DNA from: Sporosarcina ureae
Lineage (GTDB): Bacteria; Bacillota; Bacilli; Bacillales_A; Planococcaceae
Length of the DNA stretch: 64,000 nucleotides
NCBI RefSeq assembly: GCF_002082015.1
Contig: NZ_CP015109.1
Coordinates: 644,134 to 708,133 of the forward strand
Direction: 5' to 3'
The first letter of the stretch is position 1; each line of letters opens with the position of its first letter. The notes beneath the pieces were generated by a model that saw only the letters and a list, made by a program, of their open reading frames with translations, was not told where the DNA came from and did no database searches. A program made the translations under genes and the position numbers. Shown piece after piece: positions 1 to 64,000 of this stretch.

Positions 1-52
1 AGCCTTCATGAATCATTGCCGTCTCTTTATGCCAATTGTTATTCTTCTTCAT
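1..52 (-). CDS. Start of a PLP-dependent Cys/Met-metabolism enzyme (partial)
   Basis: Only the first 17 codons are inside the window; the gene runs off the left edge. The ATG at 50-52 (complement) is preceded by a perfect AAGGAGG at 60-66 with 7 nt spacing, so the start is firm. The visible peptide ends in a K-E-T-A-M-I-H-E-G stretch, which resembles the N-terminal E-T-x-x-I-H-x-G segment of cystathionine gamma-synthase, O-acetylhomoserine sulfhydrylase and methionine gamma-lyase type enzymes. That family assignment rests on very few residues. A CcpA-type palindrome lies 36 bp upstream of the start, suggesting carbon-catabolite control. Confidence 0.5.
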   Translation of the reverse strand, partial: MKKNNNWHKETAMIHEG

Positions 53-88
53 GCTGATTCCTCCTTGTAATAGCTTATTCACGTCTTA

Positions 89-102
89 TTGAAAGCGCTT
101 TA
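89..102 (-). promoter_or_regulatory. Candidate cre site (CcpA operator)
   Basis: The sequence TGAAAGCGCTTTAC matches 12 of 14 positions of the cre consensus TGWAANCGNTNWCA and is largely palindromic. It sits 36-50 bp upstream of the leftward start at 52, where a repressor would block transcription of the partial gene. CcpA itself is encoded at 15657-16658. Confidence 0.6.
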
Positions 103-204
103 CTACAGTGTACATGGATTGTTTAAAAAACGAAAGAGCCTAAGCTTCTGTCTATTTGCAAACGATAGCGAATTACTCAACTTGAAGTTCTAAAAATGAA
201 ATGC

Positions 205-233
205 TTGACCAATAGTCAATACATTGGTATGCT
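205..233 (+). promoter_or_regulatory. SigA promoter of rpsD
   Basis: TTGACC at 205-210 and TATGCT at 228-233 are separated by 17 bp. Transcription would begin near 240, giving an untranslated leader of about 180 nt before rpsD. Confidence 0.7.
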
Positions 234-239
234 ATTCTT

Positions 240-419
240 TGTGTAAAATAGTTGCAGCAGTTATGTGTTCTATTTTGTCCAGTCTATTCCTTTTTAAAGG
301 TGCACCACGTAACCTCGAGGCTGCAGGGGCGAAGTTGCAAGATTATAGAATGGCAGATGGATTGAACATATCTGGTCTTATTTTACAACAAAATAAAACC
401 AACAGAGGAGGAGTCTCTC
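240..419 (+). promoter_or_regulatory. Long rpsD leader, possible S4 autoregulatory RNA
   Basis: About 180 nt lie between the predicted transcription start and the rpsD ATG. B. subtilis rpsD is known to be autoregulated by S4 binding to its leader mRNA, so a similar function is inferred here from position and length. The segment contains short complementary pieces (for example GTTGCA near 251 and TTGCAA near 334), but no structure was computed. GAGGAG at 405-410 is the ribosome binding site. Confidence 0.4.
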
Positions 420-1022
420 ATGGCTCGATATACAGGTCCATCTTGGAAAGTGTCACGCCGTTTAGGTATCTCACTAACAGGCACTGGTAAAGAAATTGAA
501 AAGCGTCCATACGCACCAGGACAACACGGTCCAAACCAACGTAAAAAACTTTCCGAATACGGAATGCAATTACAAGAAAAACAAAAACTACGCTTTATGT
601 ACGGAGTAAACGAACGTCAATTCCGCACACTTTTCAACAAAGCTGGTAAAATGCAAGGTATCCACGGTGAAAACTTCATGATCCTTCTTGAAGCTCGCCT
701 AGATAGCGTTGTATACCGTATGGGTCTTGCACGCACTCGTCGTGCAGCTCGTCAGCTAGTCAACCACGGCCACATCTTGGTAGACGGCAAGCGCGTAGAC
801 ATCCCTTCATTCGCTGTAAAGCCAGGTTCTGAAATCTCTCTTCGTGAGAGATCACAAAACTTGACTGCTATCGAAGAAGCACTAGAAGTGAACAACTTCG
901 TTCCAGACTTCGTAACTTTCGACAAAGATACGAAAAAAGGTACATTCGTACGCCTTCCAGAGCGTGGCGAATTAGCTGCTGAAATCAACGAAGCATTGAT
1001 CGTTGAATTCTACTCTCGTTAA
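420..1022 (+). CDS. rpsD: 30S ribosomal protein S4
   Basis: The 200-residue product begins M-A-R-Y-T-G-P and carries the S4 signature and RNA-binding S4 domain at about residues 90-155 ([12 protein letters not shown]). S4 binds 16S rRNA early in 30S assembly and, in Bacillus, represses its own mRNA. The zinc-binding cysteines found near the N-terminus of some S4 paralogues are absent, so this is the C-minus form. The length equals that of B. subtilis S4. The gene is monocistronic here, with its own promoter, a strong GAGGAG ribosome binding site and a terminator just downstream. In B. subtilis the next gene is tyrS; here about 7 kb of accessory DNA separates them. Confidence 0.98.
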
Positions 1023-1051
1023 TAAGTTTGCTTTGCAAACAGTGGTATTAA

Positions 1052-1095
1052 AAGCCTTAGAAACCTTGTTAATTCAGGGTTTCGGGCTTTTTTTG
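1052..1095 (+). terminator. rpsD Rho-independent terminator
   Basis: AAGCCTTAGAAACC pairs imperfectly with GGTTTCGGGCTT and is followed by a run of seven T. It lies 30 nt after the rpsD stop. Confidence 0.8.
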
Positions 1096-1122
1096 TTTAA
1101 CTCAATTATGCATTTATCCCCA

Positions 1123-1258
1123 CTAAAAAGCATGCATTTGGGGCTGAATTGGGGCTAGTTTGGGGCTGAAAATTTTTAGGCGGGCTATGGACAGAAGCGG
1201 GTAAGTATAATAAAAGATCACCGCACGAAGCAGTGAATTAGATTCAATCCTTTCAGAT
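1123..1258 (-). pseudogene. Possible remnant of an integrase C-terminus
   Basis: A leftward open frame of 44 codons without a start ends in I-F-S-P-K-L-A-P-I-Q-P-Q before a TAG at 1123-1125. The DNA contains three closely spaced copies of TTGGGGCT (about 1138-1168). Tyrosine recombinases of Firmicutes mobile elements often end in repeated S-P-N/L-A-P motifs of this kind, and the position at the island edge next to rpsD fits. There is no catalytic domain left, so the identification is tentative. Nothing else was seen in 1096-1333. Confidence 0.3.
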
Positions 1259-1333
1259 CATATGAACTTATCTTTTACTGTTCAAAGAACGATCTGTATG
1301 AGCTCTCATCATTGTAAATAGCTAATTTCTACA

Positions 1334-1573
1334 TTACACTTCTACCAATTTAATGTTATCTAGCTCAAAAATATTAGTTATCCAATTTTCTATGATCACT
1401 AAACCATTCCTTATAGTATTTCTTCTAGGCACTTGCAATTCATGGGCCAACACATTCCCAGGGTGTCTAATTTGGTGTAAAGTACCTGCTTGCTTCCACA
1501 CTATGACACCATAGGTTTGTAGTCCATTAATTTTCCCTTCATACGAAAGATTGTTCTCATTCCGTAACTTCAA
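1334..1573 (-). CDS. Hypothetical 79-residue ORF
   Basis: The frame opens with TTG and has no convincing ribosome binding site. The sequence is ordinary in composition (residues such as V-I-V-W-K-Q-A-G-T and L-A-H-E-L-Q-V-P) and looks like a real protein fragment, perhaps the C-terminal part of a longer lost gene. I do not recognise a family. It lies downstream of, and on the same strand as, the KAP NTPase gene. Confidence 0.3.
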   Translation of the reverse strand: MKLRNENNLSYEGKINGLQTYGVIVWKQAGTLHQIRHPGNVLAHELQVPRRNTIRNGLVIIENWITNIFELDNIKLVEV

Positions 1574-1672
1574 GGATTTACTTATAAGGAAATATTAATG
1601 CATGATTAAAACTAATTAATGATAGACATTTTAGTACTCTTAACAAATTATATTTTAATTAACTAAATGGTC

Positions 1673-4132
1673 TTAAATTAGGAAGTCCTTATTCTCTTTT
1701 ACTAACCTCGTAATCTCGTACAGAGAAATATTATTGTTCTTGTAACTATCAACAAGTTCTTCTTTAAATGCTTCTAATTCTAAATCAGTAGAAATCAAAT
1801 CTTTCAGGCGATCATATTCTTCTTGATTGGGATATCTACTTGTAATCTCCGTACTTATAGAAGGACCGGATTCACTTTGAAATTCTACTGGAATTTCAAT
1901 AATTTCTAACAGCTTTTTGATAAATGTTTCTACTTCCTTAAGAATAAGAACCAATGCATTCAAACTTAAATCTTCGTATAATTCAATTGTCCGCTTTACT
2001 TCAGTGATTAAATGATCTAACCTCTCTTTGTTAAAAGCGATTTCTTTTTGAAAGTTATACGGCTCCTCTATTTCTCTATTCCAATAGTAATCGTAGGAAT
2101 TAAATAATTTCACTTGTGCAAGACCTTTAATATACTTTTGAATAAAATAAAAGAAATCCTTTGATGTATTAAAATTAGTTATTGGATGCAACTGGTTGAA
2201 GTATTTGATAACCTGTATATACTGTTTATCAGAGTTAAGCGGCAAGTAATTTAGGCACTTAATAAGCGATATATCTATCTCAATTGTATTTCTATACTTA
2301 AAATAGAACTCATTAAGTTTAATTCGATATTCCTCGCTTACTTGAACAACTTTAAAAGCCTCAAAAATATTTTCAAAACTATTCATACCCATTTTAAATA
2401 TAGTACTATTATCTGAAATCATTTGGTTAGTATGAAAGAAATTAATTTTGTAATTCCTGAATGCTATCTTTTGTTCTTCACTCTCATGTATATCCAAAAC
2501 CTCTTCACACATTTTTTTTACTGCGTTTTCATAATCTGTAAACACTGATTTTCCTTCATATAATAACTTCCAAATTATTCTATCCATTTTATCATTTTTA
2601 TATTTTGATGTTCGCTTTAACTCTTCGTATCTTTTAACATCTTTTATGCTTCTATTAGAAATGAGTTCGAAATTGAACAACTTTAAAATACCGTATACTT
2701 CTCTATTTTCCTCAATCTGAAAGATTTTATCTAATAGCGATAATGTTTCATCATTAATATCTAAAGACATTAATTCCAAAATTGTATAGTACTTTCCTTC
2801 AAATCTAAACCCCATAGCCTCAAAAAAGTTTTGCTTAATATTTAGTTTTTCGTATTGATCAGGAATAAAGTGTTTTAATATATGAAAGCTTATAATTAAT
2901 TCTTTGTGTTTTTCTATTAGATCTCTCTTCTTCGCTAAGACAAAGTATAATTCCGCTAACATATTCTGAACTTTTCTTATAGGGATATACTCAATCTCTG
3001 CAATATATTCTCCACTATAACCGAAATGTTCTGTAAGCAAATTAAATCTGAACTCCTGTAATTGAAGATATTTGAAATCCTCTATTGATAATATTTCTTT
3101 ATATTTATCTTTCAACTCAAAATCAATTATCTCTATGAAGTGCAATTCTGTTAAGCTCATTTTAAATGGAATATATTTTTCTAAATAATCATATTTGAAT
3201 CCCTGACCAACTAATAATTTTTCATCGTATTGGTATATAACTCTAATATTTGTACTTGCAATTTTTTCTGATATAGCAAATATCTCTTTAACAACTTCTT
3301 TATTTTCAATTCTATCCATGTCCTCATAGATTATTAAAACTTTTTTATCTAATTTCTTAGTTTCTTTCATAAATGCTTTTAAAGTTTCTGCTTGGGAATC
3401 ACTATTTTTAAAAACAAGATTTAATATACTTTGTATTTCCGTTAGAAAAGAAGCTGATGAAACATCTTTTTTTAATTTATTCGCGTATTCAGGAATAATC
3501 CTTCTATTATATAATAACTCTTCAAAAGACTTGATTAACGTCAGCTGCATTTCATTCAAATTAGAAACCAACAAATCGACTTCGATAAACTCATAACTGT
3601 TTGACAAACGTTTTTTTAATTCACTTAATAGAAAAGTTTTTCCTGTACCCCACCTACCATTCAATCCAACGATTTGAAAAGTATCTATATAATATTCAAG
3701 CTGTTTTAGATCCTGTTCTCGTTTCATAATAATTTTACCGCCATCGTCTTCAGTAGGTTTAATTTCTAAGTAATCTAATAAAAAGTAAAATATTGTAATT
3801 ATATGAAAGCATGCAATTATTAAAAAGTAAAATGCCTCTAAGCCGCTTTCAAAGACTATATTGTTTAATCTTTTTTCATTAATACAAAATATTATAAAGA
3901 ATGTAATATTGACAACAAAAATCTTTTTTAAATACATTTTATTTTTAGCAATTGACAGATTTACTTTTATTAATATTAGTTGTGTACAAAAAATGGCAAA
4001 GTATATTATCCATTTAATCTCAATTGTGGACACGATTACAAATACTATTACAATTGATGCCATTAATAAATTAATTAATCCTCTATACACATGAATTCTC
4101 CTTATAAACTTCCAAAACAGCATAAGCAGCAT
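1673..4132 (-). CDS. Membrane-anchored KAP-type P-loop NTPase
   Basis: This 819-residue protein has four hydrophobic segments at about 19-36, 41-57, 71-84 and 98-119. They are followed by an NTPase domain with a Walker A motif G-L-N-G-R-W-G-T-G-K-T at 156-166 and a Walker B strand V-L-I-I-Y-E-D-M-D-R at 265-274. Membrane spans next to the P-loop and the long lineage-specific C-terminal region are typical of the KAP family (Kidins220/ARMS and PifA), whose bacterial members include the phage-exclusion protein PifA of plasmid F. Function here is therefore inferred as membrane-associated, possibly anti-phage or stress signalling. The gene is much richer in A and T than its core-genome neighbours, with many ATA, AAT and TTA codons, which points to transfer. 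It stands alone on its strand, downstream of a decayed gene (4397-4569). The first codon has no strong ribosome binding site, so the start is uncertain. Confidence 0.8.
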   Translation of the reverse strand: MLLMLFWKFIRRIHVYRGLINLLMASIVIVFVIVSTIEIKWIIYFAIFCTQLILIKVNLSIAKNKMYLKKIFVVNITFFIIFCINEKRLNNIVFESGLEAFYFLIIACFHIITIFYFLLDYLEIKPTEDDGGKIIMKREQDLKQLEYYIDTFQIVGLNGRWGTGKTFLLSELKKRLSNSYEFIEVDLLVSNLNEMQLTLIKSFEELLYNRRIIPEYANKLKKDVSSASFLTEIQSILNLVFKNSDSQAETLKAFMKETKKLDKKVLIIYEDMDRIENKEVVKEIFAISEKIASTNIRVIYQYDEKLLVGQGFKYDYLEKYIPFKMSLTELHFIEIIDFELKDKYKEILSIEDFKYLQLQEFRFNLLTEHFGYSGEYIAEIEYIPIRKVQNMLAELYFVLAKKRDLIEKHKELIISFHILKHFIPDQYEKLNIKQNFFEAMGFRFEGKYYTILELMSLDINDETLSLLDKIFQIEENREVYGILKLFNFELISNRSIKDVKRYEELKRTSKYKNDKMDRIIWKLLYEGKSVFTDYENAVKKMCEEVLDIHESEEQKIAFRNYKINFFHTNQMISDNSTIFKMGMNSFENIFEAFKVVQVSEEYRIKLNEFYFKYRNTIEIDISLIKCLNYLPLNSDKQYIQVIKYFNQLHPITNFNTSKDFFYFIQKYIKGLAQVKLFNSYDYYWNREIEEPYNFQKEIAFNKERLDHLITEVKRTIELYEDLSLNALVLILKEVETFIKKLLEIIEIPVEFQSESGPSISTEITSRYPNQEEYDRLKDLISTDLELEAFKEELVDSYKNNNISLYEITRLVKENKDFLI

Positions 4133-4340
4133 CTGATCATTAAATCTAAATGATCTATCAATCAGTTATACGACACCATTTTATAAAGTATTAATTTGAA
4201 ATTTTTCGTCTCTATGCTAAGTTAATTATATTAAATAACCCAAATTTCTAGTCACTTTACTATTATACCAGAGAAACCCAGTACAACATTTAAAAAAAGA
4301 AAGCTACTAAAATTATTTTATTTATATACTACATTTATAT

Positions 4341-4371
4341 ACATAAACAAAGCACCGCTAGAAGCGATGCT
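4341..4371 (-). terminator. Terminator of the decayed gene at 4397-4569
   Basis: On the minus strand the hairpin AGCATCGCT / AGCGGTGCT with a 3-nt loop is followed by TTTGTTTATG. It lies 26 nt after the stop of the remnant reading frame. Confidence 0.5.
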
Positions 4372-4396
4372 CAGTAAACTAATATCCTATGATTGC

Positions 4397-4569
4397 TTAC
4401 TCTAAGACTAAACCTTCCACTTTTCCATCATCTACGGTTGATATCCCATGCTTTGTATTATAAAATCCAATGTTGACATATTTGGCAGTTGGTCAATGAA
4501 AGGAAAGATATCACTTCTATCCTTAAACATGAACGTAGCAATACCGTGGGTAACTTCTTCATCTATGCA
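4397..4569 (-). pseudogene. Remnant of an unidentified gene, frameshifted
   Basis: Reading leftward, one frame gives a protein-like segment (C-I-D-E-E-V-T-H-G-I-A-T-F-M-F-K) that runs to about 4470. A second frame then continues with N-I-G-F-Y-N-T-K-H-G and ends L-V-L-E-stop at 4397-4399. Joining the two gives a sensible C-terminus of about 57 residues. No start or upstream part is present. The family is not recognised. A terminator hairpin follows directly, supporting its former status as a gene. The remaining gap from 4133 to 4340 and from 4570 to 4619 shows nothing else. Confidence 0.5.
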
Positions 4570-4619
4570 CATATATAAATATATAATTCAAAGTTGAGAC
4601 AACAAGGCTTAGACCATTA

Positions 4620-5245
4620 TTGCGAGGAAAAGGCGTACATGAATTGTTAAAGTTGTACAATTCTACTCTTTCTAGTATGGATTATGAGATATTAATTTTA
4701 ACTTATACTAAGGTGATAGAATACGTATCTCAAACGGTTATACGGCAAGATCTTATTAATTCTGCCACCAAAAAATTTTTTAGTACAGGGGCAGTAAACC
4801 CCGACGCAAACTACATACTCGAACTAAGTAAAATATTCGAAAGTAATAGAAATAATCAAAAATACTATTTTTCCATAAAATTGACTATTGAAACTTGTTG
4901 TGATCTAAATGAAATTGTTACAATAGCTCCTCCATTTTTAAGGTTTACAAAGAGGTTGTGCATAGATATTAAAAATGACAATAGAATAAAAGCTGTTGAA
5001 GAGGTTGCTAATGCTATCAGTAATACCAGAAACATGTTTGCACATGCAAAAACCAATTACGAGAAAAAAGCATGGAATGTCCCCTGGAACAACTAAAAGA
5101 TTTTTCTGAATCCTTGGATATTCTAGCGCAGCAAGTTATAAGATGGTTTGCTAAAGAACATGATGATAGCAGAGTAATTTTACTTTTTATACTGACAAGG
5201 GTGACTGTTGATCTAGCTTCATTAATTCAAGAAGACGCTAGTTGA
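4620..5245 (+). pseudogene. HEPN-motif protein gene, frameshifted
   Basis: The first frame (TTG at 4620 to TAA at 5094-5096) encodes 158 residues, mostly helical. Near its end is the sequence T-R-N-M-F-A-H-A, which fits the R-x4-H motif of HEPN domains; in many HEPN proteins this is an RNA-cleaving site in toxins and defence systems. Protein-like sequence then continues in the -1 frame (from about 5066 to TGA at 5243-5245: M-E-C-P-L-E-Q-L-K-D-F-S-E-S). The switch occurs at a run of six A at 5064-5069. The start is also weak, and the upstream frame is open back to 4587, so the N-terminus may be missing. It may be a dead gene, a sequencing error in the A-run, or a shifted gene. The exact HEPN subfamily is not recognised. 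Confidence 0.55.
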
Positions 5246-5264
5246 ATCACAATAGGTAAGAACG

Positions 5265-5293
5265 GGACTTATTTCCGAGTCCTTTATTTCTTT
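5265..5293 (+). terminator. Terminator after the HEPN gene
   Basis: GGACT at 5265-5269 pairs with AGTCC at 5278-5282, followed by TTTATTTCTTT. It lies 20 nt after the shifted-frame stop, which supports the idea that the gene once ended at 5245. Confidence 0.5.
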
Positions 5294-5420
5294 AACCCAT
5301 TATTCTCGCATCGTTTTTTATAAGAAAATTACCTTTTTCAATAAATATTTCGTTTGTAGAAATATTTTTCTGGTGCCTTTTAAAAATTTAGTTGCGCACC
5401 GGTCTATCCGTTCTGTATAT

Positions 5421-5512
5421 GTAAGGGTGTATCTGATGCGGGAGTAGTACAATGAACAACACGATCTAACTTATCGGGATACTACTTCCCGCTCAGATAT
5501 CCCACCTCTTAC
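5421..5512. repeat. Long imperfect inverted repeat
   Basis: GTAAG-GGTG-TATCTGA-GCGGGA-GTAGTA at 5421-5449 is repeated in inverted form at 5480-5512 with a few insertions, around a 30-nt centre. There is no T-tract on either side, so it is not a simple terminator. It may be the residue of a small mobile palindrome or a recombination site. Together with the terminator at 5265 it accounts for the gene-free stretch 5246-5569. Confidence 0.6.
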
Positions 5513-5569
5513 TATTCACATGAAACACTGCTACAAGCTATTTAAAGGGCATTACTAATTCATTAATAA

Positions 5570-5758
5570 TTAATAAAGTTCCAAACGCTCTCTACATTGT
5601 GTATCAGTTAAACCTCTTTCAGTTAATTCATTCAGCGCTTCCTTCTCTCGCAAGTATTCTGTATAAGGGTTATATGTTAGCCAATCTTCTGGTAATGATT
5701 TTCTAAATAAAGAAGGATAGGTAACTCTAAACTCTCGTTTATCTAACTCTCTGTTCAT
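5570..5758 (-). CDS. Small hypothetical protein, 62 residues
   Basis: The start chosen is the ATG at 5756-5758, which has a good AGGAGG ribosome binding site about 8 nt upstream; the longer frame from 5779 overlaps that site. The product is hydrophilic and charged (M-N-R-E-L-D-K-R-E-F then N-P-Y-T-E-Y-L-R-E-K), with no membrane segment. No family is recognised. It lies 41 nt downstream of another small leftward frame (5800-5994) and the two may have been one operon. Confidence 0.55.
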   Translation of the reverse strand: MNRELDKREFRVTYPSLFRKSLPEDWLTYNPYTEYLREKEALNELTERGLTDTQCRERLELY

Positions 5759-5799
5759 TATCACACCTCCTGTAATCAATTTAGTCTTTTTTCTAACAT

Positions 5800-5994
5800 C
5801 TATTCAATGTTAGCTCCCTTTTCTTTTAATTGATGCATCTGATCTTCCGTATAACTACGCAATTCCTCTAACTCTTTTTCAATTTGAGTCACATAAGGAT
5901 CGACACTATTGTATTGAAATATTTTAGATTCAGGATACATCCCATATGTTTCAGCAGCGGGAATTTTGTATGCGAAGAGCTTGTATGGAAGCAA
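5800..5994 (-). CDS. Small ORF, probably a gene fragment
   Basis: The frame of 64 codons opens with TTG and has no ribosome binding site; an in-frame stop lies 9 nt further upstream. The C-terminal half is a charged helical stretch (T-Q-I-E-K-E-L-E-E-L-R-S-Y) that looks protein coding. The lack of a usable start suggests the 3' end of a longer, now broken gene. No family is recognised. Confidence 0.35.
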   Translation of the reverse strand: MLPYKLFAYKIPAAETYGMYPESKIFQYNSVDPYVTQIEKELEELRSYTEDQMHQLKEKGANIE

Positions 5995-6047
5995 GGAATA
6001 CCTCTAGAACCTTTGATGGCACTTTTTCTCAAGAAAACACATTTTAC

Positions 6048-6470
6048 TTAGTAGGCGATTTTTTGGCGTAGTACAATGCAATTATATCTTAATGAACTTT
6101 TCAGTAATGTCCCCTTTTGTCTAAAGCGTGATCCATTTATTTGGAGTACCTGCTCCGCTAACTCAACCGAAAAATCCCCAATGTCTGATAAATCTTGCTC
6201 GCTTTGTAAAATAACTCGCTGTAATTACTCTTAAATACCCAAAAATCTCCAACCGATTCAGTTACTTCCTATACCTTACCGTCCGTTATAAACTGAAGTT
6301 GCGGGTCATACTACTTCACTGAAAAAATTCATCACTTTTAACAAATAAGCAGCCTTTCCATTTTCCTACTGATGATCGACACTTGCATGACCATTCAACA
6401 TATATCTCACTTCTACTACTTCTCTAACAGTTTCCCACTCCTTTTGAACATAGATGTAGATTTTGTTTTC
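6048..6470 (-). pseudogene. Decayed gene of about 140 codons
   Basis: Reading leftward from 6470, protein-like sequence can be followed through several stops and frame changes: E-N-K-I-Y-I-Y-V-Q-K-E-W, then K-A-A-Y-L-L-K-V-M-N-F-F, then D-P-Q-L-Q-F-I-T-D-G-K, then V-T-E-S-V-G-D-F-W-V-F-K, then L-A-E-Q-V-L-Q-I-N-G-S-R ending at TAA 6048-6050. Three in-frame stops and at least one frameshift make it non-functional. The original family is not recognised. It fills most of the gap between 5995 and 6660. Confidence 0.55.
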
Positions 6471-6666
6471 AAGTTACAACCTATTACCAGGCTACTTTAC
6501 ACTCTATATAGAGCTGAGAAGCAAAAAGGATACAAAGTGTGCAAAATTTTTTATTAGCAAAATTAGCAACAAAATATTCAACGTCGAGATGCTTCTCGAC
6601 AATATCTTTATTCTTTTCTTTAATTCTTTAAGTTCTTAAGTTCTTTGGTTATTGGCCTTCCCAATA

Positions 6667-6775
6667 TGAGACACTGTGTCGTTTCAAGTTGATACGCTCT
6701 GACGTTTCTATATGATACGTCCTTGGTACCATATAGAAACGTCTCATACACGGTATGTGTAGGTAGCGTTTCATT
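6667..6775. repeat. Cluster of palindromes and TGATACG-type motifs
   Basis: A perfect 14-bp inverted repeat GACGTTTCTATATG / CATATAGAAACGTC occupies 6701-6714 and 6730-6743. Around it the motif TGA(T/G)AC(G/A) recurs in both orientations (6667, 6690, 6713, 6743), and GTTTCNNNNTGATACG occurs twice directly (6681, 6704). GACAC/GTGTC at 6670-6680 forms another small palindrome. The arrangement resembles a binding or recombination region for an oligomeric protein, but no recombinase gene is nearby. Confidence 0.6.
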
Positions 6776-6792
6776 GTAAAATATGAATAATT

Positions 6793-6828
6793 AAAAAGAA
6801 CGTCCCTGAAAAAAGGACGCTCTTTTTT
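6793..6828 (-). terminator. Terminator of the gene at 6853-7056
   Basis: AAAAAGAACGTCC pairs with GGACGCTCTTTTTT across a 9-nt loop; the T-tract is on both sides, so it can act in either direction. Confidence 0.75.
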
Positions 6829-6852
6829 GAAATCATTTTATAGTTCCGTTCG

Positions 6853-7056
6853 TTATGCACAATCTTCCGCAACTGAAACATATAGTACGTTTCTATAAAA
6901 GAAACTATATAATGTCCCTTTACTATCTGTAAACACAATATCATTGCTTCGAGAATTAGTCGCTATCCCTAATGCATCTTCTGGATCTGCCGCTTCAATG
7001 ATTCTTAAGATACTTTCAGCGCCCGTAAAATGGTAATGTACTTTGTACTTTTTCAA
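6853..7056 (-). CDS. Small hypothetical protein, 67 residues
   Basis: The TTG at 7054-7056 is preferred because AGAGGG lies about 10 nt upstream; a GTG 9 nt further upstream overlaps the ribosome binding site. The product starts L-K-K-Y-K-V-H-Y-H-F and contains A-A-D-P-E-D-A-L, a pattern common in small alpha/beta proteins of phage or plasmid origin. No family is recognised. A strong terminator follows 25 nt after the stop, supporting expression as a single gene. Confidence 0.6.
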   Translation of the reverse strand: MKKYKVHYHFTGAESILRIIEAADPEDALGIATNSRSNDIVFTDSKGTLYSFFYRNVLYVSVAEDCA

Positions 7057-7300
7057 ACTTCTCACTTCCCTCTATCCTACAGTATACGACATAAAGAATG
7101 AAAATCCTTTTATATTAAGTATTTTTTAACGTTCAGGCTAGTCATCACATACACGACTACTTTAGAAATATCCACATTACGAATATATGTTCTATACAAA
7201 TTATTTAAAACATGATATGATAGACATCAAATGTACAGTAAGTTAATTTCAGTTAGACACCTATTGAAACACACATACAAAAAATAGTAGGAGGTATTAA

Positions 7301-7687
7301 ATGACTGATCGAGAACTTCTTGAACTAATGGTTGATAAAATGACAAACATGGAACAGGATTTCACTGTCTTTAAAAAAGATATTAAAGTTGACTTTTCTT
7401 CTCTAAAGTCCCATGTTGCTTCACTCAAGACGGATGTTGCCTCACTAAAAACTGATGTCTCTTCACTTAAGACGGATGTTGCTTCTATTAAAGAAGAACA
7501 AAGATTTATGAAACAGGCTATATTTGAACTTGATGCACGCTCCATTTCTACAGATGAGAAAATTGATGCTTTAACCGAACAGGTCTTACAGAATACAGAA
7601 AAATTAGATAAAATGCACATGACTCAACGCCTTGTAAATGATCACGATACAGACATTCGCATCATCAAAAAGATGTTGATTCAATAA
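7301..7687 (+). CDS. Heptad-repeat coiled-coil protein
   Basis: This 128-residue protein has a strong ribosome binding site (GGAGG at 7291-7295). Residues 37-65 are built from nearly exact seven-residue repeats of the type S-L-K-T-D-V-A, matched at DNA level by 21-bp repeats, flanked by further helical coiled-coil sequence to the C-terminus. There is no signal peptide or membrane span. Similar short coiled-coil proteins occur in phage and integrative elements, but no function is assigned. The gene is alone on its strand; TATGAT at 7216-7221 with a weak TATACA 17 bp upstream could be its promoter. Confidence 0.75.
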   Translation: MTDRELLELMVDKMTNMEQDFTVFKKDIKVDFSSLKSHVASLKTDVASLKTDVSSLKTDVASIKEEQRFMKQAIFELDARSISTDEKIDALTEQVLQNTEKLDKMHMTQRLVNDHDTDIRIIKKMLIQ

Positions 7688-7703
7688 TTACACAATCAGG
7701 TAG

Positions 7704-7753
7704 AGTGCCTATGGATTAATCAGTTCTAGCTGTTTTAACGCATAGGTACTTTT
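7704..7753 (+). terminator. Possible terminator of the coiled-coil gene
   Basis: AGTGCCTATG at 7704-7713 pairs with CATAGGTACT at 7741-7750 (one G-T pair) and is followed by TTTT. The loop is long (27 nt), so confidence is limited. Confidence 0.4.
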
Positions 7754-7814
7754 ACTATAATTCGTTAGTTCATTCATATCCCTTCCCCTCTATCAAGAGA
7801 ATTACTATTTCCAA

Positions 7815-7848
7815 TGCAAAAAAGACACCCCCGAAGAGATGCCTTTTC
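7815..7848 (-). terminator. Terminator of the 7857-8172 gene
   Basis: On the minus strand GGCATC and GGTGTC pair around TCTTCGGG and are followed by TTTTTTG, 9-40 nt after the reading-frame stop. Confidence 0.55.
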
Positions 7849-7856
7849 ACCGACTA

Positions 7857-8172
7857 TTAATTCCGTAACTTATCGTATATTCGATCCATGATACTAACTA
7901 ATAAACCTTCATGCTTGTCTAAAGCGGCCGATGCAGCTTCCACGATATTTTCAGATCGCATAGCGGTCGCCTGCTTATTCGCTACGTTCCACCGTGTAAA
8001 AGCTTCGATCAATTCTTGATGTTCACCTGCGAAAATTTCAGGTGGTGCTTCTTCTTTAATCGTTGTCGCTACACTAGTAAATCGCTTAGTGGCCCGTTTT
8101 ACACCTTCAGGGCTTCTCTTCAACTGCATGGATCATTTCATTAATCGCGTCGCCTATTCAACCTAACGCCAT
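7857..8172 (-). pseudogene. Hypothetical gene with broken N-terminus
   Basis: An open frame of 90 codons (7857-8129) encodes a helical protein (E-G-V-K-R-A-T-K-R-F near the start, S-I-M-D-R-I-Y-D-K-L-R-N at the end). Its ATG has no ribosome binding site. In a second frame, protein-like sequence precedes it: I-N-E-M-I-H-A-V-E-E-K-P, itself preceded by M-A-L-G and an in-frame TGA. Joining them across AAGCCCTGAAGG gives a longer plausible protein, so the gene appears to have suffered a frameshift and a nonsense mutation. No family is recognised. It is the last element of the accessory island before tyrS. Confidence 0.45.
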
Positions 8173-8215
8173 CGCGTACATCATATACTCTTTTTTTCAA
8201 TTTATGATCTCCCAG

Positions 8216-9484
<1,269 letters not shown>

Positions 9485-9504
9485 CTATTTCCTCCTATTT
9501 TCAA

Positions 9505-9728
9505 CATAAAAAGTCCCCACACGATCACAAAATGATCATGCAGGGACGTTAGTTGAGTAATTCATAACGCGGTACCACCCGGCTTGAGAGCTAAACTCTC
9601 CGGCTTTAAGGCGCCAATAACGTTGCGCAAGACGTACACTCCAAAACTGTAATTCATGTATAGTGCACCGAACAGCTTCCACCACCCGCTGTCTCTCTAG
9701 AACGGAACTCACTATCATTACTTCGGTT
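9505..9728 (-). promoter_or_regulatory. T-box riboswitch of tyrS with terminator
   Basis: Reading leftward, the leader contains the conserved T-box GGGTGGTACCGCG (9568-9580) and a terminator hairpin GTCCCTGCATGATCA / TGATCGTGTGGGGAC followed by TTTTTATG (9508-9547). The T-box pairs with part of the terminator to form the antiterminator. A tyrosine UAC triplet that could be the specifier occurs at 9658-9660, and another a few bases downstream; which one is read was not resolved. Confidence 0.92.
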
Positions 9729-9757
9729 TTTTCGTCATGTAATTTCGTATGAGTTCA

Positions 9758-9785
9758 ATTTTACCCAACTTCCAATGAAAGTCAA
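9758..9785 (-). promoter_or_regulatory. SigA promoter of tyrS
   Basis: On the minus strand TTGACT (9780-9785) and TAAAAT (9758-9763) are separated by 16 bp, directly upstream of the T-box leader. Confidence 0.6.
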
Positions 9786-9814
9786 CATTTATTGCATATT
9801 TCCTTTTGAATCTA

Positions 9815-9823
9815 TGATATAAT
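9815..9823 (+). promoter_or_regulatory. Extended -10 promoter of the PBP gene
   Basis: TGATATAAT is an extended -10 element (TGn-TATAAT). It overlaps the ATG at 9822, so that codon cannot be the translation start, which supports the TTG at 9852. Confidence 0.55.
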
Positions 9824-9851
9824 GAGAAGGATTTTTGGGGGGAGAGAAACT

Positions 9852-12800
9852 TTGAACAACGAAAAGAATAATAGAATGAAGCAGCTTGAAGATAAGTTTG
9901 AACAAGCGAAAAAAGAGCCTTGGGCCAAAAAACTTCGCATTGGAACCGGCGTACTTTGGAACTTGTTTATTTTACTCCTAATCTTCGCTGTCATCGGGGG
10001 CGTATTTGCGAGTTCAGTTGGTGCAGGATATTTCGCTTCTCTCGTTGCGAAAGAACCGTTACGTTCTAAAGAAGAGCTTCGAGATCAGGTGTTTACGTAT
10101 GAGGAAACATCTGAAATGTACTTTGCAGACGGTGTGTATCTAGGCAAGATCAACTCGGATATCGAGCGCCGACAAATTACGCTGGATAAAGTCAATCAGT
10201 ATGCAATAGATGCTGTGCTCGCTACTGAGGATGAATACTTCGCGGAACACAAAGGTGTCGTGCCAAAAGCGATATTCCGTGGTGTATTCCAAGATGTCAC
10301 GAACTCGGACAGTCAGACGGGCGGATCGACACTTACTCAACAGTTGGTGAAAAACCAGATTTTGACGAATGAAGTCTCGTATGAACGTAAAGCTAAAGAA
10401 ATTTTGTTGGCCATGCGCTTGGAACATTTCATGACAAAGGACGAAATTCTAGAAGCGTACTTGAACATCATTCCTTATGGTCGTGATGTGATGGGACAAA
10501 ATATCGCAGGCATCGAAACAGCTGCACGTGGAATCTTTGGCATTAAAGCCGCTGATTTAAGTTTACCGCAAGCTGCCTATATTGCGGGTATTCCACAAGC
10601 TCCTTATACGTACACGCCATTCTACAGTAAAAATCAAGGAATTAAAGAACGAGAAAAACTTATGTACGGTGTCAACCGAATGAAAACAGTATTGTTCAGA
10701 ATGCGTGATGCAGGGTATATTACGGATGCGGAATGGAAGGAAGCGAAAGCTTACGATGTAACGAAAGACTTTAGACAACCTTCACGCCGTGCAACGGAAC
10801 GTTATCCGTATGTCACGCAGGAAATTCAAAATCGCACAATCGAAATTTTAGCTGAAGTTTTAGCTGAAAAAGATGGCATCGATGCAGACCGTTTTGAAGG
10901 AGATTCCAAGATCAAAGAGAAATACGAAATCATGGCAGACCGTTCCATGCGTACAGATGGGTATCGGATCTACTCTACGATTAACAAGGAATTGTATGAC
11001 AAACTTAATGAGGTCGCTAATAACTTCCAATACTACGGATATACGTATACTTCACAATCAGTGGATGAAGAGTCCGGTAAAACGATTACTACTGAAAATC
11101 CCGTACAAGTCGGCGCGATGATGTTAGAGAATCACACTGGCAAAATATTATCGTTTGTCGGTGGTCGTGATTACGAGCTAGAGGCAATGAATCACTCTAC
11201 ACAAGCTTACAGAGAAAACGGTTCATCCATGAAACCACTGCTAGTCTACGCTCCAGCTATCGAGTATGGTGTCATTGGCGCAGGTAGTCCACTAGTGGAT
11301 GTGAAGTTTAGAAGAGGAAGCTACGCACCTGCCAACTACTTCGATCGCGAGCTTGGCGTATTACCAGCGCGTGAATCTTTGGCACGTTCACAAAACTTAT
11401 CTACTATACGCCTTTATGATCAAATAATAGATAGAAATCCAATTGATTTCCTTAAGAAAATGAAGTTCTCGAATGCTACTGATAGAGAAGGCTCTGGTCT
11501 AGCTGCTTCATTAGGAACAATGGATGTATCTGTAGAAGAAAATACAAATGCATACGCTACATTTGCCAATGGCGGACAATTTATTCAATCATATATGATC
11601 GAACGGATTGAAGACATGGATGGCAATATAATATTTGAACACAAAGCGGAGCCAACGGAAGTATTCAGTCCAGAAACTTCATATATCATCACCGATATGA
11701 TGCGTGATGTACTAAAAGGGAATGGTACAGCCGCAAGATTACCTGGTTTGATGAACTTCCGACCAGATTTGGCTGCGAAGACAGGGACATCCCAGCAATA
11801 TGGAGATGCTTGGCTAGTCGGCTATAATCCAAACGTATCGCTTGGTGTATGGATGGGGTATAAAGAGCGTACCACTCCGTTATATCACGGCTACAACAGT
11901 GGTCAAATGCATCCATCAGAGCGGACAGCAAGATTGTATGCCCAATTGATGAATACAGCCAATACAGTAATACCTGACACGATCAAAGCAAGAGATACAT
12001 TTAAGCGCCCTAACGGCGTTGTCACACGTTCGTTCTGTGGTATATCAGGACTTGCTCCTTCTAAAGCTTGTGCAGCAGCTGGACTTGTCCGATCGGATTT
12101 ATTTAATTCGAAAAAGATGGTGCCGACAAAAGTGGATGACAGTATTGTTTCCTCTTCGGCCGTTCGAGTGAATGGTAGACTTTACCGGGCGCTAGCTTCT
12201 ACTCCACGTGAATTTGTTACATCAGGAGGAATTGGCGTAACGACTGAATATGGCAAGCGCATGCTTGGACGATTGGGCGGAGATGCGTCCAAACTACTTG
12301 CAGGTCGTGGCGCTTATTCAAACAGTGTCGCAGGATCAACGTTCCCTGCAAACAATGTGCCACCTGCAGCCGTATCGGCAGGACAAAATGGTTCCGTCCT
12401 TACATGGACCGGCTCCTCTTCAAATGATGTAATCGGTTATTACATTTATCAAAACGGCGTCAGAATCGGTACAGTTCGTGACGGGGCTTCTAGATCGTAC
12501 AAAATCGGATATGGTTCATATTACGTGCGCGCAGTAGATATTACCGGCCTGCTATCAGGACCTTCAAACACGGTAACCAATGCTGCACCTGCACCAAAGC
12601 CAGAACCGAAACCAAATACGAATTCTGGAACGAAACCGGGAACGACAACTCCAGAAGCGAAGCCGGATGCAAAACCGCAGACAAATACTGAATCAAAACC
12701 GGAAACTACACCGGAAGCTACACCAGAACCAAAACCAGAAACGAAGCCAGACGCTACACCGGAACCAAAGCCGGATGCAGCGCCTGCAGCAAAAGAATAA
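9852..12800 (+). CDS. Class A penicillin-binding protein (transglycosylase/transpeptidase)
   Basis: This bifunctional enzyme polymerises and cross-links peptidoglycan outside the membrane. The TTG start follows GGGGGGAG with good spacing and gives 982 residues. One membrane anchor lies at about 33-57. The GT51 domain shows E-D-E-Y-F-x-x-H-K-G near 126 and G-G-S-T-L-T-Q-Q near 167. The transpeptidase domain shows S-S-M-K (catalytic serine near 458), S-Q-N near 513 and K-T-G-T near 643. A fibronectin type III-like domain follows (about 840-920), then a disordered tail of repeated P-E-P-K-P and K-P-x-A-T-P units. B. subtilis lacks a PBP here, but other Bacillales place one beside tyrS. The gene is monocistronic with a strong terminator. 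It is PBP1A-like; the exact orthologue is uncertain. Confidence 0.93.
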   Translation: MNNEKNNRMKQLEDKFEQAKKEPWAKKLRIGTGVLWNLFILLLIFAVIGGVFASSVGAGYFASLVAKEPLRSKEELRDQVFTYEETSEMYFADGVYLGKINSDIERRQITLDKVNQYAIDAVLATEDEYFAEHKGVVPKAIFRGVFQDVTNSDSQTGGSTLTQQLVKNQILTNEVSYERKAKEILLAMRLEHFMTKDEILEAYLNIIPYGRDVMGQNIAGIETAARGIFGIKAADLSLPQAAYIAGIPQAPYTYTPFYSKNQGIKEREKLMYGVNRMKTVLFRMRDAGYITDAEWKEAKAYDVTKDFRQPSRRATERYPYVTQEIQNRTIEILAEVLAEKDGIDADRFEGDSKIKEKYEIMADRSMRTDGYRIYSTINKELYDKLNEVANNFQYYGYTYTSQSVDEESGKTITTENPVQVGAMMLENHTGKILSFVGGRDYELEAMNHSTQAYRENGSSMKPLLVYAPAIEYGVIGAGSPLVDVKFRRGSYAPANYFDRELGVLPARESLARSQNLSTIRLYDQIIDRNPIDFLKKMKFSNATDREGSGLAASLGTMDVSVEENTNAYATFANGGQFIQSYMIERIEDMDGNIIFEHKAEPTEVFSPETSYIITDMMRDVLKGNGTAARLPGLMNFRPDLAAKTGTSQQYGDAWLVGYNPNVSLGVWMGYKERTTPLYHGYNSGQMHPSERTARLYAQLMNTANTVIPDTIKARDTFKRPNGVVTRSFCGISGLAPSKACAAAGLVRSDLFNSKKMVPTKVDDSIVSSSAVRVNGRLYRALASTPREFVTSGGIGVTTEYGKRMLGRLGGDASKLLAGRGAYSNSVAGSTFPANNVPPAAVSAGQNGSVLTWTGSSSNDVIGYYIYQNGVRIGTVRDGASRSYKIGYGSYYVRAVDITGLLSGPSNTVTNAAPAPKPEPKPNTNSGTKPGTTTPEAKPDAKPQTNTESKPETTPEATPEPKPETKPDATPEPKPDAAPAAKE

Positions 12801-12808
12801 CTAACGAG

Positions 12809-12848
12809 CCGGATGACATGTCTATACTGTCATCCGGTTTTGTTTTGT
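12809..12848 (+). terminator. PBP gene terminator
   Basis: A perfect 10-bp stem CCGGATGACA / TGTCATCCGG with a 9-nt loop is followed by TTTTGTTTTG. Confidence 0.9.
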
Positions 12849-13087
12849 CTATACAAGAATTTGCTGAAGTGAATGGAAGACTGTCATCTCTAATTCATTG
12901 CATTTTTTCTTCTCTTCACTTATTATTTATGACTCTAATTATAATTACCGACAATTCTGTGATTTAATGATAATAATATACTTTTCCACTCGATCAATTG
13001 TATACTTAACACAGAGCAATACGTATCGAACTTCCAGCAACTACTTGAGCGTACAACGAGTAGAAATATTAGGAAGAGGTGAACTAT

Positions 13088-13720
13088 GTGGAACATAAAA
13101 AGACCTACTTTTCCAGGACATTTCCGCATGAAGAAGGTGAACTAGTCATTGAAGGGCCTGTTTCATCGGAGCGACTGGCCTCGTTTGAATTTCATGAGGG
13201 ATTGAAAGCATTCCGTCCATCTAAACAACAACAAGAAGCACTAGTGAAAATCGCTACGTTCCCTGAAGGCCGGATCAATGTTGCGAGAATCGATAATATG
13301 ATTGTTGGATATGTTACATTTTTATATCCTGATCCACTCGAACGCTGGTATGAAGCCGATATGGATAATTTAATAGAACTAGGCGCCGTTGAAGTGGTGG
13401 CTGCTTATCGCGGTGCTCGTATCGGTAAATCCTTACTGGAATTATCGATGCTGGATGATGCCATGGAAGATTATATTATTATTACGACTGAATATTATTG
13501 GCACTGGGATTTAAAAGGCACTGGTTTGAACGTATGGGACTATCGCAACATGATGGAGAAAATGATGCGTGCAGGCGGTTTGGAATTTTTCTCCACCGAC
13601 GATCCTGAAGTCTCTTCCCACCCTGCCAATGCGCTAATGGCGAGAATCGGAAATCGAGTCGATCAACAATCCATCGAACGCTTTGATCGTGTCCGTTTCA
13701 AACACCGTGTTAATTACTGA
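13088..13720 (+). CDS. acuA: Protein acetyltransferase AcuA
   Basis: AcuA is a GNAT acetyltransferase that inactivates acetyl-CoA synthetase (AcsA) by acetylating its active-site lysine. The GTG at 13088 is preferred because AGAGGTGA lies 5 nt upstream and yields 210 residues, the length of B. subtilis AcuA; the frame extends 9 nt further. Recognisable stretches include the N-terminal E-H-K-K-T-Y, L-Y-P-D-P-L-E-R-W and the acetyl-CoA loop R-G-A-R-I-G-K-S. It is the first gene of acuABC. TATACT at 13001-13006 may be its -10 element. No cre site was found upstream, unlike the known CcpA control of the B. subtilis operon. Confidence 0.95.
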   Translation: MEHKKTYFSRTFPHEEGELVIEGPVSSERLASFEFHEGLKAFRPSKQQQEALVKIATFPEGRINVARIDNMIVGYVTFLYPDPLERWYEADMDNLIELGAVEVVAAYRGARIGKSLLELSMLDDAMEDYIIITTEYYWHWDLKGTGLNVWDYRNMMEKMMRAGGLEFFSTDDPEVSSHPANALMARIGNRVDQQSIERFDRVRFKHRVNY

Positions 13721-13735
13721 AAGTGAGGAATGATC

Positions 13736-14380
13736 ATGCTAATACAGGATATTATGAAAAAAGACGTAATTACGCTTCATTCTACGCATACGATTGCAGA
13801 TGCAGTACAGCTGATGAAGGAGAAACGTATCCGCCACATCCCGATTGTAAAAGATGGGCGGATCGAAGGACTAGTGACAGACCGTGACGTTAAAGAAGCT
13901 TCTCCTTCTAGCATTTCGGAAAGATTGGAACCTTCACTTTACGAAACAACACTCGATAAAATTATGAAAACCGATTTGCTAATCGGTCATCCGCGGGACT
14001 TTGCGGAAGAAGCTGCATTAATGTTTTATACGTATGAAATTGGTTGTTTACCCATCGTTTCTAATTATCAGCTAGTCGGCATTCTGACTAAAACCGATTT
14101 ACTCTATAACTATATTGAATTAACAGGTGCCAATCAGCCAAGTTCACATATTCAAATACGTGTTCCGAACACGCCTGGTATTTTGTATGAAGCATCTAAA
14201 GTATTTCACGATCACAATACAAATGTACTCAGTGTGCTCGTCTATCCTTATCAAGATAATGAAGAGTACAAAATCTTGGCGATCCGCATTAAACGCATGA
14301 ACCCTCTTCCAATTATCGACGGATTAAAAAAGCAAGGATTCGAAGTTCTTTGGCCAAGTGAACCGGAGATAGGCGTATGA
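13736..14380 (+). CDS. acuB: AcuB, CBS and ACT domain protein
   Basis: AcuB belongs to the acetoin/acetate utilisation operon; its biochemical role is not settled. The 214-residue protein has two CBS domains (about 1-60 and 75-130, with L-V-T-D-R-D and I-L-T-K-T-D-L-L), which usually bind adenosine nucleotides. A C-terminal ACT-like domain follows from about 140 (V-P-N-T-P-G-I-L-Y-E-A). The ATG at 13736 is preferred over one 6 nt upstream because GTGAGGA is then correctly spaced and the length equals B. subtilis AcuB. It lies 15 nt after acuA and overlaps acuC by 4 nt, so the three are translationally coupled. Confidence 0.95.
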   Translation: MLIQDIMKKDVITLHSTHTIADAVQLMKEKRIRHIPIVKDGRIEGLVTDRDVKEASPSSISERLEPSLYETTLDKIMKTDLLIGHPRDFAEEAALMFYTYEIGCLPIVSNYQLVGILTKTDLLYNYIELTGANQPSSHIQIRVPNTPGILYEASKVFHDHNTNVLSVLVYPYQDNEEYKILAIRIKRMNPLPIIDGLKKQGFEVLWPSEPEIGV

Positions 14381-15531
14381 AAAAACAAGCGAGTTTTGTC
14401 TTTTCTCCTGACCAATTAAACTATGAATTTTCGGATACCCACCCTTTTAATCAAAAGCGAATCATTCTAACAAAGGATTTACTAGACGAAATGAATACGA
14501 TTCAGCCTGATGATATTGTTGTACCGCGCACAGCCACAGACGAAGAATTGCTTCTGGCTCATGACGCAAAATATATCGAAATCGTAAAAAAAGCGAGCCA
14601 GGGAGATGTCAACGAAAATATCGGTAGTATCTATGGAATCGGCACGGAAGATACACCATTTTTCACCGGTATGCATGAGGCGAGTGCATTGCTTGTGGGT
14701 GGCACACTTACAGCGATTGAAGAAGTAATGGAAGGTCGTTCACGATATGCGCTGAACCTCGGTGGCGGCTTGCATCACGGCTTCCAAGGAAAAGCTTCTG
14801 GCTTTTGTATTTATAATGATAGTTCAGTAGCGATTAAATACTTACAGCAAAAATATGGCGCGCGCGTATTATACGTAGATACCGATGCGCACCATGGCGA
14901 CGGCGTGCAATGGACGTTTTACGATGACCCGAATGTCTGTACATTCTCCATTCACGAAACAGGCCGCTACTTATTTCCCGGGACAGGCAACGTGACGGAA
15001 CGAGGAAATGGAGCAGGTTATGGCACGTCATTCAACTTTCCTGTAGATGCATTTACGGAAGACGAATCTTTCTTATATATCTATAAAACTGCCTTACGGG
15101 AAGTAGTAGAACACTTCAAGCCAGACGTCATTCTTACCCAAAATGGAGCAGATGCGCATTACTTCGATCCACTTACGCATCTGTATAGCACTATGAAGAT
15201 CTACGAAGAAATTCCGAAACTAGCAAAAGAACTCGCGGATGAGTTCTGTGACGGGAAGTGGATTGCCATAGGCGGTGGTGGATACGATATCTGGCGTGTA
15301 GTACCTCGCGCGTGGTCGCACCTCTGGCTGACTATGAAGGACATCCCGACACCCACTGGTCGACTCCCAGAAGCTTGGCTAAACAAATGGCAACCCGAAT
15401 CACCCGTTTCCCTTATCGAGACGTGGGAAGACCCTGAGGACTTATATGAACCAGTCCCCCGTAAAAAGGATATCAACGAAAAAAACGAACAAATGCTGAC
15501 GAGAGCTTTGCACGTCATTCGAAAACACTAA
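14377..15531 (+). CDS. acuC: Protein deacetylase AcuC
   Basis: AcuC is a zinc-dependent deacetylase of the class I/II histone deacetylase fold that removes the acetyl group added to acetyl-CoA synthetase by AcuA. The 384-residue sequence shows the typical elements: G-G-G-L-H-H-G near 130, the metal-ligand stretch D-T-D-A-H-H-G-D-G near 168, and G-G-G-G-Y near 303. The ATG overlaps the acuB stop (ATGA), confirming the operon. A strong terminator follows. A sirtuin at 56733, as an NAD-dependent deacetylase, could act on the same target. Confidence 0.96.
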   Translation: MKKQASFVFSPDQLNYEFSDTHPFNQKRIILTKDLLDEMNTIQPDDIVVPRTATDEELLLAHDAKYIEIVKKASQGDVNENIGSIYGIGTEDTPFFTGMHEASALLVGGTLTAIEEVMEGRSRYALNLGGGLHHGFQGKASGFCIYNDSSVAIKYLQQKYGARVLYVDTDAHHGDGVQWTFYDDPNVCTFSIHETGRYLFPGTGNVTERGNGAGYGTSFNFPVDAFTEDESFLYIYKTALREVVEHFKPDVILTQNGADAHYFDPLTHLYSTMKIYEEIPKLAKELADEFCDGKWIAIGGGGYDIWRVVPRAWSHLWLTMKDIPTPTGRLPEAWLNKWQPESPVSLIETWEDPEDLYEPVPRKKDINEKNEQMLTRALHVIRKH

Positions 15532-15536
15532 TAAAA

Positions 15537-15570
15537 AGCAACTTATCTTCTTGATAAGTTGCTGTTTGTT
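15537..15570 (+). terminator. acuABC terminator
   Basis: AGCAACTTATC and GATAAGTTGCT form a perfect 11-bp stem with a 5-nt loop, followed by GTTTGTT. Confidence 0.85.
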
Positions 15571-15656
15571 CGTATATTTTTCAACTATAAGGTAGTAGTA
15601 TTTTAAGTTTTGCACACAACGCTACTTAACCTTCGTTACAGATACCGACTCCCACC

Positions 15657-16658
15657 TTACTTCTTAACCGACTGTCGCTCTTCCAAATAGTAAGGTAGTA
15701 CAACTTCGGTCTCTTCCACTTCTTCTTCATTCATCAACTTCGTCAACAAACGCATCGATACGGCACCTAGGTCATACAATGGCACGACAATCGCAGTCAA
15801 CTGCGGACGAACGATACGCGCAAGAATAGAGTGTTGGAAACAAATGATCTCTAAATCCTCAGGAATTCTAAGATTTTCATCCCGCACGCCATTCATAATA
15901 CCAATTGCGACTTCGTCACTACTCGTCATGACAGCCGTTGGTCGATCAGAAAGCTTTCCTAGCACATTCCAGCTTTCGTACGCATCGTCATACGTATTGT
16001 CGGTTTCCACGATCAATGACTCATCGATCGTCATTCCCGCTTCTTCCAACGCGCGAATATATCCCACACGCTTGCACACACGATTAATGTCCCGCGTAAA
16101 CGGTCCCGAAACAAATGCAATACGCTTGTGGCCATTGTCGATCAACCTCTTTGTCACTTCATATGCGGCTTGTTCATGATCAATATTGACAGAGGGTAAA
16201 TTGGTTTCAAAATCCAACGTCCCTGCCAAGACGATTGGAACATTCGCTGTTTTCATTTCTTTACGTACTTCAGGTGAAATAGAATCACTCATGAAGATCA
16301 GCCCGTCTACTTGCTTACCTAAATGGTCTTCGAACAACTCCACTTCTCGAGAAGTACTCTTGTCCGAGTTGGAGATGATAATATTGTACTCATACATCGT
16401 GGCAACGTCTGCAATCCCTCTGGATAGCTCGGCGTAGTAACTCTTAGACATATCCGGGACAATGACCCCAATCGTCGTAGTACGCTTGCTGGCCAGTCCA
16501 CGAGCGACAGCGTTTGGCCGGTATCCCAATCGTTCAATACAGTCCAATACTTTTTTGCGAGTCGCCGGCTTCACGTTTTGATTGCCGTTCACTACACGTG
16601 AAACCGTTGCCATCGATACGTTCGCTTCTCTTGCTACATCGTAAATAGTGATCGCCAT
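15657..16658 (-). CDS. ccpA: Catabolite control protein A
   Basis: CcpA is the LacI-family regulator that, with HPr-Ser46-P, controls carbon catabolite repression through cre sites. The 333-residue product opens with the helix-turn-helix Y-D-V-A-R-E-A-N-V-S-M-A-T-V-S-R-V-V-N and continues into a periplasmic-binding-protein-like sensor domain (I-G-V-I-V-P-D near 63). Length and position beside acuABC and aroA match B. subtilis ccpA. The ATG has a strong AGGAGGAG site. The motPS genes that separate acuC from ccpA in B. subtilis are absent. Matching cre sites are seen at 89 and 49587. Confidence 0.96.
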   Translation of the reverse strand: MAITIYDVAREANVSMATVSRVVNGNQNVKPATRKKVLDCIERLGYRPNAVARGLASKRTTTIGVIVPDMSKSYYAELSRGIADVATMYEYNIIISNSDKSTSREVELFEDHLGKQVDGLIFMSDSISPEVRKEMKTANVPIVLAGTLDFETNLPSVNIDHEQAAYEVTKRLIDNGHKRIAFVSGPFTRDINRVCKRVGYIRALEEAGMTIDESLIVETDNTYDDAYESWNVLGKLSDRPTAVMTSSDEVAIGIMNGVRDENLRIPEDLEIICFQHSILARIVRPQLTAIVVPLYDLGAVSMRLLTKLMNEEEVEETEVVLPYYLEERQSVKK

Positions 16659-16713
16659 TTTTGCTCCTCCTGTCTTTATTCTTTACTAGTATACCGTGTT
16701 CTACTGGACTTTT

Positions 16714-16757
16714 GTGTTTTTCTGTGCAGAATTCTGTCATTCTATACAGAAAAACAC
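16714..16757. repeat. Perfect 12-bp inverted repeat upstream of ccpA
   Basis: GTGTTTTTCTGT at 16714-16725 and ACAGAAAAACAC at 16746-16757 flank a 20-bp centre that contains AGAATTCT. It lies just upstream of the ccpA promoter region and overlaps the T-tract of the aroA terminator. It may be an operator or part of an extended RNA structure. Confidence 0.6.
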
Positions 16758-16785
16758 CGACCTTTACTAATAAAGGATCGGTGTT
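16749..16785 (-). terminator. aroA terminator
   Basis: AACACCGA(T)CCTTTA and TAAAGG(T)CGGTGTT form a long stem followed by TTTTCTG on the minus strand, immediately after the aroA stop. Confidence 0.85.
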
Positions 16786-16792
16786 GGATGTT

Positions 16793-17875
16793 TTAGATCG
16801 TTTGGTGTGTGTTCATGAAGCGAGTAATCTCTTCGTAGAACTTGTCAAACTGCTCAATATCCATTTGCTGTGCTGAATCCGATAATGCTACGGCTGGGTC
16901 CGGATGAACCTCTGCCATAACGCCGTCTGCTCCTACTGCAATTGCTGCTTTCGCTGTCGGAAGCAATAAATCTTTGCGGCCAGTGGAGTGTGTAACATCC
17001 ACGAATACCGGTAAGTGCGTTTCTTGCTTCAAGATGGGAACAGCAGAGATGTCCAGCGTGTTTCGAGTTGCCGTCTCATATGTACGAATTCCTCGCTCAC
17101 ATAACATAATCTCCGTATTACCTTTAGATATAATATATTCAGCTGCATTGACGAACTCAGAAATCGTTGCAGACATTCCACGCTTCAGAAGTACTGGCTT
17201 ATTGACCATTCCAGCTTCTTTCAGCAATTCAAAGTTCTGCATGTTACGTGCACCGATTTGGATCACATCGATGTATTCGAGTGCTTCCTCTAAGTGTGAT
17301 GGTGTAATGATTTCTGTGACGATCGAAAGCCCAGTTTCATCTGCAACTCGCTTGAGAATTTTTAAACCTTCCAAGCCTAAACCTTGGAAATCATATGGAG
17401 ATGTACGTGGCTTGTAAGCTCCCCCACGAATCATCGTTAATCCTTTTGCTTTGATTGACTTGGCTACTGCCAAAACCTGCTCGTAAGATTCTACTGCACA
17501 AGGTCCGAATACGAAAGAAGGATGTCCGTCTCCGATTTTATGGCCGTTTACATCAACAATCGTGTCTTCAGGCTTTTTAGTACGGGATACGAGCAATGCA
17601 TTCTTCTGCTCATCTTGCTGTACTTCAAGTGCTGACATGAAAATAGATTTAAATACTTGTTCAAGGATACCGTCTGGTAAAGGACCGTGATTTACCTTCT
17701 TCAAGACGTTGAGCATCTCGCGTTCGCGAACCGGATCGTATCTATTTACACCTTGCTTTTCTTTTAATTTACCAATTTCTTGGATAACGCCTGTACGTTC
17801 GTTGATCAATTTCAGAATATCTAAGTTCAACTGATCGATAGTACCTCTCAACTCACCTAAATCTTGCTTGCTCAT
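16793..17875 (-). CDS. aroA: Bifunctional chorismate mutase / DAHP synthase
   Basis: This enzyme catalyses the first step of the shikimate pathway (DAHP from PEP and erythrose 4-phosphate) and carries an N-terminal chorismate mutase domain (about 1-90) that acts as a feedback sensor. The DAHP synthase core shows G-P-C-A-V-E-S near 137, [11 protein letters not shown] near 162 and the H-S-T-G-R region. The start is the ATG at 17873-17875 with a GAGGAG site, giving 360 residues like B. subtilis AroA; the frame extends 14 codons upstream without support. The name follows B. subtilis usage and is not E. coli AroA (EPSP synthase). It sits directly upstream of ccpA on the same strand, separated by a terminator. 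Confidence 0.96.
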
Positions 17876-17951
17876 AATACCTGTCTCCTCCCCGTACATA
17901 TCTTCCTTTTCTAACACCGGAATCTATGGTACATTTTTATATAATAGACCT

Positions 17952-17980
17952 AGTATAATGAATACTCTTAGAAAAGTCAC
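17952..17980 (-). promoter_or_regulatory. Candidate promoter of aroA
   Basis: On the minus strand GTGACT (17975-17980) and TATACT (17952-17957) are 17 bp apart, about 75 nt upstream of the aroA start. Confidence 0.5.
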
Positions 17981-18040
17981 GCAATTTCATCGAATAAATA
18001 AATATTCACTATTTTCACATAGAAAAAACTTGAAAAGAGG

Positions 18041-20176
18041 TTGAAAATCCTGGTTACTAAGTTGTTCGCTCTTGATATCGGGACTCGCTCGGTTGTAGGC
18101 ATTATACTGGAAGAACAGAACGATTCATTCCATATTGTAGACTTGATTGCAAAAGAACATAAAGAGCGATCGATGATTGATGGACAAATACATAATATTT
18201 TAAGCGTCGCATCCATTATTCAAGAAATTAAAGAAGAATTGGAACAAATTCATGGACCTCTGCATCGCGTCAGTGTGGCAGCAGCGGGTCGTTCATTGAA
18301 AACAGCAGAAGGCACTGTGACGGTAGATATTTCAGATCGTACATTGATGTCAAAAGAAGATATCAACCGATTGGAATTAGTAGCTGTACAAAATGCACAT
18401 GAAAAATTACTATCTGCTCATCAATCGCAAGAGGATGATCACTATTATTGCGTTGGGTATTCTGTTTTATATTACAAATTACAAGACGAAAAGATTGGTA
18501 GTCTGATTGATCAAAAAGGGAAATCAGCTACCGTAGAAGTCATTGCTACATTTTTACCACGAGTGGTTGTAGAATCCTTACTCGCCGCGTTAAAGCGTGC
18601 CGATTTGGAAATGGAAGCTTTAACACTCGAGCCGATCGCTGCAATTCATGTACTCGTTCCCCCTTCCATGAGAAGATTGAATATCGCTTTGGTCGATATT
18701 GGAGCCGGCACGTCAGATATTGCCATTGTCAGGGATAATACCGTGACGGCATATGGAATGGTACCTGTTGCGGGAGATGAAATGACCGAAGCGCTAAGTG
18801 CACACTACTTGCTTGATTTTCCTATAGCTGAACAAATGAAACGACAAATTAATGATCAAGATGTATTGACAGTGCAGGATATTTTAGGATTCGAACAAGA
18901 AATTCCTTCAGAAGAAGTAATCGATGTCATCAGACCTTCAGTGAAACATGTAGCGTTATCCATCGCTACTGAAATCAAACGATTGAATCATCACTCTTCT
19001 CCGCAAGCCGTGATGATTGTTGGAGGCGGAGGATTAACGCCTACATTGACGAAAGAACTGAGCACGCAATTAGATCTTCCTGAAAACCGAGTAGCTATTC
19101 GCAGTCTCGATGCGCTTTCAGGAGTCACATTCTCTGATCAGATCGAAGCTTCTCCTGCACTCGTCACGCCGATCGGTATTGCGATTGCAGCGCAAAGAGC
19201 TCCGATTCATTACATTTCTTTAACAGTCAACGACCAATCCATTCGATTGTTCGAACTAAAAGAGCTGACAGTAGGCGATGCATTGCTTGCGGCCCGCATT
19301 ACCGCCCGTCAGTTATATGGTAAACCTGGACTTGCACTGACCGTAAAAGTAAATGGGCAGTGGAGAACACTTCCTGGCGGGCACGGCTCATCTACAACTA
19401 TCTTGTTAAACGGCACTGAGGCTAGCACTAAGGATCGCGTCGGCCATCTAGACAGTATTGAGCTATTGTTCGGTCAAGACGGCACAGACGCCTCAGCGAC
19501 AGTCAGAGACTTGGTAGACGCACCTGATTCCATTCGTTATCAATTGGACGGGGTAATTCAGACAGTTACTGGGCAAATTTTGCTAAACGGAAAGCCTGCT
19601 ACCTTGGATACTATCATTATGGATCGGGATGAACTGACAGTGAATCCGGCTAATAGAATAAAAGATGTGATCACGTCTCATACAAGTCCGCAGTCAGAGC
19701 CGTTCACCATTACATGGAACGGTACACCCCATCGCTTAAGAAGGGATGAGACGGTTTATATTGCAAACGGACAAGAAGTCTCCGACGATTATCGGATCCG
19801 CGCAAATGATATCATTGAAATGCATCAGCCTACTTTTCTTTCATTGAAGGAAATAGCAAAGGATTTAGAGATCATTCTAGAAGAACGCGCTGACGTTACG
19901 TTCAATGGAGAACCTGTGGGTATTACAAAACAACGAACTGCTACTTATGTAAACGGACAACTGGCGAACCTTGATTACCAAGTACAACCTAACGATCAGG
20001 TGGAGTTCAAGTCCTTACCCAACTCTCCTATACTATTCAGTGATATATTTTCATTCACCGACTTTTCATTACCTACTCAATCTACCGCCAACTATCGATT
20101 ATTGCGTAACGGTGATTCCATCGGCTTCAACGAATTCATCTTCGGTGGAGATCAACTAGAGATTATATTTGAATAA
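18041..20176 (+). CDS. FtsA-like actin-fold ATPase with long C-terminal extension
   Basis: The N-terminal 400 residues are an FtsA/PilM-type actin-fold domain: phosphate-1 loop F-A-L-D-I-G-T-R-S near 10, an inserted SHS2-type subdomain, phosphate-2 loop V-D-I-G-A-G-T-S-D near 218 and adenosine loop V-G-G-G-G-L-T near 327. FtsA tethers FtsZ to the membrane, but this protein lacks the usual C-terminal amphipathic helix. Instead it has about 300 residues of repeated small domains with recurring motifs such as L-L-N-G, V-Y-I-A-N-G-Q and Y-V-N-G-Q followed by D-x-I/V-E. It is therefore probably a paralogue with a separate envelope or division role. The start is uncertain: AAGAGG directly abuts the TTG at 18041, while an in-frame CTG at 18050 is better spaced and would begin just before the conserved domain. 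Confidence 0.8.
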   Translation: MKILVTKLFALDIGTRSVVGIILEEQNDSFHIVDLIAKEHKERSMIDGQIHNILSVASIIQEIKEELEQIHGPLHRVSVAAAGRSLKTAEGTVTVDISDRTLMSKEDINRLELVAVQNAHEKLLSAHQSQEDDHYYCVGYSVLYYKLQDEKIGSLIDQKGKSATVEVIATFLPRVVVESLLAALKRADLEMEALTLEPIAAIHVLVPPSMRRLNIALVDIGAGTSDIAIVRDNTVTAYGMVPVAGDEMTEALSAHYLLDFPIAEQMKRQINDQDVLTVQDILGFEQEIPSEEVIDVIRPSVKHVALSIATEIKRLNHHSSPQAVMIVGGGGLTPTLTKELSTQLDLPENRVAIRSLDALSGVTFSDQIEASPALVTPIGIAIAAQRAPIHYISLTVNDQSIRLFELKELTVGDALLAARITARQLYGKPGLALTVKVNGQWRTLPGGHGSSTTILLNGTEASTKDRVGHLDSIELLFGQDGTDASATVRDLVDAPDSIRYQLDGVIQTVTGQILLNGKPATLDTIIMDRDELTVNPANRIKDVITSHTSPQSEPFTITWNGTPHRLRRDETVYIANGQEVSDDYRIRANDIIEMHQPTFLSLKEIAKDLEIILEERADVTFNGEPVGITKQRTATYVNGQLANLDYQVQPNDQVEFKSLPNSPILFSDIFSFTDFSLPTQSTANYRLLRNGDSIGFNEFIFGGDQLEIIFE

Positions 20177-20218
20177 AAGCTACGCTGTGCATAAAAAATC
20201 GCACGGCGTAGCTTTTTC
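20176..20218 (+). terminator. Terminator of the FtsA-like gene
   Basis: AAAGCTACGCTGTGC pairs with GCACGGCGTAGCTTT around a 10-nt loop, followed by TTCTT. Confidence 0.9.
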
Positions 20219-20244
20219 TTATTACTCTTATCTAACAGTGTGCA

Positions 20245-20275
20245 TAGAAAAAACCTTCCCGTGGAGGAAGGTTTT
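20245..20275 (-). terminator. ytxGH terminator
   Basis: AAAACCTTCC and GGAAGGTTTT form a perfect stem; on the minus strand TTTTTTC follows, 5 nt after the ytxH stop. Confidence 0.85.
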
Positions 20276-20280
20276 CGCTA

Positions 20281-21018
20281 TTACTTAGAATGAACTTTGT
20301 TGTTTGAAGATGAATTGCTTGCTTTAGACTGATTCGTATCCTTTTTAGCAGAAGCATCTGCTTTAGAAGATTTGTTGTCTTTGGTTTGGTTTGAAGATTT
20401 GCTAGCTTTAGCTTGATCTTCATTTTTATTTGAAGCATCTTTTACTTTTGAAAGTTCTCCGGATTTTTCATTGTTTTCTTTTGTGCTTTTATAATCCGTT
20501 GCTTCTTCACCTTCAGATGATACTGTACCGTCATCCATCGGAACGCTAGTTTTTGAAGTAGCAGATTTCACTTTGTCTACTAGCTGTCCGGATTGCTCTT
20601 GTAAGTTATGAGACAACTCGGAAGTCTTCTCTTTTGCAGCTGTAGTGAAAGCTGTAGTTTTTTCTTTAGCTGTATCTGTAAAGTCCGCTGTGTAATCTTT
20701 TGCCGCACTAGATAACTCCGCCGCTTTATCTTTTGCCGTTGAGCTTAATTCAATACTCTTGTCTTTTAACTGTGACGCTTGCAAAGTTAAATCTTCTCGC
20801 ATTTCACGGCCCGTCTTCGGTGCTAAGAATAATGCAGTCGCTGCTCCGATGACGCCACCAATGATTGCGCCCGCAATGAAACTACCTGTGCCGCTACTCT
20901 CTTCATCATACAAATCATTTGTTGAACGATATGTGTAGTTCGCTGGGTATTGTGGCTGTCCATAAGTATTTGAGTAGTTACCTTGGTTGTCGTTATAGTT
21001 CGGTTTGTTTTCTGTCAT
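20281..21018 (-). CDS. ytxH: YtxH family stress protein
   Basis: YtxH proteins are general-stress proteins of unknown biochemical role. The N-terminal 50 residues are Asn/Tyr/Gln-rich, followed by a glycine-rich membrane segment (about 46-66, G-A-I-I-G-G-V-I-G-A) and the family signature F-L-A-P-K-T-G-R-E-M-R. Amphipathic helical repeats of the type T-A-K-E-K-T follow. The last 100 residues are a low-complexity Ser/Lys/Asp/Asn tail. At 245 residues it is longer than B. subtilis YtxH (about 150) because of that tail. It lies 58 nt after ytxG on the same strand, and the pair appears to be driven by a SigB-type promoter. ytxJ, the third gene in B. subtilis, is absent. Confidence 0.88.
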   Translation of the reverse strand: MTENKPNYNDNQGNYSNTYGQPQYPANYTYRSTNDLYDEESSGTGSFIAGAIIGGVIGAATALFLAPKTGREMREDLTLQASQLKDKSIELSSTAKDKAAELSSAAKDYTADFTDTAKEKTTAFTTAAKEKTSELSHNLQEQSGQLVDKVKSATSKTSVPMDDGTVSSEGEEATDYKSTKENNEKSGELSKVKDASNKNEDQAKASKSSNQTKDNKSSKADASAKKDTNQSKASNSSSNNKVHSK

Positions 21019-21076
21019 TGTTTATTCCTCCTGTGAATTAACTGTTTTTGGTACATTTTAAAGGAAAATGCTTGTA

Positions 21077-21529
21077 CTAGGAGCGCGATTTGTAGACTGT
21101 CCAACCAGCAGACTTTTCAGGTTGCCGTTCCTTTACCTGATCATAGAGACCAACAGCCACGGTTCCCCATTGTACTACTTGCGCAATTTTGTCACTGTTT
21201 TGTTCGGCTTTAGTAGTTACTGAGTTCGAAATTCGGTGAACGGACTGATTAAGCGTGTTCACTGAATCACCTACCCCTTTCACCGCATCCACCACAGTGT
21301 TCAGCTTGTCGGCTTTTCCTTGTAAATCTTCCGCCAGCTGATTGGTTTTTTGAAGGAGCTGTGTACTTTCTGTAGTCACTCCCTCTAATTGCTTTGTTAA
21401 GCCATCTACTGTATGCGAGACACTTTGCAAAGATGTCTTTAACGACCCTAGTGTCATAGCTAGACTTACACAAAGAATAAGAAATGCGATTGCGGCAATC
21501 ACTGCTGCAACGTAAAGTAAATTGATCAC
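21077..21529 (-). CDS. ytxG: DUF948 protein YtxG
   Basis: This 150-residue protein starts with a GTG preceded by AGGAGG (9 nt spacing). It has one N-terminal membrane segment (about 3-30) and a long predicted coiled coil (about 35-110) with L-x-x-x-V heptads, the usual form of DUF948 proteins. The exact function is unknown; B. subtilis ytxG belongs to the general-stress regulon. It is the first gene of the ytxGH pair, downstream of a good SigB promoter match. Confidence 0.85.
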   Translation of the reverse strand: MINLLYVAAVIAAIAFLILCVSLAMTLGSLKTSLQSVSHTVDGLTKQLEGVTTESTQLLQKTNQLAEDLQGKADKLNTVVDAVKGVGDSVNTLNQSVHRISNSVTTKAEQNSDKIAQVVQWGTVAVGLYDQVKERQPEKSAGWTVYKSRS

Positions 21530-21566
21530 TTACGTAATCCTCCTAGAGCATATTCTTACGAAAACT

Positions 21567-21592
21567 TTACCCTTCTTTCAGAGTTTCTAAAC
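21567..21592 (-). promoter_or_regulatory. Candidate SigB promoter of ytxGH
   Basis: On the minus strand GTTTAG (21587-21592), 14 bp, then GGGTAA (21567-21572) matches the general-stress sigma factor consensus GTTTaa-N12-15-GGGTAT. It lies 38 nt upstream of the ytxG start. The B. subtilis operon is a known SigB target. Confidence 0.65.
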
Positions 21593-21662
21593 TTTTCGTC
21601 CTATACTTCTGTTCGACATAACTAATTGATATCCTTCATCAAACTAAATAAATTCTGAAGAA

Positions 21663-21700
21663 AATGAGAAACAGCCCTCTCAAAAAGATTAGGCTGTTTC
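21663..21700 (-). terminator. murC terminator overlapping the gene end
   Basis: GAAACAGCC and GGCTGTTTC pair across 15 nt; the upstream arm lies inside the last codons of murC, and the minus strand continues TCATTTTC. Confidence 0.55.
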
Positions 21701-23002
21701 TTCTTTCGTTATATCAGACTTAAATTGTTTTAAATATAACTGGATATCTCCAGCTCCCATAAATAAGATGACAGCCTGTTGATGTGCTTCTAAATCTGAC
21801 ATATCTTCTATTTTCAAATGTTGGGAATTAGGAATTTTAGCAATTAAATCATGAATCGTTAAATTTCCTGATTGCTCTCTTGCCGATCCGAATATATCAC
21901 ATAAATACACATGATCTGCTTCAGAAAGACTGTCTGCAAATTGATTTAGCATCGCAGCTGTTCTGCTAAATGTATGCGGTTGGAATACCGCGATTACTTC
22001 CCGATTCGGATACTTTTGACGTGCTGAATCCAATGTTGCGCGGATTTCAGTAGGATGATGTGCATAGTCGTCCACGATGACACGGCCATCTAATTCCATA
22101 ATAGTAAATCGTCTCTTCACACCCGTAAACGTCGCAAAACGTTCATTGACAATTTCAGCTGGAATATTTTCATAATGACATAGTGTAATGACACTTAAAG
22201 CATTTCGAATCGCATGGTCACCTGTCAACATAATCGTGAAACGGTAATAAAATTCATTTCGAATGAACACATCAAACGAGCAGCCATTTTGATCTTTTTC
22301 AATATTCGCTGCGTAGAAATCATTGGATGAATCCAAGCCATAATAGACAATCGGAACCTGACATTGGAGTTTCTGAAGATTCTCGTCATCACCGCAAGCG
22401 ATTAACGCCTTCTTCACTTGACTTGCCATCTGTCCGAAAGCATCCAAAATATCGTCCAAACTGGTGAAATAATCCGGATGATCGAAATCAATATTCGTCA
22501 TGATTGCATAGTCTGGATGGTATGCCAAAAAGTGACGTTTGTATTCACACGCTTCAAAAACAAAGTTCTCCGCATTTTCGACGCCTTTTCCTGTACCGTC
22601 TCCAATTAAATAAGAAGTCGGCGCAAAGCCACCCAATACATGTGACAGCAAGCCTGTTGTAGAGGTTTTACCATGCGTTCCCGTAACCCCGATGGAAGTA
22701 AATTGCTCCATGTAGTCGCCTAGGAAGTCATGATAACGAATAACTTCGACCCCTAGTTCTTTTGCGCGTAGTAATTCAGGATGATCATCTTTAAATGCGT
22801 TTCCCGCAATGACTTTCATGCCCGGTTGAATATTATTTTCGTCAAATGGTAAAACTTTTATGTTTCGTTCATGTAAAGGATCTTCTGTAAAAAAGTATTT
22901 TTCTACGTCAGAACCTTGCACTTTATAAGAAGAGTCATGTAGCAACTGGGCAAGGGAACTCATTCCTGATCCTTTTATGCCAGTAAAATGTAACAATGTC
23001 AT
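21689..23002 (-). CDS. murC: UDP-N-acetylmuramate--L-alanine ligase
   Basis: MurC adds the first amino acid of the peptidoglycan stem peptide, using ATP, in the cytoplasm. The start is the ATG at 23000-23002 behind GGGAGG; the longer frame adds 15 unsupported residues. The 437-residue product has G-I-K-G-S-G-M near 8 (UDP-MurNAc binding), the ATP loop G-T-H-G-K-T-S-T-T near 108, and D-D-Y-A-H-H-P-T-E near 310, all typical of Mur ligases. As in B. subtilis it follows sftA (ytpT) on the same strand, 130 nt downstream. Confidence 0.96.
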
Positions 23003-23132
23003 ATTGAAACCTCCCGGGAGTTCTTTCATCCCACTTTTTATCTTCAATCGCCCCGTAATAGACCTGAAGATTATTTCTTGTCATAGAATATCATGCGTTC
23101 GATTAAACCACTAGACACGAACTATGCATTCA

Positions 23133-26210
<3,078 letters not shown>

Positions 26211-26330
26211 ATATATCACTCTTTTCATATCAATCATTTCATTTTAACAGGTTACTAGTAGGTAAATCAAACAGTTCTATGTACTTTCTGTATAAAATGA
26301 TGATTTGTAACCCTTTGTAACAATAATACA

Positions 26331-26377
26331 AAAAAGCTTTTGCTACAAGCTTAACGAGCCTTGTGCAAAAGCTTTTT
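26331..26377 (-). terminator. Terminator of the ytpQ-ytpR transcript
   Basis: AAAAAGCTTTTGC and GCAAAAGCTTTTT form a 13-bp stem extended by ACAAG/CTTGT; T-tracts flank both ends. It lies 20 nt after the ytpR stop. Confidence 0.9.
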
Positions 26378-26397
26378 ATAATGGATATATTTTCAAC

Positions 26398-27003
26398 TTA
26401 CGCTTGGAATGCTTCCCCGACTTTTCGATCATCTTCCACTACAAGGATTCCTTTTGCATCTGGAGCATCTTGCAGATCGAGTTCTTTAGCAGAACAGATC
26501 ATACCTGACGAAGCCACACCGCGAAGTTCCGCATCACGAATGATCATACCTGAAGGCATTACAGCGCCTACTTTTGCGACAACTACTTTTTGTCCAGCTT
26601 CCACATTAGGCGCGCCACAAACGATTTGTAGCATCTCCTCCCCTACGTCTACTTGGCATATGTTCAATTTATCTGCATTTGGATGCTTCTCTTTTTCAGT
26701 CACATAGCCTATAACGAATTTAGGAGTGAAGTCTAATTCTAATTTCAAATCGATGTCATTTTTCTTTAATGCTTGTTGTATTTGTTCGCCAAGCTCTTCA
26801 GTCAGTTCTACTTGTCCTACTGCTGAAATTGTGAAATAGCTAGATGCTTCAAATAAATTGAACGCTACTACAGTTCCTGTCTTCTCGTCTTTGATTAACG
26901 TAACATTATTTGTTCTTTCAGTAGTAAGTGCTGTCGGTCTTTCTGTTGTAAGTTGAACGAACAATACATCGCCAACACCTTCTGGATTATAAAATATATT
27001 CAT
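26398..27003 (-). CDS. ytpR: YtpR, tRNA-binding (EMAP/CsaA-like) domain protein
   Basis: This 201-residue protein matches the YtpR family: an N-terminal DUF4479 domain (about 1-90) followed by an OB-fold tRNA-binding domain resembling the N-terminus of phenylalanyl-tRNA synthetase beta and EMAPII (about 92-195, with [14 protein letters not shown] and V-C-G-A-P-N-V). The fold suggests RNA binding; the cellular role is unknown. Its ATG overlaps the stop of ytpQ by 4 nt (3 shared codon positions), so the two are co-translated. Confidence 0.92.
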
Positions 27004-27815
27004 TTTTTCTTATCCCTTCTTGCCAATCTATTTTTTGCCATAATGAAAATAGGTTCAAGTTTACCATCTTCATAAATGAAAGACAGTGACGTAACAGGTA
27101 CAGCACCTGTTGTGAAAAATTGCATAGCCATTTGTGCCACGACGTCATATCCCGTCTCATTCCGGATATCTCCGATAATTAACACATCTTGATGAGGAAC
27201 AGAAACGACCATATGACCTTCAATCTTTTGTTCCATTTCTTTCATAAATGGCTGATTCAATATTCTGCTCGCATCATAGCCATCGTTGTTGTTGATGAAG
27301 TAGAAGATATTATCCGATACGACATCCTGCTTATAAGCCGTCGGCAACGTCTTCACTCTAAACATGGCGACCTCTTGTATTTCCTGTTCTGTCATCTGCA
27401 GATCGGAAAGCATTCCTTGATCGATCAAGCGATAGGTGTTCCCTAAATCCAGCGCGTAGAAAATCCGTGTTTCAGCTGTATGGTCTTTCGTTAAGAATGC
27501 TTGTCCAGCAGAACTTTCCGTTGGGAATGAAGTCGAACGGATGACAGGATAAATTGTATTTTCTCCTGCAAATCCTTTTGCTTGTTCTCGCTCCATTGCG
27601 CGAAACGTTTCTTGGACGGTATACACCACTTCATCAATTGCACGTTCTTTTTTTTGCTCATATTTAGATAAAATTTCAGGTAATGAAATATCCATACCTT
27701 TATGAAGAGTATGGTGGACAATCCGCAATTTGTCTGCCTGTCGGTCAAATTGCCAATCAAAGTTCTCTTTAGGTAAGCGCTTCTTTAGTTCTTCTACCAA
27801 ATCTTCAGCTTCCAT
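27000..27815 (-). CDS. ytpQ: YtpQ, DUF1444 protein
   Basis: The 271-residue product matches the DUF1444/UPF0354 family conserved in Bacillales; its function is not known. It is cytoplasmic, with a well-conserved core (P-V-I-R-S-T-S-F-P and P-V-T-S-L-S-F). The start ATG has GAGAGGG upstream. It is coupled to ytpR downstream and lies 34 nt after the lipoprotein gene, so lipoprotein-ytpQ-ytpR probably form one operon. Confidence 0.9.
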
Positions 27816-27849
27816 TCGTTAACCCTCTCCTTCACTACTCTTATAATAT

Positions 27850-28368
27850 TTACCGATCGTCATGCTGAACCGAACGAGCAATTTCCATCATCTTTCCTAA
27901 GTAGGCATCGGTATTCGCTTCATTCGTCACGGTTTCCACTTTCGCTCCGCCTACGTTTGCAATTAGCTCTACTTGCTTCTCACCTTTTTGAATCACCGCA
28001 ACAAAACCAAAAGCATCATCTTTTGAGAATGTTTGTGCACCTACTAAATGATCCGGTTCATCCGTCAATAGTACGTCATAATACACTTGACTATTTTTCT
28101 TTTCATTCGGATTAACTGTAAGATAAAATGAATCATTTCGCTTAGTTAACACAATCTTTTGTGAAATAGATTCTTTATCTATTCGTAGAGTTGGCGGTTT
28201 ATAGAAATCAATATCGCCCACTGTTTGGTTCGTTTTTTTGCTATTTAATTCAAATGCTTTTTTCGCTGAAACAAATGCATCATCAGTACGGACTTCCACT
28301 TTCTGATTACATCCTACCAATACGACAGCTAGTAGCAACAGCAAGAAAACCTTTCCACTTCGCAACAT
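27850..28368 (-). CDS. Lipoprotein of unknown function
   Basis: The first 20 residues are a lipoprotein signal peptide ending in the lipobox L-V-G-C (cysteine at residue 20), so the mature 153-residue protein should be anchored to the outer face of the membrane. The mature part is hydrophilic, with no recognised domain. The ATG has GGGGGAA upstream. It lies upstream of ytpQ at 34 nt. In B. subtilis a thioredoxin-like gene (ytpP) lies near this position, but no thioredoxin motif is present here. Confidence 0.8.
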   Translation of the reverse strand: MLRSGKVFLLLLLAVVLVGCNQKVEVRTDDAFVSAKKAFELNSKKTNQTVGDIDFYKPPTLRIDKESISQKIVLTKRNDSFYLTVNPNEKKNSQVYYDVLLTDEPDHLVGAQTFSKDDAFGFVAVIQKGEKQVELIANVGGAKVETVTNEANTDAYLGKMMEIARSVQHDDR

Positions 28369-28446
28369 TCAGGTTCCCCCCTTCTCTACCTTCGTTCAAT
28401 TTTCTATCAGTCCTATTCTAATCGCACCCCGTCGCTATTGCAATCG

Positions 28447-28962
28447 TCAGCTCTGTAGCGACTTGCTATACAGCAGCTGGCCGATCAATAATTGCATGAT
28501 ATGTTCAAATAACGCGTCTCTTGGTACGAGTTGTGCCGTCAACATTCCCATCGCGCCTTCCGCCATGCGAACATTTTGCTTTTTAAAATAGGCATCTACC
28601 ACTTCACCTAATTCTTTACCCCGGTGAATTTCATCGGCTAACTCTTCAGGTAAAGGGATTTGCGCCCCAGCTGCAGTAAATGTTTTGCCTTCTGGTGTGG
28701 TGAGGGCGCCCCAATTGCAGAGATACATCGTGTCCCCCATCATATGGACACCCCCCTCTAACCCAATACCGTAAGCATCTTTTGCTGTAGCGATGGAACG
28801 ATTGATTGCGCCTTGCCGTGTTTCCTTTGCACTCATCGGCTGAGCGCTGACGCTTGACGGAACAGATGCGGAAGTAATGGTGCTGTTTTCTAGAAAGCGC
28901 TTGACGATTTGAACTACTGCACGCTTTTTCGCCTGATTTTCAGAACCAAGAACAAATTTCAT
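28447..28962 (-). CDS. DUF84 family NTPase (inosine/xanthosine triphosphatase-like)
   Basis: The 171-residue protein begins V-L-G-S-E-N-Q-A-K-K-R-A-V, the typical start of DUF84 nucleotide phosphatases related to YjjX, which hydrolyse non-canonical purine nucleotides to keep them out of nucleic acids. The conserved G-L-E-G-G-V and A-x-G-A-Q segments are present. It lies 23 nt after the M42 aminopeptidase gene on the same strand. Substrate specificity is inferred from the family only. Confidence 0.8.
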   Translation of the reverse strand: MKFVLGSENQAKKRAVVQIVKRFLENSTITSASVPSSVSAQPMSAKETRQGAINRSIATAKDAYGIGLEGGVHMMGDTMYLCNWGALTTPEGKTFTAAGAQIPLPEELADEIHRGKELGEVVDAYFKKQNVRMAEGAMGMLTAQLVPRDALFEHIMQLLIGQLLYSKSLQS

Positions 28963-28985
28963 TCAACCGCCCCATTTCTCGTTGT

Positions 28986-30059
28986 TTAGCAGTTTTGTTT
29001 AATCGTTTCTACGGTAGTTTTATCGCACGCTTTTACTAACTTTGTAATTAATTCCTTCGCTGCTGCATAATCATCTGTGTGGATAATGGAAGCCGCTGTA
29101 TGGATGTAGCGAGAACAAATACCGATGACTGCACTTGGTACCCCTTCATTCGCAACATGTACTTGCCCTGCATCCGTACCGCCTTGGGATACAAAGTATT
29201 GATACGGTATATTGTGAGTTTCAGCAGTGTCCAAAATGAATTCGCGCATACCACGGTGTGTCACCATCGAGCGGTCCATAATGCGCAACAACGTGCCTTG
29301 GCCCAACTGACCGAATTCGTTTTTATTGCCGCTTGCATCATTTGCGGGACTGGCATCGAGTGCGAAGAATAAGTCGGGATCAATCATGCGCGCTGCCGTT
29401 TGTGCACCCCGTAAGCCGACTTCTTCCATGACTGTTGCGCCTGAATACAATGTGTTCGGCAACGTTTCATTTTTCACTTCTTGCAACAGTTCTATGGCAA
29501 GACCGCAACCATATCGGTTATCCCATGCTTTGGCCATAATCTTTTTCGGGTTAGCCATCGGTGTGAACGGACAAATCGGCAAGATCTGCTGACCAGGACG
29601 AATACCGAAACTTTCAGCATCTGCTTTGTCATCCGCACCGACATCAATCAGCATGTTTTTGATATCCATTGGTTTGCTACGTTCTGCGTCACTCAGCAAA
29701 TGCGGCGGAATAGAGCCGATCACGCCCGGAATTTCTGCATTCTCCGTAATGATCTGGACTCGTTGTGCTAGTAATACTTGATTCCACCAGCCACCTAACG
29801 GCTGAAAACGAAGCATCCCGTTATCCGTAATACCTGTTACCATGAAGCCAACTTCATCCATATGTCCAGCAACCATAATTTTCGGCTGGTCTTCTTGTCC
29901 ATGTCGAACACCAAACACGCCACCTAGACCGTCTTGAATCAGCTCATCTGCGTTCTGTGCTAACTGCTCACGCATAAAAGCCCGGACACGGTATTCATTA
30001 CCTGGTGCGCCCGGAAGTTCAGTCAATGTACGAAATAATTCCACTGTTTCTTTTTTCAT
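28986..30059 (-). CDS. ytoP: M42 family glutamyl aminopeptidase
   Basis: The 357-residue protein is an M42 metallopeptidase, a cytoplasmic di-metal enzyme releasing N-terminal residues from peptides. Metal ligands are visible: the A-G-H-M-D-E-V-G-F motif near 66, W-D-N-R-Y-G-C-G near 180, the catalytic V-M-E-E-V-G-L-R-G near 213 and H-T near 321. It corresponds to B. subtilis ytoP (annotated as a glutamyl aminopeptidase). TATAAT at 30092-30097 (minus strand) may be its -10 element. A DUF84 gene follows closely. Confidence 0.93.
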
Positions 30060-30261
30060 CTAAATCCCTCACTTTTTTATTGTCTATGTGTATTATATCC
30101 ACATACCAAACAGATGAATACTAATTAGGTTACGAATTCGCTTTACACAAAAGTGCCATATTCTACCGATTAATGAAGTGGGAAATACTTTAGAATCGCC
30201 ATGCACTTTTAAACTATGTTACACTATAAGAAAAGATTTGCGAAGGAGGCTGCAATTAGCC

Positions 30262-30576
30262 ATGAGAGTAAAAGACTTTTTAGCTGGAATTTTAACTGGA
30301 GTTGCTGCAGGCGTAGTAGTGAATGAGGCATTTAATCGTTACAATGAGGAAGTACCTGCTGACAACGTATTGAAAAAAGTAAAAGATGCATTTACAGAAG
30401 AAGGACCAATCGACGGTTCTTGGATCGTTATGAAACCAGAACCTTACACAAACCACGTAATTTCTATGGACGTTTACCGTGGTGGCGTTTCCCGCATGAA
30501 AGACGGCAAGCTAGAGCAATTTGAATTCGCAGCAGATGCGAAAACAGGCACTGTCGTAGAGTTAGTTCGTCAGTAA
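30262..30576 (+). CDS. YtzB-like PepSY-related small membrane protein
   Basis: The ATG at 30262 is preceded by AGGAGG, though with long spacing (12 nt); the longer frame from 30178 overlaps the promoter region. The product of 104 residues has an N-terminal hydrophobic glycine/alanine segment (about 5-24) and a small soluble domain with G-T-V-V-E-L near the end, typical of PepSY-like domains. It is similar in place and size to B. subtilis ytzB. TG-T-TACACT at 30217-30225 may be an extended -10 element. The function is unknown. Confidence 0.7.
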   Translation: MRVKDFLAGILTGVAAGVVVNEAFNRYNEEVPADNVLKKVKDAFTEEGPIDGSWIVMKPEPYTNHVISMDVYRGGVSRMKDGKLEQFEFAADAKTGTVVELVRQ

Positions 30577-30595
30577 TCCATAATCAAATATACGT

Positions 30596-30643
30596 AAAGA
30601 GGCCATCGCGAGAAGTATCTATTTCTTGCGATGGCCTCTTTTT
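30596..30643 (+). terminator. Terminator of the YtzB-like gene
   Basis: AAAGAGGCCATCGC and GCGATGGCCTCTTT form a perfect 14-bp stem around an 18-nt loop, followed by TT. Confidence 0.9.
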
Positions 30644-30712
30644 GCGTAAGAAAGTTCAGAGTATCACCAAGTTACCGGTCTTCTCTATTTTAAAAAGGAC
30701 TTCTCCATACAG

Positions 30713-30750
30713 AAAAAGACAAACCCCTCGTAAAAAGGGATTTGTCTTTA
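30713..30750. terminator. Second bidirectional hairpin, probably ending ytnP transcripts
   Basis: AAAGACAAACCC and GGGATTTGTCTTT pair, flanked by A- and T-rich ends. It can stop rightward readthrough from the YtzB-like gene or leftward transcripts from ytnP, although it is about 200 nt beyond the ytnP stop. Confidence 0.6.
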
Positions 30751-30810
30751 GCACTTAATTTTTAACATTACATAAACGTTCCACAATTGAATGATAAAAT
30801 CAGTTGATTG

Positions 30811-30898
30811 TAAGTGGAAGGCAGCGACTCCTAGTGGATTAGCTCAAGCCAAGCCCATGGGAAAGCGTCCGCCTGGAACGTCGATTAACTGCGCTCCC
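30811..30898 (+). repeat. Degenerate copy of a dispersed intergenic element
   Basis: The segment contains GGCAGCGACTCCTAGTGG followed about 45 nt later by GGGAAAGCGTCCGCCTGGAA and CGATTAACTGCG. I recall this phrase pattern (gcgactcctg...gaaagcgtccgcctg) from non-coding dispersed repeats in many Bacillales genomes; that link is from memory. It occupies the gap between the hairpin at 30713 and the ytnP stop. Confidence 0.5.
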
Positions 30899-30944
30899 CC
30901 CACATTCAATCACTTGAACTTGCAATGGATCTTGTTCTTATCTC

Positions 30945-31790
30945 TCATCGCGTACGAGGCAAGCTATCCACAATTGTCTTGCCATCTTCACTAAACTTCG
31001 CCATGCGATACACCGCATCATGATAGAAAATAAATCCATAATCATTTGGAAGCGCTTCCTTCATCAAGCGCTCTTTTGCAAAAATCGAGTCCATCGGATA
31101 GTCATCATACGCTAGCACCCATAAAGGATTCGTATGCGCATGCGTCGGCATAATATCCGCCATATGAATCAACGTCTCGCCATCCTGCTCTAGCTTAATC
31201 ACACAATGACCGTTACTATGACCGCCTGTATGAATCATTTTAATACCTGGCACCACTTCAAGCTCTTCGTCAAACGTCGTAACTTGATCTTGAATCGGCT
31301 CCCAGTTTTCTTTCCAATACGTATTACGTGAGCGAATATTTGGTTCTCTCATTTCATCCCATTCGACTTGTGAAGTATAGATTTTGGCATTCTTAAATAC
31401 CGATACAAGCTGATCACCTTCCCACTGCGTCAAACCTGCCGCGTGGTCATTATGGAGGTGGGTCATTAACACGACATCGATATCGTCCGGCGTCATACCG
31501 AGTTCTTCCAGGCTTTCTTCTACACGCGTTTCCGCACGTACACCTAGGTTACGCTTTTTCTTGTCATCCAATTTACCCTTGCCAATACCAGAATCAATTA
31601 AGTAGTTTTTATTTTGATATTGAATAAGGATTGGGTCTGTTCGTAGTTCAATCAAATTGTTTTCATCTGCTTCATAGCGTCTTGACCAGAGAGCCTTCGG
31701 AACGACACCGAACATCGCACCGCCGTCTAGAAAGTTCACGCCACCGTCAAGCCATGTTAGTTTCATATCATGAAAAGTTAATTGATCCAA
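30945..31790 (-). CDS. ytnP: YtnP, metallo-beta-lactamase-fold hydrolase
   Basis: YtnP is a quorum-quenching lactonase-like enzyme in B. subtilis. The 281-residue product shows the metallo-beta-lactamase signature T-H-L-H-N-D-H near 110, further ligands in H-T-G-G-H-S-N-G-H near 190 and D-I-M-P-T-H near 212, and F-Y-H-D-A near 264. The length is the same as B. subtilis YtnP. The start is the TTG at 31788-31790, with GGGAGG 7 nt upstream. It lies downstream of trmB, separated by an inverted repeat. Confidence 0.93.
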
Positions 31791-31828
31791 AATAATTCCT
31801 CCCTACATTCCTTTAGTAATTGTCGTAT

Positions 31829-31884
31829 GGACATTGTACTTTTCCACGGAACCCTTGGAGATCCAGCGGAAAAGTACAACGTCC
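31829..31884. repeat. 17-bp inverted repeat between trmB and ytnP
   Basis: GGACATTGTACTTTTCC and GGAAAAGTACAACGTCC pair with one mismatch around a 22-nt centre. There is no T-tract on either side, so it is not a standard terminator; it may be a palindromic intergenic element or an mRNA-stabilising hairpin. Confidence 0.6.
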
Positions 31885-31913
31885 AACAGTTTTTCATTTC
31901 TAATCTATCAGAA

Positions 31914-32558
31914 TTAGCTCTGATATTGTGCTTCCAAACGATAAATCGGATGACCTTTACTTGAAAATTTTTCCTCGTATTCGGTTAACACATTATCTTC
32001 TGGCATATTTGCATGTAAATCGAGTGAAACGGATCGTAATTTCATACCATAGTCCGTCATCGAGACAAGAGAATATTCAAATAGCGAACGATTATCCGTC
32101 TTAAAGTGAATTTCTCCATTCGTCTTCAAAACACCTTCATATTTCGCTAAAAAGTTTGGATGTGTCAAACGACGTTTTTCATGGCGGTCTTTTGGCCACG
32201 GATCAGAAAAGTTTAAATAGACGCGGCTAATTTCTGATCCTACGAAAAGAGATTCTAGTTCTTCTCCATTGACACGCATCAACCGAAGATTAGAAGGTTT
32301 TTTCGCTTCAATCGCTTTCTCTAACGCGGATACGATTACATTATCGAAGTGTTCGATACCTATATAGTTAATCTCTGGATTAGCCAGTGCCATGCCAATA
32401 ATAAATTGACCTTTACCTGTACCTACTTCAATATGGATTGGCGCATCGTTTCCAAACTCTTCCGTCCAGCGACCTTTTTTGCCTTCCGGATCCAAAATCA
32501 ATACATCCGGGTGCTCTGCCATGAAATCTTTCGCCCAAGGCTTATTTCGTAAACGCAT
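31914..32558 (-). CDS. trmB: tRNA (guanine-N7-)-methyltransferase
   Basis: TrmB methylates G46 in the variable loop of tRNAs with S-adenosylmethionine. The 214-residue protein shows the SAM-binding loop E-V-G-T-G-K-G near 42, the Y-I-G-I-E motif, and the conserved [10 protein letters not shown]-x-K-R-R catalytic region near 118, followed by F-K-T-D-N. It corresponds to B. subtilis ytmQ/trmB. It lies between the NERD-like gene and ytnP on the same strand. Confidence 0.96.
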
Positions 32559-32597
32559 AATCAGTACACTCTCTCTTTTTCTATAATTTCTATTCTA

Positions 32598-33566
32598 TTA
32601 CTCTTCCGTGATCTCTTCCGCGTCAAACAACCGACTCATCGCTGTAGTCTGTGCGTGATCTAAAATCGCTTGCGCGGCTTTAAATTGCGTATGCTTCATA
32701 GGACTTGGATTATTGCATAACTTGGCCAGCCACTGTTCATACGTTTTGCGGTCAACTGTTGTAATTTCAAACAGAGTCCCAGGATAATCAATATAGCCAT
32801 TTCTAGAAACAATCAACTTCTTGATCGGCATTTCCACTTTCGCCGCTCTAAAAAATGATGAAACTACTTTCTCCATCCTACTGAGCGCAATCGTAGGGTT
32901 CAGCACTTTCACTTCTTCTTCACCAAACTTCTTTGACCAAAACCTTTCGCCACTACCTATGTACGCAGCCATTCTTTCATCTTCAAGCACTGTAATGCAA
33001 TAGCATGTAGTAGGGGCCAACAAGATGATATCTAACTCGACAGGTGCCTTATTGACTTTGACGATTGGATAATAAAATAACAAAAAGCTATCGGGTAAAC
33101 GAAGTGTTAATTGCTTCAATAATGGATCAGAGAAATACCGTGGATCTACACGTGACCGGTCATACAATGTAGAACTCGCCCACTTTAACTGGAATTTAAA
33201 TAATTGATCGCGATAAACTTTCTTTAACTGTTCGATCGTTGTAGGTTGACTAGCTATCGAAGCCTGGAAATCCTTGTCATCCTCTTGGGCTTCTACTTCT
33301 TCATCTGAAATAGTAGACTCATGTGTCCATTCTACATCTGTTTGTTTACGCCATTTCTTGAATAACGCTGTATACCATTTCGAAGGCTCTTGAACCTCTT
33401 CAGAAAAAGTAGCCGCTTGCTCCGCATACAAATCAACGCCGTGCTCCCATTGATTTTTAATGCGTTTCCACTGATAGCGCTTCAGACGGATGAATTGTGT
33501 CGGATAACGAGTTAAGTCATTTTCGTATCGGGAAATATAGTCCGCGAGTTTAACTAGCTGGGCCAT
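32598..33566 (-). CDS. Hypothetical protein with possible NERD-like nuclease fold
   Basis: The 322-residue protein has a basic N-terminus, an acidic linker (about 85-105) and a C-terminal half with P-V-E-L-D-I-I-L-L-A-P then Y-C-I-T-V-L-E-D. The spacing of an acidic residue before a hydrophobic strand and E in the next strand is reminiscent of NERD and other restriction-endonuclease-like folds, but the full D...E-x-K motif is not clear. Its start overlaps the end of dat by 17 nt, so it is translated with dat. Conserved in Bacillales at this place as a hypothetical protein, as far as I can tell. Confidence 0.6.
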   Translation of the reverse strand: MAQLVKLADYISRYENDLTRYPTQFIRLKRYQWKRIKNQWEHGVDLYAEQAATFSEEVQEPSKWYTALFKKWRKQTDVEWTHESTISDEEVEAQEDDKDFQASIASQPTTIEQLKKVYRDQLFKFQLKWASSTLYDRSRVDPRYFSDPLLKQLTLRLPDSFLLFYYPIVKVNKAPVELDIILLAPTTCYCITVLEDERMAAYIGSGERFWSKKFGEEEVKVLNPTIALSRMEKVVSSFFRAAKVEMPIKKLIVSRNGYIDYPGTLFEITTVDRKTYEQWLAKLCNNPSPMKHTQFKAAQAILDHAQTTAMSRLFDAEEITEE

Positions 33567-34434
33567 TTGCTTCTCTTTCCTTATAATCGCCAGCTACTAC
33601 TAACTTCGGAATTTGCGCCTCAAATGCTGTTTGTAACTTTCTCGTCAACGCCCCAGGAACTCCTTGTCCAATAGGTTGTTGGTCTATAGTCACAACCGGT
33701 GTAATTTCAGCATTTGTCGACGTATAGAAAAACTCATCCATACGTAAAGCTTGAGACAGTGTAAATTCTTCTTCTTTCATAGGAATAGCTAGACTCTCTG
33801 CTATTTGCAAAACGACACGACGCGTAATTCCGTTCAGAATGAAATGATTGGCAGGATGTGTATATAGAATACCGTCCTTTATACCAAATACATTGGAAGA
33901 TGAACCTTCACGCACCAACCCGTCTCGTACAAATAATGCTTCCTGACATCCATGATCAAATGCTTCTTGTTTCGCCATGACATTGCCAAGCAGGTTCAAA
34001 CTCTTTATATCACAACGAAGCCAACGCATATCTTCAACAGACTTCATAGCAGCACCTTGTTGAAGGATTTCCAACGGACGTGCATTTTCAACTGCATAGC
34101 CAATCATGACAGGGACACTGTCTTCTGGAAAATGATGTGCACGTGGCGCCACACCGCGTGTAACTTGTATGTAAATATGTCCAACAGATATTTGATTATC
34201 AGACTGAAGCTTTTGCACGATTTCGAGTAACTCATCGATTGTATACGACAGGCGCAGACGAATTTTTTCAGCACTCTCAAGTAATCTCTCCAAATGTTCT
34301 TTCGCCGTGTACAATGCGCCATCATATACTTTAATGACTTCATAGACTCCGTCGCCAAATACATAGCCACGATCATTCACGGATACATTCATTTGATCTT
34401 CTGTTAGGAATTCCCCATCTTTGAAATAGATCAC
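33550..34434 (-). CDS. dat: D-amino acid aminotransferase
   Basis: This PLP enzyme of fold type IV interconverts D-alanine and D-glutamate with their keto acids, supplying D-amino acids for the wall. It shows the N-terminal D-R-G-Y-V-F-G-D-G-V-Y-E-V motif, the R-W-L-R-C-D-I-K-S-L-N-L-L segment with the PLP lysine near 144, and the E-G-S-S-S-N-V-F loop near 177. The GTG at 34432-34434 is preferred because AAGGGGTGG lies just upstream; the frame extends 11 codons further. At 294 residues it is slightly longer than the thermophilic Bacillus enzyme (282). It overlaps the following gene by 17 nt. Confidence 0.92.
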   Translation of the reverse strand: MIYFKDGEFLTEDQMNVSVNDRGYVFGDGVYEVIKVYDGALYTAKEHLERLLESAEKIRLRLSYTIDELLEIVQKLQSDNQISVGHIYIQVTRGVAPRAHHFPEDSVPVMIGYAVENARPLEILQQGAAMKSVEDMRWLRCDIKSLNLLGNVMAKQEAFDHGCQEALFVRDGLVREGSSSNVFGIKDGILYTHPANHFILNGITRRVVLQIAESLAIPMKEEEFTLSQALRMDEFFYTSTNAEITPVVTIDQQPIGQGVPGALTRKLQTAFEAQIPKLVVAGDYKEREANGPAS

Positions 34435-34621
34435 ACAACCGCCACCCCTTCTTTTATGAAACTTCAAGCCAAATTACCGCCAGTTTCCTCTTTTTCTATT
34501 TTCACATGTTTGTCGAATAAAATCAATTACACCTTATATAGAGGAAAAAGCATTTTTCTAGTTAACTCGAATTATTCGCTAGCTTGGTAACTTAAAATCT
34601 ATTTATTCTAATTTATTCAAA

Positions 34622-34811
34622 AATGTAAGCGAAAATATGTGCGCTTTCACATAAAATACGTTATACTACTATTGTCAGAATCATTTACTTACTATTCTGG
34701 CATAGCTGAATATAAGGAGCAGATCAGGAAAGGTACTATCAAAGAATACCCCAACAGTCTTCTTTTGTAATGTTGGCGTGAAAATATGAAGATGAAGGAG
34801 TGGTTTCTTAG
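34622..34811 (+). promoter_or_regulatory. Upstream region and structured leader of the HTH gene
   Basis: TGTAAGCG and CGCTTTCACA form a partial inverted repeat at 34624-34651, followed by a -10-like TATACT at 34662-34667. The predicted leader of about 135 nt contains three small hairpins: CAGAAT/ATTCTG (34676-34699), GGTA/TACC (34732-34750) and CCAACA/TGTTGG (34751-34776). The rest of the gap 34435-34621 is AT-rich with no feature seen. Confidence 0.4.
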
Positions 34812-35033
34812 ATGAACCCAGCTACCGATCGCATGTTAATTCGTATCAAAGATGTCTATCTGTTCATTCGAGACAACGGAAAAGTAACAACGGAGGACGT
34901 GGCGGATGAATTCAACATTTCAGCCCGCACTGCCCAACGTGACTTAAACGTTCTGGAGTACAATGAATTGATTAAGAGCTCAGTCCGCGGCGAATGGACC
35001 ACGACGTCCAAGAAAGTGAAATTATCTTCCTGA
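34812..35033 (+). CDS. Small DeoR-type helix-turn-helix protein
   Basis: The 73-residue protein is almost entirely a DeoR-type winged helix: V-T-T-E-D-V-A-D-E-F-N-I-S-A-R-T-A-Q-R-D-L near 30-50. It lacks the sugar-binding domain of full DeoR regulators and resembles B. subtilis YtzE in place and size. It likely binds DNA, target unknown. The ribosome binding site AAGGAG is 11 nt upstream, somewhat far. A strong shared terminator follows. Confidence 0.82.
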   Translation: MNPATDRMLIRIKDVYLFIRDNGKVTTEDVADEFNISARTAQRDLNVLEYNELIKSSVRGEWTTTSKKVKLSS

Positions 35034-35063
35034 TCTAAACTCCTATATACACGTGTACAACGC

Positions 35064-35097
35064 AAAAAAGGCTGACGCTTTTGCATCAGCCTTTTTG
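35064..35097. terminator. Bidirectional terminator between HTH gene and ytzG
   Basis: AAAAAGGCTGA-GC and GC-TCAGCCTTTTT pair around TTTT; the stem overlaps the last codons of the leftward ytzG gene. Confidence 0.9.
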
Positions 35098-35817
35098 CTT
35101 GGAACGATCTATTTCTTTTAATTGTAGCAATTCTTCTTCGGTTAACTCACGGTATTCCCCTAATTCCAAATCAGGATCCAATTCAAGTGGCCCCATCGTT
35201 AAACGCTTCAGATACACCACTTTTTTTCCTACCGCTTCAAACATTCGCTTCACTTGGTGAAACTTTCCTTCTGTGATTGTTAATTCAATCTCCGACTCTT
35301 CCGCAGAATGCAAAATGTGTAAAACACCAGGCTTTGTTTCATAAGCATCGTCTAAAATGACACCGCGCGCAAAAGCCTCAGTATCTTCTTCCGTTACCAC
35401 TCCAGCCACTTTTGCATAATACGTTTTCGGCACTTCTTTTTTGGGTGACAATAGATTATGTGCAAGCTTCCCATCATTCGTCAGCAACAATAATCCTTCT
35501 GTGTCTTTATCCAAACGTCCTACCGGAAACGGTGCGAAATGCCGCTCTTCACTTCCAAGCAAATCCACGACAGTTTGATCTCGATTGTCTTCCGTCGCGG
35601 ATAACACACCAGGCGGTTTATGCATCATCAAGTAGATAAACTCTCTATAGATGACCTCTTCACCTAGCAATGAAATCGCATCGCTATCCGGATCCACATG
35701 CTTTGCAGGATCTTTTTCCACTGCCCCATTCACCCGGATCATTCCCTTTTTCAGTAACTGTCGCACTTCTTTACGTGAACCATACCCTGTATTCGATAAT
35801 AATTTATCTAATCTCAT
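35086..35817 (-). CDS. ytzG: 16S rRNA pseudouridine synthase (RsuA family)
   Basis: The 243-residue protein has an N-terminal S4 RNA-binding domain (M-R-L-D-K-L-L-S-N-T-G-Y-G-S-R-K-E-V) and the RsuA/RluB-type catalytic domain with the active-site aspartate in G-R-L-D-K-D-T-E-G-L near 102. The family makes a single pseudouridine in 16S rRNA. It corresponds to B. subtilis ytzG. The start lies 3 nt after the ytgP stop, so the two are likely co-transcribed. Confidence 0.92.
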   Translation of the reverse strand: MRLDKLLSNTGYGSRKEVRQLLKKGMIRVNGAVEKDPAKHVDPDSDAISLLGEEVIYREFIYLMMHKPPGVLSATEDNRDQTVVDLLGSEERHFAPFPVGRLDKDTEGLLLLTNDGKLAHNLLSPKKEVPKTYYAKVAGVVTEEDTEAFARGVILDDAYETKPGVLHILHSAEESEIELTITEGKFHQVKRMFEAVGKKVVYLKRLTMGPLELDPDLELGEYRELTEEELLQLKEIDRSKQKG

Positions 35818-35820
35818 ATA

Positions 35821-37437
35821 TTAGCCTCCTAACCCGATACGTCTCATCATACGTGTCAGACGATCTCCGAATAATTGTTGGGCAAGACCTGATTTGAAAG
35901 CCAAGAACCCGTAAATCACCATACCGACGCCTGCACCAATCATGACATACAACAAAGCTTGCCAACGTCCTACTGGAATGTGTGCCATGTTTAACCCTTT
36001 ATTTGTGAACCAAACGCCCGCAAACATCACCGCGTTGAAACCTAAAATTAAGAACAAGCGTCTGATGACCATTTCAGATTTATAATTCAGTGCTTTCTTA
36101 ATGACAAATAAGTTGATAGCTACCGCTACCGAATAGCCAATGGCGGTTGCGATGATCGCACCGTTCACTTCAAACAGTTTAATCAGTGGAATGTTAATGA
36201 GCATCTTGACAAGCAATCCGAGCAACGAAGTGAACACGATCCATTTATGATGATCGATTCCTTGCAAAATTGCAGCCGTTACAGTGAACATCGCAAATAA
36301 AATAGCAACCGGTGCGTAGGAAGCTAAGACGCTCGCTCCTGCCACATCATACTCATATAAGAATTGATAGACTTCATCGTTTAAGACAATTAATCCAATC
36401 ACCATAGGAATCGTCAAGAACAGCATGATCTGATACGTCTGATCAAGTGAACGTGTAATGCCCTTCTGATTGTTAGATGTATAATCTTTCGTGATAATGG
36501 AAATCAACGCCATAGAAAATCCTGTCGCGACCATTACGGGAATCATCACGATCTTATGTGTTAAAAAGTTCAGCTTTGTTAAGTATAAATCGGAGACACT
36601 AGAAAGTCCGATCGATTTCATAGCGCCGTTGAAGGTGATCATGTCGACGAATTGATAGATCGGATTAATGGTTCCGACCAATACAAACGGCAATACATAC
36701 GCAAGAACCTCGGTATATATTTGTTTCAATGACACTGAACTCGCTGGTGGACTATTCGATAACAAATAATTGAATTCATCCTGATACTTTTTCCAATAAT
36801 AGTAGAGACTCCATAAACCAGCAAGCGCGCCAATAAATGCAGCAAACACGGCAAACTGTACAGCGATTTTCGGTGATAGATCCAGTACATTGACGACCAC
36901 AAATGCGCCAACTAGCACCACAATGATCCGCACGATCTGTTCAATTAATTGAGAAACAGAAGTGGGTTCGAACTTTTGATACCCTTGCAAAAATCCACGG
37001 GCAATACTTAATAATGGTACTGCCAGCAAAGCAAAACTGACCCAGCGAATAACAGTAGCAATATCTTGAACTGTAAAAATCTGTTCCTCATCCTTGATCA
37101 CGAGTTCCGCAATCGGAGTTGCTAGGAAGAACAATGCAAGAAATGACAGCAAGCCTGTTAAAGACATGATGACCATACCCGATTTCATCAACTTCCGACC
37201 GGTTGCATAATCCCCTAACGCATTGTATTTAGAGACAAACTTCGATATGGCGAGTGGAGCTCCTGATACTGCGACCGCCAGCGCTAGATTATACGGTATG
37301 TATGCGTATTGATAGAGACCGACACTCTTTTCTCCAACGATTGCATAGAACGGAATGACATAGAGTAAGCCGAGTGCTTTCGATAAAAATAAGCCAATCG
37401 TTAAAATGGCCGTGCCTTTCAATAAATTTGATGCCAT
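35821..37437 (-). CDS. ytgP: YtgP, lipid II flippase-type MOP transporter
   Basis: This 538-residue integral membrane protein has about 14 membrane segments and belongs to the MOP/polysaccharide exporter family. B. subtilis YtgP acts as a lipid II flippase (MurJ-type) in peptidoglycan synthesis. The N-terminal K-G-T-A-I-L-T-I-G-L-F-L-S-K-A-L-G segment is typical. ytzG follows 3 nt downstream. It is divergent from ytfP at 37589. Confidence 0.92.
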   Translation of the reverse strand: MASNLLKGTAILTIGLFLSKALGLLYVIPFYAIVGEKSVGLYQYAYIPYNLALAVAVSGAPLAISKFVSKYNALGDYATGRKLMKSGMVIMSLTGLLSFLALFFLATPIAELVIKDEEQIFTVQDIATVIRWVSFALLAVPLLSIARGFLQGYQKFEPTSVSQLIEQIVRIIVVLVGAFVVVNVLDLSPKIAVQFAVFAAFIGALAGLWSLYYYWKKYQDEFNYLLSNSPPASSVSLKQIYTEVLAYVLPFVLVGTINPIYQFVDMITFNGAMKSIGLSSVSDLYLTKLNFLTHKIVMIPVMVATGFSMALISIITKDYTSNNQKGITRSLDQTYQIMLFLTIPMVIGLIVLNDEVYQFLYEYDVAGASVLASYAPVAILFAMFTVTAAILQGIDHHKWIVFTSLLGLLVKMLINIPLIKLFEVNGAIIATAIGYSVAVAINLFVIKKALNYKSEMVIRRLFLILGFNAVMFAGVWFTNKGLNMAHIPVGRWQALLYVMIGAGVGMVIYGFLAFKSGLAQQLFGDRLTRMMRRIGLGG

Positions 37438-37588
37438 AATTGATTCCTTCCATTCCTTAAGAGATTCTTGTATAGTTTACCCCTCGACACGCATTTGCAC
37501 AATCTTTATCTAAAGTCCAATTCAAAAAGCAACCATGCCCATATGGTGTATAATGAGAGATAAAATGAAACGAAAGAGTGGTTCTACA

Positions 37589-38845
37589 ATGTATGATGTA
37601 ATCGTAATTGGCGGCGGACCTTCAGGGTTAATGGCCTCCATTGCTGCAGCCGAACAAAAAAAGCGCGTTCTATTGATTGAAAAAGGACGGAAACTAGGCA
37701 ATAAACTAGCCATTTCAGGCGGCGGTCGCTGCAACGTCACCAATCAACTTTCACAAGAAGAAATCATTAAACATATTCCAGGTAACGGAAAGTTTTTATA
37801 TGGACCGTTCTCTGTCTTTAACAACCAGGATATCATCGACTACTTCGAAGGCCTTGGCGTTCCTTTAAAAGAAGAAGATCACGGACGAATGTTTCCCGTT
37901 TCCAATAAATCAAAAGATGTCGTCAACGCCCTATTGAATCAGATGGATGAACTAGGCGTGGAAATACGTCTGGAAAGCCGTGTACAGAAATTAGTAATGG
38001 ATGACGAAAAGATTCTCGGTGTTCGGCTAGAAGACGGCGAAGAAATACGCGCTCAAGCAGTAGTCGTTGCCGTCGGAGGCAAAGCCGTCCCACAGACAGG
38101 AAGCACAGGAGACGGTTACCCCTGGGCTGAACGAGCAGGTCATACCGTAACAACACTATACCCGACAGAAGTTCCATTGCTGTCGCGCGAGCCATTTATT
38201 GTGTCAAAAGATTTACAAGGCCTTGCATTACGTGACGTCAAAGTATCTGTATTGAATAAAAAAGGAAAAACACTCGTGACACATCAAATGGACATGCTCT
38301 TCACCCACTTCGGATTAAGCGGTCCTGCGATATTACGCTGTAGTCAATTTGTCGTCAAAGAGCAAATGAAGAACGGCAAGCAACCCGTCTTACTGCAAAT
38401 TGATTCGGTACCTGATCAACACGAAGAACAATTGACACAGACCATCGCAAAAATTTTAAAAGATGAACCGAAAAAACAAGTGAAAACTTCATTGAAAGGT
38501 CTCGTGCCTGAACGGTGGTTATTATTTTTATTGAAGAAAGCAGAAATCAATGAAACTGAAATCGGCATAGATATTAAGCGCGAGGCAATCCGGACACTCG
38601 CAAAACTCCTGAAGGCATTCCCTGTACACATTACAGGCACGCAACCGATCGAGAAAGCATTCGTTACAGGCGGCGGCGTTTCAGTAAAAGAAGTGGAGCC
38701 AAAGACAATGGCTTCACGCAAGAAAGCTGGATTGTTTTTCTGTGGAGAAATTTTGGACATCCACGGATACACAGGCGGCTATAATATTACCGCCGCTCTT
38801 GTCACAGGTCGTCTAGCCGGAATGAATGCTGGATTAATGGGATGA
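37589..38845 (+). CDS. ytfP: YtfP, HI0933-family FAD-dependent oxidoreductase
   Basis: The product has an N-terminal Rossmann FAD-binding motif [11 protein letters not shown], the family signature [16 protein letters not shown] near 41, and a C-terminal flavin-binding segment [14 protein letters not shown]. Members of this HI0933/YhiN family have no settled reaction. The ATG at 37589 is chosen because it starts just before the Rossmann fold and has AGAGTGG upstream, giving 418 residues; the frame extends 18 codons further into the promoter region. It is convergent with leuS across a minisatellite. Confidence 0.92.
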
Positions 38846-38859
38846 CTTTGAGTTGTCTT

Positions 38860-39238
38860 ATGAGCGGTTGGATGGTTGTATAGAGTGGATGGCTTGTCGG
38901 ATAGAGCGCTTGGCCTGTTCGATTGAGCGGTTAGCGTCACACATTGAGCGCTTAGCCCGTCTGATTGAGCGGATAGCGCGACGCATTGAGCGCTTGGCCC
39001 GTCTGATTGAGCGGTTAGCATGACTGATTGAGCGCTCGGCCCGTCCGATTGAGCGGATGGCAGACGCATTGAGCGCTTGGCCCGTCAGTCCAATTGAGCG
39101 GACAGCCTAACACATTGAGCACTCAGCCCGTCCAATTGAGCGACTAGCCTAACACATTGAGCACTAACCCCATCCAACAGAGCGGCCAACGTTACACAGA
39201 AAGCACCCGCCCCATCCAACAGAACGCAAACCCCAATC
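38860..39238. repeat. 21-bp minisatellite, about 18 units
   Basis: Tandem units of mostly 21 bp start with ATTGAGCG. Two unit types alternate: ATTGAGCGCTTGGCCCGTCNG and ATTGAGCGG(A/T)TAGC..., giving a 42-bp higher-order period. The centre units agree closely; units degenerate toward both ends (for example ACAGAGCGGCCAACG near 39178). One unit is 20 bp and the next 25 bp. The array fills the space between the convergent ends of ytfP and leuS and is clearly richer in G and C than most intergenic DNA here. Confidence 0.95.
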
Positions 39239-39252
39239 ATACGATCACCACC

Positions 39253-39292
39253 AAAAAAGCCGGTCGGAGAAAATAATTCTCCAACCGGCTTT
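39253..39292 (-). terminator. leuS terminator
   Basis: AAAGCCGGTTGGAGAA and TTCTCCGACCGGCTTTTTT form a long stem on the minus strand, 11 nt after the leuS stop. Confidence 0.9.
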
Positions 39293-39302
39293 CTACATTT
39301 CA

Positions 39303-41717
39303 TTAACCCGCTACAATATTGACAAGGCGTCCTGGAATCGCAATAATCTTCTTCAATTCCTTGCCTTCCATCCATTGTTTCACGTCTTCGTTCGCCAAAG
39401 CTACTTGCTCCAACTCTTCTTTCGAACAATCTTTATCTACAGTAATTTTCGCGCGAATCTTACCGTTGATCTGTACCGCCACTTCGACTGTGTCATCCGA
39501 TAATTTAGTTTCATCGAACGTCGGCCACTGTGCATAGGCAATCGTGTCTGTGTGACCTAGTTTCGACCACAGTTCTTCTGCCAAGTGAGGCGTGATAGGT
39601 GAAATTAATAGAAGGAATCCTTCGATGTATGCTTTCGGCAACTTCTCTACTTTATAGCTTTCATTGATGAACACCATCAATTGAGAAATCGCTGTGTTAT
39701 TACGCATAGCTTCAAAATCTTCCGTTACTTTCTTGACCGTCTGATTATAGACTTTCTCAAGAGGCCCACCTGTTTCATCCGTCAATTTATCTGTCAATGT
39801 ATCGTCTTCATTGACGAGTAGACGCCAAATGCGGTCAAGGAAACGACGAGATCCGTCTAGACCGTTCGTTGACCATTCTTTCGATGCGTCAAGTGGTCCC
39901 ATGAACATTTCATAAATACGCAATGTGTCTGCACCGTGTGAATGAACGATATCATCCGGATTGATGACGTTACCTAGCGACTTAGACATTTTCACATGCC
40001 CTTCGCCTAAGATCATTCCTTGGTTAAAGAGCTTTTGGAATGGCTCTTTCGTTTGTACTACGCCGATATCGTACAAGACTTTATGCCAGAAGCGAGCGTA
40101 CAATAAATGCAGAACTGCGTGCTCCGCTCCGCCGACGTAAATATCAACCGGCAACCAACGTTCAGCCAATTTCGGATCAATGATCATGTCATCATTATTT
40201 GGATCGATATAACGCAAGTAATACCAGCAGCTTCCTGCCCATTGTGGCATCGTATTCGTTTCACGACGACCTTTCATACCCGTTTCCGGATCGACTACAT
40301 TGACCCACTCCGTAATATTGGCAAGTGGTGATTCACCTGTTCCACTCGGCTTGATATTATCTGTTACCGGCAACATCAATGGCAATTCCGATTCGTCAAC
40401 AGTAGTCATCGTGCCATCTTCCCAATGAATGACAGGAATCGGCTCGCCCCAATAACGTTGACGGGAGAATAACCAGTCGCGCAGACGATACGTGATTTTG
40501 CGTTCGCCCGTGCCATTCTCTTCAAACCACTCAATAGATTTCGTAATAGCTTCTTCTTTGCCTAAACCATTCAAGAAGTCCGAGTTGATGTGCTCGCCTT
40601 CTCCAGCGTATGCTTCTTCTTCAATGTTTCCGCCTGCAACCACTTCCACAATCGGTAAATCGAATTTTTTCGCAAATTCATAGTCGCGCTCATCATGTGC
40701 AGGAACTGCCATGATCGCACCTGTACCATACGTAGCCAATACGTAATCCGCGATCCAAATCGGCATTTTTTCTCCGCTCGCTGGGTTGATGGCATACGCT
40801 CCAGTAAATACGCCGGACTTATCTTTCGCCAAGTCTGTACGCTCAAGATCGCTCTTAGATTTTACTGACTCTATATATTTCTCCACCGCTTCACGCCGTG
40901 CATCAGTAGTAATCGCGCTGACCAATTTATGTTCAGGAGCCAACACGGCATACGTCGCACCGAAAATCGTATCCGGGCGTGTAGTGAATGCTTCGAATGA
41001 ATGCTCTGTGTCTGCAATTTCAAATTTCAATTGGGCACCTTCAGAACGTCCGATCCAGTTACGTTGCATGTCTTTTAGGCTTTCAGGCCAATCCAAATCA
41101 TCCAAGTCTTCTAACAGACGATCTGCATATTCTGTAATACGCAAAACCCATTGGCGCATCGGGCGACGTTCAACTGGGTGATTTCCACGCTCGGACAAAC
41201 CGTCGATGACTTCTTCGTTCGCCAGTACTGTTCCTAATGCCGGGCACCAGTTGACAGCGACTTCATCGATATACGCAAGACCACGCTTATACAGTTGAAT
41301 GAAAATCCACTGTGTCCATTTGTAATAGCTTGGATCTGTTGTATTGATTTCACGAGACCAATCATACGAAAACCCGAGATCTTGCATTTGGCGTTTAAAT
41401 GTTGCGATGTTCTTCGCTGTAAATTCTGCCGGATCATTCCCTGTATCAATCGCATACTGCTCAGCAGGCAATCCGAACGCATCCCATCCCATTGGATGCA
41501 GTACGTTATATCCTTGCTTACGTTTGAATGCACTTAAAATATCTGTTGCGATATAGCCAAGTGGGTGTCCAACGTGCAAACCTGCGCCTGACGGATATGG
41601 GAACATATCCAACGCATAAAACTTAGGCTTGGAAGGATCGTCTGTCATTTTGTATGTATCATGATCTTTCCAATACTTTTGCCATTTCTCTTCAATTTGC
41701 GTGTGTTTATAACTCAT
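39303..41717 (-). CDS. leuS: Leucyl-tRNA synthetase
   Basis: LeuRS charges tRNA-Leu and edits mischarged products. The ATG at 41715-41717 follows GGAGGAA and starts M-S-Y-K-H-T-Q, giving 804 residues as in B. subtilis; the longer frame reads into the T-box leader. HIGH-type motif G-L-H-V-G-H-P near 46, the CP1 editing domain with T-R-P-D-T near 240, and the K-M-S-K-S loop near 578 are all present. Expression should respond to uncharged tRNA-Leu through the leader. Confidence 0.98.
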
Positions 41718-41773
41718 GTCAAAAATTCCTCCAATGTAGTCTAATTTCTGTTTCTTGCATTGGCGCGTACAGA

Positions 41774-42018
41774 TAAAAAAAGACTCCCGTCCCTCTATAA
41801 AGGGACGAGAGTCTATATAGTTTCCCGCGGTACCACCCAAATTGACGGATTACACCGTCCAACTTGATTCCTTAACGCGGAGTACGGTATTAGTTACAAG
41901 TATTCACCAATACAGGCTCAAAGGCGAGTTCGTTCTCCACTCCTACAGACTTGCACTAGCCGTCTGCTCTCTAAAAAGTAGTGTAAGAAGTACTATTCCT
42001 CATCATGGCCTTCATTAT
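41774..42018 (-). promoter_or_regulatory. T-box riboswitch of leuS with terminator
   Basis: The conserved T-box GGGTGGTACCGCGG lies at 41825-41838 (minus strand) and is followed by the terminator GACTCTCGTCCC / GGGACGGGAGTC with TTTTTTT (41775-41813). A leucine CUC triplet in GAACTCGCC (41926-41928) is the likely specifier codon. Stem I and the downstream antiterminator region fill the remainder. Confidence 0.93.
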
Positions 42019-42025
42019 TTTCTTC

Positions 42026-42054
42026 AGTTTACCCGAAACACAAGCTGAATACAA
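42026..42054 (-). promoter_or_regulatory. SigA promoter of leuS
   Basis: On the minus strand TTGTAT (42049-42054) and TAAACT (42026-42031) are 17 bp apart, directly upstream of the T-box leader. Confidence 0.6.
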
Positions 42055-42161
42055 GTCTCCTCTGTTGCTTTTTGTCGTATAGTACATATTTTCTGCGATT
42101 TGTTGTGTGATATCTCTTCATATTCCGTGGTACAATGTCTGATGTAAAGGAGCTGTACATA

Positions 42162-43109
42162 ATGAATGAAATCAATCTTCCGTTTCCAAGTGAAGGGAAA
42201 CGGTACCATACATGGTCAAGACATTTGAAAGATACATTCGGTTGCAAAATTGCGAAAGTAGCGCTTGACGCGGGATTTGACTGCCCGAATCGTGACGGAA
42301 CTGTTGCACATGGTGGCTGTACGTTTTGTAGCGTAGCAGGCTCAGGTGATTTTGCAGGAGATCGCGTAGATGCCATTGAAGTGCAATTTGCTGAAATCAA
42401 AGAACGTTCCCAGCGGAAATGGAAAGATGCGAAATATATGGCTTATTTCCAAGCCTATACGAATACCCACGCCCCTCTTCCTGTTCTAAAAGAGAAGTTT
42501 GAAGCAGCATTAGCGCAAGAAGGCGTGGTAGCCTTATCAATCGCGACACGTCCTGACTGCCTACCGGATGACGTAGTAGAGTATTTAGCCGAACTCAATG
42601 AACGCACCTATCTATGGGTTGAACTCGGCTTGCAGACTGTCCATGAATCTACCGCAAAACTCGTCAACCGTGCACATGACTTCGAATGCTATAAAGAAGG
42701 CGTCGACAAGTTACGTAAACACAATATTAATATTTGTAGCCATATCATCAACGGCTTACCTGGGGAGACCGAGGAAATGATGATGGAAACCGCTCAGGCA
42801 GTTGCCCAGCTCGATGTCCAAGGTATCAAAATTCATTTACTGCATTTATTAAAGGGAACACCTATGGTAAAACAATACGAAAAAGGCAAACTCGAATTTT
42901 TAACGAAGGAAGCGTACATCAATCTGGTCGTCGATCAACTGGAAATTATGCCTCCCGAAATGATTGTCCACCGTATCACAGGTGATGGCCCTATCGATTT
43001 ATTAATTGGACCGATGTGGAGCGTGACGAAATGGGAAGTCCTGAATGGAATTGATCAGGAACTGGAAAGACGTAATAGCTGGCAAGGAAAAAACATCTGC
43101 AAGAGGTGA
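42162..43109 (+). CDS. ytqA: YtqA, radical SAM protein (MnmL-type)
   Basis: This 315-residue protein of the TIGR01212 radical SAM family has the cysteine cluster in D-C-P-N-R-D-G-T then G-G-C-T-F-C-S near residues 34-49, which holds a 4Fe-4S cluster. I recall recent work naming the B. subtilis homologue MnmL, acting on the wobble uridine of certain tRNAs together with MnmM. The ATG at 42162 is chosen because AAAGGAG lies 9 nt upstream; the frame extends 9 codons further. ytqB follows 6 nt downstream, as in B. subtilis. Confidence 0.92.
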   Translation: MNEINLPFPSEGKRYHTWSRHLKDTFGCKIAKVALDAGFDCPNRDGTVAHGGCTFCSVAGSGDFAGDRVDAIEVQFAEIKERSQRKWKDAKYMAYFQAYTNTHAPLPVLKEKFEAALAQEGVVALSIATRPDCLPDDVVEYLAELNERTYLWVELGLQTVHESTAKLVNRAHDFECYKEGVDKLRKHNINICSHIINGLPGETEEMMMETAQAVAQLDVQGIKIHLLHLLKGTPMVKQYEKGKLEFLTKEAYINLVVDQLEIMPPEMIVHRITGDGPIDLLIGPMWSVTKWEVLNGIDQELERRNSWQGKNICKR

Positions 43110-43115
43110 AATAAG

Positions 43116-43724
43116 GTGGCAAACATATTGCTACATCGCGTACTGCCGATAGCGAAACGGCTCATTACCGAACGTGTACAGCCTGGAGATACAGTCGTCG
43201 ATGCGACCGCTGGTAACGGCAATGACACACTGTTCTTAGCTGATTTAGTCGGTGACGAAGGACGCGTTTTCGCATTTGATATTCAGCAACAAGCACTGAA
43301 TACAACCAAGCAACATCTTGGTGAGCTAGCTGATCGCGCTACACTCATTCATGATAGCCATGCGAATGTCCGCCAATACGTAGAGGGCGAGATTAGCGGC
43401 GCTATGTTCAACTTAGGCTATTTACCTTACAGTGATAATCCCAGTATCATCACAACTCCTTCTTCCACGATCGCTGCACTCGATTCGTTACTAGGTTTGC
43501 TAAAAAAATCTGGCATTATCACGATTACTGTATACGACGGACATGAAGGCGGAGCGGAAGAACGCGATGCACTGCTTGATTATGTCTCGAAATTACACCA
43601 AGGTGATGTGCATGCGATCCGCTATGAATTGCTAAATCAAAGAAGAAACCCTCCATTCTTACTTGCACTGGAGAAAATGAAAGATTTTACAAAAGTGCGT
43701 ACAGTAGAAGCTGGAGAATCATAA
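43116..43724 (+). CDS. mnmM: YtqB/MnmM, tRNA wobble-uridine methyltransferase
   Basis: The 202-residue class I methyltransferase has the SAM-binding loop V-D-A-T-A-G-N-G-N-D-T near 27, F-N-L-G-Y-L-P near 106 and a C-terminal N-Q-R-R-N-P-P-F. B. subtilis YtqB was identified as MnmM, which methylates the aminomethyl group of 5-aminomethyl-2-thiouridine at tRNA position 34, replacing one activity of E. coli MnmC. The start is GTG behind AGAGGTGA. It is co-transcribed with ytqA (6 nt gap) and ends at a strong terminator. Confidence 0.9.
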   Translation: MANILLHRVLPIAKRLITERVQPGDTVVDATAGNGNDTLFLADLVGDEGRVFAFDIQQQALNTTKQHLGELADRATLIHDSHANVRQYVEGEISGAMFNLGYLPYSDNPSIITTPSSTIAALDSLLGLLKKSGIITITVYDGHEGGAEERDALLDYVSKLHQGDVHAIRYELLNQRRNPPFLLALEKMKDFTKVRTVEAGES

Positions 43725-43762
43725 AACCCGTTGCCACAGTAGATTGTGGCAACGGGTTTTAT
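43723..43762. terminator. Bidirectional terminator after mnmM
   Basis: AAAACCCGTTGCCACA and TGTGGCAACGGGTTTT form a perfect 16-bp stem with a 6-nt loop, flanked by ATT. It serves mnmM and the leftward SDR gene, whose stop lies at its edge. Confidence 0.92.
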
Positions 43763-44488
43763 TCAATCAAATTTACGTATATCTGCGATCGGGTCGATTT
43801 TCAGGAAGTCCACTTCGTTGACAAATCGCACGAGTTTTTCTGCGGTTTCAAAGGCAGAACTTAACTGACCTTCTCTTTTATACGCCTCGAATCTTCTCAA
43901 GTGTGGAAATTGCTGTTCAGTTGATGAACGAATCGTCTCTTGCATCCCTGTATCGATAATGCCTGGCGCAATCGATACAATGCCGGTTGGATACTCCGCC
44001 GCTTTCTGCTCCTGTGCAACAACACGTGAAAACTGATCAAGTCCAGCCTTTGTTGTACAATAAATCCCCCATCCTTCATACGCACTGCGTCCTGCTCCGG
44101 AAGAGATATTCATAATCTTTTTCGAGCCCTTGAAATCTTTCAAAACATCGATAAATGTATTCATTAAATGAATTGGTGCCGTTAAATTCACTTGAATTGC
44201 TTGCTCTACTTTTTGCGCTTCCAATGCACCTACTAAACTAATGGGTTCAACCATACCCGCGTTATTGATTAATGTGAAAGAACTCGCTTCATCCATATGT
44301 TGACTGACGATTCCTTCAAGAATGGCAGTCGCTTTCTCATAGTCTGTGAGATCTACTTCATACATCGTATGTAGTTGATCTGGATTCGTTCGTGCCATAC
44401 CGTACACCATTGCACCCATTTCTTGAAATTGACTCAGTAATTGTTGACCTACTCCTTTTGAAGCGCCTGTAATGATGATAATATCCAT
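43763..44488 (-). CDS. Short-chain dehydrogenase/reductase, benzil reductase-like
   Basis: The 241-residue protein shows T-G-A-S-K-G-V-G near 7 (NADPH loop), N-N-A-G near 80, the catalytic serine in N-I-S-S-G-A and Y-C-T-T-K near 145. It resembles B. subtilis YueD and the Bacillus cereus (S)-benzoin-forming benzil reductase, though physiological substrates are unknown. The ATG at 44486-44488 has AAGGAG upstream; the frame extends 10 codons. A small membrane peptide gene ends 26 nt upstream on the same strand. Confidence 0.85.
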   Translation of the reverse strand: MDIIIITGASKGVGQQLLSQFQEMGAMVYGMARTNPDQLHTMYEVDLTDYEKATAILEGIVSQHMDEASSFTLINNAGMVEPISLVGALEAQKVEQAIQVNLTAPIHLMNTFIDVLKDFKGSKKIMNISSGAGRSAYEGWGIYCTTKAGLDQFSRVVAQEQKAAEYPTGIVSIAPGIIDTGMQETIRSSTEQQFPHLRRFEAYKREGQLSSAFETAEKLVRFVNEVDFLKIDPIADIRKFD

Positions 44489-44514
44489 ATGTCTTTGCTC
44501 CTTTTCTATACGAA

Positions 44515-44649
44515 TCAATTCATTCGTAATCCTATGTATGTTGTTGCACCTTCTGCCGTCTTATTCGGTAATTCGAAAAACAATATCCAGCAATACACTG
44601 CAATCGCCACTATAATGACGGTCAATAAAATCGCTTGACGTTTTTTCAT
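44515..44649 (-). CDS. Small single-span membrane peptide, 44 residues
   Basis: This short gene encodes M-K-K-R-Q-A-I-L-L-T then a hydrophobic span (about 6-26, ending L-F-F-E-L-P) and a short polar tail ending G-L-R-M-N. The positive N-terminus predicts an outward C-terminus. GAGGG occurs twice upstream of the ATG at 44647-44649, one copy about 10 nt away. It sits 26 nt upstream of the SDR gene and is probably translated with it. Function unknown; no homologue recognised. Confidence 0.5.
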   Translation of the reverse strand: MKKRQAILLTVIIVAIAVYCWILFFELPNKTAEGATTYIGLRMN

Positions 44650-44754
44650 TCCCTCACGTCCCTCATCTATTGTTCAACTCTTTTCATTCCACTATATCAT
44701 AGCAAACGAGATCGCCACTCCAATTTCATTGAATGACGAACCCGATCATTACAT

Positions 44755-45420
44755 TTACGTGTAGGAAACAAATTTTTGTGCTCCACCATTTTTAATACGA
44801 AGTAAATCTGCCAGTGTCTTCACACCATGACGATCGAGTTTTCTTAGTAACGCCGTGAAGACATGTGCCGTTGTCAACGCATCGCCTAATGCCCGATGTC
44901 GTTCGAAAATCTCTGTGCCGAATAGGCGTGCATAGTCTTCCAAATCTTGTTGCTCACTTGTGGGATCCAAATAATTAATTAAATGCATCGTATCAAATGA
45001 TGTAGGGGTTTGAAATGTACATTTTTGACGGCTTAATTCTTTCTTAATTACCATTTCATCAAAACTGACATGGTGCCCAACCCATCCTGCACTTTTATGT
45101 TTTTCAATAAACGCAAAATATTCTTCAATAGCTGGAAGAGGCAGAGGTGCCTGGTCAACTTGTGATTGCTTTATAGTCGTCAACTTGCTAATAATAGGAG
45201 GAATATCCCTGGATGGATTCACAAATGTTTGAAATACATGATCCGTAACCTCAAATCCTTCCACTTGTACGGCACCAATCTCAATCATTCGATCGTCCGC
45301 CCCAATAGCAAAACCCGTCGTTTCTGTATCGAATACTGTGAAATTCATATCTTGCAGTGGCGTATTTAGCTGAAGCGATTGCTGTAGTTCATACGATAAT
45401 TTTTTCTTTTTCCAAAACAT
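44755..45420 (-). CDS. DEDDh 3'-5' exonuclease (DnaQ-like)
   Basis: The 221-residue protein carries the exonuclease motifs: D-T-E-T-T-G near 31 (Exo I), V-G-H-H-V-S-F-D near 115 (Exo II) and H-R-A-L-G-D-A near 175 (Exo IIIe). It is a stand-alone relative of DNA polymerase III epsilon, cutting 3' ends of DNA or RNA. It lies 68 nt downstream of the cNMP/CBS/DUF294 gene, and this pairing recurs beside acetate symporter genes in other bacteria, so the two may belong to the actP unit. Confidence 0.85.
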   Translation of the reverse strand: MFWKKKKLSYELQQSLQLNTPLQDMNFTVFDTETTGFAIGADDRMIEIGAVQVEGFEVTDHVFQTFVNPSRDIPPIISKLTTIKQSQVDQAPLPLPAIEEYFAFIEKHKSAGWVGHHVSFDEMVIKKELSRQKCTFQTPTSFDTMHLINYLDPTSEQQDLEDYARLFGTEIFERHRALGDALTTAHVFTALLRKLDRHGVKTLADLLRIKNGGAQKFVSYT

Positions 45421-45488
45421 GAAATCGCCCCCTACTTCTATAGTACATTATGCGCGAACTTTGTACAGGGACCTTTATCCATATTGTC

Positions 45489-47417
45489 TTAAAGTTTCGA
45501 CAATAAGTGTGATTGAAGTGCTCTGACTGTATCTAGCGTTGTACGTAATTCATTCAATTCCCACCTTCTAAGCTTACGCAAGTCAATTTCAGTAGAAATT
45601 TTCTCACCACGTAAATGTTTCTCCCACGACATGGAAATTCGAATACTTAAAGATATTTCATACGCATGACGAATTTCTTCCGCAAAATCTTTGGTGATTT
45701 TTTTCTTCTTCTGCAAGGCTGAAATAATTTCAAGAGGTGTGGCGTTAATAATTCCATTACTGACTCCTAAAATTTGCAAGCAATGATGAAGCGGGAATAA
45801 AGCATGTTTCTTAATATCTATTACATCCGCTTTACTACGTCCCCTGAAAATGTTCAAAAAGTTTTGTTGTAATTGTGGTATTGGTTTATCTTTTTCTTGT
45901 TGCGCCATATAGTAAATAAACGTAGCTGACTTTTTTAATAGATCGTGGACCATTTCGATAAATCGATCATTGACGGTAGTTTCACCGTAAAGGAATCGGA
46001 ATGATAGGAAGTTGTAGCCGAGCAAAATCTGTTCAGGTGTAGATTGCAGCGCCCATTGCCGAATGCGTTCATGCCAAACGGCCATTGTGCCGCGCCACTG
46101 CGATTCGCTAGCCATCATGAATCCGATACACCTAGTGTAGCCTGCCTGTTCGAGATGAACGACAATTTCATTGCCAAGCAGCTCGAAATAGTCCTCTACT
46201 TGCTCAGACTGTTCTCTCGATACGTCTTCATAAACTAGGAAATGATCTTGATCAGTCAGCATAAACTGCTCTCCACGTGCACCGCTGCCCATTTGGTACC
46301 AAGCAAATGCAACTGGTGGCGTTCCTTTCCCTTGATCTTCAAGTGACTGCACAGCCAGCATCACGCAATGCTTAGCCAGACGATCATAGAACTTCGTAAT
46401 GATTTCCAACGTATGGATTGTGGATATTTCATCTTGAATTAAATTGGACAATACATCGTAAATTGCCGCTTTGACGATAGGCAATCTTTCAAATGAAGCT
46501 TCTTCTATCGTTTTTAAGATATTCATGGAATTACGATCACGTTTCGTCATTAACGTAGCAAATGTCACGATACCTACAGGCTTCCCCGCTTTAACTACCG
46601 GCAAATGCTTAATTCCGTGTTTATAAAATTTAGACAAGGCTTCATAATAATAATCGGTTGCCTTAATCGTATGCGGCTCTTTCGTCATAACATCTTTCGC
46701 CTTTAGTCCGATTGGAGAATCGCCACCCGCAATCACTCGTTCGACTAAATCTTTTTCCGTTACAATTCCAAGTAATTTACCCGACGGATCGGTCACGATA
46801 ATCGAACTGATGGAATGTTGAATCATCAATTTGGCGATCTCTCTTGTTTCTGCTTCCGCATGAATTGTCACCAATGGACTGCTCATGAAATCCTGTACAC
46901 GTCGGACATACGGTTCACTCTCACCGTACTCGTCAGCCAAACGAACTTGCTCTCCTAATGAAGTATAGACATTCGCCAAACGAATTGACATTTTGCGCAA
47001 GACGTAATCCCGCACATGTTGATCGTCCATCCGATGCTTAATCACTTCATAGGGTACTTGGAGACAAACTGAGCCTTCTGCCACGACCATATCCATATGA
47101 TGTTTATCGAGCGGTCGGGCCATTTCCCCTAAGTAGTAGGCAAAATTGGAAAAGCCAATGATTTCGTTTTCTTGAATGAATTCCAGTGTTACTGAGCTGC
47201 CATCTTGTCCTTCTATTTGAACTTCTGCGGATCCTTTTAATACGATGAGCAACCCTTCTTGAGGCGTTTTGAAATAGTTGGATTTCTCCGCTTCTTTATA
47301 CATTTTCAGCTTGCATTCAAGCAATAACTGATCAAATTCCTTTTCAGACGCACTAATAAACAATGGATTCTTATGGATTTTATCATACCATTCCTGACCC
47401 TTGACCATCTTCAGCAA
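45489..47417 (-). CDS. cNMP-binding/CBS/DUF294 nucleotidyltransferase-like signalling protein
   Basis: The 642-residue protein has, in order: a cyclic-nucleotide-binding-like domain (about 20-140), two CBS domains (about 176-230 and 243-295), a DUF294 nucleotidyltransferase-like core with G-S-G-A-R-G-E-Q at 377-384 and D-Q-D at 389-391, and a DUF294 C-terminal domain. The GSGA-x-G plus D-x-D pattern is that of GlnD-type nucleotidyl or uridylyl transferases, so it may modify a protein in response to nucleotide levels; the target is unknown. The TTG start has AGGAGG 7 nt upstream. It lies 220 nt downstream of actP, with a terminator between. Confidence 0.87.
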   Translation of the reverse strand: MLKMVKGQEWYDKIHKNPLFISASEKEFDQLLLECKLKMYKEAEKSNYFKTPQEGLLIVLKGSAEVQIEGQDGSSVTLEFIQENEIIGFSNFAYYLGEMARPLDKHHMDMVVAEGSVCLQVPYEVIKHRMDDQHVRDYVLRKMSIRLANVYTSLGEQVRLADEYGESEPYVRRVQDFMSSPLVTIHAEAETREIAKLMIQHSISSIIVTDPSGKLLGIVTEKDLVERVIAGGDSPIGLKAKDVMTKEPHTIKATDYYYEALSKFYKHGIKHLPVVKAGKPVGIVTFATLMTKRDRNSMNILKTIEEASFERLPIVKAAIYDVLSNLIQDEISTIHTLEIITKFYDRLAKHCVMLAVQSLEDQGKGTPPVAFAWYQMGSGARGEQFMLTDQDHFLVYEDVSREQSEQVEDYFELLGNEIVVHLEQAGYTRCIGFMMASESQWRGTMAVWHERIRQWALQSTPEQILLGYNFLSFRFLYGETTVNDRFIEMVHDLLKKSATFIYYMAQQEKDKPIPQLQQNFLNIFRGRSKADVIDIKKHALFPLHHCLQILGVSNGIINATPLEIISALQKKKKITKDFAEEIRHAYEISLSIRISMSWEKHLRGEKISTEIDLRKLRRWELNELRTTLDTVRALQSHLLSKL

Positions 47418-47576
47418 TTCAAAACCTCCTAATCGTATGGACCGTCATGAGACTCCACTTCATCGTATTCAAATATACATATCATCCATGCATAGATATT
47501 TATGTTCAGTATAACTTCGGCCGGCACTTCCAATGTAAAACCTAGTCTTAGCTATTTTTCAGTTTGTCACTTTAAT

Positions 47577-47624
47577 AAAAAATGGCTCCCTCTTCTATCG
47601 TGCTTGTAGAAGAGAGAACCATTA
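47577..47624 (-). terminator. actP terminator
   Basis: ATGGTTCTCTCTTCTAC and ATAGAAGAGGGAGCCAT form a long imperfect stem followed by TTTTTTATT on the minus strand. Confidence 0.85.
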
Positions 47625-47636
47625 GTTGAATAATTA

Positions 47637-49184
47637 TTAAAGATCAAGCTCTTTGTAGCCAGTTTCTGCTTTGAAACGAACTTCTGCATAAGAAATTTCA
47701 TCTTTCTCGTGACGCTTAGAGCTAACAAGTGTACCAATCCATGCAGCAAGGAAACCTGCTGGTACGGAGAAGATAGCTGGGTTAGCATATGGGAAGATTG
47801 GGTCACCCGTGATAAGAGTAGCTCCCTCAACTGGGTTCATTACGGATGGGCTAATCGCCACAAGAACTAGTGCAACGATTAGGCCTGTCAACATCGAAGC
47901 AACAGCGCCTGTCGTGTTAAACTTCTTCCAATAGATTGTTAGTAGAATAGTTGGTACGTTTGCGGATGCAGCAACACAGAATGCAAGTGACACCAAGAAC
48001 GCAACGTTCAACTTTTCAGATCCTAGTGCAAGAAGAATAGAGAATACACCGATAGCGATGGAAGCCCAACGAGCAGCATTTACCTGTTGTTTCTCTGTTA
48101 CGTTACCATTTTTGAAGATTTGTCCATAAATATCGTGAGCGATAGCAGATGCACCAGAAAGTACAAGACCAGCAACAACTGCCAAGATTGTCGCGAAAGC
48201 AACAGCCGCTACGAAGGATTCAAGTGCGTCTCCTCCAAGAACTCCAGCAAGCATTGGTGCTGCCATGTTCCCTGCAGCGTTTTCTGCGATGATTGCGTCT
48301 GATCCAACGAATTTAGCTGCGCCAAATCCAAGGAAGATCGTCAATACATAGAAGATTCCAATAATCCATACAGAATAAATAACGGAAGAACGTGCTGTCT
48401 TCGCATCTTTAACTGTAAAGAAACGCATTAAGATGTGTGGAAGACCAGCAGTACCTAATACTAATGCGATTAATACTGAAATAAGGCCGATTGTGTCTGT
48501 ATAAACAACACCTGAGTGAAGGAATGCTTCACCATGTGGAGTAGCCGTTTTCATTGTCTCGAACATACCGATGAAATTAAAGTTAAACTTCATAAGTACC
48601 AAGAAAGAGATCACGATTGTACCCAACATCAATAGAATGGCTTTAACGATTTGTACCCAGCTTGTTGCAGTCATTCCACCAAATAGAACATAGATTAACA
48701 TCATCGTTCCAACGATTAGAACCGCAATCCAATACTCGATACCGAATAATAATTTAATAAGAGCACCCGCACCCACTAATTGTGCAAGCATATAGAACAT
48801 TACGATTGTAATCGTATTCAATGCTGCCGCTCCACGTACTTTCTTAGCACCGAAACGAGCACCAATCATATCTGCCATCGTAAACTTACCCAAATTACGT
48901 AGTGGTTCAGCTATTAGGAATAAAACAACGAGATAAGCCGTTAACCAACCAATACTGTAGTAGAAACCATCAAATCCGTTTAGTGAAATCGCACCAGCGA
49001 TCCCTAGGAAAGATGCTGCTGATAAGTAGTCACCAGCGATTGCCATACCATTTTGCCAACCTGTTAATGAACCACCGGCTGTATAGAAATCACTTGCCGT
49101 AGTAGTTTGCTTTGCCGCCCAGTATGTAATGTAGAGCGTTAACACGATTACCGCGAAGAATATAACATAGGAAATCCAACTCAT
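47637..49184 (-). CDS. actP: Cation/acetate symporter ActP
   Basis: ActP takes up acetate and other short carboxylates with sodium. The 515-residue protein has 13 predicted membrane segments and sodium:solute symporter family signatures such as G-D-Y-L-S-A-A-S-F-L-G near 53 and G-L-V-L-S-G-A-S-A near 345. The ATG at 49182-49184 is preferred, with AAGGGGG 8 nt upstream; a GTG 6 nt earlier is too close. It follows the DUF485 gene by 13 nt, the standard arrangement for this transporter. A perfect cre site upstream of the pair predicts CcpA repression, consistent with acuABC control of acetate activation. Confidence 0.94.
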   Translation of the reverse strand: MSWISYVIFFAVIVLTLYITYWAAKQTTTASDFYTAGGSLTGWQNGMAIAGDYLSAASFLGIAGAISLNGFDGFYYSIGWLTAYLVVLFLIAEPLRNLGKFTMADMIGARFGAKKVRGAAALNTITIVMFYMLAQLVGAGALIKLLFGIEYWIAVLIVGTMMLIYVLFGGMTATSWVQIVKAILLMLGTIVISFLVLMKFNFNFIGMFETMKTATPHGEAFLHSGVVYTDTIGLISVLIALVLGTAGLPHILMRFFTVKDAKTARSSVIYSVWIIGIFYVLTIFLGFGAAKFVGSDAIIAENAAGNMAAPMLAGVLGGDALESFVAAVAFATILAVVAGLVLSGASAIAHDIYGQIFKNGNVTEKQQVNAARWASIAIGVFSILLALGSEKLNVAFLVSLAFCVAASANVPTILLTIYWKKFNTTGAVASMLTGLIVALVLVAISPSVMNPVEGATLITGDPIFPYANPAIFSVPAGFLAAWIGTLVSSKRHEKDEISYAEVRFKAETGYKELDL

Positions 49185-49197
49185 GAACACAACCCCC

Positions 49198-49524
49198 TTA
49201 TTTTAAAACGTTTTTCTCTATAATCTTGTCTACTTCAACATCAAAGTGTTTTGCTTTGTTCATGTAAATGGAAGTAAATACCCAGACCATAACAAACATG
49301 GAGAATGCATAGACCCATGTCCAAGTCATTGCGCCAATGGCAGGTGTTTCTAGAATCTTTGTATAACCTGTTAATAGTGGAAGAATAAAGTACGCTGCGA
49401 AGAAGAAAATAACAAAAGGTGTAGCAAAGACCTTTTTCCTTTTTACAAGACCCTTAAAGTCTTCTGTTTGAACGAGCTTTTCATAGTCCAATGTGGATTT
49501 CCCACGTGCCACTTGATTAGTCAT
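49198..49524 (-). CDS. DUF485 small membrane protein, ActP partner
   Basis: This 108-residue protein has two membrane segments (about 34-54 and 68-90) and the DUF485 pattern F-A-T-P-F-V-I-F-F-F-A-A-Y. Such proteins are encoded directly upstream of actP-type symporters (yjcH in E. coli) and are thought to assist the transporter. The ATG has AAAGGGG upstream. It is the first gene of the actP operon and lies 62 nt downstream of a perfect cre site. Confidence 0.9.
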   Translation of the reverse strand: MTNQVARGKSTLDYEKLVQTEDFKGLVKRKKVFATPFVIFFFAAYFILPLLTGYTKILETPAIGAMTWTWVYAFSMFVMVWVFTSIYMNKAKHFDVEVDKIIEKNVLK

Positions 49525-49586
49525 TGGTTGATCCCCTTTCTATTTTATATAGCGTAGTAAATTAGTTCGTATTCCCCCCATTTCAC

Positions 49587-49600
49587 TGAAACCGCTTTCA
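49587..49600 (-). promoter_or_regulatory. Perfect cre site upstream of the actP operon
   Basis: TGAAACCGCTTTCA matches all positions of the cre consensus TGWAANCGNTNWCA. It is 63 bp upstream of the DUF485 start, where bound CcpA would block RNA polymerase. The rest of the 49525-49900 gap is AT-rich, with no further feature seen. Confidence 0.85.
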
Positions 49601-49900
49601 TCATCAAGCTAAATAGATAATATGTTACAGCGGGTTAGTCGCTCATTTGTTATAGTACACATCTGAATAATAGCAAATGTGTACTAGATTTGCAATACCT
49701 TATTTTGAAGATTTGTAAAATTTAATCTACTCAAGGTAAACAAATCTATCTAGACATTAATCTATCAAATAGAAGCGGAAACTACAAGAACTATTTGCAT
49801 TTATCTCAACATTAATTAAATAAAACCCTTTTTGACTTGCGATAATCTCCAGCAATTTCTGTACATTTCACTTAAGGCTGTTAAACAACAGAAAAAAGAT

Positions 49901-49914
49901 GTAGTATATTGTAT
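49901..49914 (+). promoter_or_regulatory. Candidate autoregulatory operator of the GntR gene
   Basis: GTAGTATATTGTAT lies 27 bp upstream of the GntR reading frame, over the likely -10 region. Twelve of its 14 bases match GTAATATATTGCAT within the palindrome upstream of brnQ (52127-52140), so one regulator may bind both. Confidence 0.45.
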
Positions 49915-49940
49915 ATTGGTATTAAATCAATTAGCTTAAT

Positions 49941-50645
49941 GTGAAGATTACTTTTGAAGAAAGATGGTGTGAGAAATTGCCTATACCAACTAACCATGCA
50001 CAACCCATACGAAAGACTGCCAAGGAAAGTGCGTTCAGCCAATTGCAGAAATGGATTATTGATGGAACTCTACAACCTGGAGAGAAGCTAAATGACATTG
50101 AATTAGCGGAAGCACTCGGTGTGAGTCGCACGCCTATACGTGAATCGCTACAATTGTTAGAAGTTCAAGGCTTTGTTCAAATGTTTCCTGGTAAAGCAAC
50201 ACAAGTGACAGATGTAGATCGTGAATCTATTTCAGATCTTCTCCCCCCACTCGCTGCATTACAAGCTTTATCAGCTGAACTTTCTATACCCAATCTAACC
50301 GAAAACATTATTAAAAAGCTGCGTGATACGAATAAGAAATTTGCGCTAGCGGTGGAGAAGGAAGATTATTTCCAAGCGTTGAAAATCGATGAGAAATTCC
50401 ATCAAATTATTGTCGACACAGCTAATAATTCATATATTTCTTCGATGCTTGTGTCATTACAAGCCCATGTGCGTAGGCTTTTCTTTCACAATTCCATTAT
50501 ACTGACAGAAAAGTCGATTGCAGAACATGACCAGATCATAGATTTAATGAGTCAGCGTAATGGTGAGCAAGTTACTAAAGTTATGAGAGAAAATTGGTTA
50601 CGCGCAATCGACGAGTTTCATTCGATTGAAAATGTGGATTCGTAA
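49941..50645 (+). CDS. GntR family (FadR subfamily) regulator
   Basis: The protein has an N-terminal winged helix (L-A-E-A-L-G-V-S-R-T-P-I-R-E-S-L near 55-70) and an all-helical FCD effector domain with metal-ligand-like residues (E-K-F-H-Q-I-I near 150, H-V-R-R near 185, E-H-D-Q-I near 207). FadR-type regulators respond to carboxylic acids such as acyl-CoA, lactate or gluconate. It is divergent from DUF485-actP and convergent with brnQ; shared operator-like sequences point to brnQ and itself as targets. The start is unclear: the GTG at 49941 lacks a ribosome binding site, and an in-frame TTG at 49977 lies 12 residues in. Confidence 0.85.
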   Translation: MKITFEERWCEKLPIPTNHAQPIRKTAKESAFSQLQKWIIDGTLQPGEKLNDIELAEALGVSRTPIRESLQLLEVQGFVQMFPGKATQVTDVDRESISDLLPPLAALQALSAELSIPNLTENIIKKLRDTNKKFALAVEKEDYFQALKIDEKFHQIIVDTANNSYISSMLVSLQAHVRRLFFHNSIILTEKSIAEHDQIIDLMSQRNGEQVTKVMRENWLRAIDEFHSIENVDS

Positions 50646-50654
50646 ATAGATAGG

Positions 50655-50692
50655 AAAACAGGATCCGTAAAGTCATCGGATCCTGTTTTTTT
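50655..50692. terminator. Bidirectional terminator between gntR and brnQ
   Basis: AAAACAGGATCCG and CGGATCCTGTTTT form a 13-bp stem with a 9-nt loop, followed by TTT; it overlaps the brnQ stop. Confidence 0.9.
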
Positions 50693-52073
50693 ATGGTTTT
50701 TCATTAGTGGAAACCACTTGAATAGCTTGCGTTTTATTATTGGTCACTACCGCCACAATAGCTGTTACGACTGTCACGATCAATACAGGAACTAACCAGC
50801 CGATACCTTCTGTGTAGTATGGAATGTACGCTGTATATACGTCCTGTATAGTCGCAAGCCAGTTCGGCATGTCCTTTTCCATTAGTGAGTAGAATTTTAC
50901 GAGCGCTTCAATGAAGCTGACAAAGAAAGCCGTTATGGTCGCTGTTCTATAAACCATACTGGATTGATGGAATAAAGGGCCAGTGAACGTCAAGAGGATT
51001 AATACCATTGCCAGCGGATAAAGTAAAACGAGAACAGGAAGCGAGTAATTAATAATATTCGCTAAACCAAAATTCGCTACGACTAAACAGAATACTGAAA
51101 AGAACACGACAAACAGTTTATAACTTACTTTTGGAATGATCGCATGGAAATACTCACCACATGCAGTCAGTAACCCAATAGCCGTTGTCAAACAGGCAAG
51201 CATGATGACTATACCGAGTAACATTAATCCCGTCGTGCCAAATAAATGTGAGGATGTTTCGCTTAACACGGCACCTCCCCCATCCAGATAGCCAAATAAA
51301 TCAACAGATGTGGCACCTAAATAGGCAATACCGATATATATAATAGCTAAAAAACCGGCTGCCACAAATCCTGTCTTGGCTGTGGAAGTCAATATTTTCT
51401 TTTTACTCGTAATACCCATTGCACGTAACGCGTTGATGACGATGATTCCGAAAACTAATGAAGCAAGTGCATCCATCGTATTATAGCCTTCTAAAAACCC
51501 AGTGAAAAATGGTGTTTCATTATAAGGCGCTTGCGATACTTGCGCACTTCCCATTGGACTTAGAAGTGTCATACCAATTAAGCCAATCAATATGATAATG
51601 ATAAGCGGTGACAAATATTTACCGACCCGATCGACAATTTTGGCAGGGTTCAGTGAAAGCCACATGCTAATACCGAAGAATGCCAATGTAAATAAAAAAC
51701 GTGCAATATCAATAGAAAATCCATTTAAAAATGGAGCAACACCAATATCAAATGCCACAGCTCAAGTACGTGGCGCGGCAAAAAATGGTCCGATCGTTAA
51801 GTATAATATAGCTGTAAATAGAACAGCGTATACTGGATGAATGCGGCTTGCTAAGTCTTGCAAATCTTTCTTGCCAGAAAAACCGATAGCCAATATACCT
51901 AAAAAAGGTAAACCTACTCCAGTAAATAAAAAGCCGGCCATAGCTTTCCAAGTTTGATCGCCAGCGAGCTGTCCTAGCTCTGCAGGGAAGATTAAATTAC
52001 CTGCGCCAAAAAATAATGCGAATAGCATAATCCCAATAACAAGACTAGATGAAAATGATAATTTCTGATCCAT
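50691..52073 (-). pseudogene. brnQ: Branched-chain amino acid transporter BrnQ, interrupted by a TGA
   Basis: BrnQ imports leucine, isoleucine and valine with sodium. The reading frame starts at ATG 52071-52073 behind GGGAGG and shows the family N-terminus (F-A-L-F-F-G-A-G-N-L-I-F-P) and G-P-F-F-A-A-P-R-T. It then meets a TGA at 51762-51764. The same frame continues without any shift (A-V-A-F-D-I-G-V-A-P-F-L) through the remaining eight or so membrane segments to the normal end at 50691. A single base change would restore a 460-residue protein. The rest shows no decay, so the mutation is recent, a sequencing error, or tolerated by readthrough. The operator-like palindrome at 52115 lies upstream. 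Confidence 0.85.
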
Positions 52074-52114
52074 ATGTGTAAAAATCCTCCCAAAGTCGAC
52101 AGCTAAAATTCGTA

Positions 52115-52138
52115 TGCAATATATCGTAATATATTGCA
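52115..52138 (-). promoter_or_regulatory. Perfect palindrome upstream of brnQ
   Basis: TGCAATATAT-CGTA-ATATATTGCA has 10-bp perfect arms and lies 42 bp upstream of the brnQ start. Half of it resembles the sequence at 49901 upstream of the GntR gene, so it is a good candidate operator for that regulator. Confidence 0.65.
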
Positions 52139-52257
52139 TTACCTTATATTACTCTTCCCTATTTAGAAAATCAACAGTCAGTCAAATCATTTAACTTTTG
52201 TCTATATTGCAAACTTACTAACTACTTCCCTTCTTCTACAATAAAGTACTTAAAATA

Positions 52258-52288
52258 GAAAAAACTGACCTCATTAGAGATCAGTTTA
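52258..52288 (-). terminator. sbcDC terminator
   Basis: On the minus strand AAACTGATCTC and GAGGTCAGTTT pair around TAAT and are followed by TTTTC. It lies 113 nt after the sbcC stop; the intervening 52290-52400 shows nothing else. Confidence 0.65.
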
Positions 52289-52400
52289 AACTTACATAAA
52301 AATAAGAGTGATAAACTAAGTTAACTAGATAGTAATTTGGGGTTTTTATTGCCGTAGCATACTACTTACGTAGAACTGGCTTTACCCTACACTTATTACA

Positions 52401-55400
52401 TCAACTTAGTACAAATTTCGTCTTGCTATAGCCTTCCTTCAACTTCGTTACTTGCAATGTAGCAGGTATCGCTTCTTTCATTTCATCGATATGTGAAATG
52501 ATGCCGATCATTCTCCCTGATTGCTGAAGAGCGATCAGTGTGTCGATCGCTTTTTGAATCGCTTCTTCATCCAATGCACCGAATCCTTCATCGATAAACA
52601 TGGTCTCCATACGAACAGCACCTTGGAAGCTTTGAATGACATCTGCCATACCCAGTGCCAAACATAGGGAGGCGTTAAACTTTTCGCCGCCCGATAACGT
52701 TTTAACGTCTCGTGTCTGTCCTGTATATGCGTCATGCACGTCTATACCTAAGCCACTTTGTTTCCCTCTCGTTTCCTGACGATCACTGCGGACGAGTTCG
52801 TATTGTCCATTTGATAAGTCGCGCAGACGGATATTTGCAGCGTGGATGATACGCTCCAAATATTCGATTTGGATATATCGCTCAAAGGAAATTTTTAAAT
52901 GGTTTTGACCACGGACTATATCATAGAGATTCGTAATTTTGCCATAGGTCTTTTCTAGCTCTGCTTCCTTAGATTTACTTGTTTCTAACTCATTGTGCAG
53001 ATCCTGTGCCGCTTGTTCCCACGCTTTTGATTGATTATACAGAGCAAACGCTTCTTCATATTGTGTTTTCAACGCTTCTACTTGGCGCTCCATAATCTCC
53101 ATATCAGTTGGCTGTTTGCCTTCAACAGACTTTTCGAGTTCTGCTACGGATGATTTTAATGTATGGAGCGTTTGGGCAAACACTTGAAGTTCTTGCTCAA
53201 TCGCTTGACGTTTTGACGTTGGCAGTTTGACTTGCATATAATTTTCTTTCGAAGTAAAGCCTTCTTCTATCATCCGTTTTGTAAAGTTAGCTTCACTTTG
53301 ATCTAATTTTTCTTTCATATCTGCTAGAGATTGCTTTTCTAACATCTCCCTAGACTCCCATTTGGTTTTCTCCGTTATAGCATCTTGTACTGTCTGTTGA
53401 ATAGACTTCCACGCATGTTCAAGTTTTTGACTTGTTGTTTCTTTTGATGTAATTTGTTGTTGCAACGCGGATAATTCTCGTAGATTTTCTGGAACGGTTG
53501 TTAGCGCATAGTGATAGAGGGCTCGTTTCGTTTCAAGCTCACTTTTTGATTCATTACGCTGCTTTTCTAATTTAATGATTTCTTCGGCCAGATCCTCCAT
53601 AGCCTTTTCCGCCTGGATTTGCTCGTCTTTCTTCTGTTTTAATAACTCTCGCTTACTTCTAAGGACAGCTACTTTGTCTGTCAACTCAGCTTGTTCTTTA
53701 GAATAATCTCGCTTCAAATCCACTTGTTGATCATGCAATTCAGCTTCACTTTGTTCAATACGTTGCTGGACTTGTTGCAATTCCGCTTGCTTAGCATGGA
53801 AAGTCTGCTCTTTATTCGTTAATTCTTGTTTCGCCGTGTCTACCTGTTGCTTGGATACGTGCTCAGTTTCTGAGTCTTCAGCTTTAGCCGGATGGTCGAT
53901 ACTACCGCAAACCGGGCAAGACTCGCCCTCATGAAGTGATGCCGCAAGGACGACTGCTTGATTACTAATCCAACGATTTTCAAGGGCTTGATAGACTGCT
54001 GCATACTGCTCTACTTGCTGCCTAGCCGTTTCGTAATGGGCCTCAACTTCTTGCCGTTGTGATAGCTGTTGTTTGTATGAAGCCACTTGCTTTGCGATAG
54101 CTTTGCTTTGTGCTAGTTGATCCAACACCTGTTCATATGTCTCTAATGAAGTTTCCAATTTCTCGATTTCATTTTTCTGAATGCGAATGGATTCTTTTTG
54201 TTGCGTAGATGCTTGTTGATTGACTAGCAATGAGTTCTCCACTTGAGCTACAGTTTGCTGAAGTGACTCTACTGCTTGTCGTTGCGTGGCGAGTCCCGAA
54301 ACGGTTGGAAGCAGATTATGTAGCGTAAGCAGCTGTTCTTTTATTTCGTTTCGCTCAGATTCTTTAGCTAGTTCCTGTTCATAGGAAGCCTTTGCAGATA
54401 CTAACTTTTTCTCTGCATCAGCAAGAAACGTGACCGCTTCAGAGTAGCTTCTTTCTTTTTTCTGCCATTCAGTTACATTAGACTTCACTTGTTGTTCTAA
54501 ATCTTCTAATCTCGCGGCTCGTTCAGCTTGTTTCAATTGCTTTTCAAGACTTTTCATCTCTGGGTGTTTCGCTTGCATGCCATCAAGTTCTTTTTGACGC
54601 TGCAGTAGCTTTGTAAATTGTTCATTAATTGAACGGGCGTCATGTAGTGCTTGTTGTTTTTTGTTATGAACGGTATAAAGTCTAGTATATTCTTCATGGG
54701 CTTCTTTAGATTGCGCCACATGATGCGCATGTTCTTGTTGAAGACCTAATACAAGTTGATGGTAGTTTGGGTATTCTGACTGTAATTCTGTAAATAACAA
54801 AGAGTCGCTTGCAGGTAACTTTGCTGGTATTTGATGAAGTATAGCATCACTCAGTTGTTTTTCACGCAGATATTCCGCATTCGCTTCTTCTTTTTTCACT
54901 TTTAACCGTTCCACGATTTTCTGATATGGTTCAGTTTTAAAGATTTTACGCATAATTGCTTCCTTGTTCGCTGTATCGGAAGTCAAGAATTTACGAAATT
55001 CACCTTGAGGCAGCATCATGATCTGACTAAACTGTGCGTGCGTAAAGCCTAGCAACTGTTCAATCTTTTCATTCACTTCGGTAACCATTTGACGATCTAC
55101 TGCCGGAATAAATTGCTCATCTTTTTCTTCAAATAGTTCGCAGCGACCTAATGTATCCGATTTATTTCCTTTTTTTCTGTAAGGAATTTGACGCACGACA
55201 CGGAATCTACGCTTATGGATATCAAACGTCAGTTCTACAGTCGTTTGAATATCATCATCTGCAAACTGACTGCGCAACGCTTTCGTATCAGTCCGATCCT
55301 CTCCACTTGCCTGTCCGTATAACGCGAAGCAAATGCCATCAAAAATCGTCGTTTTTCCTGCACCTGTTTTTCCGGAAATGACAAATAAACGATGATCTTG

Positions 55401-55475
55401 TAAATCTCGAAAATCCACAGTTTCCTTGTCTTTATACGGTCCAAATGCTGTCATCGTTAATGTAATAGGTTTCAT
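52401..55475 (-). CDS. sbcC: Exonuclease subunit SbcC
   Basis: SbcC with SbcD forms the Mre11-Rad50-type nuclease that opens hairpins and processes double-strand breaks. The 1024-residue protein has Walker A G-K-T-G-A-G-K-T-T near 36, long coiled coils, the zinc hook C-P-V-C near 506, the ABC signature L-S-G-G-E-K near 925 and Walker B M-F-I-D-E-G-F-G near 953. The start is the ATG at 55473-55475, which overlaps the sbcD stop (ATGA); the longer frame adds 10 residues without support. Confidence 0.96.
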   Translation of the reverse strand: MKPITLTMTAFGPYKDKETVDFRDLQDHRLFVISGKTGAGKTTIFDGICFALYGQASGEDRTDTKALRSQFADDDIQTTVELTFDIHKRRFRVVRQIPYRKKGNKSDTLGRCELFEEKDEQFIPAVDRQMVTEVNEKIEQLLGFTHAQFSQIMMLPQGEFRKFLTSDTANKEAIMRKIFKTEPYQKIVERLKVKKEEANAEYLREKQLSDAILHQIPAKLPASDSLLFTELQSEYPNYHQLVLGLQQEHAHHVAQSKEAHEEYTRLYTVHNKKQQALHDARSINEQFTKLLQRQKELDGMQAKHPEMKSLEKQLKQAERAARLEDLEQQVKSNVTEWQKKERSYSEAVTFLADAEKKLVSAKASYEQELAKESERNEIKEQLLTLHNLLPTVSGLATQRQAVESLQQTVAQVENSLLVNQQASTQQKESIRIQKNEIEKLETSLETYEQVLDQLAQSKAIAKQVASYKQQLSQRQEVEAHYETARQQVEQYAAVYQALENRWISNQAVVLAASLHEGESCPVCGSIDHPAKAEDSETEHVSKQQVDTAKQELTNKEQTFHAKQAELQQVQQRIEQSEAELHDQQVDLKRDYSKEQAELTDKVAVLRSKRELLKQKKDEQIQAEKAMEDLAEEIIKLEKQRNESKSELETKRALYHYALTTVPENLRELSALQQQITSKETTSQKLEHAWKSIQQTVQDAITEKTKWESREMLEKQSLADMKEKLDQSEANFTKRMIEEGFTSKENYMQVKLPTSKRQAIEQELQVFAQTLHTLKSSVAELEKSVEGKQPTDMEIMERQVEALKTQYEEAFALYNQSKAWEQAAQDLHNELETSKSKEAELEKTYGKITNLYDIVRGQNHLKISFERYIQIEYLERIIHAANIRLRDLSNGQYELVRSDRQETRGKQSGLGIDVHDAYTGQTRDVKTLSGGEKFNASLCLALGMADVIQSFQGAVRMETMFIDEGFGALDEEAIQKAIDTLIALQQSGRMIGIISHIDEMKEAIPATLQVTKLKEGYSKTKFVLS

Positions 55476-56626
55476 GCACGGTCTTCCTCCTTCATAACAT
55501 CCCACAAGACTTCAGCGAATAGCTCTCTCGTTTCTTCGTCTACTTCTTCGCCTTGAAGTTCTTTAAAGAAGGAAGCAAACATCGCTTGATCGTCTTCTTT
55601 CTTCTCAACATGTACTGTTCCGCCAAAACTGTCTGTAGAAGATACAAAAAGTTTACGTTCTACATGCATCGCGTTCGGAAAAACGGAACGAATTTTCTCC
55701 ATTGGTTGTATGACCGGTACCGTGTCCAGCAGTTTGACGAACACATAATCTTCATTGTGGGGCATCTTTAATAGATCTTCCATTGTCCCCTCAACCGTTC
55801 GCACATCATGAAGAGGCGTCAGTAATTTTTTCTCGATTTCCACTTCGCCCTTTTCTCCTAGCTCCACCATGAGGTAGCCTTTTTGATGATGCTCTTCGGA
55901 GATAGAATACTTTAATGGGGAACCCGAATAGCGAATCGTTTCATTGCCGACAAAATGCGCCTGATGTAAATGACCGAGCGCTGTATAATGAAACGGCTCA
56001 AATAAATCGGAAGACACGTATTCCGCTCCACCAATTGATAAGGGTCGTTCTGCGTCACTCGTATTCTCCTCTTGCTCACCATGCTTCGTGATAAACGCAT
56101 GACCAACGAAAACATGTCGTGCTTCTTTGTCCATTGACTGTTCTATACGCTCGATGATCTTCTTCATAGCTTGCTGATGACTGGATATCGACTCGTCTTC
56201 GAGCACGTGACTCACAACCGAAGGGTCCGCGTAAGGTATTAAATGAAAATAGACATCGCCATATTCGTCTTGGAGTTTTACTGGCGACAAGTGCGGGGAT
56301 AATTCTCCTGTTATGTATAACCCTTGATCTCTCATAAACGTACTGCCAAAATGAAGCCGGCTAGGGCTATCGTGGTTTCCTGCAATAGCAATGACCGGTA
56401 TTTTCAAATCAATTACAATCTCCTGTAGAACCTCATTCAACAAACCTACCGCTTCAGTTGGCGGTATTGCGCGGTCATACAGATCTCCCGCAATAATAAC
56501 CGCATCGGGTTGTTCTCTCTTAATTTCTTCTATAAACGCTTGCAAAATATGACGTTGATCTTCCGTCATATAGATGCCTTGCACAAGCTTGCCGAGATGC
56601 CAATCGGCTGTGTGGAATATTTTCAA
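55472..56626 (-). CDS. sbcD: Exonuclease subunit SbcD
   Basis: SbcD is the Mre11-type manganese-dependent nuclease subunit. The phosphoesterase motifs are D-W-H-L-G-K near 9, G-D-L-Y-D-R near 48, A-G-N-H-D near 85 and G-H-L-H-Q-A near 220. The TTG at 56624-56626 is preferred, since GAGGGGG lies just upstream and the protein then starts L-K-I-F-H-T-A-D-W-H, giving 384 residues; the frame extends 13 codons. It is the first gene of the sbcDC operon, coupled to sbcC by a 4-nt overlap. Confidence 0.96.
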   Translation of the reverse strand: MKIFHTADWHLGKLVQGIYMTEDQRHILQAFIEEIKREQPDAVIIAGDLYDRAIPPTEAVGLLNEVLQEIVIDLKIPVIAIAGNHDSPSRLHFGSTFMRDQGLYITGELSPHLSPVKLQDEYGDVYFHLIPYADPSVVSHVLEDESISSHQQAMKKIIERIEQSMDKEARHVFVGHAFITKHGEQEENTSDAERPLSIGGAEYVSSDLFEPFHYTALGHLHQAHFVGNETIRYSGSPLKYSISEEHHQKGYLMVELGEKGEVEIEKKLLTPLHDVRTVEGTMEDLLKMPHNEDYVFVKLLDTVPVIQPMEKIRSVFPNAMHVERKLFVSSTDSFGGTVHVEKKEDDQAMFASFFKELQGEEVDEETRELFAEVLWDVMKEEDRA

Positions 56627-56668
56627 ATCATTTCCCCCTCTTTCACTCTCTAAAAATAGAGACAAGAA

Positions 56669-56720
56669 GAATGGCGTATTAGAGAAGTAGTATAAAAAAC
56701 CTCCTCTATTACGCCCATTC
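56669..56720. repeat. Imperfect 20-bp inverted repeat between sirtuin and sbcD genes
   Basis: GAATGGCGTATTAGAGAAG and CTCCTCTATTACGCCCATTC pair with a few mismatches around TAGTATAAAAAAC. On the minus strand ATTCTTCTTGTC follows, so it could be a weak terminator of the sirtuin gene. Confidence 0.55.
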
Positions 56721-56732
56721 TTCTATCTCATA

Positions 56733-57452
56733 TTACGTACTCATTATTTTTTGATCTGCCTCATTCAGTATTTCTCCAATTTTACGGTCATTGATCACGA
56801 GATCGGCAACGTGATCCATTTCTGTCGGTTCCATATTGATAATGACTAACTTCGCGCCTTGCTCTTTTGCGATTAGTGGGAATTGATTCGCAGGTGTCAC
56901 GGTTAATGATGAACCTAGTACAATGAAAAGATCAGCTTTCTCACTTTCGAATATCGCTTGAATAAATGCTTCTTCTGGCAACATTTCGCCGAATAAAACT
57001 ACGGATGGACGTAATGTACCGCCACAATCGCAGTAAAACTCATCCAGTTCGTAGCGTTCGTTACCGTATACTTTGCCACATGTTTCACAATGGACATTAC
57101 GAAGTGTCCCATGAAGTTCCATGACATTTTTCGAGCCTGCCATCGTATGGAAACCATCGACGTTTTGTGTAATAATTCCATGAATCAGTCCGTCTTTTTC
57201 CCACTTAGCTAAAATATCATGTCCCTTATGCGGTCCGGTTTCTTTTGCCGCTATAACACGTTGTTTATAAAACTGAAAAAACTGTTCCACCTGTTGATTA
57301 AGAGCTGTTACGCTCGCCACTTTCGCAGGATCTTCCGTTTCCCACATGCCTGTTTTAGCAGAACGAAAATCAGATAGTCCGCTTTCTGTCGACATACCTG
57401 CTCCTGTATAGACGATCGTACGTTTCGATTCGTTCAATAAATTTGCCAGCAC
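56733..57452 (-). CDS. cobB: NAD-dependent protein deacylase (sirtuin)
   Basis: Sirtuins remove acetyl groups from lysines using NAD+. The product shows G-A-G-M-S-T-E-S-G-L-S-D-F-R near 18, the catalytic Q-N-V-D-G-F-H near 98, four zinc cysteines (C-E-T-C and C-D-C) between 120 and 145, and G-S-S-L-T-V near 185. The GTG at 57450-57452 is favoured because AGGATGAGG precedes it; an ATG 9 nt earlier lies against the ribosome binding site. In B. subtilis the sirtuin SrtN and AcuC both deacetylate acetyl-CoA synthetase, so this gene may link to acuABC at 13088. Confidence 0.92.
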   Translation of the reverse strand: MLANLLNESKRTIVYTGAGMSTESGLSDFRSAKTGMWETEDPAKVASVTALNQQVEQFFQFYKQRVIAAKETGPHKGHDILAKWEKDGLIHGIITQNVDGFHTMAGSKNVMELHGTLRNVHCETCGKVYGNERYELDEFYCDCGGTLRPSVVLFGEMLPEEAFIQAIFESEKADLFIVLGSSLTVTPANQFPLIAKEQGAKLVIINMEPTEMDHVADLVINDRKIGEILNEADQKIMST

Positions 57453-57540
57453 GGTCCTCATCCTTTCAACTAGCGAAATTATGTTCTATCTATATACTAG
57501 CATATCCTGTTTTATAGCTACTTATCAAACGATACGGAGA

Positions 57541-57570
57541 TAAAAACGAGCATCCACACTGGATACTCGC
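57541..57570 (-). terminator. ssuBCA terminator
   Basis: CGAGTATCCA and TGGATGCTCG pair around GTG (minus strand), followed by TTTTTATC, 7 nt after the ssuA stop. Confidence 0.85.
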
Positions 57571-57576
57571 TTCGTA

Positions 57577-58581
57577 TTAGTTCGCTGTTATTTTTTTAAT
57601 TGCTTCCAGATCAATCAATCCATCAATTTCATTCGTCTTAATATACTCTGCTTCTTGACTGATATCAGCCATCTCTTGCAATACATCTTCATTTACCTCT
57701 GTTGTCACTTCGATACGAGTAAATGCCGCTTCTAATTCATCGCTAGCTATTTCTTTACCTGTCAGATCTTTGATATGCTTCACTACTAGTTCTTGTGCTT
57801 TTTCCGGCTCATCCTGAATAAACTGGACTGCCTTAGCGTGTGCTGTCAAATAAGCAGTCGATAATTTTTCGTTTTTCAGAAATGCATCGCTTGTCGCGAC
57901 AACGGTGTTCGTCGATTCCTTACCCCAAGCAAAATCTTCCCAATCGAGAATTAGTTTACCATCCGCCTGATTTTGTAAAATATATCCCCAAGGTTCTTGA
58001 GTTGCTGCGCCGTCAACTGAATCTTGAATGAATAATGTCGCTGTATCCGCTGGTGCAGCTGCGAAAAACTCAACTGTTCCACCATTAGCTTTGGCTTGTA
58101 GATCCACATCTTTCAACGCTTTACGTAACATCACATCTTGCGTACTACCGATTACGGGAATCGCAATCTTCTTGCCGTCTAGATCCGCTAATTCATTAAT
58201 CCCGCTTTTACCGTTCGCTACTACTACCGCACCACCGTTTACCGCTCCAGAAACAATATGATACTTTGGATCTTTTACATAATAGTTAATGACAGGTCCA
58301 GGTCCGACTGTTCCGATATCTATGGAATTAGAAGCCATAGCTTCCATAAACAGCCCACCGTTACTTACCGTCTTCGTCGTGACTTTGATGTCTTCGCCGA
58401 ACTCTTCCGCAAAATAATTATTCTCTAATCCAACAATTGTTGCGATATGTGTTAAGTTCGGGAAATACCCAATCCGTACTTCCTTTTTATCTGCACTACC
58501 CGCATCCGTTTTCCCACATCCTGCTAGAACTCCTACAATCGCCAATACAGAAAGCCATACACCCAATCGTTTCTTATTCAT
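57577..58581 (-). CDS. ssuA: ABC transporter substrate-binding lipoprotein (SsuA/TauA-like)
   Basis: The 334-residue protein has a lipoprotein signal with lipobox L-A-G-C (cysteine at 22) and an NMT1/SsuA-type binding domain: V-R-I-G-Y-F-P-N-L-T-H near 36, S-I-D-I-G-T-V-G-P-G-P near 90 and I-G-S-T-Q-D near 145. The family carries aliphatic sulfonates, taurine or nitrate; the sulfonate assignment is supported by the nearby cysK but not proven. It follows ssuC by 27 nt and ends at a terminator. No monooxygenase gene (ssuD) is in the window. Confidence 0.85.
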   Translation of the reverse strand: MNKKRLGVWLSVLAIVGVLAGCGKTDAGSADKKEVRIGYFPNLTHIATIVGLENNYFAEEFGEDIKVTTKTVSNGGLFMEAMASNSIDIGTVGPGPVINYYVKDPKYHIVSGAVNGGAVVVANGKSGINELADLDGKKIAIPVIGSTQDVMLRKALKDVDLQAKANGGTVEFFAAAPADTATLFIQDSVDGAATQEPWGYILQNQADGKLILDWEDFAWGKESTNTVVATSDAFLKNEKLSTAYLTAHAKAVQFIQDEPEKAQELVVKHIKDLTGKEIASDELEAAFTRIEVTTEVNEDVLQEMADISQEAEYIKTNEIDGLIDLEAIKKITAN

Positions 58582-58608
58582 ATAATGATCCCCTTTTCTT
58601 TGAGCATG

Positions 58609-59364
58609 TCACGCCCGAATTCCCCATTTTCTTTCTACACTGCGTTCCAAACGTAAGAATAATACATTATCCATAATCGTACCGATTACACCGATGATGA
58701 TCATGACCGAAATTACTAAATCCATTTGACCAAGTGCGCGTCCTGATTCTAGTAGTTGACCGAGACCGACGCTTGCACCTAGTAGTTCACCTGCCATGAG
58801 GGCACGCCAGGAAAAAGCCCAAGCGATACGTAAACCAGAGATTAATTGTGGCACAGATGCTGGCAAAATCACCGTCCGCAAAAAGTGAAATCCGCTAGAT
58901 CCTAATGATTTGGCGACGCGCTGGTATAATACCGGTACGTTTTTAAATCCACTAGTTGCATTGACAATCATCGTCCATGTAGCCCCTAATGTAACGATAA
59001 ATAAAATAGCAAAATCATTGAGACCAAACCAGATGATCGCCAGTGGAAACCAGACGATACTTGGAATGGACTGTAAAGCTACTACAAGAAAACCAAGTGT
59101 GTCTTCCACTATTTTGTAACGCCAAATTAAATAACCAAGCACTAGTCCAAGTATAGAAGCAATCGTGAATCCAATTAATAATCTGCTAAGACTAGCACCG
59201 ATGGCAATGAGGATTTGACCGGAGATGAGGCCAGAAATCAAGGTCGACATGACTTGTGTGAAACTCGGAAACATGAAATCAGGTAAATCTGATAGTCTAG
59301 ATGTGACTTCCCATATCGCCACTAGTATCCCGAGAAACACTATTCGTCTTAAAGCTGTAGTCAT
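58609..59364 (-). CDS. ssuC: ABC transporter permease (SsuC-like)
   Basis: The 251-residue inner-membrane protein has six membrane segments and the binding-protein-dependent transport EAA loop around A-W-A-F-S-W-R-A-L-M-A-G-E-L-L-G near 190. The ATG at 59362-59364 has AGGAG 7 nt upstream. The start lies inside the end of ssuB, an overlap of 68 nt in a different frame, which is unusually large and implies tight coupling. Confidence 0.88.
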   Translation of the reverse strand: MTTALRRIVFLGILVAIWEVTSRLSDLPDFMFPSFTQVMSTLISGLISGQILIAIGASLSRLLIGFTIASILGLVLGYLIWRYKIVEDTLGFLVVALQSIPSIVWFPLAIIWFGLNDFAILFIVTLGATWTMIVNATSGFKNVPVLYQRVAKSLGSSGFHFLRTVILPASVPQLISGLRIAWAFSWRALMAGELLGASVGLGQLLESGRALGQMDLVISVMIIIGVIGTIMDNVLFLRLERSVERKWGIRA

Positions 59365-60139
59365 CACCCATCTCCTCCTTCAACACTTTCTCTATTTCTT
59401 CTTGGAGCTCAGCTAAAATCTGCTTTTCAAGCTGCAACGTCACATCACTCGGCATGACACCATCCTTCGTATCATTTGATTTGAATGTCGCTTTAATTTT
59501 CCCCGGTCGTGTCGCAAATACGACAATCTTTTGCGAAAGTAATACGGCTTCCCGAATATTATGTGTTATGAAAAGAACCGTCACTTTCGTTTTTCTCCAA
59601 ATATCCAATAATTCTTTATGAAGCACCATGCGTGTTTGCTCATCCAACGCGGCGAATGGTTCATCCATTAACAGGATATCTGGCTCCATCACAAGCGCAC
59701 GTGCGATCGATACGCGCTGCTTCATTCCTCCAGATAATTCATGTGGATAGGAATGGATGTAATTCCCTAAGTGCACCATTTTTAGCATCTCCATAGCTTT
59801 TTGTTCCGCTTCTGCCTTCGACATCTTCTTTAGAAGTAAACCGTATGTAACGTTATCGAGCACTGTCAGCCAAGGAAACAACCCCGCTTCTTGGAAAACG
59901 ACTACTCGGTCAGACCCGGAACCCCTTACTTCTTTTCCATTAATACGGATTTTCCCTTGTTCCGCTTTTTCCAGCCCGGCTATCAAATACAACATAGTGG
60001 ACTTACCGCAACCAGACGGACCTACAATGGAAACAAACTGTCCTTTTTCTATTTCAAGGTTGATATGATCTAGTACTTTGACCATTCCCTTTTCCTTGTG
60101 GGGAAAGCTTTTTTCAATGCCTTCAATTTCCAAATACAT
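59297..60139 (-). CDS. ssuB: ABC transporter ATP-binding protein (SsuB-like)
   Basis: The 280-residue ATPase has Walker A G-P-S-G-C-G-K-S-T near 40, Q-loop V-V-F-Q-E-A-G near 80, signature L-S-G-G-M-K-Q-R near 135 and Walker B L-L-M-D-E-P-F near 157. It powers the SsuC permease. The C-terminal 30 residues after the conserved domain overlap ssuC and look like poorly conserved sequence forced by the overlap. It is the first gene of ssuBCA, with GGGGG as ribosome binding site and a promoter about 80 nt upstream. Confidence 0.92.
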   Translation of the reverse strand: MYLEIEGIEKSFPHKEKGMVKVLDHINLEIEKGQFVSIVGPSGCGKSTMLYLIAGLEKAEQGKIRINGKEVRGSGSDRVVVFQEAGLFPWLTVLDNVTYGLLLKKMSKAEAEQKAMEMLKMVHLGNYIHSYPHELSGGMKQRVSIARALVMEPDILLMDEPFAALDEQTRMVLHKELLDIWRKTKVTVLFITHNIREAVLLSQKIVVFATRPGKIKATFKSNDTKDGVMPSDVTLQLEKQILAELQEEIEKVLKEEMGDDYSFKTNSVSRDTSGDMGSHI

Positions 60140-60218
60140 GTTAATTCCCCCTTGTAAATATTTTTCGTTACATTACATTTTTTAATTCCTACTAACTTTA
60201 TATGTTTTGTCTATATAT

Positions 60219-60246
60219 AATCTACCATTTACATAGGTTTTGTCAA
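60219..60246 (-). promoter_or_regulatory. Candidate promoter of ssuBCA
   Basis: On the minus strand a perfect TTGACA (60241-60246) is followed after 16 bp by TAGATT (60219-60224). The leader of about 70 nt is AT-rich with no riboswitch features seen. Confidence 0.55.
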
Positions 60247-60342
60247 TAGAATTTCTGATTATTTTTTCAATCAATTTAAACAACTTGAATGAACGCTACA
60301 GGCAAAGGTTTTCCCTCACTTTTTATTCTACTGGCATACGTT

Positions 60343-60376
60343 AAAAAACCTCTTCCCAATGCGGAAAGAGGTTTTT
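60343..60376 (-). terminator. cysK terminator
   Basis: AAAAACCTCTTTCC and GG-AAGAGGTTTTTT pair around a short loop with T-tracts, 12 nt after the cysK stop. Confidence 0.85.
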
Positions 60377-60387
60377 GCTAGTAGACT

Positions 60388-61314
60388 TTATTGAAATAAA
60401 TCACTTGATAAATATCTTTCACCAGAATCAGGTGCAATACAAACGACTGTATCTTCGGGTGTTAAACGTTTAGCGACCTGTAATGCCGCATATAAAGATG
60501 CACCGCCTGATGGCCCAAGCAACACACCTTCTTGTCTTGCGAACTGTCTAACCGTGTTGTATGCATCGTCATCTTCAATACGGAAAATTTCGTCGTAGAC
60601 ATCTGTATTTAATACAGGAGGGATAAAGCCAGGACTTGTACCAACCAATTTATGTTTTCCTGGTTTGCCACCCGATAATACCGGTGACCCAGCAGGCTCC
60701 ACCACGTGAACTGTAATGGCCGGATCATGTTCCTTTAATGATTCGCCTGTCCCTGTTACCGTACCACCCGTACCTGAAGTACAAACAAAAGCAGTTAATG
60801 TACGATCGAGTGACTGAATGGCTTCTATAATTTCTACAGCTGTTGTATGGCGGTGACTATTAGGGTTCGCTTCATTTTCAAACTGCATCGGAATAAAACT
60901 ATTGTCGATGGACTCTGAGATTTCATTCGCTTTGGCGATTGCACCTGGCATACGTTCTGAGCTAGGTGTCAATACAACCTTTGCTCCATACGCTTTCATC
61001 AAGTTAATCCGTTCAATCGTAGAGTTATCTGGCATGACAAAAATGGCTGGGTATCCTTTTGCCGCAGCATTCATCGCCAATCCAATTCCCGTGTTACCTG
61101 ACGTCGGCTCAATAATCGTGGCGCCCGGTTTCAGTGCGCCAGTTTCCTCGGCTTCTACAAGCATTTGATACGCCGCGCGATCTTTCACACTGCGGCTTGG
61201 GTTAAAGTATTCCAATTTCACATAGACCTCGGCACCAGTATCTTCACCGAGTGTTCGTACTTTTACTAGCGGAGTATCACCGATCAATTCCGCCATATTA
61301 TTGACTACTTTCAT
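60388..61314 (-). CDS. cysK: Cysteine synthase (O-acetylserine sulfhydrylase)
   Basis: CysK makes cysteine from O-acetylserine and sulfide. The 308-residue PLP enzyme shows the PLP lysine in P-S-R-S-V-K-D-R near 40, the phosphate/substrate loop T-S-G-N-T-G near 70, the G-T-G-G-T-V-T-G-T-G loop near 175 and P-S-G-G near 262. The ATG at 61312-61314 is favoured, with AGTAGGTG upstream. It is preceded by the MFS gene (42 nt) on the same strand and lies next to the divergently spaced ssu unit, consistent with sulfur assimilation. Confidence 0.94.
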   Translation of the reverse strand: MKVVNNMAELIGDTPLVKVRTLGEDTGAEVYVKLEYFNPSRSVKDRAAYQMLVEAEETGALKPGATIIEPTSGNTGIGLAMNAAAKGYPAIFVMPDNSTIERINLMKAYGAKVVLTPSSERMPGAIAKANEISESIDNSFIPMQFENEANPNSHRHTTAVEIIEAIQSLDRTLTAFVCTSGTGGTVTGTGESLKEHDPAITVHVVEPAGSPVLSGGKPGKHKLVGTSPGFIPPVLNTDVYDEIFRIEDDDAYNTVRQFARQEGVLLGPSGGASLYAALQVAKRLTPEDTVVCIAPDSGERYLSSDLFQ

Positions 61315-61356
61315 TCCACACACCTACTTTTCATGTTGATAAAATTCATGATCTGA

Positions 61357-62568
61357 TTATGAAGCTGACGTAATCTTTTGATCGCGAGGTAAAGCTAATC
61401 CTACTAGACCAATGAACGGCAAGAATGACGTGATAATCATCGTTTGATAGATACCGATCGAGTCGATGAGCGTTCCGATGGCGACTGCACCGATGGCTCC
61501 CATTCCGAACGCCAATCCTACTGTTAATCCCGCCATCGTACCAATTTTGGAAGGTACGAGTTCTTGCGCATAAATTACTGTCACGGAAAAGCTTAGCATA
61601 ATAAAGAATCCAATCGCGAGTAATAGTAAGATGATTCCCCATACCGGAGCAAACGGTAGCAATAAACTAAGCGGTAATGGCACGATAAGTGATAAGACGA
61701 TCACCTTTTTTCGTCCTATTCTGTCTGCCATCGGTCCTCCAAAAAATGTTCCGACCGCGCCCAATGCCAAGAATAAGAAAATATACAACTGCCCATGCTG
61801 AATCGTCATGCCATAGTATTCGATCAAATAGAAAATATAAAAGCTCGTAATATTCGTCACGTAGAATGAACGTGCAAATATAATAATCATTAATAAAATC
61901 AGTGCAATGGTAACTTGTCTTTTTGACAAATTTTCCATCGTCGTTAACAATACTTTCTTTCGCTTGCCTAAACGCTCTTCATCCAGCTGTTTCTTATACC
62001 AGATCGAAATACGGGTCAGTAAAGCAATGCCAGCAGCAGCTACCAATACAAAAACAGCTGCTCCTATTTGACCAAGAGGAACGAGGACGAACGCGCTAAT
62101 TAACGGGGCAAGTGCTTGTCCGGAATTACCGCCTACTTGATAGATTGACTGTGAAAGTCCACGCTTGTCCCCGGCTGCCAAAAATGACACACGCGAACCT
62201 TCAGGATGAAAGATCGCTGACCCGAATCCGAGCAACATAACGGATACAATGATCAGCCAATAGCTTGGTGCTAAGGCTAAGCCCGCCATTCCAATTAAGG
62301 AAAATGTCATACCAATCGGTAACGCAAACGGCTTGGGTTTGCGATCACTTAGAAAGCCTACAACCGGTTGAAGTAAAGACGCCACGATATTTAGCGCAAA
62401 TACAATATAACCTAATTGTTTATAACTAAATTGATATTCTTTTTCCAAAATCGGCAACATAGCTGGGATCACTGCCTGTAGCGTATCGTTAAATAAGTGA
62501 CAGACCGCAATTGCCATCATGATTGGAAATACGGGGTTCGCTACGGCAGTTTGTGATGATGTATTCAT
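61357..62568 (-). CDS. MFS transporter, fosmidomycin-resistance (Fsr) type
   Basis: The 403-residue protein has 12 membrane segments and the pattern of the Fsr group: C-H-L-F-N-D-T-L-Q-A near 23, F-H-P-E-G-S-R near 120 and Q-V-G-G-N-S-G-Q-A-L-A-P-L near 145. Such proteins export fosmidomycin and related small molecules; the natural substrate is unknown. It lies between the thioesterase (33 nt) and cysK (42 nt), so the three are probably one operon. Confidence 0.85.
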   Translation of the reverse strand: MNTSSQTAVANPVFPIMMAIAVCHLFNDTLQAVIPAMLPILEKEYQFSYKQLGYIVFALNIVASLLQPVVGFLSDRKPKPFALPIGMTFSLIGMAGLALAPSYWLIIVSVMLLGFGSAIFHPEGSRVSFLAAGDKRGLSQSIYQVGGNSGQALAPLISAFVLVPLGQIGAAVFVLVAAAGIALLTRISIWYKKQLDEERLGKRKKVLLTTMENLSKRQVTIALILLMIIIFARSFYVTNITSFYIFYLIEYYGMTIQHGQLYIFLFLALGAVGTFFGGPMADRIGRKKVIVLSLIVPLPLSLLLPFAPVWGIILLLLAIGFFIMLSFSVTVIYAQELVPSKIGTMAGLTVGLAFGMGAIGAVAIGTLIDSIGIYQTMIITSFLPFIGLVGLALPRDQKITSAS

Positions 62569-62601
62569 ACTATCTGTTCACACCTTATCTAGTTGTCTAT
62601 T

Positions 62602-63081
62602 TTACTTTGTAAATGTAGCAGGCATTACGACCCCAACCACTTCTCCAGAAGCGCATAATTCATCTTCCGCGTAAATTTCTACAGCTACTTTCCATTTCTT
62701 TGGGTGAATTTCTGTAACGTTTCCAATCGCTTTCAATACTTTTCCTTGTGGAGTTGGCTTACTGTATGTAATCTGCAAGGAAGCTGTCACAAAACGCGGA
62801 GGTATGGATCCGTCTCCTGGTTCATGACCATTCTTTCGATGTAAAGCAAGTGCACAAGATCCTGTGCCATGGCAATCCATAAATGAAGCAAGGAATCCAC
62901 CGTACACAAATCCCGGAATTGCCGTATATTTTTCAGGCGGTAATGTATACGTAACGGTTTGGTCTCCTTCCCAACCAGTACGGAAATGATTCCCTTCCTC
63001 GTTAAGCCGCCCACAACCATAACACCATGAAAAATCATCCGCGTAATTGTCTTGAATTGCATGTGTAACATATTCCTTCAA
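62602..63081 (-). CDS. Hotdog-fold thioesterase (PaaI/YiiD-like)
   Basis: The TTG at 63079-63081 is chosen because GGGAGG lies 8 nt upstream; the product has 159 residues. The hotdog core shows W-C-Y-G-C-G near 20, G-F-V-Y-G-G-F-L-A-S-F-M-D near 62, and a C-terminal strand pattern typical of acyl-CoA thioesterases. C-x-x-C at the N-terminus is common in this subgroup. The substrate is unknown. It is the first gene of the thioesterase-MFS-cysK unit. Confidence 0.8.
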   Translation of the reverse strand: MKEYVTHAIQDNYADDFSWCYGCGRLNEEGNHFRTGWEGDQTVTYTLPPEKYTAIPGFVYGGFLASFMDCHGTGSCALALHRKNGHEPGDGSIPPRFVTASLQITYSKPTPQGKVLKAIGNVTEIHPKKWKVAVEIYAEDELCASGEVVGVVMPATFTK

Positions 63082-63248
63082 AGTAATTGCCTCCCTTTCA
63101 GATGAATTCTCTCTATTATACATTCCGAAAACTGAAATATCGACCTAAAATGAAATATCTGTCATTGTGCGGACAGTTCTGTGCGTATCTTACTCACTAC
63201 ATTCATATACTAGTGAGAAACGATATTTTGCGGAAGGAGGGAATTAGT

Positions 63249-63701
63249 TTGAAAATACGTGGGGTTATATTGGCATTGCTAGTGGCTGGAGGGTTCTATG
63301 TGATGATTCAGACAATCGACGAAGCTGCCACCCATCCCTTTGAGAATTTGCAAGAACAACAACTGAATGGTCTATCCCCTTATTCATTCATTACGATCCG
63401 CCAACCAGGTCTGCACGAACAGCAAGCCGTTACGTGGAAAGTAGACCAAGTAGAAGAAGTCGACCGCTTACTTCAATTTCTCCAAGCATATGATTACGAG
63501 CGTGTGGATCCCGATACATTGCAATTGTTTGATGATCAACCACACTTTACAATCGATCTACATGATGACACTGGAAATCGTATGACCATATTAATTGAGG
63601 AAGGGGTATTAATCCACAATGACCGTCTGTATTATGAGGTTGTCAATGGACCGTTACAAGTTGAATGGCTAATGGAATTCATCCTTTCCAATAAACCGTA
63701 A
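63249..63701 (+). CDS. Hypothetical exported or membrane-anchored protein, 150 residues
   Basis: The TTG at 63249 follows AAGGAGG with 8 nt spacing; the longer frame begins upstream of the promoter. The product starts M-K-I-R-G-V-I-L-A-L-L-V-A-G-G-F, a signal anchor, then a soluble domain of mixed strands (V-D-R-L-L-Q-F-L and H-F-T-I-D-L-H-D-D-T). No family recognised. CTCACTA/TAGTGAG around 63193-63217 is an inverted repeat at its likely -10 (TATACT 63206-63211). It is divergent from the thioesterase gene. Confidence 0.7.
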   Translation: MKIRGVILALLVAGGFYVMIQTIDEAATHPFENLQEQQLNGLSPYSFITIRQPGLHEQQAVTWKVDQVEEVDRLLQFLQAYDYERVDPDTLQLFDDQPHFTIDLHDDTGNRMTILIEEGVLIHNDRLYYEVVNGPLQVEWLMEFILSNKP

Positions 63702-63703
63702 TT

Positions 63704-63733
63704 TTGTACTCTGAACATTCATTGTATTATACT
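63704..63733 (+). promoter_or_regulatory. Promoter of the oligoendopeptidase gene
   Basis: TTGTAC at 63704-63709 and TATACT at 63728-63733 are 18 bp apart. Confidence 0.6.
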
Positions 63734-63781
63734 ATTCATTAATTCGAGAACCGAATAATCGATTTGAAGGAGAGATCCACA

Positions 63782-64000
63782 TTGGTCAAAAGCTTACCGA
63801 AACGTGCACTAGTAAATGAACAAGAAACGTGGAATTTACGAACTTTATTTGAAAATGAACAAGACTACGATCGAGCAGTAAAAGATGCTGAAATCGAAGC
63901 CACTGCTTTTGAGAAAAATTATAAAGGAACGATTATAGATTCAACTTCTGCTATTCTAGCATTGGATGCCTATCGCCGTTTACAAGAGAAACTCGTCAAG
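63782..64000 (+). CDS. pepF: Oligoendopeptidase F family M3 peptidase (partial)
   Basis: The gene runs off the right edge after 73 codons. The TTG at 63782-63784 has AAGGAGAG 7 nt upstream. The visible N-terminus, with L-P-K-R then E-Q-E-T-W-N-L-R-T-L-F-E-N-E and a following helical region, matches the start of M3B oligoendopeptidases of Bacillales (usually about 600 residues). The zinc-binding H-E-x-x-H lies beyond the window. Confidence 0.75.
   Translation, partial: MVKSLPKRALVNEQETWNLRTLFENEQDYDRAVKDAEIEATAFEKNYKGTIIDSTSAILALDAYRRLQEKLVK

Follow-up and report, generated by a model that had tools for sequence, protein, structure and literature searches.

The window analyzed here, a stretch of 64,000 nucleotides of Sporosarcina ureae DNA, carries an open reading frame that ends at position 20176 (stop included) and would encode 711 amino acids if read from the TTG at 18041. 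This TTG directly abuts a Shine-Dalgarno-like AAAAGAGG (18033–18040, forward strand), which lies 9 bases 5' of a CTG at 18050–18052 on the same strand; because AAAAGAGG ends at 18040, leaving spacings of 0 and 9 bases, respectively, the CTG is the better start codon. Relatives of the gene have purine-rich stretches of the AAAGGA/AAAGGG type at a similar distance 5' of the start. We compared start codons at 77 of 81 fetched loci (L019, L026, L077, and L084 were dropped), which reduced to 56 distinct sequences with the S. ureae genome counted in. The start column holds CTG in 23 of these sequences (the S. ureae genome and 22 relatives), TTG in 11, ATG in six, GTG in three, and none of these codons in the other 13, of which five have a GTG one codon later and eight have an ATG farther upstream. 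Further, in eight of the 23 CTG sequences, the stretch from the in-frame stop upstream to the FALDIGTR motif contains no ATG, GTG, or TTG at all. An earlier reading made from the sequence alone (hereafter, the sequence-only reading) had favored CTG 18050 on account of the ribosome binding site, and both the spacing of AAAAGAGG and the 22 distinct relatives with the same CTG bear this out. By these comparisons, the predicted start of the gene is CTG 18050, and its coding sequence spans 18050–20176 on the forward strand (708 codons plus the stop). The conserved CTG offers a compact test of non-canonical initiation.

Divergently transcribed from the FtsA-like gene is a DAHP synthase/chorismate mutase gene, referred to here as aroA (16793–17917, reverse strand). 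This arrangement recurs: aroA is the immediate neighbor of the FtsA-like gene at 17 of 24 loci, mostly from Bacilli of different families (L117 yielded no target, and aroA does not directly adjoin the gene at the remaining six). An alignment of Planococcaceae upstream regions revealed a conserved intergenic element without assigned strand (17926–17990) that contains TATAAT-like boxes and GAAAAGTCACG, and that could constitute two overlapping divergent promoters. No match to a sigma-D-like promoter consensus was found in positions 17405–18672; as the same scan returned 62 matches at three or fewer mismatches across the whole window, versus 78 expected by chance, it has little power. Farther downstream, at 23133–26237, lies an FtsK/SpoIIIE-type gene, which we take to be SftA and whose product contains a very long acidic run of consecutive Glu residues.

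Predicted structure of the FtsA-like protein

Residues 1–385 (18050–19204, forward strand) are predicted to form an actin-fold ATPase core of the FtsA type, as judged from fold alignment, motifs, and invariant columns. The nucleotide motifs LDIGTR, VDIGAGTSDIAI, VGGGG, and TPIGIA are kept in the members compared, and the secondary structure of the model places an FtsA-type 1C subdomain region at residues about 73–170 (18266–18559, forward strand; boundary estimated). In an AlphaFold2 model of the whole protein (pLDDT 84.8, pTM 0.59), the core aligned with V. maritimus FtsA (7q6f_A) across residues 3–384, with a Z-score of 37.0 and an rmsd of 2.2 over 360 aligned residues (VIA-align). By the same method PilM ranked second (Z up to 31.7) and MreB/Mbl scored about 24; the profile matches of the core were to FtsA, PilM, and MreB models. 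The sequence-only reading had described the protein as an FtsA paralog, and the model returned an FtsA-like core rather than an unrelated structure.

The rank of PilM among these folds raises the alternative that the protein belongs to a type IV pilus or a competence machine, as a cytoplasmic actin resembling PilM. It passes the Pfam PilM_2 model (42.2 versus a cut-off of 27 bits), and its best PDB sequence match is a PilM (2ych); however, it misses the NCBIfam PilM cut-off (63.5 versus 133), and no pilN- or pilO-like neighbor was recognized by eye in the loci lists. We consider this alternative very unlikely.

The core is followed by a tail of 323 residues (386–708; 19205–20173, forward strand) that, on the basis of the model, the repeats, and the fold matches, would comprise about five tandem beta-grasp (ubiquitin-like) units, all with approximate boundaries. 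Unit 1 (19205–19477) is modeled with a beta-beta-alpha-beta-beta ubiquitin-like fold. It aligned with SAMP1 (4hro_A) with a Z-score of 8.3 and an rmsd of 3.0 over 67 residues, a middling value with which other beta-grasp and transcobalamin-type domains tied within 1. Units 2 (19478–19645), 3 (19646–19825), and the short unit 5 (20015–20173) were delimited by eye from secondary structure and motif, and unit 4 (19826–20014), whose sequence resembles that of unit 3, from secondary structure; like unit 1, these lie on the forward strand. Units 2–5 appear beta-grasp-like solely by their predicted secondary structure and by the tandem ubiquitin chains that Foldseek matched to the tail. NG hairpins and D-x-I/V/L-E-like motifs occur about five times over along the tail, consistent with the extension of repeated small domains proposed in the sequence-only reading. 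For a test of these repeats, six pieces of the tail were cut by eye and compared in 15 pairs against 500 shuffles. Residues 549–598 and 609–660 aligned with a score of 72, which was matched by none of the 500 shuffles, and six of the 15 pairs, but not the other nine, gave p < 0.03 (uncorrected). At the level of sequence, one pair of units is clearly alike, and the others are only weakly so.

When modeled alone, the tail had a pLDDT of 86.8 and a pTM of 0.51; the arrangement of domains in the models is uncertain, because pTM is low for both the whole protein (0.59) and the tail (0.51). A Foldseek search with the tail placed bacterial multi-ubiquitin proteins at the top (9d5a, E 1.4e-5; 9cd2, E 2.9e-5), followed at lower ranks by linear ubiquitin chains and the ubiquitin-like domains of USP7, then SAMP1 and ThiS. 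Only four matches had E values of 0.001 or less, and none in the PDB covered the whole tail well. Fold ranking with the full model is uninformative on the tail, because the core fills the list, and Pfam beta-grasp models scored below their cut-offs on the FtsA-like protein. No C-terminal diglycine for conjugation was found, the sequence ending in QLEIIFE. Among clostridial members (L132–L160), the reading frames range from about 580 to more than 750 amino acids, and many of the profile matches end near position 560–600; because frame and match lengths vary, these members probably do not all have the same number of beta-grasp units.

Relation to the divisome FtsA

The genome, which consists of one contig, encodes its genuine FtsA beside ftsZ (G000:C1:3020522-3021808), and the FtsA-like gene lies elsewhere. 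The sequence-only reading had anticipated that the genuine gene would adjoin ftsZ and that the present one would be a second copy, and the search of the genome for the division locus confirmed that another FtsA exists. Against the NCBIfam FtsA model (cut-off 175.85), the genuine FtsA scored 394.9 bits and the FtsA-like protein 85.4 bits; the latter did pass the Pfam FtsA model (38.1 versus a cut-off of 31.8).

Residues R300 and E303 in the 2B region of E. coli FtsA contact the tail of FtsZ. In an alignment of low identity, Arg is found at the position of R300 in none of 27 family members and in all four genuine FtsAs compared; similarly, the Glu at the position of E303 is missing in 26 of the 27 members and kept in all four FtsAs. 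One study locates the FtsZ contact of FtsA in the S12-S13 motifs of 2B (PMC4281207). The four genuine FtsAs have basic/hydrophobic C-terminal ends. A C-terminal amphipathic membrane helix was not found in the FtsA-like protein, whose model ends in a beta-strand, in agreement with the absence of the FtsA helix noted in the sequence-only reading.

By the features tested (contact residues, helix, and a score of half the cut-off), the FtsA-like protein is not a divisome FtsA. A partnership with FtsZ was not taken as the default reading, because the contact residues are lost. The sequence-only reading had implied a link to division; this did not hold, as those residues are lost and the distribution of the gene follows that of flagella (see below). 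It might still be argued that the protein is a second FtsA of the divisome, acting, for instance, at the septum of vegetative or of sporulating cells, since FtsA is the closest fold and, in Planococcaceae, the gene lies near a Mur ligase gene and the FtsK/SpoIIIE-type gene. The loss of both contact residues, which all four genuine FtsAs keep, and a model without a membrane helix argue against such a role, which we regard as quite unlikely.

In a separate observation, one Natroniella locus (L125; genome G527) carries an extra FtsA-like frame of 466 amino acids, in a genome that also encodes the large paralog and an FtsA of 433 amino acids.

Distribution and flagellar context

Relatives were sought with a profile of 27 family members in several genome draws, whose class and phylum names are inferred from the center genome of each. 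The nearest named relative found is S. ureae DSM 2281, with 92% protein identity. The gene is present in 104 of 299 genomes of Bacilli (53 of 118 genera), 46 of 196 genomes of Clostridia (the class of Clostridium tepidiprofundi), and two of 145 genomes of Omnitrophota (the phylum of an Omnitrophica genome). Within Planococcaceae, whose counts form part of those for Bacilli, 109 of 151 genomes have it; an order-level draw contained the same family only, and adds little. Rather than an oddity of one genome, the gene represents a family that extends through both Bacilli and Clostridia.

We compared this distribution with that of fliF. In Bacilli, fliF was found in all 104 genomes with the gene, versus 213 of 299 overall. 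In Clostridia, a fliF match with an E value of 1e-20 or better was found in all 46 positives, versus 79 of 196 genomes overall; applying the curated cut-off lowers these counts to 37 of 46 and 67 of 196 (12 of the 79 matches fall below this cut-off, nine of them in positives). Among Planococcaceae, fliF accompanies the gene in 108 of 109 positives (the remaining one, G107, is 81% complete), and the gene is missing from 16 of 17 fliF-negative genomes. Fisher values for the association (3e-20 in Bacilli, 1e-23 in Clostridia or 1e-13 with the cut-off, and 1.5e-9 in Planococcaceae) ignore descent and, because the genomes are phylogenetically non-independent, overstate the support and are descriptive only. 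Across the three groups in which fliF was scored, the gene is restricted to flagellated genomes, with the one incomplete exception.

About half of the flagellated genomes lack the gene (109 of 213 in Bacilli, 33 of 79 in Clostridia), as do three Sporosarcina (G021, G066, and G122) with a full fla/che operon, indicating that neither flagella nor chemotaxis as such depends on it. In Sporosarcina sp. JAI121 (L084:5007-5545), an internal deletion has left only the first 56 and the last 32 residues, between aroA and ytxH. This strain appears to be G122, whose flagellar operon contains che genes; the protein is therefore not required to keep flagella.

Sporulation was considered as the main link, as spoIVA is present in 103 of the 104 positive Bacilli (209 of 299 overall), a pattern that would also suit a divisome FtsA at the sporulation septum. 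When both traits are compared, however, this link is weaker than that to flagella, and was rejected: the gene occurs in none of 31 genomes that have spoIVA but not fliF, in 103 of 178 with both, and in one of 35 with fliF only. That one, the flagellated SpoIVA-negative genome G006, and the 106 of 209 SpoIVA-positive genomes without the gene, likewise speak against the septal role.

The S. ureae flagellar operon includes cheB-cheA-cheW-cheC-cheD. We examined flagellar operons from Planococcaceae chosen across genera, covering 14 of the 108 flagellated positives and 15 of the 26 flagellated negatives. Considering the flagellar operon only, all 14 positives (14 genera) contain cheB-cheA-cheW-cheC-cheD, versus five of the 15 negatives (Fisher 2e-4); in the remaining 10 negatives, the operon has none of these five genes. 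The pattern is also seen within a genus, g11, where a che-bearing operon is present in the one positive examined and absent from all three negatives examined. The 10 che-less negatives (L185, L187, L189, L191, and L213–L218, from genera g2, g7, g11, and g12) have a diverged fla operon with a lower-scoring fliF, and this che-less operon looks like a replaced fla operon.

We also inspected the neighborhoods of 30 loci (10 from the relative search, 19 hand-picked from the 46 Clostridia positives, and one from the Omnitrophota draw), 28 of which are from Clostridia and related Firmicutes, including Natroniella and a Syntrophomonadaceae bacterium. Both Omnitrophota copies lie inside a chemotaxis operon, between cheA/cheC and comFB-cheR (neighbors were named by Pfam in L081, and by likeness to L081 in L161); at the Bacilli and Clostridia loci looked at, the gene is not inside a flagellar or chemotaxis operon. 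In both of these operons, the gene directly 3' of the FtsA-like one (L081:7181-7444; L161) encodes ComFB, which is a c-di-GMP receptor in cyanobacteria. At nine of the 28 Clostridia and related Firmicutes loci, the next gene encodes a GG[DE]EF protein with five to eight hydrophobic stretches by a crude count; at two loci it overlaps the FtsA-like gene, by 22 and 38 bases, and Pfam GAF and GGDEF domains were found in the two next-gene proteins scanned. The other 19 loci have different next genes, mostly housekeeping-like (named by eye).

The tie of the gene to flagella and chemotaxis is a strong association in two classes, accompanied by two supporting neighbor patterns. This association might reflect nothing more than shared descent, if the protein were a general cytoskeletal or metabolic ATPase that, like flagella, is kept by larger free-living lineages, both being lost together on reduction. 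The conserved position beside aroA, the patchy distribution at the level of genera, and counts uncorrected for phylogeny speak for such a history; on the other hand, the nesting is repeated in Bacilli and Clostridia, the match extends within genus g11, and chemotaxis-operon and GGDEF neighbors occur in other groups. On balance, we judge this explanation unlikely.

Proposed role and known systems

The reading we prefer, to which we give an even chance of being correct, is that the gene encodes a dispensable cytoplasmic member of the FtsA/PilM superfamily, an actin-like ATPase with an accessory scaffolding role in the flagellar/chemotaxis apparatus. A role there rather than in division is indicated because, among the genomes searched, the gene is found almost only in flagellated ones. 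By analogy with FtsA and PilM, ATP binding may switch the conformation of the core or drive filament formation. The ubiquitin-like units would form an extended protein-binding rod, and the protein may use this rod to place chemosensory, flagellar, or c-di-GMP signaling proteins at the membrane, or to couple them there. Several observations run counter to this scaffold: (i) in Bacilli, the gene lies outside the fla/che operon, beside aroA, and no sigma-D-like promoter match precedes it; (ii) its nesting in sporulators is nearly as tight in Bacilli (103 of 104) as that in flagellated genomes; (iii) many flagellated genomes do without it; (iv) the fliF match falls short of the curated cut-off in nine of the 46 Clostridia positives, and fliF is missing from G107; and (v) most of the next genes at the 28 Clostridia and related Firmicutes loci (19) do not encode a GG[DE]EF protein.

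More tentatively, and with somewhat less than an even chance, these genes may constitute an undescribed actin family dedicated to motility, in which an FtsA-fold ATPase bears a poly-ubiquitin-like arm, organizes chemosensory or flagellar complexes, and links these to the synthesis of c-di-GMP; this family would extend across Bacilli, Clostridia, and a few Omnitrophota, with a conserved CTG start in many Sporosarcina. Among the titles found in the open-licence PMC literature, none describes this family. If this proposal is right, the divisome and type IV pili are joined by a third machine that has recruited FtsA-type actins, and there is a function for a gene that seems to be a second FtsA in hundreds of motile Gram-positive genomes. 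It would also allow a direct test of what ubiquitin-like domains do when a chain of them is joined to an ATPase rather than conjugated.

Among known systems, FtsA (TIGR01174/PF14450; 7q6f, 7q6d, 3wqt, and 1e4g) shares with the present protein the actin fold over the whole core (Z 32–37) and the nucleotide motifs. Unlike FtsA, to which it is 12–19% identical, the protein has no Arg for FtsZ contact, no membrane helix, and a 323-residue beta-grasp tail, and it is not encoded beside ftsZ. PilM (TIGR01175/PF11104; 2ych and 5eou) belongs to the same superfamily, with Z-scores of 25–32 and the Pfam PilM_2 match in common; the differences are a score below the NCBIfam PilM cut-off and, by eye, no recognizable pilus genes nearby. 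To our knowledge, PilM has no beta-grasp tail. The modeled tail resembles in fold the multi-ubiquitin proteins (9d5a, 9cd2, and 8u38), with TM-scores of 0.15–0.24 for 9d5a and 9cd2, and, at the level of fold only, beta-grasp proteins of the ThiS/MoaD/SAMP type, as in the match of unit 1 to SAMP1 (Z 8.3). Unlike the proteins of both of these groups, it lacks a diglycine and is fused to an actin-like ATPase.
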